Shown: in pieces, positions 1 through 33,523 of the stretch
Layout of the letters: each line of letters begins with the position of its first letter
Position numbering within the stretch: the first letter of the stretch is position 1
Origin: a virus
DNA: 33,523 bases
Direction: 5' to 3' (one strand)
Virus record (IMG/VR): IMGVR_UViG_3300030098_005358
Location: 1-33,523 of that record
The notes under the pieces: model-generated
Database searches by the model: none
What the model was told of the DNA's origin: nothing
What the model saw: the letters and a program-made list of their open reading frames with translations, nothing else
Made by a program: the position numbers and the translations under genes

Positions 1-2
1 TT

Positions 3-83
3 ATTGATAAGAATAGGTTCGGTACAATGGATAGCTTGTCACTGTATCCCGAGCTGCACCATCACAGATTTGAGGAGGGCTAA
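3..83 (+). CDS. C-terminal end of an unknown upstream protein (partial)
   Basis: An open frame enters from the left edge and gives 26 visible residues ending HHHRFEEG before TAA at 81-83. The stop overlaps the ATG of the next gene (TAATG), the same coupling used by most genes here, and the next gene's Shine-Dalgarno GGAGGG lies in its last codons. An ATG at 27 would give only 18 residues, so a gene beginning outside the window is more likely. No function can be assigned from this fragment. Confidence 0.5.
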   Translation: MDKNRFGTMDSLSLYPELHHHRFEEG

Positions 84-328
84 TGCCATACGATCTAGTA
101 AGAATGCATAAGCAAGTCTTGGAAAACGAAATAGAGTTTGAAAAGCCGACGCTTAAAGAGCTTGGTAATACTCTTATTGGTTATCTTATTAATACGGGAA
201 ATGAAGAAGCTCGTGCGACTAAAAGGCCAAGTCTAAAAGTAAGAATGGCCGCAGAATTAATCCGTCAGCATTTAGAAGAGGAGGTTCAATTAGAATACGA
301 TCGGATACAAAAAGAAAGAGGCTGGTAA
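83..328 (+). CDS. Hypothetical 81-residue charged protein
   Basis: This is a complete small gene with a strong ribosome site (GGAGGG, about 5 bases before ATG), overlapping the upstream stop as TAATG. The product is mostly helical and rich in Glu, Lys and Arg (for example ELIRQHLEEEV near the C-terminus). It has no signal peptide, membrane segment or cysteine pairs. It is the last gene of a plus-strand block and is followed at once by the hairpin at 331-364, where it meets the minus-strand late operon end to end. I do not recognise the family. It could be a small early host-interaction protein or an accessory of DNA metabolism, but nothing in the sequence decides this. Confidence 0.7.
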   Translation: MPYDLVRMHKQVLENEIEFEKPTLKELGNTLIGYLINTGNEEARATKRPSLKVRMAAELIRQHLEEEVQLEYDRIQKERGW

Positions 329-330
329 AT

Positions 331-364
331 CCACACCCCTCCCCCTTTAGGGGGGAGGGTGTGT
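331..364. terminator. GC-rich hairpin in convergent junction, probable bidirectional terminator
   Basis: The arms are a C-rich left arm (331-345) and a G-rich right arm (351-363) around a short TTTAG loop. They pair over about 12 bp with one bulged C. The hairpin lies between the stop of the plus-strand 81-residue gene and the stop of the minus-strand 236-residue gene, exactly where a shared terminator is expected. There is no clean T-tract on either side, so rho-independent function is less sure than the position suggests. It shares the core CCCCTTTAGGGG with three other hairpins in the window. Confidence 0.6.
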
Positions 365-379
365 GTCTACCATTTCTAC

Positions 380-1090
380 TTAGTACTCAGGCTGAGGACG
401 AGGACGACGTTTTGTTTTGCCCTCGTAACCACGAAGCTTCTTAGGTTTAGGAGCTTTCCCGCCTGCGCCATAGCCTGACGGGCTCTTGCGGCCAAACCTT
501 TGCGGCTCTCCGTACCATTTAGGTTTTGGAGCATCAGGCGTTTTTCTTTTAAGCTCGATCGCTTTCTTCCTGGCTTTCTTTTCTACAGGTGTACGCTCTC
601 GAGTACGGCGTGATGTCTTCGATGGGTCTCGAAGTTTTTCAGGGCTACTCTTGCCACCCTTCTGGCGAGTCTTTGGTTTGAACTCTGTAGTTTCAGCAGA
701 GGATTTGGTTTTCTTTGTAGCTTTCTTTGCTGTGCTCTTAGTTGCCTTTGCCCCTTGCCTGGCGGCTATACTGTCTCCCTTATAGGCAAGGCCCTCGACC
801 CCTCCCTTGCCTGTTCCTTTTCCAGGTCTAGTACCCCCGCCTTTTCCGGAGGCTATGTTTCCGCGACCACTCTGGTTTGATAGGCGTACTTCTTGGCGAA
901 GCTTCTTCGCCTTCTTTGCAAGTGCCGCAACCTTCTTTGCATTGCGCGCTTTCCTTGCTGCCTTCAACGCTGTCATAGTAAGCTTGAGTGCTCTGGCCGC
1001 AGGGGTAGCTAATGCTATTTCACCAACAACCCTAGAAGCTGCCCTTCCTTTGGGGCTATCCAAGTCTCTGGTTGTTACATCACGAAACAT
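380..1090 (-). CDS. Highly basic Lys/Arg-rich protein, last gene of the late operon
   Basis: This 236-residue protein is dominated by Lys, Arg, Gly, Pro, Ser and Thr. Residues about 25-70 look like an amphipathic Ala/Lys helix with motifs such as KAARKARNAKK. They are followed by a Gly/Lys linker (SGKGGGTRPGKGTGKGG) and a low-complexity basic tail ending RRPRPQPEY. There is no membrane segment or enzyme motif. The ATG at 1090 comes directly after the TAA (1093-1091) of the minus-one frame of the upstream gene, and GGAG sits 7 bases before it. The composition suggests binding to DNA or another polyanion, perhaps as a minor internal virion protein. This is inference from composition and operon only. 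It is the terminal gene of the minus-strand transcription unit and ends about 15 bases from the 331-364 hairpin. Confidence 0.75.
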   Translation of the reverse strand: MFRDVTTRDLDSPKGRAASRVVGEIALATPAARALKLTMTALKAARKARNAKKVAALAKKAKKLRQEVRLSNQSGRGNIASGKGGGTRPGKGTGKGGVEGLAYKGDSIAARQGAKATKSTAKKATKKTKSSAETTEFKPKTRQKGGKSSPEKLRDPSKTSRRTRERTPVEKKARKKAIELKRKTPDAPKPKWYGEPQRFGRKSPSGYGAGGKAPKPKKLRGYEGKTKRRPRPQPEY

Positions 1091-1515
1091 TTACCATCTC
1101 CATTTCATACCTACGGTTCCTTGCCAATCGGTGGCACCGCCCCACTCGGCTCCGGCTGACAACTGGGCGGTGAGGTCGAAGTCTCGCCCAAGTGTATGTC
1201 TAACAGCAGCACCAGCATCCCACCTATGATGATTCCCAGTAAGAGAAAGATCAAGGCCGCCGCTATCACCAGAACGTAGTACAACAGGGGGAATTATTCT
1301 GAGGGCTTTTTTCCCTGAGAAGCGGCTGCCTCCAGGGCAGCCCGCTTCTGCTTAGCTACATCTTCCATGCTGATACCAAGCACACCGGACACAGCACCAA
1401 GGACTGAAGCAATGATAGCTTCGGTCGGAAGGTTAGGGAAGAAGTGCTTAGCCAGCACGGGGAGGAGGGCTGCTAATACAGACAGCCACAGCTTACGACT
1501 CTTCATCTTATCCAT
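1091..1515 (-). CDS. Putative -1 frameshift fusion: holin-like protein with a beta-rich extension
   Basis: Proposed join: 1515-1306 in frame zero (70 residues, ending GKK), then 1306-1091 in the -1 frame (71 residues), giving about 141 residues. The shift site is A AAA AAG at 1312-1306, exactly in phase. The -1 frame is open from 1351 to its TAA at 1093-1091, but has no ATG, GTG or TTG before the TTG at 1162, so it needs another entry route. Its codons are T-ending and resemble the neighbours (GGT, GAT, CTT, TCT, GCT). The stop is immediately followed by the ATG of the next gene. The extension reads like alternating beta strands (DLTAQLSAGAEW, GTVGMKWRW) and ends in an aromatic residue, as many outer-membrane beta-barrel ends do. 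Alternatives are a sequencing indel, a non-canonical start such as ATT at 1294, or a decayed gene. Expression is not shown. Confidence 0.55.
1111..1287 (-). other. Unassigned hydrophobic reading overlapping the frameshift extension
   Basis: After the TAA of the 73-residue gene, the same frame is open to TAG at 1113-1111. It would encode a long hydrophobic stretch (with LIFLLLGIIIGG) and then a Pro/Ser-rich tail with one Cys. Possible starts are TTG at 1284 or GTG at 1269, but neither has a Shine-Dalgarno site, and codon use is less like the neighbours than that of the -1 frame. It could be a nested lysis peptide in the style of overlapping spanin genes, or a by-product of the other frame. Low confidence. 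Confidence 0.2.
1294..1515 (-). CDS. Holin-like small membrane protein (zero-frame product)
   Basis: This is a 73-residue protein with a short positive N-terminus (MDKMKSRK). It has a hydrophobic segment at about residues 9-26, a second at about 34-50 (IIASVLGAVSGVLGIS), and a charged helical tail ending KKPSE. Two membrane segments, small size and a place two genes after an M15 endolysin suggest a holin or related lysis membrane protein, though no specific holin family is recognised. The ATG overlaps the previous stop (TAATG), with AAGGA about 10 bases upstream. Near the 3' end, codons GGA AAA AAG form an in-phase A AAA AAG slippery heptamer, so this may be only the shorter of two products; see the fusion entry. 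Confidence 0.75.
   Translation of the reverse strand: MDKMKSRKLWLSVLAALLPVLAKHFFPNLPTEAIIASVLGAVSGVLGISMEDVAKQKRAALEAAASQGKKPSE
1306..1312 (-). promoter_or_regulatory. Candidate -1 ribosomal frameshift slippery site A AAA AAG
   Basis: Read on the minus strand, codons CAG GGA AAA AAG CCC contain the heptamer A AAA AAG in the zero-frame phase required for simultaneous P- and A-site slippage. It is the same heptamer used in Escherichia coli dnaX. An internal Shine-Dalgarno-like GGAGG lies about 16 bases upstream (1333-1329). A weak downstream stem is possible, CAGAA (1301-1297) with TTCTG (1274-1270). The zero-frame stop TAA lies 9 bases after the heptamer. Confidence 0.55.
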
Positions 1516-2057
1516 TAGTATGAATCCTTTTTCTTTTTAGTTTTGCGTGGAGCAGGTACTTCTCTGCGATCGTAAGGCTTACTGGTATCTCGGACATACC
1601 ACTTTTCTCTTCCCATCTCCTCATCAGTAACTTTGTAAGGGTTATTGATAACAGGATACTTTTCTTTAGATTTAGGCAAGGGCACAAGTGCTGGGCGTTT
1701 AGATTTTTGACCCATTCTCTTTTTGACTGCCTTCATCTTATCACCACGAAGCCGATCGAAGTAAGCCTTTTTCTTTTCGATGTCAGCCTTGTTAGGCGTG
1801 CGCTCACTAGGACGAAGGCGGGCAGGGTTGCTAGGATCAGCAGCTACCCGGACATTGTAATCACCTCGTGCCCTGTCACGCTGCTCTCGAGTGGTCTCTT
1901 TGATCTTGCCTGAATCAGCAGCCTTGGCTTTTGATTTCTTTCTCTTGACGGGACCGCCTGCGCTACCCCTTCTGGTTTGACCAGCGACAACACTTGTTCC
2001 GCCGACCAGTCCTGACACAGCAGACTTGCCTCTTTTTTTGCTTTCTTTATAAGCCAT
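1515..2057 (-). CDS. Basic Lys/Arg-rich protein of unknown function
   Basis: This 180-residue protein is very rich in Lys and Arg, with a Gly/Ser/Val patch near the N-terminus (GLVGGTSVVAG) and a run of basic, low-complexity segments (KRKKSKAKAA, KKRMGQKSKRP). The C-terminal part has more order-promoting residues (YPVINNPYKVTDEEMGREKWYVRDTSKPY) before a KKKK tail. No membrane span or catalytic motif is visible. The ATG overlaps the endolysin stop as TAATG and its own stop overlaps the holin-like ATG the same way, so it is translated within the lysis cassette. It may bind nucleic acid or be a minor virion protein. It resembles the 236-residue protein two genes downstream in composition, not clearly in sequence. 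Confidence 0.7.
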   Translation of the reverse strand: MAYKESKKRGKSAVSGLVGGTSVVAGQTRRGSAGGPVKRKKSKAKAADSGKIKETTREQRDRARGDYNVRVAADPSNPARLRPSERTPNKADIEKKKAYFDRLRGDKMKAVKKRMGQKSKRPALVPLPKSKEKYPVINNPYKVTDEEMGREKWYVRDTSKPYDRREVPAPRKTKKKKDSY

Positions 2058-2443
2058 TACTTCTCGCTCCGTTGATCCCAGCGTGCTGGGTTTAATCTCA
2101 TGTCATAGTGAGTGAAGGTATCGTACCTTCCAAGCCCACCGTTAGGAATAACATTCTGTTCCATCATACCAAGGATATGATGCTGCAACTGAGTAGGTCC
2201 TACCTCTATTGCCTTAAGGTCAGCCGCAGTATTTTCTAAGTGCTGACTATTCTTTGCCCCGCCAACGTTGGCGTTGTGCTTGGGGCAGCGATAAGAGGAG
2301 GTAATCTTCAACGGACCTACGATGTTTCGGATACGTTGCAGTGTCCATGCCAGGTGTCGAGCAACATGCTCGTTTCCAAGCGCCCTGCAACACTTGCAAC
2401 GGAACTCGTTTGGATGAAAGTTGGGAGGCCAGCCGGGTACCAT
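2057..2443 (-). CDS. M15-family peptidase endolysin (peptidoglycan L,D/D,D-peptidase)
   Basis: This 128-residue protein has the zinc-peptidase pattern of the M15 carboxypeptidase-like family. The motif SQHLENTAADL at residues 66-76 supplies His68 and Asp75, and FTHYD at 110-114 supplies the third metal ligand, His112. The stretch ITSSYRCPKHNANVGGAKNSQH is typical of the M15_3 fold seen in phage endolysins, which cut peptide bonds in peptidoglycan. The length fits single-domain members. There is no signal peptide, so export would need a holin, and the holin-like gene lies two genes downstream. N-terminal CKCC (residues 16-19) is unusual and could be an extra metal or disulfide site. The ATG overlaps the upstream stop by one base (TGATG). 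Confidence 0.88.
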   Translation of the reverse strand: MVPGWPPNFHPNEFRCKCCRALGNEHVARHLAWTLQRIRNIVGPLKITSSYRCPKHNANVGGAKNSQHLENTAADLKAIEVGPTQLQHHILGMMEQNVIPNGGLGRYDTFTHYDMRLNPARWDQRSEK

Positions 2444-2721
2444 CAGAATTCCACAAGGCTATAGACTGCTGTTTCACTGTCATCATTTAAATAAATAGTA
2501 ACACCAGGCTGCATAGCTAAGGTCAACGCTGCGCCAGGCTGGAGAAGAATACCCGTAGTAATATGCTGCTTGGTACCAACATAAAGATTAACTGGACCGT
2601 GATTAGATACAATCGTTGTTCCGTCTCGGCCAGCAATAGTATCAAACTTGCCACTGATAGTAACAAGTGTTGTCTTGGTGGCTGAAGTCCAGACTGGATT
2701 GTTCTTATTTAAAAAGCTCAT
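2443..2721 (-). CDS. Small beta-rich virion-type protein
   Basis: This 92-residue protein is predicted by eye to be all beta. The central part follows a pattern I have seen in small phage structural or decoration proteins: NHGPVNLYVGTKQHITTGIL, then a Pro-Gly-Ala turn, a hydrophobic strand and a GVTIYLNDDSETAVYSL ending. It lies between the LamG-domain gene and the endolysin, and overlaps the latter as TGATG. The likely role is a surface or tail accessory protein. The family is not named with certainty, and the assignment rests on the pattern and context. Confidence 0.65.
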   Translation of the reverse strand: MSFLNKNNPVWTSATKTTLVTISGKFDTIAGRDGTTIVSNHGPVNLYVGTKQHITTGILLQPGAALTLAMQPGVTIYLNDDSETAVYSLVEF

Positions 2722-2729
2722 TGCTCTTC

Positions 2730-3422
2730 CTATGGATGGGCCGGCTTGCCGGCATGATAGTCTCTAAGTATTTCGTCGGGTGATAAAGCACGATCATAAA
2801 ATCGTACCGTATCAATCTGCCCAGTAAAGTAATCAGTTGTATTGCCAGGTAACTGATGTCGCCCTGCTTCAGTATCAAGAGCAGGCCAAGCAGGAATAGG
2901 TAGCCCTTGTCCGGCTTTTGTTACACGAACAACACCATCGACATATACATAAGCAGTTGTATTGCTTGCATCAAGGACAAGCACGGCCATGTGGAAAGTT
3001 CCGGTGTTATAAGTGCCGGAAGACTGAGGGTTTGTATAACCGTTTGGCGGTAAGCCATTGAAAACAAATGCCTGGTTAAGACCAGTGTTATCGTCTTGAG
3101 ACATCAACCAAGCACGGCCAACGTGATTGATGCCGTCACGACTAAGGATGCGTTCGTTGCCCTGCCTTGGAGGATCTACATCCTGATTGTACCAAGTTAC
3201 GACAGAAAAGTTTGTTGCAAAGTCTAGCTTGGCTGGCTGGCCAAAGGTAACAAACGACTCACCGTTGAAGTTGGGCCAGGTAAATGCAGCACCTATAGTG
3301 CCATCAGTTCCATTAGCAGGCGCAGGCATCAGGTCATACCAGGTTGTACCACCGTGACTCAGCCGCTCGTAGCGAGCGGTTGCGTCACCGGTGGGTACTG
3401 GTTGAAGAAGAAATGGATTCAT
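2730..3422 (-). CDS. LamG/concanavalin A-like domain virion protein
   Basis: This 230-residue protein carries one LamG-type jelly-roll domain over nearly its whole length. Features are GESFVTFGQPAKLDF, the strand NFSVVTWYN, ILSRDG in the middle, HMAVLVLDASNTTAYVYVDG, and the typical ending FTGQIDTVRFYDRALSPDEI. Such domains bind glycans or proteins and are common in phage fibres and head decorations. The ATG overlaps the stop of the 42-residue gene (ATGA). Placement after the giant ejection-type protein and before the 92-residue beta protein suggests a late-assembling surface adhesin. Cell binding is inferred from the fold. Confidence 0.82.
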   Translation of the reverse strand: MNPFLLQPVPTGDATARYERLSHGGTTWYDLMPAPANGTDGTIGAAFTWPNFNGESFVTFGQPAKLDFATNFSVVTWYNQDVDPPRQGNERILSRDGINHVGRAWLMSQDDNTGLNQAFVFNGLPPNGYTNPQSSGTYNTGTFHMAVLVLDASNTTAYVYVDGVVRVTKAGQGLPIPAWPALDTEAGRHQLPGNTTDYFTGQIDTVRFYDRALSPDEILRDYHAGKPAHP

Positions 3423-3547
3423 TTCTTTTTCTTAGGTGCAGCTTTCTTCTTAGCTGCTGGCTTTTTCTTTGGTGCTTCTTCATCAGGAACAACGATCTCG
3501 TGTCGCACGTTACCTGGTCCGATGTATTGAACAATAACTTTAGGCAT
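3419..3547 (-). CDS. 42-residue protein with Lys/Ala/Pro tail
   Basis: The ATG at 3547-3545 is preceded by AAAGGAAA about 5 bases upstream, and the frame runs to TGA at 3421-3419. It fills the gap between the giant gene and the LamG gene and overlaps the latter as ATGA. The N-terminal half (MPKVIVQYIGPGNVRHEIVV) looks like a beta hairpin. After PDEEA the rest is low-complexity Lys/Ala/Pro. Good spacing, coupling and a filled gap support a real gene. The function is unknown. The basic tail echoes the Lys-rich proteins further down the operon. Confidence 0.7.
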   Translation of the reverse strand: MPKVIVQYIGPGNVRHEIVVPDEEAPKKKPAAKKKAAPKKKK

Positions 3548-3558
3548 TTGAATTTCCT

Positions 3559-6500
3559 TTATCTAAGTTCTCTAGCTTTAGCTGACTCTCGTCGTGACTT
3601 CCTTAATGCATCTACAGCTTTTGACCGTGCATCTTCAAGACTCTTTCGCAAATTGTTAACTTCCCGTGTTGCTTTTTGTAGGTTCGAGTTTTGCTTTTGC
3701 TCTTCTTTTGTGCGCCCACGCTTTAAGCTTTCAAGCTCGGAAACAGCAGTGTAAAAATTAGAATAAGCTTCAACCATTCGGCTATGAGAAAGCTCAGCCA
3801 TAGATTTAATTTCCATTAGCTTTTCTTTTTCTCTGCCTCGAGCGACTTTGATCTGCTCCTCGAGCGGTACCATCATTTGTTTTCTAAATGCAGCCAAAGC
3901 AATACGGGCTTGGTTGTTGACCTCAAGATCACCGGTAATCTTTCGCTGTCTAAGATAGAGACGAGAGAAAGCCTTGAACCAATTAGCTGTCATGAAATCC
4001 ATTTGCTCTTGAGCAGTCATGTCTTCAAAGTTTAGTTGGTCTGTTGCTTCTAAGTCTCTAATCATTGGAGCAAATGAACTCCAAGTAGAGTCTTTGATAC
4101 CTACATCTGTTGCCATTGGAAGTGCGGTCTTAACTGCGTTCCAGTCATCGACACCAATAAGAGATGCAGCAAGATGACCCCAAGCTTTTTCTAAATCCCA
4201 CCATCCTTTATCTTGGTTGCTTTGCTTGGGCAAAGCCTGAAGGATAGAGCGCATAAAGAGATTACCAGAAAGACCACCAAGACGAATTACATCATTCTTT
4301 GTTAGCACCTTGCCTTCAGTGGACAAGCGCATGTAATACTCTAAGTTTTTATTCGACTTAGCTTTGTCACCGAGGTGCCAGTTTGCAAGCTGCGCCTGCA
4401 TTGCCATAACGTTTCTCATCAAAAGCATACTTGCTTCAAAGATGTTGGCATTGTTCCAGCGCCAAACACCGATAGTGTTTGGTTCCTGGGAACTGCGTAT
4501 CATTGTAGCCGTGGTGCCGCCGGGTTCCATGTTAAAGCGACTCATCTCACTAAGGTCTGCGTTTAATGGATGAGAAAACTGGTTCATGTTTAAGCCCCAC
4601 ATCAGGACTCTCATTCTTTGTTTGGCCTGAGTGGTTGCACGATAAAGCGTAAGCTTCGGGCTGTTGGTGTAACCGCTAGTGTTCCCAAGACTGTCGCCAA
4701 GCACCGAACCAAAGATACCTTTCTTCACACCTGGGATATCAATCGACAAATAAGGGAAGCTAATAAAGGGAGTGAAGAAAGCACCGATAGCTCCCATCTT
4801 ACCAGCCCGAAGCGAGCGAATAAACCTTGGAACATCTTTATAATTAAAGACTCGGCCAGAAACCTTACGCATAACATAAGATGCTTTCAGTTGGCTAAGT
4901 TGTTCTTTGGTAAGATTTTTTGTGCCTCGGTAAAATTCTGTACCCTGCCTGCTTCTAGGGGCGTCACCTTTTGTGATGATTGTAACTCCTCGTTTGCCTG
5001 TAGGAATTGCAAGGTACGCACCCTTGTCCATTATTTTTAATTCCTTGCTAAACTGAATGTGCTCACGAACAGCTTCAGCAATACGAGGGCCGTTATCTTC
5101 AAGCTGGTAGATCTTCCTTCTTAGGTTGCGATAAGCATTAAGCTGCTTACTTACACCAGAAACAACTTGGGATTTAGCTTTCATACCAGCAGCTAAAATA
5201 GGTCCAGCCTGAGCCGCTTCAACAGATCCCCAGTCTACACCATCAAGTGCACCATACCGATACAGATCATTGTATGCTTCTACTCTTTCGGGATATTTCT
5301 TTTTCCACTCTTTTGTGAAATGCTCTCGACTGCTCTTCGTTTTGCGGAACTTATTAAAGAGCCATGTCTCTCTGGCTACTCGCCCATAGAACGTTGTTGG
5401 TAACTCACCGGTAAGCAGACCACCAACTAACGAGTGACCTAATAAGTTACCCATGTTTGTCATTAGAGATTCGTAGGTGATGTTACCTTTCATCCCCGAA
5501 GTGAATTGATTTAAAAAGCTTCCCTGGTTTTGCGCTAGCCTTGCGTTGAACATCATTGAGTCTAGGTACTCAGGGTTAAAGCTTGCGTTGAAAACTTTAT
5601 CTGAAAACTTTTCGTTGTAAGTATAGTCAAGCACCTCGTTTAAAACGCTATCATCGTCGATCAGTTTGTACTCATCCTTTGCTTGTCTTACTGCCTTTTC
5701 TGTTGTCACTTCTAGTTTGCCGTCTGGGTCTACTATCTCTTTAAACATATCGTTTAGTTGTGGTGCCCCAGCAATCTTCGAGCGATACTCATACTTGTCT
5801 AGCTTGTCGGCAATGAATTGCAGCGGGCCGTTTTGCTCAAGCATCATCCTTCTGATTTGATTGTCTGTAAGCTTGACTGATTTTCTACCAGGCTCGAGCC
5901 CGATATTTCTAATCTCAGTCTTCACTGCTTCAACCATGTGCCTCCGCTCCGTGCGGATTAAGTCGGCAATATCTTTCATTGATACAGGTTCATGTGACCA
6001 GCTTTTAGTTTCTACACCGTCAACAGTTTTTGTGACTTCTTTTGTTAGGCGGTTAAATAAACCTAGGGGCATCGCCTCCTGGTAAAGGAGGCGGTGCACC
6101 ACAATCCTTGCCGCTGCTTCAAGCGGGGTAGAGTTTCGAGTGATTCCAAGTCGAGCCATCTCTCCGTTGATGATTTTGTTTTGAGCAAGTACCTGTACCT
6201 GTGCGGCGTATTGATTTCCTAGCTCAACAAAAGCTTCCTTTTGAATGGTGTCGATGTCTTTATTTTTCTTCTGCCTGCGAAGATCATTAAGCGCCTCAAA
6301 GAAAACTTGCTTTACATTAACTGGCCCACTCCAAACATCACCAGTAAACATAAACTCATCAGGCAATGTGCGGAGTGCAACCTCGAGAATACCTGACGCG
6401 CTCTCTGGTCCGGGTAAATCCAAAGAGTATTCAGCTAGTTTTTCTCTGCCCTTAAAGGGTGATCTAAAATGAGATAGGTATTCATTAAGCTGAGACTTTA

Positions 6501-9500
6501 AATTTGTTTTAAATGTTTTGCTTAAGGTAACACCGTCAGCCTCAAGCTTTTTCACGATGCTATCGTAGACAAGCTGCCTTGCTTTTTCTGAGGCAAGCAT
6601 TGTTAAGCCTTGATTCCAAACATCAGAGAACCCAGCAGAGATAGCTTCTGCCTGGGTCTTGCTCATGCCCATACTTTTAAATTCATCAAGGTGTTTAACC
6701 AGTTCATTCTTAACCCAGGTAGGAACAACAGCTTCTTCGACTCGTTTATAGTCTCGTTCTTTTACTTGCTTCTTAGGTTGCGGTGCTGGCTCAGGCTTTG
6801 GCTGCGCTTTAGGAGCAGCTTTGGGCTTCGGTGGTGGGTAGGCAGGGGGCAGCTCAGGCATCGCCTCTCGAACAGCGCTCACCGCTGTCTCGATGCGATT
6901 ACGTTCTGCTCTTCGGTTAATCCCTACCTCATTAGCTACTCGATTAATGCCCTGATTAACATGGCGTGCCTCATTTGCAGCAGTGATTTTTCTTGCAATA
7001 GAACTTAAAGCTATCTGCTCATGGATTGGCATATTCTTTTTAGCGGCAGTGTACTCAAGCTCCATCAGAGATGAACGAACTGTTCCTTCACCTTTTTCAA
7101 TATAAATGTTTGCCCGATTCAGTCGGCCTTCTTTTCTTTTTAGTTCTTTAATTGCCTTATAGAATTCAGGCGTTACGTTTGAAGTCTTCTGGCCTCTCCA
7201 TATATTGCGAGCTTGTACTATTGCTTTAGATGTTCTGCTTCCAGGATCTCTAAGCACAGCGTTTTCTGCTCGGCCTATTGCTGTGTCAATCGTTTCCATA
7301 AACTCAGCAAGTTCAGCAGCTACAGTGCGGCCGGTTTCTTTTGCTCTGTTAATTGCAGCAGTACCAACGCGAGACACAACGGCTTGCTTTCCTTTAAGTC
7401 TTACTTCCCCAAGAGCAGATTGGTAATCAGCTTCTCTGTAATCATAGACCTTCCGCTCTTTTCGTCCGCCTTCGTAAATATCGTCTAAGATATTGTTCCG
7501 AAGATCGTTGAGCGCAGTAAGCTTTTGATCAGGTGTAATGTCTTTAGCGTTTTCAATGCGAGCAATGTCTTCTTTAAGTTGAGTGCCTAAACGCTTAGAC
7601 CCTTTAGATGCCTGCCATGTAATGCCAGCAGTTCTAGCTTGTGCTTCAGGTATACGGTCGCCCTTAATGAAGCCTTTAATTTGTTCATGCCAAGTGCTGT
7701 ACCTGGTTGGGGCGTCTGTCCGCGGCTTACCACCTGGCGCTTTTGGTTTTCCATAATTCGGAGAAACGTGAGGGTTCTTACCCCGGATCATTGCATCCCA
7801 GTATTTTTGCTTGATCTCCATAGGGATGTTTGGATCTCGATACATGCGCCGAGCCAGGTTCGTCATTGGCTTGCTGCGCTTGTTCCGAGGAACCTCCACC
7901 GCTTTTTCAAATTCAATTTTATACCAAGGGTTAGCTGTCTCAGCCTTCCTGCCTTCTAGCTTTGCTAGTTTTTGCTGAAGGTATTTAAAGGTTTCAGGTG
8001 CTCGCTTCTGAAGCTGAGCTAGGCCAGTTCCCAAGCCAGCCTTGGGAATAACAATGTTTTTATCAGCAGGGATCTTATCAAAAGCTGCGTCAATAGCTGC
8101 TTTGTTTTGCTTTAGTTCAGCGTCAGTAAAGTAAGCACCATCATCTGTTGACGGAGTTTTCTTTGTTGGAATGCCAGCAGCGTTGGGCTCACCACGCATT
8201 GCCGCAGCTTGTCCACCTTTGCCTTTTCCTTGGAGGTTGTCACCAAACAAGTAGACAGTATCAGGGTTGTTTTGCAGATCTTCTCTAGTGATTTTCTCTT
8301 GGCGAGAAACCGTGCGTTGGGGCGCTTTTGGGGTTGCTTGGCTAACCTTGGCTGGCTTCTCAGAAAGCCCCTGCCAAATTTTAGAAACCTCATTGAGGAC
8401 TTTATTGCGCTCGTTAATGCGGGCTTCAAGCTCTTTACCTTTAAGCTTGGCGTCTTTCTTTTTGTCGAAAAGATCTTTGTTGCTTCGCATGATACTGCTG
8501 ATTTCTTCGCGAGCAGCAGATACGCGTTTCATTTCTTCGGGCGTAAGCTTGCGCGCTTCCGCTCGCCCTTCTCGCCGGGCTTTGATTGCCTCTTTTAACT
8601 TTGCTGCGCCTTGTTGGCTTAAGGTTATGTACTCCTCAAGAGGTGGAACCCACCCTTTCTCAACGGCGGCTTTAAACTCTGGGTCTCTTTCAACGCGACG
8701 AAGATAGTCTATAGCTGTAGCAACATCTTTAGGACCAACATCAATCCCGGTTTCTTTTTGAAACTCACGCGCCTGGCGAGCTTCGGTTAAATCTGTTTTC
8801 GCTTTTTCTTTAGCTTCCGCACGCTGCTGAGGCCGACCTCGAGACTCGGCTTTCCAGGATTCATCGAAGGCTTTATCTATTCCTTCTTCCACAGCCTTAA
8901 GCGGTGCATCTCTTTCAGCTTTAAGTTCATCAGCAAGCGCTCTGGCCTCATCAAACTCTCGCTGCTTTTTGGTGGGCCTACCCTCTACCTCTCTAGCCGC
9001 TTCGGTAAAGTAGTCGGTCATCTCGCCTTTGCGGCTTTCGTCTGTAAGCGGCTTGTCCGATCGCTTCACTGGGCGAGCCATGTACTCACCCCGACCCGCT
9101 ACACTTCGAGGGACAGCGCCCTCTCGAACAACCCTAGCAAGCGGAGTGCCATCAATAATAGCTCCGTCCCAGGTAAGAGGGAAGCGGGGGTCTAGTGCTT
9201 GGCCAGCAGGAATGGCTTCTACTGCTGTCTTCTTTGCTTCTTTGGAACCAGGACCCGGCTTGCTTGTTCGTTCCTCGAGGAACATTGCTCTTTGTCTGTT
9301 GATCGCAGCATCAACAGCAGATCGTCCATAGTTTTTATAAAGAGCCTGAAGAGCAATTTCACCTCGGCCACCCTTGCCCCACGCCTCAGTAACTAGCTCG
9401 AGGTATTTGTTCTCAAGCCTCATAGCTAAAATCTCTTTAGCCGTGTTGACAACAGCATTAGATCCAGCAGTTCGTTGTGGCTGGAAATCTGACCCGCCTG

Positions 9501-12309
9501 TTTGAGATAGGTTGTACCCTTCTTCTGCCGTCCGCTTGACCCTGGGCTCTCCTGTTAGGAATTCGTGGGCAGCGTCATCTACTAAAGCTAAGCTCTCTTT
9601 AAGGTGAGCAATTTCTTTTAGCCGGGCTCTGTTGGCCCATTCCATACGGGCTTGATTGGTAGGATCAGGAAGGCGAACAGCCCCCGGAACTGAATCGGAT
9701 ACTTCAAGTCGCCTGGCTGGGGCTGTTCCAGGTTGCGGGGGAGCCCCGGCTTCTACTGATGCAACGCCCGGCCTTTCCCGGATGTCAACACCGTAAACTC
9801 TAGGCTGCCTTACGCTTGGGTCAACACCAGATGGTTGAGCATCATCAACCGTGCGCCATTGTGATGGTGGGGCATCAGCAGCCTCTACGACATCGAACAA
9901 AGGCTGGCGAGCAGCCGCAGCCTCATCAAGAGTTTCTCTAGCAAAAGTGCCAAACTTTGCGTCGGCTGCCTCAAGCCCATCAATCCTGTTTTGGATTTCC
10001 GCCTTGATCTGGCGGGCCTCCTCGAGAACTAGGTTTCGAGTAATAACTTGATTATCGAGTACCTGGGCGGCTTCGCTTACAACCCGAATAGTGCTGCCAT
10101 CAGGTAGCTCCATCGTATATCTTGTTGTGTCGAATACAGGCTCTTGGCGAGTGGCTGGTTTCTCTGGGGCCTTTAACGGTCTTGGCGCTTCAGGTACAGG
10201 GTCGAGAACATTTCTTCGGTATTGAGAATTGAAAGCACTCTTTACTGTTTCTTGTGCTGATTTAGCAAGCGCCTCTATTTCTGGGGCTTTGTCCGACCTG
10301 GTTTTAATTTCATTCTGACGAATATATTGCTGATTAAGTCTTCTTGTTTTAACCGGAAGCTTACTTAAAAAATCCAGGAAACCTTCAGGGTTTGTCTTGT
10401 GTAGGTTTTTACCTATGGCCTCCATTAATAAAAGCCTGGAATCGTCAGTTAAGGCCCTTACTCTTCTAGCTACTTTAGTTGGGCTACTTAAAGATGGGTA
10501 CTTAACTTCGGGAGCAATAAATGCCTCCACCCCTTTAGGGGGTGGAGGCGTTATTACTTCCGGAGTAGGAGCTGCTGACCTGGTAGGGAGGTTAGCATTT
10601 GGAGGAAGTATTACTTCAGCAGCAGGAAGCCCAGCAATACTATCCGAACCCAGTACACCCTCACCCCTTTGAACCCGCTCGAGATAACGAGGCGAATCAA
10701 GCACGGATATACCACCCGGAGCTTGAGTGCCATATTGATTGATCTCGTCTAACCCTAAGACAAATGCCGCCGCTGTAGATCGAGCATCAGCAGAAGCCTG
10801 AGCCATAGTAGATTCAGCTTGTCCTACTTGCTCTGCTAACTCAGCATCGGTCTGAGCTTTGTCAGCCCTTCGGCTTACTTGCGATCTTACGCTGTCTAGA
10901 AGAGTGCCATACTTTGCAGAATTTAAAAGAGCACCATGGAACGATCCGACTATTGGATGGATAAGGCCAAGCTCAGGAGCGCCGCTCCACATCCAATACA
11001 GAGAACCCTTAGCTCCAGACTTTACTAGGTCAGCAACCTTTCTCGTCCGAAGAGCGCCTGCTACTTCTTCGGAATATTGAGCAGTTTTCTTTCCGCCTTC
11101 TTTGATAACAGCCGAAGCGTCGCGAACCTTAAGACCTATTCCTGTTCCAGGGATTTCTAGTGGTATATCACCTATAGCTTTAGCAGCTTGACCTACAACA
11201 GATCCTGCAACCGCTGCTTTAGCCGCCTCAGCTTTGCTCATAAACGCGTCAAAAGAAGGATCTAGTTCCCTTCTTCTTTCAATAGCTCGACCGAGCCTTG
11301 TGCCTTTACCTGCGCTTAGGGCGCGAACTAAACCGGGGCCAACAACAGCAGCTAAGATTGCAGGTTTTCTTGCTAGTTGAGGAAGAGCAATTCCCATAAC
11401 CTTGTTATTGGCATCAGGCTGTAAGCCCGCTACTGCTGTCCCCGCTAAACCACCGGTAAGCATTTTACCTGCTTTCCAGCGTGTCTCCCAAGGAGTCATC
11501 CCTACTTGGTCATCGTCCAGACCAACGATTTGAGAAAGAAACTGAATTGTTCCTGCGCCCATAGCAAGGAAATCTTCTTCCCATCCCTGCATTAGGCTTG
11601 CATCTTTTTTGACTAGAGCTTCAACTTCATCTGTAAAGATTTTGTGAGCTTCAATAAATGCACCGTAAAGAGGGAAGTCCAGCTTACGACGAAACTCATA
11701 CTGATTATTGTATGTTGTTTCGATGTCGTCATAGTGGCTACTTCCCTTTAGCTCTTCCCAGAATCTAGGGTTGGCTTTGTAAAGAGGGCTGTTTTCAAAA
11801 CCTTCGTTTACTGTGTGGCCAAGGAAGTCACTAATTGTTCCGCCTTGACGGTTTCTAGATGTTGGGAAGTTTTGATCCTTAAGAACCTTAGGCTGGTCAA
11901 CTGTTACGTTGTCTAAGAAGTCACGATCTTCTTGGTCTAGTTTTCTTGCAGCTTCCTCGCCGTAACTAGCCGCCCAATCACTTAAGAATCTTTGGCGGGC
12001 TTTGTTTTGGTTGAGCATTTCTTTATTGCTCTCAGCAAACCAAGCACTATCGCCTGGACTACCAAAAGCATAGTCAACCATTTCTGCTACACCCTCGGCT
12101 GCACCAAGGGGAATTGCTACATTGCTTAAAACCTTACGGCCCCAACCATAATCCTCACCCTTTTCTTTCATGAGGATTTGTTCGCGCTGTCTTGATTTTT
12201 TTAACTCATAAAGCCTGTCACTTAAATCGGGAGATGGTGCTTCCCTTCTCTCGTTACTGCGAGCAGTAGCTACGCTTTCAGCGCCGCGCTTTTCTAAGTC
12301 ACTAGCCAT
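3559..12309 (-). CDS. Giant multidomain virion/ejection-type protein (2916 residues)
   Basis: This is the largest gene, about a quarter of the window. It directly follows the transglycosylase protein, the position of T7 gp16 after gp15, so an internal protein ejected with the DNA is the best guess. Visible parts: a charged N-terminus; hydrophobic, Gly/Ala-rich segments at about residues 275-335 that could enter a membrane; long Ala/Glu/Arg helical regions; a conserved phage domain at about 1340-1450 (NNPDTVYLFGDN, GKGGQAAAMRGEPNAAGIPT, IPKAGLGTGLA), which I believe corresponds to DUF7831; a Pro/Lys linker at about 1820-1855; and a C-terminal coiled coil. I do not find the T/DxxGR or Rx3Kx6YG motifs of N4-type virion RNA polymerase. 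The size and mosaic layout resemble polyvalent proteins. The start has GGAAG 7 bases upstream, inside the previous gene's last codons. Confidence 0.8.
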   Translation of the reverse strand: MASDLEKRGAESVATARSNERREAPSPDLSDRLYELKKSRQREQILMKEKGEDYGWGRKVLSNVAIPLGAAEGVAEMVDYAFGSPGDSAWFAESNKEMLNQNKARQRFLSDWAASYGEEAARKLDQEDRDFLDNVTVDQPKVLKDQNFPTSRNRQGGTISDFLGHTVNEGFENSPLYKANPRFWEELKGSSHYDDIETTYNNQYEFRRKLDFPLYGAFIEAHKIFTDEVEALVKKDASLMQGWEEDFLAMGAGTIQFLSQIVGLDDDQVGMTPWETRWKAGKMLTGGLAGTAVAGLQPDANNKVMGIALPQLARKPAILAAVVGPGLVRALSAGKGTRLGRAIERRRELDPSFDAFMSKAEAAKAAVAGSVVGQAAKAIGDIPLEIPGTGIGLKVRDASAVIKEGGKKTAQYSEEVAGALRTRKVADLVKSGAKGSLYWMWSGAPELGLIHPIVGSFHGALLNSAKYGTLLDSVRSQVSRRADKAQTDAELAEQVGQAESTMAQASADARSTAAAFVLGLDEINQYGTQAPGGISVLDSPRYLERVQRGEGVLGSDSIAGLPAAEVILPPNANLPTRSAAPTPEVITPPPPKGVEAFIAPEVKYPSLSSPTKVARRVRALTDDSRLLLMEAIGKNLHKTNPEGFLDFLSKLPVKTRRLNQQYIRQNEIKTRSDKAPEIEALAKSAQETVKSAFNSQYRRNVLDPVPEAPRPLKAPEKPATRQEPVFDTTRYTMELPDGSTIRVVSEAAQVLDNQVITRNLVLEEARQIKAEIQNRIDGLEAADAKFGTFARETLDEAAAARQPLFDVVEAADAPPSQWRTVDDAQPSGVDPSVRQPRVYGVDIRERPGVASVEAGAPPQPGTAPARRLEVSDSVPGAVRLPDPTNQARMEWANRARLKEIAHLKESLALVDDAAHEFLTGEPRVKRTAEEGYNLSQTGGSDFQPQRTAGSNAVVNTAKEILAMRLENKYLELVTEAWGKGGRGEIALQALYKNYGRSAVDAAINRQRAMFLEERTSKPGPGSKEAKKTAVEAIPAGQALDPRFPLTWDGAIIDGTPLARVVREGAVPRSVAGRGEYMARPVKRSDKPLTDESRKGEMTDYFTEAAREVEGRPTKKQREFDEARALADELKAERDAPLKAVEEGIDKAFDESWKAESRGRPQQRAEAKEKAKTDLTEARQAREFQKETGIDVGPKDVATAIDYLRRVERDPEFKAAVEKGWVPPLEEYITLSQQGAAKLKEAIKARREGRAEARKLTPEEMKRVSAAREEISSIMRSNKDLFDKKKDAKLKGKELEARINERNKVLNEVSKIWQGLSEKPAKVSQATPKAPQRTVSRQEKITREDLQNNPDTVYLFGDNLQGKGKGGQAAAMRGEPNAAGIPTKKTPSTDDGAYFTDAELKQNKAAIDAAFDKIPADKNIVIPKAGLGTGLAQLQKRAPETFKYLQQKLAKLEGRKAETANPWYKIEFEKAVEVPRNKRSKPMTNLARRMYRDPNIPMEIKQKYWDAMIRGKNPHVSPNYGKPKAPGGKPRTDAPTRYSTWHEQIKGFIKGDRIPEAQARTAGITWQASKGSKRLGTQLKEDIARIENAKDITPDQKLTALNDLRNNILDDIYEGGRKERKVYDYREADYQSALGEVRLKGKQAVVSRVGTAAINRAKETGRTVAAELAEFMETIDTAIGRAENAVLRDPGSRTSKAIVQARNIWRGQKTSNVTPEFYKAIKELKRKEGRLNRANIYIEKGEGTVRSSLMELEYTAAKKNMPIHEQIALSSIARKITAANEARHVNQGINRVANEVGINRRAERNRIETAVSAVREAMPELPPAYPPPKPKAAPKAQPKPEPAPQPKKQVKERDYKRVEEAVVPTWVKNELVKHLDEFKSMGMSKTQAEAISAGFSDVWNQGLTMLASEKARQLVYDSIVKKLEADGVTLSKTFKTNLKSQLNEYLSHFRSPFKGREKLAEYSLDLPGPESASGILEVALRTLPDEFMFTGDVWSGPVNVKQVFFEALNDLRRQKKNKDIDTIQKEAFVELGNQYAAQVQVLAQNKIINGEMARLGITRNSTPLEAAARIVVHRLLYQEAMPLGLFNRLTKEVTKTVDGVETKSWSHEPVSMKDIADLIRTERRHMVEAVKTEIRNIGLEPGRKSVKLTDNQIRRMMLEQNGPLQFIADKLDKYEYRSKIAGAPQLNDMFKEIVDPDGKLEVTTEKAVRQAKDEYKLIDDDSVLNEVLDYTYNEKFSDKVFNASFNPEYLDSMMFNARLAQNQGSFLNQFTSGMKGNITYESLMTNMGNLLGHSLVGGLLTGELPTTFYGRVARETWLFNKFRKTKSSREHFTKEWKKKYPERVEAYNDLYRYGALDGVDWGSVEAAQAGPILAAGMKAKSQVVSGVSKQLNAYRNLRRKIYQLEDNGPRIAEAVREHIQFSKELKIMDKGAYLAIPTGKRGVTIITKGDAPRSRQGTEFYRGTKNLTKEQLSQLKASYVMRKVSGRVFNYKDVPRFIRSLRAGKMGAIGAFFTPFISFPYLSIDIPGVKKGIFGSVLGDSLGNTSGYTNSPKLTLYRATTQAKQRMRVLMWGLNMNQFSHPLNADLSEMSRFNMEPGGTTATMIRSSQEPNTIGVWRWNNANIFEASMLLMRNVMAMQAQLANWHLGDKAKSNKNLEYYMRLSTEGKVLTKNDVIRLGGLSGNLFMRSILQALPKQSNQDKGWWDLEKAWGHLAASLIGVDDWNAVKTALPMATDVGIKDSTWSSFAPMIRDLEATDQLNFEDMTAQEQMDFMTANWFKAFSRLYLRQRKITGDLEVNNQARIALAAFRKQMMVPLEEQIKVARGREKEKLMEIKSMAELSHSRMVEAYSNFYTAVSELESLKRGRTKEEQKQNSNLQKATREVNNLRKSLEDARSKAVDALRKSRRESAKARELR
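10516..10555. repeat. Long intragenic hairpin with CCCCTTTAGGGG core
   Basis: The arms GCCTCCACCCC (10523-10533) and GGGGTGGAGGC (10539-10549) pair perfectly around TTTAG. The stem extends through AATAA/TTATT with one wobble pair and one bulged A, about 17 bp in all. It lies inside the giant gene, in the Pro-rich segment TPPPPKGVEAF. It shares its core with the intergenic hairpins at 331, 24783 and 32761. Confidence 0.7.
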
Positions 12310-12312
12310 GCG

Positions 12313-15156
12313 TCAGCTTCCTTCTTTCGGGGCTTTAGGTCCTGGTTTATCAGCGACACCTTTAACTTTTTTAGCTTTGTCTTTCGCAGCAAGGGCTTTG
12401 ATCTTTTTGTAGTTCTTCATGATCTTTGTAACGTAGTTGTAAGTCTCACCGTCACGGGTTTTTATCTTCCACCTTAGCCTGCCCTTTGAATCTTTTAATT
12501 GTTTTCCGTCTTTTCCTTTTAGAGGAATCTTATTTCCTTTTGCGTCCTTTTGAAAAATCTTATTTCCTTTTGCGTCCTTTAAAGGAACCGATCGTTTTGG
12601 ATTCATCAAGCCACTAAAAAACGTACCGTCTTTTCTTTTCTTAGAGTTAATTTCAAACCCTTCATTTCTAAACGCACTAAGTCCGGCATTGTAAACAGCC
12701 ATGATCTTTTCGTTTTCTTTGGGGTCGTTCTTTTTAATTTCCTTAAACTTAATAAGCCGCTTACGAAGAAGAGCTAAAAACTTAGCTCCCGATTCAGCCG
12801 CTACCGACTCATCAAAAAGGGTCTTAAAGTCTTCAGGTTTGCCACCAATATCAAGCCACGCTGAAGGTGTCATCTGAGTTAGGCCGATAGCATATTGATC
12901 TGATACAGCCTTGTCATGGTACTTACTTTCCTGGTCAGCAAGGGCAACATACAAGTCAGGATCAATCTTGTATTTTTTAGCAGCAGACCGAAGAAGCTCA
13001 ATCCTTCTTGCTTTGTCTTTTGCGGGTACAGCAGGAAGCCTTTTCTTTTTGTTTTCAGAGCCAACCGCCATTGCCTTATAGGTTGGGAACTCGTGGGTTA
13101 CTGTTTTGTCACCGATCTTTTGCTTAATTTTTTGCGTGCCGACTGGCTTGGGATAAGTAGACTTGGGCTTAGCCGGAGGGCCTTGGAATGTTCCTTTTGC
13201 TTTTTGCGCAGCAGCCAGCATTCGCGCTCTGGTCTTAGCTCTAGTCGGCTCTGTCCTGCTAAACCACCTTTGATAATCACTACCCCAAGCCTTTCGTCTT
13301 TCATCATGAACCATGCCTGGGCCTTTTATCTTACCAAAGTAATCAGACCCAGGAAGCGTACTGTAACCAGGAAACGCAAGCTCAATATTTTCTTCAGAAA
13401 TCCCAGCTTGCCTCATAGCTACAGATGCTTTTAAGGATGGGTCATTTTCTCCTTCTGGCGGATGAAAATAATCTTCTGCTGGGATCAAGCGCGGAGATAA
13501 CTTGCCACCACGTCTTAATCTTGGATCTGGTAATTTTGGCTCAAGGTCTTTGTCTTGAATTCTTTTTTGCTTTGCTAGTGTACCCGGAGCAAGAAACGGT
13601 TCATCTACTACAGTGGCACCTTGAGTAAATTTATCGTCCCTAGGTCTAGACTGAGTAAGTCCACCTGCTGAGGCTGCCCTGCTCCAAGCATCTTGCTGAC
13701 TGCTTTCTGTTGCAGTTGTCGTAGCATTAGGCCGAAGCGACATAGGCTGCATGGTATCTCTATTAACTGGAGTGCTGTACTGCTCAGCACTATCTTCTGT
13801 TGCGGCCCCAGAGACAGGAACCTCACCACCTCTTTTGCGGATTTCTGCATCAAGACTAATCTGCTCGTTTTTCTCTTCGCTTGATAGCTTAGCTACTTTT
13901 TCTTTTCTGTTGAGTTCATCTAGCCGCTCTCGCATCTCCCCTACTTCATCAGATGACTTCTTATCTGCTGCAACTTGGGCCTGCGCGGCTCGTCTTCCTG
14001 ATTGGCCTAGGTAAACAGGGAGGTTCCCACTAGCTTGGGCAATGGGTCCACTAAGCTCATTAATATCAAGCTCCAAACCAGGAAGCCTTGGATCATTCGG
14101 GTTGCGAGCGGCAATGGTGCGATACTGATCAACAAGCCGAGAATATTTCCCAACATCTGCTGCTGCTTGATCGAGATGGGGATTGCTTAGCATACCAAGC
14201 AAAGCCGTTGCTCTGGCGTTTAAGCCCTGGCGAATAGCTTTAGCTACACTTGGTTTGTTTTCTGCGACAGCAGCCCTAAGAGCTTCGCTTTCTTCTGCTG
14301 TTGGTTTAACTGCTACACTAATAACTGTTTTATCTCCGGAATCATCACGATATAGAGTTAGCAATCCATTAGATGACTCAACAAGAGCAGCAGCTTGATC
14401 CGCTGTTAGGTCACGGGGATTAAACCCAGCTTTTAAAAGCTCGTTAGTTGCAACAGCATCTCTTAGATATACTGCTGCATTCAAATCATTAATAATTGGC
14501 TCGTTGGTTTTATGGCGAGCGCGCCAATCAGCAAGCTGCGTCTGTCCTAGCTTGGGAGCAGCAGCCGCTTTTGGTAACGGACTAGCAGAAGCAAGGCGTT
14601 TGTAGTCTTCGCTTATAAGCCGTGACGGATCACGAGTAGGATCACCAAGAAGACGCCCGCTGCCAGGACGATCCCATGCACGACGCATCTGTTCATAGCC
14701 TGCTGCACGATCGTCCACACCCGAAAGAACTCTTGTAAGAATTTTTCCTTGCTCATCGAGCATAGGTTTACCATCTCGCCCAATAACAGGAACGCGCCTG
14801 TCTCGAGCCCCTGCCACTCGGCGCTGACCGGACCCATACGACTCCTGATCCAAGATGGCTCTTTCTTGCTCATTGAGCGTAAGGTATTGCGTACCCCACA
14901 TTCCAGTGTCTTTACCAAGTCGCGGTTTACCATCTGGTCCAACTTCTTTGCGCGCTCTTGCTAAGGCAGCACGCCCTCTAGAAAATCGAGAAACGGCATC
15001 AGCAACCGTTCCGCCTACACGGTCAATAACATCTACGCCAACCTTCAGTCCTTCAGGCGTAGCAAAGCGTTCGCCGACACGCTGGCTTTGCGTTGGTTTA
15101 AATTCGGCGGCTTCAAAGTTGGCCTTAAATACTGATGGAGGTAGAATTCTTGCCAT
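12313..15156 (-). CDS. Internal virion protein with C-terminal lytic transglycosylase domain
   Basis: This is a 947-residue protein if started at ATG 15156. A GTG four codons upstream is possible, but the ATG has GGGA 6 bases before it and sits 2 bases after the previous stop. The first about 700 residues are mostly helical and low in recognisable motifs. At about 720-840 there is an SLT/goose-lysozyme-like fold: IDPDLYVALADQESKY with the catalytic Glu near residue 743, then YAIGLTQMTPSAW, then KIMAVYNAGLSAF. This activity opens peptidoglycan locally during DNA entry in T7 (gp16) and related phages. Here the domain is at the C-terminus and in a separate protein from the giant neighbour. After it comes a Lys/Gly/Asp repeat region (KDAKGNKI) and a basic tail. 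Confidence 0.88.
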   Translation of the reverse strand: MARILPPSVFKANFEAAEFKPTQSQRVGERFATPEGLKVGVDVIDRVGGTVADAVSRFSRGRAALARARKEVGPDGKPRLGKDTGMWGTQYLTLNEQERAILDQESYGSGQRRVAGARDRRVPVIGRDGKPMLDEQGKILTRVLSGVDDRAAGYEQMRRAWDRPGSGRLLGDPTRDPSRLISEDYKRLASASPLPKAAAAPKLGQTQLADWRARHKTNEPIINDLNAAVYLRDAVATNELLKAGFNPRDLTADQAAALVESSNGLLTLYRDDSGDKTVISVAVKPTAEESEALRAAVAENKPSVAKAIRQGLNARATALLGMLSNPHLDQAAADVGKYSRLVDQYRTIAARNPNDPRLPGLELDINELSGPIAQASGNLPVYLGQSGRRAAQAQVAADKKSSDEVGEMRERLDELNRKEKVAKLSSEEKNEQISLDAEIRKRGGEVPVSGAATEDSAEQYSTPVNRDTMQPMSLRPNATTTATESSQQDAWSRAASAGGLTQSRPRDDKFTQGATVVDEPFLAPGTLAKQKRIQDKDLEPKLPDPRLRRGGKLSPRLIPAEDYFHPPEGENDPSLKASVAMRQAGISEENIELAFPGYSTLPGSDYFGKIKGPGMVHDERRKAWGSDYQRWFSRTEPTRAKTRARMLAAAQKAKGTFQGPPAKPKSTYPKPVGTQKIKQKIGDKTVTHEFPTYKAMAVGSENKKKRLPAVPAKDKARRIELLRSAAKKYKIDPDLYVALADQESKYHDKAVSDQYAIGLTQMTPSAWLDIGGKPEDFKTLFDESVAAESGAKFLALLRKRLIKFKEIKKNDPKENEKIMAVYNAGLSAFRNEGFEINSKKRKDGTFFSGLMNPKRSVPLKDAKGNKIFQKDAKGNKIPLKGKDGKQLKDSKGRLRWKIKTRDGETYNYVTKIMKNYKKIKALAAKDKAKKVKGVADKPGPKAPKEGS
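12526..12580 (-). repeat. Two copies of a 25-base direct repeat, 30-base period
   Basis: The same 25 bases occur at 12526-12550 and 12556-12580 in the transglycosylase gene. They encode tandem KDAKGNKI units, followed by degenerate KGKDGKQLKDSKG. The period of 10 codons keeps the frame. This looks like a recent tandem duplication in a flexible basic linker. Confidence 0.85.
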
Positions 15157-15158
15157 GA

Positions 15159-15779
15159 TTAATCCCACATACTTTCAATGCGATCTTTTCCTTCGCCTCT
15201 AAGATAGTAGTCTTCTAACTGTTTAGCAGCCCTAGGACTCTTAACTCTGATGCGGGCAATCATAGCGCGAATTTTACGATAGGCTGCCGCTTCATCATCA
15301 TCCCAAAAGCCCTGAGCATCTTGAATGGCTTGCTCTGCTTCTGTCTGGCCTTCAGCATAAGCCTCTTGATAATCTGAACTTTCATCGCCTTGTTGTGCAG
15401 CGTACTCTTGAGCTTCAACCGTGGACTGTAAAGCGGCTTGTTCTGCTGAAAGAATCTTATCAGTATCTTGTGCTCTCTTTTGAATGCCAGCCATTTCAGC
15501 ATCTCGACCCACTTGTCCGGCTGCGGCGATTGCACCGCCGCCGCCGCCCATACCAGGTTGCATACCCATTGCCGTAGCCTGAGAAGCGCCATACCGAATA
15601 GCTTTTTGGTTTTGGGCAGCTTGTTCCCGGAGCTTATCTACAGCACCAGAAGCCGCTTTGGCCTGTCCCATCTTAGCTTCAATGGCTAGTTTTCTTCTTT
15701 TACTTTTATCGCCGTAAGCATCGGTTGCACCTGTCCAGGCGCTACCGGTAGATAAAAAGTCTTTTGCTGCTTTTGCCAT
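15159..15779 (-). CDS. Small helical internal virion protein
   Basis: This 206-residue protein is rich in Ala, Gln and Glu with a Met/Gly patch (GMQPGMGGGGGAIAAAGQ, about residues 70-87), followed by long heptad-like helices and an acidic stretch (FWDDDEAAAYRKIRAMIARI). This composition and its position just before the transglycosylase protein match the small ejection-complex proteins of T7-like phages (gp14, about 196 residues), though there is no sequence match I can name. The ATG lies one base after the previous stop, and the gene ends 2 bases before the next ATG. Probable role: inner core or DNA-ejection channel (inference). Confidence 0.65.
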   Translation of the reverse strand: MAKAAKDFLSTGSAWTGATDAYGDKSKRRKLAIEAKMGQAKAASGAVDKLREQAAQNQKAIRYGASQATAMGMQPGMGGGGGAIAAAGQVGRDAEMAGIQKRAQDTDKILSAEQAALQSTVEAQEYAAQQGDESSDYQEAYAEGQTEAEQAIQDAQGFWDDDEAAAYRKIRAMIARIRVKSPRAAKQLEDYYLRGEGKDRIESMWD

Positions 15780-15780
15780 T

Positions 15781-17373
15781 TTATATCACCGTCTTTTTGC
15801 AGATTAAATAAACCCAGCAACCGCCATAACCTAAAATAGATTGACGACTAGTCCATGATGCTGGGTTATCAGTTCCATTAGAAATTTTCCATCGTATCTC
15901 TAAGACTTGTTCGCCGCCCTTTGCAGGGGGAGGAGTCCCAGCTAGATCTGTTCTTGTGCTGTTTGCGCTTGTTCCTGAAGCGAGAAACACAGGTTTGCCT
16001 TGGGGTGTATATCCAACACCATTAGTAAGCACTAAAGGGCAATTGATTAAATCCCAAGAATACCCATTGCTTCCATAGATAGGAGCGCCTCCTTGGTTGA
16101 AATCAATCTTATCAATTCTGTAAGTATCAATAGTGCTAGGGAGCCAAGAGACATAAGCAACTTGCTGATGCTCAATGTTATCCGACCGATTACCAGACAT
16201 AAGACCAACACCTACTTCGTGTTTAAGACTTGGGGCAACAGCGTTAGTGGGCCTTTCAACTCTTTCGCCGCTGCCGCCTGTGTAGTTCATGGCGACAATT
16301 ACATGGTGAACAGTCAATGGGTAATTAATAGGAATAACAGCCCGGTCCATTGTTGTATAAAGATTACTAGCTAAGTTTACCCACGGAAGTGTTTCAAAAG
16401 GTAAGTCGTTACCAACTCTAGGTGTCGCATATCGAGGCCCCCCAGAAACATGAGGCCAACTTCCAAACATGGGAACACTAATAACTTCGTAGCCAGCATC
16501 ATGATACAAAGCTTCTTTGTAGTTTGTTAATCCAGAGCGATTAAAGCCACCACGGAATTTGCGGTCAATAAACGAATCAATCAATTTGAAATTCGTATTA
16601 ATACCAACAGAAGTATCAGCCTTAATAACTGAGTCAGCAACAGGAAGCGATGGAGGTTGATAAACAAAAGAGCGAGCAGCAAAACTTGTTTGGTTTTGAG
16701 ATGTGTTTTCTAAATCACGTTGTCGCAATTTAGATTTAAACTTTAAACTTACAAACAAATTAACAGGAGAATAATCTGTTTTAGGTGTAATCGAAATTAA
16801 GTAAGAATTCTCGTAATTAAAAGGTATTGAAATTCCTGATTGCACATGGGGGTTTAATCGAGAGTAGGGGTTTAATAATGCAATCTCTGGAATCTCCATT
16901 GAAAACACTTCTTGATTAAAATCATTAGAAACTAAGGGTTCTCTTTTTTTGGTTTTAATACTCAAGCTGAATGCAAAAGCATTTCCTAATTGAAGACCTC
17001 CTACTTCAGTAGGTCCAAGCACAGCAGACTTAATTGCTGCTGCTTCACATCTAGTATCCTGACCGACCGAAACCTCAATTAGTTCATAGTTGTTAATTGA
17101 AGTTATTTCTTGTCCGAACTCGTCTTGCAAAGGGGGAAGGATAAACGGCGCTGTTAATAACGATGTTTGTGTATTTGCTGGTCCAGACATAAAATTATTA
17201 GCTACTGGAAAATTGAAATTAACTCGAAACGTTCCTTGGTTTTTTTCGTACTCGCCTCGTGAAATACCATTACCGGTTAAAGAAAGCAGAGCAGTAGTAA
17301 TAGGATCAAAAATATGATCGACTAAAAGCTTAACACCGCGAGTCAGCCGTTTAAAATTAAAAAAGCTACTCAT
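15781..17373 (-). CDS. Tail protein, possible receptor-binding or tail-knob component
   Basis: This 530-residue protein is mostly beta, rich in Asn, Ser, Thr, Gly and aromatic residues, with no membrane span. The N-terminus (SSFFNFKRLTRGVKLLVDHI) is short and amphipathic and may attach to the tail. The remainder resembles jelly-roll or sandwich-type tail proteins (FNFPVANNFMSGPANTQTSL, PINYPLTVHHVIVAMNYTGG). It overlaps the 311-residue gene by 8 bases. It sits in a cluster of three tail genes between the nozzle and the internal proteins, where receptor-binding proteins are common. No enzyme motif is visible. Role inferred. Confidence 0.6.
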   Translation of the reverse strand: MSSFFNFKRLTRGVKLLVDHIFDPITTALLSLTGNGISRGEYEKNQGTFRVNFNFPVANNFMSGPANTQTSLLTAPFILPPLQDEFGQEITSINNYELIEVSVGQDTRCEAAAIKSAVLGPTEVGGLQLGNAFAFSLSIKTKKREPLVSNDFNQEVFSMEIPEIALLNPYSRLNPHVQSGISIPFNYENSYLISITPKTDYSPVNLFVSLKFKSKLRQRDLENTSQNQTSFAARSFVYQPPSLPVADSVIKADTSVGINTNFKLIDSFIDRKFRGGFNRSGLTNYKEALYHDAGYEVISVPMFGSWPHVSGGPRYATPRVGNDLPFETLPWVNLASNLYTTMDRAVIPINYPLTVHHVIVAMNYTGGSGERVERPTNAVAPSLKHEVGVGLMSGNRSDNIEHQQVAYVSWLPSTIDTYRIDKIDFNQGGAPIYGSNGYSWDLINCPLVLTNGVGYTPQGKPVFLASGTSANSTRTDLAGTPPPAKGGEQVLEIRWKISNGTDNPASWTSRQSILGYGGCWVYLICKKTVI

Positions 17374-18301
17374 CTTTTAAGCGCTCTAAAATACTAAGTG
17401 TCATTGTGGGAATCATTGTTTGCCAGGGCTTTCGACCCCAAGGATCAGAAGATGCCCCCCCTGTACCTGCGTCAGGAAGAATTAAAGAAAACCTTATTCG
17501 GCTAAATGGCGGAATAGGAATTTCAAGATTACGTTGCTGAATATGAACAGTTGTATCGTAACTATTACCCTGATTTGCTACACTTAAATCATCAGTATTT
17601 AAGGTCGGTTCTATATCCGCACTTCCGACCGCAGCAAAATTGGGCACACTTGGAAGGCCCTTTCCTAGAACAAAATAATCCTGAACATTAAAATTATATT
17701 TATGATAAACAACACTGCTTTGAGTTTGGATGTTTGGAATAAAAATACTGTCTACGGTTATTTCTAAATGCACATCATTAACAGAGTCTCCCGCCACTCG
17801 ATTGTCAGCAACAGTGCCAGAAGTATATTCATACCCATTAGTGTATTCTGATATATACGAATTAAAAATAGCATCTACAGCATCAATAATAACAGGATCT
17901 TCTCCTGTCATAAATGATGTTGTCCAAGAAGCTTGCGTTGTTCCATAGCCATCGCTTCCTGCAAATGGATCTTGATAATCTAAATGATTACCTTTTAGCC
18001 TAAAGGCGTTGTATCTGGTATCAGTCGTTACTGCGCTTGTGTAGTTGTACACAGGCAAATAAGGAAACGGCATAAATGACCCAGCAGGTGCGCCATCTGT
18101 TTGCAACTGAGCATCGGCCTCTGCCGTCCAAGGCAGGTACTTTAAAACTATTTGAGACTGAAGCCATCGGTTTTTAAAGTCGCCATTAGGAACTTTATTA
18201 ATGTAGTCTTCAAGGTCTTGAATTGCTTTTTCAAGACGGTCTCCATCAATAGTAGTTCCTTCGGAAAACTGTTTATCTGTAAAGTGCCGAATAGAAGACA
18301 T
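17366..18301 (-). CDS. Tail-associated protein
   Basis: This 311-residue protein has a helical start containing DRLEKAIQDLEDYINKVPNGD, then PFPYLPVYNY and a beta-rich body with many Asn, Ser, Thr and Tyr. It has no signal peptide. Its ATG overlaps the previous stop (TAATG), and its 3' end overlaps the next gene by 8 bases. The helical leader with LEDYIN resembles attachment regions of phage fibre proteins. It probably forms part of the tail tip with the 209- and 530-residue proteins. The family is not recognised. Confidence 0.6.
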   Translation of the reverse strand: MSSIRHFTDKQFSEGTTIDGDRLEKAIQDLEDYINKVPNGDFKNRWLQSQIVLKYLPWTAEADAQLQTDGAPAGSFMPFPYLPVYNYTSAVTTDTRYNAFRLKGNHLDYQDPFAGSDGYGTTQASWTTSFMTGEDPVIIDAVDAIFNSYISEYTNGYEYTSGTVADNRVAGDSVNDVHLEITVDSIFIPNIQTQSSVVYHKYNFNVQDYFVLGKGLPSVPNFAAVGSADIEPTLNTDDLSVANQGNSYDTTVHIQQRNLEIPIPPFSRIRFSLILPDAGTGGASSDPWGRKPWQTMIPTMTLSILERLKDE

Positions 18302-18930
18302 TAGGTTATCTCGCCGCCAATGTTTGTGACTGTAGCTGCGTGAGCATGACCAGAATAATTAGCGCCTAAACCAACAAAAACACTGCCCGCTACCGCATTG
18401 AGATCCTGGATAGCTAACCCAGGAGAGTTAATCATAGACCCATCAAGACCATTAGATTGAAATACACAGTTATTAAAAACAGCTTTAGCTCCTGAGTTAA
18501 CTAAAACAAAACAAAGAATACTCGTTGCTGCATTAGAAGCTTCAGCAGATGCGCTTCTTTGAAAAACGCAATTATTAAATACAACTTTAGCTGGGGATTC
18601 AATAGCAACTAAATGAGAACTATTGTTTCCAGAGTTAGTCTGTTTGAAAACTAAATTTTCTATTTTCGATGTGGCTTTAATTGTGGCTAACCCTGTTACT
18701 ATAGCCCCTGGCTCCCCTTGAAGGGAGCCCAGGGGCTTTTCAAGGACAAGCTTTTGATGTGTGCCAGGACCAAAAATAAATGAGTTATGAGACGGCAGGG
18801 TTTCTGCAAGCGCTGTCCCAGAAAAAACTCGTGATACATCTCCATAATACATAGGAGAAACAACAGAGTTAAGACTTTCGTTTGCTGTGTTTCCTAAGTC
18901 TTCTAGGTTGCTAAAAGAAAAACTACTCAT
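18301..18930 (-). CDS. Tail protein with beta-helix-like repeats
   Basis: This 209-residue protein has two copies of a VFNNCVFQ rung, at residues about 117-124 and 151-158. They are embedded in pectate-lyase-like alternation (IENLVFKQTNSGN, GSVFVGLGANYSGHAHA). Parallel beta-helices of this kind form trimeric tailspikes and fibres. At about 200 residues it is too short for a full tailspike, so it could be a small fibre or an adaptor. It overlaps the nozzle gene (ATGA) and the 311-residue gene (TAATG). No catalytic residues can be picked. A hairpin is folded into codons about 64-76 (18703-18737). Confidence 0.65.
   Translation of the reverse strand: MSSFSFSNLEDLGNTANESLNSVVSPMYYGDVSRVFSGTALAETLPSHNSFIFGPGTHQKLVLEKPLGSLQGEPGAIVTGLATIKATSKIENLVFKQTNSGNNSSHLVAIESPAKVVFNNCVFQRSASAEASNAATSILCFVLVNSGAKAVFNNCVFQSNGLDGSMINSPGLAIQDLNAVAGSVFVGLGANYSGHAHAATVTNIGGEIT
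18703..18737. repeat. Intragenic GC-rich hairpin
   Basis: The arms AGCCCCTGGCTCCCCTT (18703-18719) and AAGGGAGCCCAGGGGCT (18721-18737) pair over about 16 bp with two single-base bulges and almost no loop. It lies inside the 209-residue tail gene. There is no T-tract in the minus direction. Confidence 0.6.
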
Positions 18931-21737
18931 CGACCAGTTCTCCTACGCCCACCAGCTTTACGGAAAACACCCATTAAACTTTGAAGGGATAAGCCTTGGG
19001 CTTTATCTTGAATAAAACCAAATACCATATAGCTAATTCGCTGGCCCTTAACGCTATCAGAAGTTGCAATTATATCTGTTTGCTGGTCATCAATTAAATA
19101 ATTACCATGAGCACTATCTGTAGTGCTTCCCCATTTCGCTTCACCGGAAAAAATCCGTTGAGACATAGCGCCACTCGAGTTTCTAAACCGAGATCGAAGT
19201 GAGTTTTTATTTACAATTCGTTGTATGTTTTCATCGTAGTCAACGATTTGGGAAGTAAACTCTTTAGAGTCAGATCCTAAAATTACATTGTACAAACCCC
19301 AAAGCCAATTTGGAACAACTCTATTTGCTTGAACCCCACCACCTTTTGAATTGAGCTTTGCGTAAATACCTCTAGCTTTAATTTGTTGAGCGCCGGCTTC
19401 TTCTTCGTCGGACTTATAAGCCCAGTCAACAACTTGAACTTTAGCGTTGTCATTATGAGAATCCGCTGAACCAATAAAACTTTTAGTCCAAACAAGAGCA
19501 GCCGCAGGTTTAGCTACTGGCCCTACCTGGGTTGCTATAGTGATCTCAGAAAGCACAGGGTAAATACCCATACCGGTAACACTGTTTGCCGTTGCTTTTG
19601 AAAAACGAATTTCAATTACAGGGTTCTTAACATTTCTACCTAAATTAAAAGCAGGATCAAAACTCCAACCACTAGCCACAGCAGCGTTACCGTCTATATC
19701 AATAGAGATATATTCACCTGTTGCGCTTGCTGTTCCAGCAGCATCAGTTCGCCTTGCAAAACCAGCACCACTGGCAAAGATAGCAGGACCAGAAACTAAA
19801 CGCTCTGTAGGCCAACGAACATTGACATTGTTTGAACCATCTTGCTCAGGATTCCATTCGCTTTCATCAAAACGAAAACGCAGTTGGAAACGAGTAAAAG
19901 GGACCGCACTAAACCTAGGGGGAACAGCAGAAATAGGAAGATAATAATAAGTATTACCAGACGTATAATCTTCTTCTTTGTAGGGCTCGTCGAAATAATA
20001 ACAACCATTTAACAGGCCCTTATCAAAAGGAATAGCCGGCACATATTTACCAGAACCTAAACGGTAATCCTCTTTATAGCTTGAACGATCAAGAGCCCCC
20101 CCATAACCCAACTCACAAAAAATAAAATTGCTGCCTTTAGCAGGGTCGTTTTTGGGTACTATAGCACCAGGAGGGTAGGCATTTGGCACATCGGTAACAA
20201 CTGTATAGCTACTATCTGAAATGTCGTCTTTGTTAATTCCGCAAACACAATAAAAATCTTTTGTTGTTCCTATAACCCACGGCTCTATTAGGTTACTTGA
20301 AGAAGTAACTGTTGCGTTTCCTGCCGCATCAATACCGGCATTGCTTTCCATAGGCCACCATGACCAGATACCACTAAATGCCCAGCTTCCATTAAGATTA
20401 GGACAACCCATAAGGAGTGCTCGTTTTTCGTGGTTATAAGCAAGAGTTACTCGATCATCGCTAAACTCTAATAATGTTCTTGGGGGGTTTACATTATCAA
20501 TATTTACCCAGCCATTGTTTGCTTCATAATAGCTAGTCATAGGATTCGTCATAATCCCATGCCCACCAAAAAAAGCTCGTATAGGTTCGGACAACTCTCG
20601 AATAGATGTCCCATTAGAAGTAGAAAAAATACCTGAATAAGCTACCCAAGCAAGATCATCTTCCATCATTGTAATTGCTTGCTGCCCAATACAGCCAACG
20701 CTTTGGCTTACATTGATAGGTGGCCGCCCTTGTGAAATGATTGTACCCTCACTTGGAACATACAAATACATTTCATGTTTGGTAAAAATAACTAAGTTAC
20801 CTTTAAACTCATGCATTGCCGTAACCTTGTTTGACGAAGGCACGTTAATAAAGTTTGTTGATATAATGTTGTTTGGTCGGCCTGGGTCAGAAAAGAAAAT
20901 TTCATATTCAGTTGCGTATGCAATCCGACCACGAAAACTTGTAGCTGCAACAATTTTAGATATTTGACTCCCTGAAACATAAACAAACCCATCTGAAAAA
21001 ATACCGTCAGAAAAGTTTATTTTTTCAATAAGTGCAGATTCAGAATGCCCACTAGCAAAATTAAACATAGAATCTGTTTGTGTTTGCATGTGTCTTTTAG
21101 AATGAAAGTCAGCAGGTCGATAAACAAAAACCCCTGCACTTGGGGAGCCAAAATACAAAAAGCCGCGCAAAGAAAAGAAAAACCAATTTGCTTGTAAGCT
21201 ACCAGAAACGATTGATTCATTATCAACATTAAACGCTGTTTCGTAGCTACCGTACCATTGACTAGGAAAACTTCCCGACTCAACAACTTGAGGAACTAAA
21301 GACGACTTAGCACCAAATGTAGAAGTTTTATTAACAAGAACTTCTTCCCAGCTTCGGCCTGTAGTTAAGTCAAAAATACGAACAACGTAATAGAGGCCGA
21401 TTGATCCAACCCTTTGGTCAGCGCCAAGAGAACCCGATTGACCACGAAACAAAAAAACAGAAACAACCTGTTTGTTTCCAAAGTTTGTTTCTATGTAGCT
21501 GCTGCCTAAATGTTTTTCGTATCCAAACTGGTTTGATTCAAAACTGTTTGTAGAACCAGATTTATAATTAACACTATTGCCAAGCGTTGTATCAAGCTCA
21601 GCGCGCACACCCCAACCCGGACGAACAGAAATAGAACCCTGAGCAAGCCACAGGTTTTGTGCCCATGTCCCACGAACAACACCGTCTTGCTCAACACCTT
21701 TTGTTAAGAGTTCTCTTTCACTTCCTGGTGTTGCCAT
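18927..21737 (-). CDS. Nozzle-like tail protein (tail tubular B / P22 gp10-like role)
   Basis: This 936-residue, beta-rich protein immediately follows the head-tail adaptor, the usual place of the nozzle. The start (VRGTWAQNLWLAQGSISVRPGWG) and the repeated propeller-like phrases fit the nozzle architecture of podoviruses: IAYATEYEIFFSDPGRPNNI, VTAMHEFKGNLVIFTKHEMY and IWSWWPMESNAG. It is longer than T7 gp12 (about 794) and P22 gp10 (about 472). The C-terminus is basic (RKAGGRRRTGR). Function and fold are inferred from order and motifs, without an alignment. Confidence 0.75.
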   Translation of the reverse strand: MATPGSERELLTKGVEQDGVVRGTWAQNLWLAQGSISVRPGWGVRAELDTTLGNSVNYKSGSTNSFESNQFGYEKHLGSSYIETNFGNKQVVSVFLFRGQSGSLGADQRVGSIGLYYVVRIFDLTTGRSWEEVLVNKTSTFGAKSSLVPQVVESGSFPSQWYGSYETAFNVDNESIVSGSLQANWFFFSLRGFLYFGSPSAGVFVYRPADFHSKRHMQTQTDSMFNFASGHSESALIEKINFSDGIFSDGFVYVSGSQISKIVAATSFRGRIAYATEYEIFFSDPGRPNNIISTNFINVPSSNKVTAMHEFKGNLVIFTKHEMYLYVPSEGTIISQGRPPINVSQSVGCIGQQAITMMEDDLAWVAYSGIFSTSNGTSIRELSEPIRAFFGGHGIMTNPMTSYYEANNGWVNIDNVNPPRTLLEFSDDRVTLAYNHEKRALLMGCPNLNGSWAFSGIWSWWPMESNAGIDAAGNATVTSSSNLIEPWVIGTTKDFYCVCGINKDDISDSSYTVVTDVPNAYPPGAIVPKNDPAKGSNFIFCELGYGGALDRSSYKEDYRLGSGKYVPAIPFDKGLLNGCYYFDEPYKEEDYTSGNTYYYLPISAVPPRFSAVPFTRFQLRFRFDESEWNPEQDGSNNVNVRWPTERLVSGPAIFASGAGFARRTDAAGTASATGEYISIDIDGNAAVASGWSFDPAFNLGRNVKNPVIEIRFSKATANSVTGMGIYPVLSEITIATQVGPVAKPAAALVWTKSFIGSADSHNDNAKVQVVDWAYKSDEEEAGAQQIKARGIYAKLNSKGGGVQANRVVPNWLWGLYNVILGSDSKEFTSQIVDYDENIQRIVNKNSLRSRFRNSSGAMSQRIFSGEAKWGSTTDSAHGNYLIDDQQTDIIATSDSVKGQRISYMVFGFIQDKAQGLSLQSLMGVFRKAGGRRRTGR

Positions 21738-21740
21738 GTT

Positions 21741-22397
21741 TTAAATCCAGTTATCGTATTCACTAACGTATTGAGAGCCTTCTCGACTTCGGCCTGACTC
21801 TAAGAATTTATTAAGGTCTTTTACTTTTCGCTCTGTCTCTTGAAGCAATGCAATATTATCAGCGCCATCACGAATAGCATAACGACGATAGGCATACAGC
21901 GGAATCATATCATGGAAACCATCAAGGTCATCAATATAATCTGAGGCAGCAGCAAAGTTTACATCATGAAACGGAACATACTCTAAGCGGAAAGCCGCAG
22001 TATCCGTAGCATAGGTAATGATCTTTTTGTTTACGAAGGTATAGCACCAGGTATTAAGCGTTCGCTCGGAAGGCATTGAATCGAGATAGCGAATAACCTC
22101 GTTGTTGGTTAGGTCGTTAACCCGAGCTAGGCGAAGCATTCTCTCGAGCTTGTTTGGCGCTGCCGCAGCAGAACCCAAGAGAGCAGGAGTTGTTGCTGTG
22201 AGATCGAGAATGCCGCTCGTAGGCATCGTAAACAAAAACTCTTTAGAATAAATAAACGGATCAATATCGCAAACAACACGACGAAAATCGTTATAACCTT
22301 CTTTAAGGTATAAAGTTATTTGTGCGTCCGTAAGAAATGTTGTGTCTGATTCATCGGCGTAAGATTTAAACATCTCCCTTACATCACCAGTGTTCAT
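21741..22397 (-). CDS. Head-tail adaptor
   Basis: This 218-residue, mainly helical protein begins with a DVREMFKSYADESDTTFLTDAQ-type region. It continues ITLYLKEGYNDFRRVV, a pattern common in podovirus adaptors that sit under the portal (the role of T7 gp11 and P22 gp4). A second helical part, containing IPLYAYRRYAIRDGADN followed by ETERKVKDLNKFL, matches the same type. The gene overlaps the portal stop (ATGA) and is followed after 3 bases by the nozzle gene, giving the standard portal-adaptor-nozzle order. Confidence 0.8.
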   Translation of the reverse strand: MNTGDVREMFKSYADESDTTFLTDAQITLYLKEGYNDFRRVVCDIDPFIYSKEFLFTMPTSGILDLTATTPALLGSAAAAPNKLERMLRLARVNDLTNNEVIRYLDSMPSERTLNTWCYTFVNKKIITYATDTAAFRLEYVPFHDVNFAAASDYIDDLDGFHDMIPLYAYRRYAIRDGADNIALLQETERKVKDLNKFLESGRSREGSQYVSEYDNWI

Positions 22398-24322
22398 CCA
22401 CCACCTCCCATCTGGGTTCGACCAAGACCCTGCTCGGGGTTAGCATCGTCAACCAGGGCTCGGCGTTGAGCCATCTGACCCGCTTGTATGCCCATCTGCT
22501 CAGCAGCCATTGGGCTAGACATTGTAGCCATCGCAGAAACAGCCTCTTTGGGTTTTGGCTCAAGACGGGGAAAGACCGTTCGTTCAAGCTGCATTCGTTG
22601 GTGGTCCTCATCTTCTTTGCCGAAGGTAAGAACAGATACCAAAACATCTCGAATATAATTCTGACGCTCATCAGGAAGCGAGTAATACCTTGCGGTTTGC
22701 ATAAAGCTTTTAAAGACTTCTTTAAACGCTTCGAGATCATCACTTGGCATAATCTCAATTGCATGGCCGTCAATAACAGCATCGAGCATATCGTGAGCAT
22801 GGCTAAAGCCGATCATGCGTTTGGTCACGCGATCATTGCCCGTGCGGTAGTCGAGGGCCTTAAGGGCTTCCTCTTTGTCGAGGAGTTCAAGCTTGACCAT
22901 TTCAAGAATACGTTGATCTCGATCAGGTTTCTCGTCACGGAACAGGGTGCCAGCCTCAAGGTATACCTCTGGGTCTTCACAAAGATCAGTAACGCGAAGT
23001 GTTTTATGGATAACTCGGCCAGCCTCATCCATCATTCGCATCATTCGTGGTTCGTTGTAATAGGTCTTGCACATTTCAAGAACGCAAGTAGCAACATCAA
23101 TCATTGCTTTCTCTAGGTTCTGTTGTGTTACTTGCAGTTGTTGAGAATCACGGCTGGCGAGAGACTCGATAGCAGCGCCGGATTCGATACCAATAGCTCG
23201 CTTGCCGAGGCTTGTACTATGCACACCCGCAACATCAAGCATTTCCGCTGATAGCTGTCGAATGTTATCAAGTACATAAGCAGGTAGAGCGCCAGCAGTA
23301 ACCTGCTGAGGGGGTGGTCCAGCAGTAGCGTTGTACATAACCTTTTCGCCCGGTCGAGAATCCGACAGCGCATCTTTTCCGACTCCGGAAGATTTAGGAA
23401 CAAGCCATTTGGGGTTGCCCATAAGCTCAGCGTTCTGCATAACCTGGCTTCGACCCTTGTTGTACATGACCTGAAGCTCAATAAGCGGCTCGACTAAGCC
23501 AATCCCCCATAACCGACCAGGAACATTGGTATAACGAACAAACGTTACTGGGCTTTTGTGCGTTGGCCACTTGCTTTTATAGAGCCAGTGAGAACCAAGA
23601 AGCATACCCATGTTGCCGTCTTTGGTATAAATCTCAAAAATTTCTAAGCGATCTTTGAGTTCAGCCCCTTCGGTGCCGGACGCTCTTTGGTATAGGGTCT
23701 GGTAAAGGTGATTTGGGGTAGCAGCACTTTTTTGAATAATTTCAGCATGCTCGGGATAAGATTTTTTAAGGGCTTTTCTTGAGACGACATGACTAATTGC
23801 TACCCATTCTGATTCGGCGGGATTTGTTGCCCCGGATTCAAAGTGTACATCGTAAGGGCTCAGGGCCGACGTAGTGACCCGTTTGGTCTTTGGGTCATAG
23901 AAGGTATGGAACGCAGCGTTACCTGTCAGCAGCATCCACTCTAGGGCCTCTGTGATGACATCCTTCATCTCATTGGTGTGCCAATAATAACGAAGTAGTG
24001 TTTCCGCTGCCTCTGCTCGTTGAATATCTTCAGTCGAAGGACTGGCAGGAAGAACGGTCATGCTTGGGTAAGCAACCGAAAGGCGAGCCTGGATATTTCT
24101 ATAAATGTTTAGGATCATATTAATTGTGACCCTGGCAGTTCTTCGGTCTTGGGGAATACCTACATAGTTTTTAAGGTTGCGGTCCCAACGAAGGTGCTGC
24201 TTGCCCTGGAGAAATAGACTGCACATATCCCAGATACGGGTGATCTTTTGACGATGACGGTTGCTGTCTTCAATATCTTTTTTAAAGACGCTTCCTTTGG
24301 GCAGTTTTATTTCGTCGTGCAT
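22394..24322 (-). CDS. Portal protein
   Basis: The 642-residue length fits podovirus portals (536 in T7, 725 in P22). Features seen are an N-terminal helical region (RHRQKITRIWDMCSLFLQGKQ), RVTINMILNIYRNIQARLSV, an EALEWMLLTGNAAFHTFYD segment typical of portal wings, SPYDVHFESGATNPAES, and a long central-to-C-terminal helical region that would form the stem and crown. The C-terminus is Gln/Met-rich (AAEQMGIQAGQMAQRRA). It forms the twelve-fold DNA gate at the capsid vertex and docks the terminase. The ATG overlaps the glycine-zipper stop (TAATG). Confidence 0.88.
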   Translation of the reverse strand: MHDEIKLPKGSVFKKDIEDSNRHRQKITRIWDMCSLFLQGKQHLRWDRNLKNYVGIPQDRRTARVTINMILNIYRNIQARLSVAYPSMTVLPASPSTEDIQRAEAAETLLRYYWHTNEMKDVITEALEWMLLTGNAAFHTFYDPKTKRVTTSALSPYDVHFESGATNPAESEWVAISHVVSRKALKKSYPEHAEIIQKSAATPNHLYQTLYQRASGTEGAELKDRLEIFEIYTKDGNMGMLLGSHWLYKSKWPTHKSPVTFVRYTNVPGRLWGIGLVEPLIELQVMYNKGRSQVMQNAELMGNPKWLVPKSSGVGKDALSDSRPGEKVMYNATAGPPPQQVTAGALPAYVLDNIRQLSAEMLDVAGVHSTSLGKRAIGIESGAAIESLASRDSQQLQVTQQNLEKAMIDVATCVLEMCKTYYNEPRMMRMMDEAGRVIHKTLRVTDLCEDPEVYLEAGTLFRDEKPDRDQRILEMVKLELLDKEEALKALDYRTGNDRVTKRMIGFSHAHDMLDAVIDGHAIEIMPSDDLEAFKEVFKSFMQTARYYSLPDERQNYIRDVLVSVLTFGKEDEDHQRMQLERTVFPRLEPKPKEAVSAMATMSSPMAAEQMGIQAGQMAQRRALVDDANPEQGLGRTQMGGGG

Positions 24323-24765
24323 TACCCTGGTATCCTGTCTGCTAAAGCGGAAGCAGCCTCATAGGCTTTTTTCATTTCTTTTTTCTTCTTTGCTGCATCG
24401 GCTATTTTTTTTGCAGCATCAGCGGCTTTTCTTCCTTTAGCCGCAGCCTCTCGGACCTCTGAATAGCTTTCCATTTTACCAGGAAGACTAGCAAGCTCAG
24501 AAGCCGTTTGCTCCGGAGTGTTCTTGTAGCCGGCATAGCCGCCACCGACAGCGCCAATGGTGCCTCCAATAACAGCACCGACTGGCGCTCCAATAAAAGC
24601 AAGAGGACCAGAGGCAGAACCTAGGGCGGCACCAGCAGCAGCACCGCCTAACGCACCGGAAGCAGCACCGGTGGCTGCTCCACCAACACTACCTTGTTCT
24701 TTTTTAATGCTGACTTGTTTCGGGTTGTGCCTAGCTACTGAAGCACCGGGTCCAAACTTGCGCAT
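24322..24765 (-). CDS. Glycine-zipper protein between capsid and portal genes
   Basis: This 147-residue protein has a basic start, a long Gly/Ala segment at about residues 28-80 (GAASGALGGAAAGAALGSAS, GAVIGGTIGAVGGGYAGYKN), and a Lys/Ala helical tail. The spacing of glycines matches glycine-zipper membrane-interacting segments. No signal peptide is present. Its place among head genes suggests a minor internal or capsid protein that may help membrane passage of DNA, but this is inference. It has GAGGAA 5 bases before the ATG and follows the hairpin at 24783-24808. Confidence 0.7.
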   Translation of the reverse strand: MRKFGPGASVARHNPKQVSIKKEQGSVGGAATGAASGALGGAAAGAALGSASGPLAFIGAPVGAVIGGTIGAVGGGYAGYKNTPEQTASELASLPGKMESYSEVREAAAKGRKAADAAKKIADAAKKKKEMKKAYEAASALADRIPG

Positions 24766-24782
24766 AAATTCCTCAAAGGTGT

Positions 24783-24808
24783 CCCACCCCCCTTTAAGGG
24801 GGGGTGGG
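24783..24808. terminator. GC-rich hairpin after the major capsid gene
   Basis: The arms CCCACCCCCC (24783-24792) and GGGGGGGTGGG (24798-24808) form an almost perfect stem around TTTAA in one of the two real gaps of the late operon, just past the capsid stop. T7 has its late terminator at the same place after gene 10. The run following it in the minus direction is not T-rich, so partial termination or mRNA end protection is more likely than full termination. Confidence 0.55.
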
Positions 24809-24822
24809 CACCAGGTAGGTTA

Positions 24823-26250
24823 CTATACTGGGAACGTGATGTTCGTCAGGACAGCATTTCGATTCGGCTCTTTGCACACGAGGTTGTAATACCAGCGCAC
24901 AAAACCTTCCCAAGCATCTTGATTGCTCAAGCGACTGAGGACGTTGCCATCGAGATCCGCCATGCCGAAGCTTTGAAGCTCAGCAATGGTCCAGGTCTTC
25001 GTCTTCAAGAAGATGATAAGACCTTTACCGCAGTGACGGCTCATCTTCATTGGAATACCGTTGAAGGCATAACCGCTGAAGCCGGGATCACCAGTACCAG
25101 GACGGCTTTGAGCATCCTTGGTCATTTGACCAGGAGCCGTAAAGGTAAGAAGATCCGCATACTTTTGGCGAATACCAGGGTGCACATACATGCAATCCGG
25201 GTCATCACCACCAAGCACCATGATTTCATCAAGGATCGTTTGCATACGACCAAACAAGAGATCAGCGTTACCAGCGGCAGCGCCGATAGCAACCGACTCA
25301 ACCGTCGAGCGAAGGCTCGGGTTTTGAGTTGTTCCTGCTAAAGTGCCAGTTTGAATGACACTGCGGTCTACCGTGTAGTGAGCAGACAAACCAAGGTTGG
25401 CGTAAATACCAAGAGCCTCGTTGTTGACCTCATTAAGCACTGGGTCATCAGCCGCAGCTACAGGAACAAAAGGTGCCAAGCCAGCGCCACAACCACGCAC
25501 AACAACCATCGCAGGATGACGAGTGCCACTAAGCGCATCCCACCGAACCACGCCACCGTTGTCGGTAACAAGCGTAATTGAATTATCAGCGCCGGCATTA
25601 CCATCACAAGTCAGGTAGTTAGCAACCGTCTTCGGGAAGGTAACGTTTGTTGTAAGTAAGGACTCGTAGGTCGCCATGCTGATAATATCAATGTTCAGCA
25701 AGTTACCAGGAGTGCCACCTTTTGAAGCGTCTTCTGCAAGAGCTTGGTAAGTGCGAAGCACGTCTTTGTTTCCGCAAAAATCAGGAGTGATTGTTGCACC
25801 CGTATTCTGAACGGTAACATGACGAACAAAGCCGACACAGCCACCGCCGGTAAACATACCTTGGTTAGCTTTCAGCTTGGTGTCCGTAACCAGGCCGTCC
25901 ATTTCGGTTTGGACGTAAGTCGCAAACGAATTGGCCGTGGTCTTAGCCGTTGCAATAGCCGGACCCGTAAGGGAGAATCGACCGTAAAGGTACTTGGCCT
26001 TCACGTTCAGGTTCACATGACCCTGCTTGCCCGCAGTTGGAAGCACCCCAGCTTCAGCGCGGAAGCCCGTACCGTCGTTGCGGCTGACATGCACTGGAAT
26101 CACAACCTGGCGTCCTTGCCAATCCAGTGTAGATTTTTGAAACATTTGCACCATTTCAAGCTGGTTGTTTAAGCTTTCAATGATGGGTCCGAGATAGAAC
26201 TCTTTTAGGATCGCATCAAGATCCGAGATTGTAACGGCCATAACTGCCAT
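24823..26250 (-). CDS. Major capsid protein (HK97-type fold)
   Basis: This is a 475-residue protein. The scaffold gene immediately upstream and the portal two genes downstream fix its identity by order. Its features fit an HK97-fold capsid protein: an N-arm region (LYLGPI-like, FYLGPIIESLNNQLEMVQMF), a beta E-loop region (VIPVHVSRNDGTGFRAEAG), SLTGPAIATAKTTANSFA for the spine helix, and MYVHPGIRQKYADLL in the A-domain. ATG 26250 overlaps the scaffold stop (TAATG), with AGGAG only 3 bases upstream. The in-frame ATG at 26241 is an alternative start, 3 codons shorter. Confidence 0.88.
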   Translation of the reverse strand: MAVMAVTISDLDAILKEFYLGPIIESLNNQLEMVQMFQKSTLDWQGRQVVIPVHVSRNDGTGFRAEAGVLPTAGKQGHVNLNVKAKYLYGRFSLTGPAIATAKTTANSFATYVQTEMDGLVTDTKLKANQGMFTGGGCVGFVRHVTVQNTGATITPDFCGNKDVLRTYQALAEDASKGGTPGNLLNIDIISMATYESLLTTNVTFPKTVANYLTCDGNAGADNSITLVTDNGGVVRWDALSGTRHPAMVVVRGCGAGLAPFVPVAAADDPVLNEVNNEALGIYANLGLSAHYTVDRSVIQTGTLAGTTQNPSLRSTVESVAIGAAAGNADLLFGRMQTILDEIMVLGGDDPDCMYVHPGIRQKYADLLTFTAPGQMTKDAQSRPGTGDPGFSGYAFNGIPMKMSRHCGKGLIIFLKTKTWTIAELQSFGMADLDGNVLSRLSNQDAWEGFVRWYYNLVCKEPNRNAVLTNITFPV

Positions 26251-27029
26251 TAACTCCTAAGATATTCGAGCATCGCTTCCCTAGCTTCATCCGTGTTTTT
26301 CGGACGCCACTCTTCATCGGGAGAGGATGATTTCGATTTTTGTTTTCGAGATGGGCGAGGAGGGGCATTTGCCACCCCACCGCCCGACTGTTGCTCGTCG
26401 AGGTAGCGAGCAATAGCCGCTTCCTCGACTCCTGCAACCCAGTGAGAATAACGGGCTGCAACGTCAGAGGCGTTTTGATTACCGTCCTGCGCAAGAGCGT
26501 CCCAAATGTATTCTTCAGGTACATTGGGGAATTCTTGTGTAGCGATACCGACCTCACGTTCAAGTTCCATTGTTGCAAATTTAACCTGCATTTCTTGGGT
26601 TTGTTGTCGGAGGTAAGCAATGTCATCAGTTTGATCTCCATCGAAAACGGAGAAATCATTCTCGTCATAATAACCTGACTCTTGCTCTTGTTTTGGAGGT
26701 TCTGGTTTTTGGCTGAGCTTTCTTTCGAGGTCAGCAATGTACTGCTCTCGCTGTTCAAGCTCAGACTGTAAGGCATGACGGCGCTCGTTGATTTGCTTAA
26801 ACCGGTCGTAAGGGACTCGGTGTCCCTCCTCGGGTTCGTACTCATCATCATCGTCGGCTGCTGCCTCAACAGATGTCTCCTCTTCTTCCTCTTCAAACTC
26901 GTCGGAGGCTTCCGATTCCTCTTCTACGGATTGCGATTCAAGCTCTTCAAGATCTTCAGGCTCTTCCTCGCTTTCGACTTCTCTTCCCTCTAGCATGGCC
27001 ACAATAGACGCGTGACGTTCCTCATCCAT
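26250..27029 (-). CDS. Capsid scaffolding protein
   Basis: This 259-residue protein sits directly upstream of the capsid gene. The N-terminal about 70 residues are extremely acidic (long Glu/Asp runs such as FEEEEEETSV). The middle has a coiled coil (RHALQSELEQREQYIADLERKL). The C-terminal third has a basic patch (RPSRKQKSKS) and a short helix, the usual capsid-binding end of phage scaffolds. The ATG follows AAGGGA about 7 bases upstream. It would direct procapsid assembly and leave before packaging. A 43-base gap separates it from the terminase gene. Confidence 0.82.
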   Translation of the reverse strand: MDEERHASIVAMLEGREVESEEEPEDLEELESQSVEEESEASDEFEEEEEETSVEAAADDDDEYEPEEGHRVPYDRFKQINERRHALQSELEQREQYIADLERKLSQKPEPPKQEQESGYYDENDFSVFDGDQTDDIAYLRQQTQEMQVKFATMELEREVGIATQEFPNVPEEYIWDALAQDGNQNASDVAARYSHWVAGVEEAAIARYLDEQQSGGGVANAPPRPSRKQKSKSSSPDEEWRPKNTDEAREAMLEYLRS

Positions 27030-27072
27030 CTCTTTTCCCTTCTACGAAGCGTAACGTGCTAAGACCCGATAG

Positions 27073-28665
27073 TTATAAGAGATCACCAATTGCTCCTAAG
27101 ATTTCATCGCCGCTGTCTTTAGCAAACTCAGAATTCTTAGCAGATTTCCACATTCTTCCTGTGTGCATTTCCCATTGAAGCACCTCGGCAATGCCTCGGG
27201 GCTTATATGATTTCTGCACCTCTTCTTCAACTTCATCTACTTGGTCAAGGCCCATTAATGCAAGACCTGTTGCCATGACCATATCATCATGCTGCCCTGG
27301 GGCGGCTTCAACTTTACCTCGGCCGTTGTATTGTAAACGGTTTGCCTCAGTCCGAAAACGGGCGCAAGTTGCACCGCACCATTCTCTAGTTATGTGCTCA
27401 TACAAACGATTAAAAAGCATGGGCCGGCTTTTTGAGGTTGTCATAAAACCTAACCGATTTTGCCAGGCGTTGGTCACTTTATCAAAGCTAGCTGTTCGAT
27501 ACATGTAAGGATAACCTTCGCCCTGAAGGTAGTCCTGGACAGCAAGGCCGTAGCTGTTTGTTTCAATCACTGTAAACGCATTGTACCGACGAGCATACTT
27601 TAAAACTTTGCGGCCATATAAGCTCGGAGGAATTCTTTCGTAGTAACTCGCGGCCATGCGGATGTTTTTGCGGTCGGTAACATCCAAAATCATAAACGCA
27701 CTGTAATCGCCACCAGGACTACCCGTCGCTGTATCAACACCCATTGTGTAAATACCAAACTTTTTAGGCTCTAGGTATTCAATGTAGCCCTCTTTGAAAT
27801 CTAAAACATGAAAAGAATTCGGGAAGAAAGGAGAGCCCGACGCAACAAAGGCATCGGTTGCTTGGGCAGGGTATTCCTGGTTGAAAATGTTCCAATTGTT
27901 CGCACAGGCCGTGCGCAACGTGTTAACCATCCAGTTGAATTGGGGTTTGCTCAGCTTGTTTTTGTAGCTGTATTCAAGCTCTTCTTCGGTCGGGTCGTTA
28001 AATTTTGGCTTATCTAGCGTATAATCCGTGTCCATACGCCAGCCCAGAAACATTTTGCTGTAACCGCTTTCGCTGCTCCATAAATCGTAAGCTTCGTTCA
28101 TTCCGTTGGCGGTAGACTCAAGAACAATCTTTGCGCTCTTTGTTCGAGCACCGAACAAAGACGCAATAGTTTTTTCCATGTTGTTCCAGAACGCATACTC
28201 GGATGCATGAATTAAATTGTAGGTGCTACCACGAAAACTTTGGCTCGATGCGGAACCAACCCGGATACTACTGCCCGTAATAAATTTAATTTCGTTTTCT
28301 CGAGAGCGCGTTGTCTCAAGCTTTAGATGTTTAGGCAGGTGCTTGTGAAACAAATGGTAAATTTCAAAGATTTTCTTCACCGCTTCATCGGTGTGCGCCA
28401 CAATCGCCGTGCGGGTGTACTTGTTAAACAGTGTGTGCCAAAAAAAATACGCCGCAATTATCGTCGTGCTGCCTAGCTGGCGCGCTTTAAGCAGCATCAT
28501 GTGGTCATTATCACGAATAGAATCCACAATTTTCATTTGAGCCTGGTTAGGGACCAAAGGCTTTAGCTCGGACTCTTTGGTGATGATCTTTAGGTATTTT
28601 TCACAGAAATAAGAAAAATCCTCGCGACAACGAAGAATGTCTTGGCGCAAATCATCGCTGTTCAT
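27073..28665 (-). CDS. Large terminase subunit (packaging ATPase and nuclease)
   Basis: This is a 530-residue protein from ATG 28665. A TTG two codons earlier is in frame, but GGAG lies only 3 bases before it versus about 10 before the ATG. The ATPase domain has the Walker A-like KARQLGST (about residues 60-67) and a Walker B with its catalytic acid in IHASEYAF (about 152-159). The RNase H-like nuclease domain shows GVDTATGSPGGDYSAF (Asp near 311), VIETNSYG (about 367-374) and PGQHDDMVMA (about 457-466). It pumps DNA through the portal and cuts it. The gene overlaps the 110-residue gene by 14 bases. This is the most secure call in the window. Confidence 0.96.
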   Translation of the reverse strand: MNSDDLRQDILRCREDFSYFCEKYLKIITKESELKPLVPNQAQMKIVDSIRDNDHMMLLKARQLGSTTIIAAYFFWHTLFNKYTRTAIVAHTDEAVKKIFEIYHLFHKHLPKHLKLETTRSRENEIKFITGSSIRVGSASSQSFRGSTYNLIHASEYAFWNNMEKTIASLFGARTKSAKIVLESTANGMNEAYDLWSSESGYSKMFLGWRMDTDYTLDKPKFNDPTEEELEYSYKNKLSKPQFNWMVNTLRTACANNWNIFNQEYPAQATDAFVASGSPFFPNSFHVLDFKEGYIEYLEPKKFGIYTMGVDTATGSPGGDYSAFMILDVTDRKNIRMAASYYERIPPSLYGRKVLKYARRYNAFTVIETNSYGLAVQDYLQGEGYPYMYRTASFDKVTNAWQNRLGFMTTSKSRPMLFNRLYEHITREWCGATCARFRTEANRLQYNGRGKVEAAPGQHDDMVMATGLALMGLDQVDEVEEEVQKSYKPRGIAEVLQWEMHTGRMWKSAKNSEFAKDSGDEILGAIGDLL

Positions 28666-28984
28666 TAGCAAGAATCTCCAGAATGATCTTTAGATTGCCC
28701 TCAACGTCCTCAAGCTCTTTCTCGATTGTGTCCAGTTTGCTGCCAATACCCTTGATTACCTCAAGGCGCTCATCGTTGTAGGTCGAGATTACCTGGTCGT
28801 ACCGATCTCGCAGTGCGGCCTCACGGTCAATGTGACCTTGCGCCTGCTCCCGTAGCTGAGCTTGGAAGTTGTCCGTTAAATCGTCTAGCCGCTTAGAGGT
28901 TTTTATAAAAATCCAGAAAATTGCTGCTGCGGCAATCCCGAGAGGCCCGAACCCGGCGATAATTTCTATAAACTGAGAATCCAT
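28652..28984 (-). CDS. Membrane-anchored coiled-coil protein between the terminase genes
   Basis: This 110-residue protein has one hydrophobic segment at about residues 7-27 (FGPLGIAAAAIFWIFI), then KTSKR and about 80 residues of charged coiled coil. This is the layout both of i-spanins and of the UviB/BhlA group of small holin-like proteins. T7 places its Rz-type gene 18.5 between the terminase subunits, so an inner-membrane spanin fits by position. The positive residues after the span favour a cytoplasmic C-terminus, which argues for the BhlA-like option. No nested lipoprotein (Rz1) frame was recognised. The function remains open between these. Confidence 0.65.
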   Translation of the reverse strand: MDSQFIEIIAGFGPLGIAAAAIFWIFIKTSKRLDDLTDNFQAQLREQAQGHIDREAALRDRYDQVISTYNDERLEVIKGIGSKLDTIEKELEDVEGNLKIILEILANEQR

Positions 28985-28993
28985 GTTCGATTA

Positions 28994-29566
28994 TTACTCT
29001 GAATCATCGTCGGTTTGCAACGCTGCAAGTTCAGTTGTCTCCGACAAAATATCAAAGATCGCAGTGTTTGTTTCTTTTTTGGTTTCGTTGTCCAGGTTCC
29101 ACACCTTGCGCTCCATAAGCTGGATATTGCGGGCTATTTCGGTGGCAATCTTGATTGTGTGTAACTGCTTTGCTGGTTTGGATTCAGGGTAAGCACTCGC
29201 CCTGGCCAAGGTTTCCTCGAGCATCTGAGAAAGAATTGCAGATGTGGCCTTTTGGCGGACAATAACGTCCTCAATCGCAAGATGAACCTCCATTTTTGTT
29301 TGCTCGGTCTTCTTTGCTATCTCTGCTCGAGCATATTCAAGCAAATGATCCGGACCGCTGTTCGACCGATCCCACTTTTCCGCAGCTTTCCAGCGAGAAA
29401 TCGTTCGAGTGGTCACGCCATGACGGCGAGATAAGTCCACAGCCGACTCGCCGTTCTCCCACTCAGAGCGAATAATCGACTTGAGCACGCGATTAATACC
29501 GCCATCGGACTCGCGCTTTATTTTGCGGGCTATTGTGACAGCGCCATTAGGTTTGACCACGCTCAC
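28994..29566 (-). CDS. Small terminase subunit (DNA-recognition)
   Basis: This 190-residue protein has an N-terminal helix-turn-helix of terminase type (SEWENGESAVDLSRRHGVTTRTISRWKAAEKW, about residues 30-61), followed by a helical oligomerisation region with long amphipathic helices and an acidic C-terminus. It sits two genes ahead of the large subunit. It starts with GTG inside a GTGA overlap with the upstream stop, with AGGG about 6 bases before it. No downstream in-frame ATG would keep the HTH. Expected role: ring-forming recognition of the packaging site. Confidence 0.83.
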   Translation of the reverse strand: MSVVKPNGAVTIARKIKRESDGGINRVLKSIIRSEWENGESAVDLSRRHGVTTRTISRWKAAEKWDRSNSGPDHLLEYARAEIAKKTEQTKMEVHLAIEDVIVRQKATSAILSQMLEETLARASAYPESKPAKQLHTIKIATEIARNIQLMERKVWNLDNETKKETNTAIFDILSETTELAALQTDDDSE

Positions 29567-30024
29567 TGTAGGCCCTGAACCTCTTTGGCGACTTCGGGGA
29601 TTTCATCAATGCCCTTTTCCGCAAGATATTCGCGAACATCTTTTGGGGTGTCTTCATGCAGAATAAGATGGGCGTCCTGCATCCAATGAGTAACCGCCCT
29701 GAGAATCTTTGCCATGTTCTTTTCTTCGTTTGGGTCGAGCGCCATCAGTGTAGACCGAAGCGTTTTAACCCGACGAATAAATTGAGCCTGCTTCTTAACC
29801 AAAGTCTTTTCATGTCGCCCTTCGGTTAACATGATCGGGACACCTGTCTCGTCCATCGTGATGCCCCACAGTGCTCGGATATGCTGCTGAGGGGTTAGCT
29901 CGCTATCCTTGTGCATACGGACTTGATCCAGGCTCATAAGGATTTGACTCATGCTTTCAGCGAAGGCTCCCTCGAGCAAGTGCCGGTTGAGTGTAGGGGT
30001 ATATTTCTCTTTCGATTTAGACAC
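29563..30024 (-). CDS. First gene of the late operon, hypothetical 153-residue protein
   Basis: This helical protein without cysteine or membrane segments begins at GTG 30024, with GGAGGG 5 bases upstream; there is no ATG near. Motifs seen are DSELTPQQHIRALWG and RRVKTLRSTLMALDP. The gene overlaps the small terminase as GTGA, so it may work with packaging. I do not recognise the family. It faces the divergent control region, so it is probably the first gene expressed from the late promoter. Confidence 0.72.
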   Translation of the reverse strand: MSKSKEKYTPTLNRHLLEGAFAESMSQILMSLDQVRMHKDSELTPQQHIRALWGITMDETGVPIMLTEGRHEKTLVKKQAQFIRRVKTLRSTLMALDPNEEKNMAKILRAVTHWMQDAHLILHEDTPKDVREYLAEKGIDEIPEVAKEVQGLQ

Positions 30025-30339
30025 GTCGTCCCTCCAATGTCCGGTAGGGTACCAAAAAAATCGTTCGCTGGAAAATTTAATATATAATGGGAGGATGGAA
30101 GGGACTGGAGGAGGACTGGGTTGTGTAAGGGTATCACCAAAGCCTTTGGTTGTTCACTCGCTTAGGAGTGTCACTTGTCCGGTTACTCGTTGTCGTGATC
30201 TTTTTCGTCCTGCGTCTGTGCTCCGTTAGTCTTCACCGTGACTGAACCGCAGGGGTGAGCCGGCCAGCAAGCTGTCCTCATGAACCGGCAATAAGCCGGC
30301 TAACTCTGCAATCCCGTAGAGTTTACGGAGGTATTTGCA
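30025..30339. promoter_or_regulatory. Divergent intergenic control region
   Basis: This 315-base gap lies between the minus-strand operon and the plus-strand genes. It contains an A7 tract (30054-30060), an AT-rich core (30071-30088) with TATAAT at 30083-30088 on the plus strand, a purine/G-rich stretch (30089-30120) and GCCGGC-rich inverted sequence (30258-30300). Near the plus gene there is a small hairpin, AACTCT (30302-30307) with AGAGTT (30318-30323), ending just before the GGAGG ribosome site. Promoters in both directions are expected here. Only the plus -10 is convincing, and its -35 is poor. Confidence 0.6.
30083..30088 (+). promoter_or_regulatory. Candidate -10 element TATAAT for the plus-strand genes
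   Basis: A perfect TATAAT in an AT-rich context, about 250 bases before the first plus-strand ATG. No good TTGACA-like -35 lies 16-18 bases upstream, so it may rely on an activator or a phage factor, or not be a promoter. Transcripts would begin with a G-rich leader. Confidence 0.4.
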
Positions 30340-30783
30340 ATGGCAAGTATTCTTTCCCAATCGTCCCGTGAGCAAACGCTTAACGGATTTCCCGCTGACC
30401 TGCCCGCTAACTCGGGCCTTCACGAAGCTAAGTTCTTCATCGGAGCACCTAACGGCGTCAAGCACGTCAAAGAATTTCCAAACGAAATGCCTGATGGAAC
30501 CGTCAAGGTAAATCGTGTCGTCTCCTACTCGATGCTTGTTGATGCCGTTGACCACAACGGACGCTCTCGCACCTACTGCTGCTTCCTTAACATTCGCAAA
30601 AGTGACTACACCAAAGCAGGACGTTATGGCGACAGAAGCGTTGAGAACCTTCTCGATACCTTGCTTGAAGAAGCCTCTGATACCGGAGTGAATCACGTCG
30701 TCGACATCAAGGCCGCTACAGATCGCACGGACGACCAAGGCAACATCATCAAAGCTAAAAACGGCCAAGCTAACTTAGCATAA
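30340..30783 (+). CDS. Hypothetical 147-residue early protein
   Basis: The ATG has GGAGG 8 bases upstream, preceded by a small hairpin. The product has no membrane segment or enzyme motif that I can name. It contains GFPADLPANSGLHEAKFFIG near the start, a beta-rich middle (VVSYSMLVDAVDHNGRSRTY) with a CC pair, and a tail with DRTDDQGNIIKAKNG. It is followed by its own terminator-like hairpin at 30801-30840, so it is probably a one-gene, highly expressed unit. It may bind nucleic acid or a host protein, but nothing decides this. Confidence 0.75.
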   Translation: MASILSQSSREQTLNGFPADLPANSGLHEAKFFIGAPNGVKHVKEFPNEMPDGTVKVNRVVSYSMLVDAVDHNGRSRTYCCFLNIRKSDYTKAGRYGDRSVENLLDTLLEEASDTGVNHVVDIKAATDRTDDQGNIIKAKNGQANLA

Positions 30784-30800
30784 ACCTTTATCCTGAATAG

Positions 30801-30850
30801 GGGGGCAGCGACGATCAGGCGTTCCGTCGTCGTTGCTCCCTTATTCTTTT
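30801..30850 (+). terminator. Intrinsic terminator after the 147-residue gene
   Basis: The arms GGGGGCAGCGACGA (30801-30814) and TCGTCGTTGCTCCC (30827-30840) form a 14-bp stem with G-U pairs, followed by TTATTCTTTT. It separates the first plus-strand gene from the next. The Shine-Dalgarno of the next gene follows directly, so the hairpin could also attenuate read-through. Confidence 0.75.
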
Positions 30851-30860
30851 GGAGCTTCCC

Positions 30861-31100
30861 ATGCTTATTCTTAATGTAACCGCATACACACAACTCGTTA
30901 CCGTGATGGCTCAACGCAACGACACCTTCCGTAACTGCATCGCAGACGACAACGTTGATTGCCTCTTCATCCTTCCTACTGGCGACAAAGTGTACTTCAC
31001 CCACTGCGACGCTGAGTTCTTCATTCCCGCTAACTACGGCACAACCGACACCACCAAACAGTGGCTCGACCAACACTCTATCACTTACTGGGAGCAATAA
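30861..31100 (+). CDS. Hypothetical 79-residue protein
   Basis: The start is ATG 30861 with GGAG 6 bases upstream. A TTG four codons earlier overlaps that ribosome site and is unlikely. The product is a mixed alpha/beta acidic protein containing NVDCLFILPTGDKVYFTHCD and ending QHSITYWEQ, with three Cys residues. No family is recognised. The stop overlaps the next ATG (TAATG), so it is co-translated with the 103-residue protein, possibly as a pair. Confidence 0.72.
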   Translation: MLILNVTAYTQLVTVMAQRNDTFRNCIADDNVDCLFILPTGDKVYFTHCDAEFFIPANYGTTDTTKQWLDQHSITYWEQ

Positions 31101-31411
31101 TGAACAACATCGTAAAAACTGAAACCGTACACCCTATAGACCCTAAAGCTTACCCGTTCTGGCTCAAGCACTACTTCGCAGACGGTAGCTGGATATGCGC
31201 ACATAAATGCACCGACTACCTTGCAGTCGACTTCGGTAAAGACTGTGAGATCGACGGATCGCTACTCAAAGACGAAACGGATACCTGGGACTACTACTAC
31301 TCACTAGTGGTCGACCTAATCGCAGGTGTGCAGCGAATCATCATAGAAGATGTTGCAGGTGAAACGTACATCTCAATCGAACCTGGTGAAAGAGCCTATA
31401 TCGGTAGCTAA
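31100..31411 (+). CDS. Hypothetical 103-residue acidic protein
   Basis: ATG 31100 overlaps the previous TAA and has GGAG 5 bases upstream. A GTG at 31061 is in frame but lacks a ribosome site. The protein is acidic and aromatic (DETDTWDYYYSLVVDLIAG, ETYISIEPGERAYIG) with two Cys in ICAHKC. It has no membrane or enzyme motif. Its acidity could suit a DNA-mimic or host-protein inhibitor, but this is only composition. The gene ends before the terminator at 31419-31460. Confidence 0.72.
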   Translation: MNNIVKTETVHPIDPKAYPFWLKHYFADGSWICAHKCTDYLAVDFGKDCEIDGSLLKDETDTWDYYYSLVVDLIAGVQRIIIEDVAGETYISIEPGERAYIGS

Positions 31412-31418
31412 AACGAAA

Positions 31419-31460
31419 GAGGGGAATGGTGGCACTCGTTGCCGCTGTTCCCCTTTTTTT
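31419..31460 (+). terminator. Intrinsic terminator after the 103-residue gene
   Basis: GGGGAA (31421-31426) pairs with TTCCCC (31448-31453) around an inner GTGGC/GCCGC stem, and is followed by a run of seven T (31454-31460). This is a standard rho-independent terminator, right after the stop of the two-gene unit 30861-31411. Confidence 0.85.
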
Positions 31461-31638
31461 ATGCTGCGGTGTGCCGTTATCTTTACCCTTTATTCGTGAC
31501 ACTCTCGCTCGCTCACAAGAAGGACATGCAAGCCTGCGACTTTAACAAGACATGATCTCCGTGATTACCGAAGGGGCGCTGCCCCCAACATGAAGAAAAG
31601 ATGAACCCAATCAAGGGGCAGCAGGACTTGGAGTCATT
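31461..31638 (+). promoter_or_regulatory. Leader of the zinc-ribbon gene with a shared motif and tiny ORFs
   Basis: The region after the terminator has a GTGCCGTTAT-like element (31471-31480) and the 15-base motif GACATGCAAGCCTGC (31523-31537), which recurs before the 102-residue gene. It also has three overlapping mini-ORFs (31552-31593, 31590-31604 and one from 31601) linked by ATGA, and a perfect GGGGC/GCCCC hairpin at 31573-31585. The ribosome site of the main gene is GGAG, 5 bases before ATG 31639. Promoter strength cannot be judged. Confidence 0.4.
31523..31537 (+). repeat. 15-base motif shared by two early leaders, copy 1
   Basis: GACATGCAAGCCTGC is identical to 32399-32413. Both copies lie in a leader behind a terminator and before a start codon, with a GTGAC and a GTG(C/G)CGTTAT element upstream. 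It may be a promoter, operator or RNA element. Confidence 0.6.
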
Positions 31639-32316
31639 ATGGAACTGCATGGTACAACGATCGCACATTCTCTTAACCTTAAAACAACTGATAGCTTTCA
31701 TGCTGTCGAGGTGTTCCGTGTTGGTATGAACACCGTTAAACTACCAAGCATACTAAGCATACGCTTTAGTGGTGACCAACTAGACACGAACATCGAGACA
31801 TTCAGAAGCGATGAAGCAGACATTGAAGGTTATGATGTCTGGTGTGGTAACGATGACGCTATCAAGTGTGCATCTTGCGGATCACCTGAAGCTATTGATC
31901 GCTCAGTCAAGACAGTTAAGCGTTACGAGCGTGAGCTTAAGAAGTGGGTAGAGATAGGTGATGAAGTCACACCTCTTTGCAATGACTGTGCATGTACTAA
32001 GTTTATTAGTGGGTCCGGTGGGTACGTTGGTGTCACGATGCCACCCTCTACTGGTTACATTACTCACTACATCAAGGACGATACGAGTGGTAGCCGTAGC
32101 GCTGGACACATTCGTAATCCTGGTATCACTCGCAAGTTCACACGCTATCTAACGTCACCCGCTGGACCTGTAGAGCACGTTCGCAATGCTGTTGGTACGG
32201 TGAGCAAGGGTAAGGTTAGCGTTACCAATAGAGGCGAGCTGAATGAGTACGGTAAGCATAACCGATGCACCTTCTACGATAACAAGCAAGTGCGTCACCT
32301 TGAAAGTGTAAGGTAA
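31639..32316 (+). CDS. Zinc-ribbon-like protein of unknown function
   Basis: This 225-residue protein has CASC at residues 77-80 and CNDC at 114-117 (plus Cys119), spaced like a treble-clef or zinc-ribbon metal site. A Lys/Arg/Glu helix lies between the pairs. The N-terminal 70 residues look beta-rich (VEVFRVGMNTVKLPSILSIRF). The C-terminal part is rich in Gly, Thr, Arg and His and basic. Nucleic-acid or protein binding is a reasonable inference. The family is not recognised. It is a single-gene unit between the terminators at 31419-31460 and 32326-32371. Confidence 0.75.
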   Translation: MELHGTTIAHSLNLKTTDSFHAVEVFRVGMNTVKLPSILSIRFSGDQLDTNIETFRSDEADIEGYDVWCGNDDAIKCASCGSPEAIDRSVKTVKRYERELKKWVEIGDEVTPLCNDCACTKFISGSGGYVGVTMPPSTGYITHYIKDDTSGSRSAGHIRNPGITRKFTRYLTSPAGPVEHVRNAVGTVSKGKVSVTNRGELNEYGKHNRCTFYDNKQVRHLESVR

Positions 32317-32325
32317 AGCATAAGG

Positions 32326-32371
32326 CACTGTCACCCTCCTCCCCTGCGGGGAGGGTGTCAGTGTTTTTTTT
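32326..32371 (+). terminator. Strong intrinsic terminator
   Basis: CACTG (32326-32330) pairs with CAGTG (32359-32363). An inner CACCCTC...CCCC / GGGGAGGGTG stem follows around TGC, then eight T (32364-32371). It lies just after the zinc-ribbon gene. Confidence 0.9.
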
Positions 32372-32449
32372 ATTTGTGACGTGGCGTTATAACGTATTGA
32401 CATGCAAGCCTGCCACCCCCTCAGCTTCGCAGAAGGAGGATGGCAAGCC
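32372..32449 (+). promoter_or_regulatory. Leader of the 102-residue gene, with shared motif copy 2
   Basis: It contains GTGACGTGGCGTTATAACG and then TTGACATGCAAGCCTGC; the second copy of the 15-base motif is 32399-32413. AAGGAGG at 32433-32439 is the ribosome site for ATG 32450. TATAAC with an imperfect -35 could be a promoter. Confidence 0.45.
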
Positions 32450-32758
32450 ATGCTAGTTAACGAATTGATTCAGATGTTATGTGATAACCCTAGTGGTTTG
32501 ATTGAAGAGCTTAACACTAGGCGTACTGCACTATGCCAAGAGCGTGAGAAGCTAGAGAGATCTATCACTAAGCTGAACCAGGTCATGCGTATTGCTATTG
32601 ATGTGCAGGCTAGGAACAATCGCAATGAGCGAGAGATCGGTGAGCTTCATGATGCATTGGATCAGGTGGCGAGACATTCAGGTGGTGCAGGACTAGACTT
32701 GTCTAACTTGTATGTACTGGGTGACGATGAGTTACCTGAATCTGAATCAGCTTACTAA
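32450..32758 (+). CDS. Hypothetical 102-residue helical protein
   Basis: ATG 32450 is chosen because AAGGAGG lies 10 bases upstream. An in-frame ATG at 32402 has no ribosome site and falls inside the shared 15-base motif. The product is helical with a likely coiled coil (CQEREKLERSITKLNQVMRIA) and an acidic tail (DDELPESESAY). There is no membrane span. It may be a dimeric regulator or accessory protein. The family is not recognised. The gene ends just before the hairpin at 32761-32802. Confidence 0.72.
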   Translation: MLVNELIQMLCDNPSGLIEELNTRRTALCQEREKLERSITKLNQVMRIAIDVQARNNRNEREIGELHDALDQVARHSGGAGLDLSNLYVLGDDELPESESAY

Positions 32759-32760
32759 CA

Positions 32761-32802
32761 CCCTATCCCCCTTCCCCCCTTTAGGGGGGGAGGGGATAGG
32801 GG
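32761..32802. terminator. Long GC-rich hairpin of the CCCCTTTAGGGG family
   Basis: The C-rich arm (32761-32779) and G-rich arm (32784-32802) pair around TTTA, including CTATCCCC with GGGGATAG. It follows the stop of the 102-residue gene by 2 bases. No T-tract follows, so terminator function is inferred from position. Confidence 0.6.
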
Positions 32803-32861
32803 TATAGACTTAACTATATGGGGCGACCCATTAACCAATCATGCAATGAAGGAGACCGAGC

Positions 32862-33014
32862 ATGAAGAACAAGAGCACCAAGCGTGCTGAAGCAGAGCAG
32901 CGTCAGGCTGCCCGTGCATTGCGCACGAACCAAGAACAAATCGCTAAGCTTGACGCTGGCGGTTACGCTGCCAAGCGTGAGCGAGCACGGCTTGCGAAAG
33001 GAGGTGAGCGATGA
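32862..33014 (+). CDS. 50-residue basic protein
   Basis: The frame starts at ATG 32862 with GGAG about 8 bases upstream. The stop TGA overlaps the next ATG (ATGA at 33011). The product is helical and Arg/Ala/Lys-rich, with AARALRTNQEQIAKLDAGGY and KRERARLAKGG. A similar small helical layout (basic helix, QLA-LD, K-ER-RL) occurs in uncharacterised proteins of phages and integrative elements. Ribosome site and coupling support a real gene. The function is unknown, perhaps nucleic-acid binding. Confidence 0.7.
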   Translation: MKNKSTKRAEAEQRQAARALRTNQEQIAKLDAGGYAAKRERARLAKGGER

Positions 33015-33196
33015 AGAAGCTAGACGTATCAAGCGCTGAGCTTGCAATTAAAAGCAGGGCGGTGAAGATCATCGGCGAACTGCGTGGCGCTAAGCCTGAC
33101 GAGATACTGTGTGTTGCTCGAGTCGAGCAACAAGCCAGCGATGACACCAAACGTTTCGAGTATAAGATTGTACTCAAGAACGGGAAGGTATTGTAA
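33011..33196 (+). CDS. Hypothetical 61-residue protein
   Basis: A strong AAAGGAGG ribosome site lies before ATG 33011, inside the end of the previous gene. The product is a small mixed alpha/beta protein, with a helix containing LAIKSRAVKIIGELRG followed by a strand pair ending RFEYKIVLKNGKVL. The stop overlaps the next ATG (TAATG). No family is recognised. It lies in the middle of a chain of overlapping small genes. Confidence 0.68.
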   Translation: MKKLDVSSAELAIKSRAVKIIGELRGAKPDEILCVARVEQQASDDTKRFEYKIVLKNGKVL

Positions 33197-33369
33197 TGGA
33201 ACTAATCCGCACACCTAAAGATTGGAATGAGTTGACTGAGATCATCAGGGATATGCGAGGCAGTGAGTCTGACCTGGCTCGTGTTGCTATCATGGCTTAT
33301 CAACTTGGGCATCGTGATGCGAGCACGCCACTAGCACTAGTGGATCGCTTGACACCGGAGGTATCATGA
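33196..33369 (+). CDS. Hypothetical 57-residue protein
   Basis: ATG 33196 overlaps the previous stop (TAATG), with a weak GGAAGG upstream. The gene ends in an ATGA overlap at 33366. The product is a small acidic helical protein (WNELTEIIRDMRGSESDLARV, then VAIMAYQLGHRD). Double coupling is the main evidence that it is real. The function is unknown. Confidence 0.62.
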   Translation: MELIRTPKDWNELTEIIRDMRGSESDLARVAIMAYQLGHRDASTPLALVDRLTPEVS

Positions 33370-33523
33370 GTAGCTGGTATGATCCGCCCGAGGATGGGCC
33401 TGGTTTTATTTCTGGACCTGATTGGTGGGTGACTACCTATCAGCACAATGAACGTGACGAGGAGATCGTCTGTGATTTCCATAGCTTCAAATTGCACCAG
33501 GTAAAAGACCTAGCCAAAGAAGG
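33366..33523 (+). CDS. N-terminal part of an unknown protein (runs off the window)
   Basis: ATG 33366 overlaps the previous stop (ATGA) and has GGAGG 5 bases upstream. The open frame reaches the window end, giving 52 residues rich in Asp, Pro and Trp (SSWYDPPEDGPGFISGPDWW). There is no signal peptide. The function cannot be judged from the fragment. Confidence 0.65.
   Translation, partial: MSSWYDPPEDGPGFISGPDWWVTTYQHNERDEEIVCDFHSFKLHQVKDLAKE

Follow-up and report, generated by a model that had tools for sequence, protein, structure and literature searches.

How many membrane proteins does a phage draw from a short holin-like gene whose last codons hold a slippery heptamer, and what would the product of the shifted frame do? 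The question arises from a stretch of the window, by which we mean the whole of the DNA analysed here, the 33,523-nt IMG/VR virus record IMGVR_UViG_3300030098_005358 (positions 1 to 33,523). In this record ~425 bases near an endolysin gene appear to encode three membrane proteins in an uncultured phage family. End repeats are absent from the 33.5-kb window, and its large terminase shows 28% identity to that of Roseobacter phage CRP-7. Searches of INPHARED with DNA and protein, and of the GTDB genomes, returned no relative, so that neither a cultured phage nor a named host can be assigned. Profile scans of IMG/VR yielded 46 further contigs carrying the same cassette, bringing the set, together with the window, to 47 records.

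The endolysin, a Peptidase M15 of 128 aa (2057..2443, minus strand; Pfam PF08291 4e-18, PHROG 894 endolysin 2.6e-30), is encoded two genes upstream of the holin-like gene, and the relatives too have endolysin genes (M15, Amidase_3) upstream of the cassette. One of them, L122, carries an Amidase_3 endolysin (L122:1436-2041) where others have Peptidase M15, a change of endolysin type next to the same holin cassette. The cassette is flanked by two basic proteins, both very rich in lysine and without a family match (380-1090 and 1515-2057, both on the minus strand). Elsewhere in the window, a 110-aa protein with an N-terminal TM helix and a coiled coil adjoins the large terminase (28652-28984, minus strand); by eye it resembles BhlA or an i-spanin, it has no family match, and a similar protein is found at L101:4887-5261.

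The holin-like gene itself (1294..1515, minus strand, with its frame-0 TAA at 1294..1296) encodes 73 aa with a basic N-terminus, two hydrophobic helices (about residues 8-27 and 30-51) and a charged C-terminal helix. AlphaFold2 (AF2) predicts, with modest confidence (pLDDT 71), a helical hairpin of helices 2-25 and 31-67, the second of which extends to residue 67, just short of the slip site. The window's protein matches PHROG 9987 (holin) weakly (E 0.014), and the holin-like label of the preliminary description draws its support from distant relatives: the five tested among L196-L205 match this family at E 2.4e-14 to 1.7e-5 (2.4e-14 to 4e-7 for L196, L201 and L203). A KLKSRKLW start, two helices and a G-x-x-x-D motif are common to PHROG 9987 holins and the cassette protein. 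With two TM helices and an endolysin nearby, both features of class II holins, the short product is likely a class II holin-like protein of the PHROG 9987 lineage. Unlike the cassette, the PHROG 9987-type relatives examined outside its clade (L196-L205) have neither heptamer nor extension. The gene that follows in L203-L205 overlaps the stop codon of the holin gene, and its product is a small 46-aa lipoprotein with a lipobox (MKKIIALSLLSFGLASCGSV...; L203:4001-4330, and likewise in L204 and L205), a possible outer-membrane lysis factor; that an outer-membrane-directed product occupies the slot of the extension in these records is suggestive only.

We next consider the heptamer. A AAA AAG (1306..1312, minus strand) lies in phase for -1 slippage, with three sense codons between it and the TAA of the holin-like gene. 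The extension in the -1 frame (1091..1306, minus strand) comprises 71 codons and a TAA: the frame is open over 1306..1094 and closes at 1093..1091, abutting the ATG at 1090, and a fusion of 70 + 71 residues would measure 141 aa. The preliminary description had given the coordinates, the phase of the heptamer, the 71-codon open frame and a stop directly before the next ATG, all of which proved exact; its statement that the extension uses codons like the neighbouring genes did not hold, as third-position T falls from 0.69 over the first ~29 codons of the domain to 0.12 over its remainder, the other genes standing at 0.35. These other genes of the window also served as a control, with 43 in-phase X XXY YYZ heptamers in 9,672 codons. 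None of the 43 opens a -1 frame of at least 65 codons, which argues that the pairing of heptamer and open frame is not due to chance.

It had also been proposed that related phages should carry the same kind of site and open -1 frame, and this is borne out in all 47 records, where an in-phase X XXY YYZ heptamer stands at the same place, just before the holin stop, in seven sequence forms and a single phase (GGGAAAG 16, AAAAAAG 14, CCCTTTG 8, GGGAAAC 4, AAACCCC 3, AAACCCT 1 and CCCTTTA 1; L029, one of the eight CCCTTTG records, can also be read as T TTG GGC, the form under which it was tallied). For a fixed amino-acid sequence, an in-phase heptamer would arise somewhere in the final 16 codons with a probability of 0.01-0.03 for most lineages, and with a higher one where KK (0.14) or NP (0.3) is encoded. 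Since several independent lineages each have a heptamer whose form differs between them, it appears to be slippage itself that is conserved. Mean pair identity reaches 0.58 in the -1 frame but 0.37 and 0.34 in the two remaining frames. As judged from these alignments, a programmed -1 frameshift under selection, with a conserved -1 product, is near-certain, and the comparison shows the holin-like gene and its predicted frameshifted extension to be conserved coding sequence joined by a conserved recoding signal.

A candidate stimulator lies 16 nt upstream of the heptamer, a Shine-Dalgarno-like GGAGG (1329..1333, minus strand). Of the 34 sequences tabulated, 33 have a GAGG that precedes the heptamer by 7-16 nt, and the Glu codon at this site is GAG, whereas the gene's other Glu codons are mostly GAA. 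Downstream, strong hairpins had seemed to be present in several heptamer classes, and shuffling controls left only the A AAC CC(C/T) clade, in which a near-perfect 14-pair hairpin begins 5 nt after the heptamer (L012, L013, L036 and L106), with two compensatory pairs and z scores of -4.2 to -7.6 at 45 nt. By the same controls no significant downstream structure was found in the other clades, the window's included, and RNAalifold gave no convincing covariation in them. In E. coli, A_AAA_AAG and G_GGA_AAG are among the most efficient heptamers when stimulators are present (PMC4066793); a hairpin confined to the clade with a less usual motif would fit this efficiency. A AAC CC(C/T), which is outside the listed efficient E. 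coli motifs, could together with its hairpin provide a model for structure-driven frameshifting in bacteria.

What does the extension encode? Its length is 71-78 residues across the records, with 35-93% identity to that of the window. AlphaFold2 run on an alignment of 28 sequences, and as for all our models on a single chain, predicts a four-stranded antiparallel sheet (pLDDT 86.6, pTM 0.65; strands 15-24, 28-39, 43-54 and 60-69, core pLDDT 92-96), with every strand hydrophobic on one face and polar on the other. The last eight residues, TVGMKWRW in the window, fit the pattern xxGxx-hydrophobic-x-aromatic in 46 of 46 sequences. The model and the invariant RW C-terminus agree with the earlier reading of alternating beta strands that end in an aromatic residue. 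Trimeric autotransporter adhesins (TAAs) and most bacterial outer-membrane proteins end in a beta-signal of this kind, whose final residue is aromatic (PMC5670179). Pfam, PHROG, NCBIfam and PDB sequence searches assigned the extension to no family. Fold comparison with the PDB gave weak matches throughout, with sugar N-methyltransferases ranked above the autotransporter anchors Hia (E 0.04), AtaA (0.09) and YadA (0.3; probability 0.96-1.00 for the three), and the BFVD matches include several phage YadA-type anchors. Homology to the latter was considered and rejected: the C-terminal strands align in register, but the profile-profile probability is negligible (hhalign 0.5%), and Pfam, YadA_anchor included, gives no match at E<=1. 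As sequence homology was sought and not found, the likeness to these anchors is best read as one of design rather than of demonstrated descent.

A third product may be nested within the extension. Past the holin stop, frame 0 stays open for 60 codons that specify a hydrophobic helix, a feature absent from the preliminary description; the ORF (1111..1284, minus strand; 57 aa from a TTG, start uncertain) comprises one TM segment and a hydrophilic tail. Of the synonymous shuffles that preserve the extension, 0-1% attain the hydrophobicity observed for this ORF in most lineages, and up to 14% do so in the exceptional ones. In the window's clade the available starts are limited to TTG and CTG and have no Shine-Dalgarno sequence, so translation there would probably require reinitiation after the holin stop. 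The divergent relatives L098, L099, L122 and L114 have stops that interrupt frame 0, yet keep an ATG ahead of the helix. As a caution, a few other genes of the window likewise contain extended open +1 frames with TM-like stretches (12313-15168, 18927-21737 and 21741-22397), which may be chance or further nested genes.

Each part of this arrangement has a counterpart in known systems, and none of these matches the whole. The tail-assembly chaperones of the lambda G/GT type likewise have an X XXY YYZ heptamer close to the 3' end of a short ORF, from whose single start a short and an extended protein are made, and the sites described include GGGAAAC and AAAAAAC (PMC3556154, PMC3483164). Unlike them, the cassette shifts a holin-like gene near an endolysin, and its extension is a predicted sheet with an outer-membrane-type end; the open literature searched, subscription papers being outside its scope, contained no account of a holin with -1 frameshifting. 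The unimolecular spanin T1 gp11 is a single protein with a beta-rich domain that has been proposed to act on both membranes (PMC6139136), and in both respects the 141-aa form would resemble it. However, the latter lacks the N-terminal lipoprotein signal and the C-terminal TM helix, for which reason we do not file it as a u-spanin; its order is also reversed, with the helices first and the beta part last, and it would be made by frameshift. In the anchors of Hia, YadA and AtaA, three subunits build a 12-strand barrel (PMC5670179). Like the predicted cassette product, they have a helix leading into four antiparallel strands, with an aromatic residue at the C-terminus, whereas the cassette product shows no detectable sequence homology to them, has no signal peptide or passenger, and is joined to a holin. 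Finally, the nested ORF recalls embedded Rz/Rz1, in which a lysis gene is nested in another frame of its neighbour (PMC6139136), and the MS2 lysis gene, which also lies in another frame of a neighbouring gene. In contrast to both, the outer frame of the cassette is itself reached by frameshifting, and, in contrast to Rz/Rz1, the nested product would be a TM mini-protein. It has no lipobox, and elsewhere in the window only lipobox candidates out of the gene frames were seen. Because the defining features that we tested fail, the cassette is placed neither with the u-spanins nor with the embedded spanins.

Taken together, we consider it somewhat probable that this is a compact lysis locus with three overlapping products, in which a minor fusion takes over the part of a lipoprotein spanin at the outer membrane; a lipobox scan of the window for an o-spanin or a two-component spanin gave nothing convincing. 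Normal translation would yield the two-helix holin of 73 residues, a protein of PHROG 9987 type, while some ribosomes, aided by the upstream GGAGG, would slip by -1 on A AAA AAG and produce the 141-residue form, whose second helix would continue into the four-stranded sheet with its outer-membrane-protein C-terminal signal. Ribosomes that end at the holin TAA probably reinitiate downstream in frame 0, giving the small single-helix membrane protein. The minor long form may join holin assemblies in the inner membrane and present its beta sheets there; once the holin has opened the membrane and the endolysin has cleared the wall, these sheets could engage and disrupt the outer membrane, perhaps arranged as a trimeric barrel. 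The long form would in this way replace the lipoprotein spanin, at a stoichiometry set by the slip rate. Both the outer-membrane role and this order of events are what we infer from the features of the predicted products. More tentatively, the long form could represent a new outer-membrane disruption protein, a holin-frameshifted spanin-like factor with a beta-barrel segment in place of the lipoprotein anchor and a third lysis protein nested within it.

Several other explanations have to be weighed at the level of the reading frames. An indel from sequencing or assembly, or gene decay, would be conceivable in the window's clade, where the junction contains a homopolymer run, an indel-prone place; the same frame relation is kept in the 46 other contigs, most of which have no junction homopolymer, and none of the 47 records holds the two parts in one frame, which refutes this explanation and reduces its probability to almost nil. 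Translation of the extension alone, without fusion, from a non-standard start (ATA, ATT or CTG) or by reinitiation could draw on the nearby holin stop and on the ATA or ATT found 3-4 codons past the heptamer in the window's clade, in which, as had been noted for the window, no ATG, GTG or TTG precedes the conserved domain. These ATA/ATT codons are not conserved (L122, L124 and L114 have none), nor is any other independent start, and what is conserved instead is the in-phase heptamer in its seven forms. Furthermore, in L106 and L099 a -1-frame stop only 3-6 codons ahead of the heptamer means that the open frame starts right at the heptamer; separate translation is therefore very unlikely. Less readily dismissed, though still improbable, is the idea that the nested ORF is not a gene and owes its hydrophobicity to T-rich third positions maintained for RNA shape or codon choice. 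It would accommodate the missing good start or Shine-Dalgarno sequence in the window's clade, the TM-like +1 frames in a few other window genes and the lack of synonymous constraint in the hydrophilic tail. Yet third-position T in the extension codons amounts to 0.45-0.77 along the helix and drops to 0.06-0.21 beyond it, the skew ending where the helix ends in every lineage; four-fold sites with an unchanged amino acid share their third base in 65% of comparisons over the helix and in 37% after it, so that the constrained sites are confined to the helix overlap; ATG starts keep the helix in the four records with upstream stops; and no general RNA structure was found. The nested helix is thus very probably selected, and a membrane mini-protein is likely a product of this frame.

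The main rival to the outer-membrane reading concerns function: the long form would be a lysis timer (antiholin), a holin bearing a bulky beta domain in the cytoplasm, which mixes into holin assemblies and delays them, with the slip rate as the clock, and within this scheme the nested TM protein could instead be the antiholin. Since both ends of the holin-like part are positively charged, the positive-inside rule places the C-terminus, and with it the beta domain, in the cytoplasm, as a timer would have it; from there the outer membrane would be reachable only via the holin lesion or a flip. The distance from the second helix to the first strand, about 30 residues, is also short for the periplasm. 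In addition, two products with a common N-terminus recall dual-start holins, and an endolysin gene is near. On the other hand, a timer has no need for a C-terminus of the outer-membrane type that is invariant in 46 of 46 sequences, nor for strands with one lipid-type face, and we regard this function as rather unlikely.

In tailed phages, programmed -1 frameshifting is known mainly from tail chaperones and capsid proteins. A frameshift in a holin gene, if true, would link the stoichiometry of lysis proteins to ribosome slippage. A survey of 677 phages found 91, about one in seven, without a recognisable spanin (PMC6139136), and an outer-membrane beta-domain supplied by frameshifting, which ordinary gene calling misses, is one place where the missing factor may hide. 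Because the cassette spans only about 425 bp, its steps are directly testable, and a three-product arrangement of this kind, if true, would be a new route to the phage host-lysis kit.
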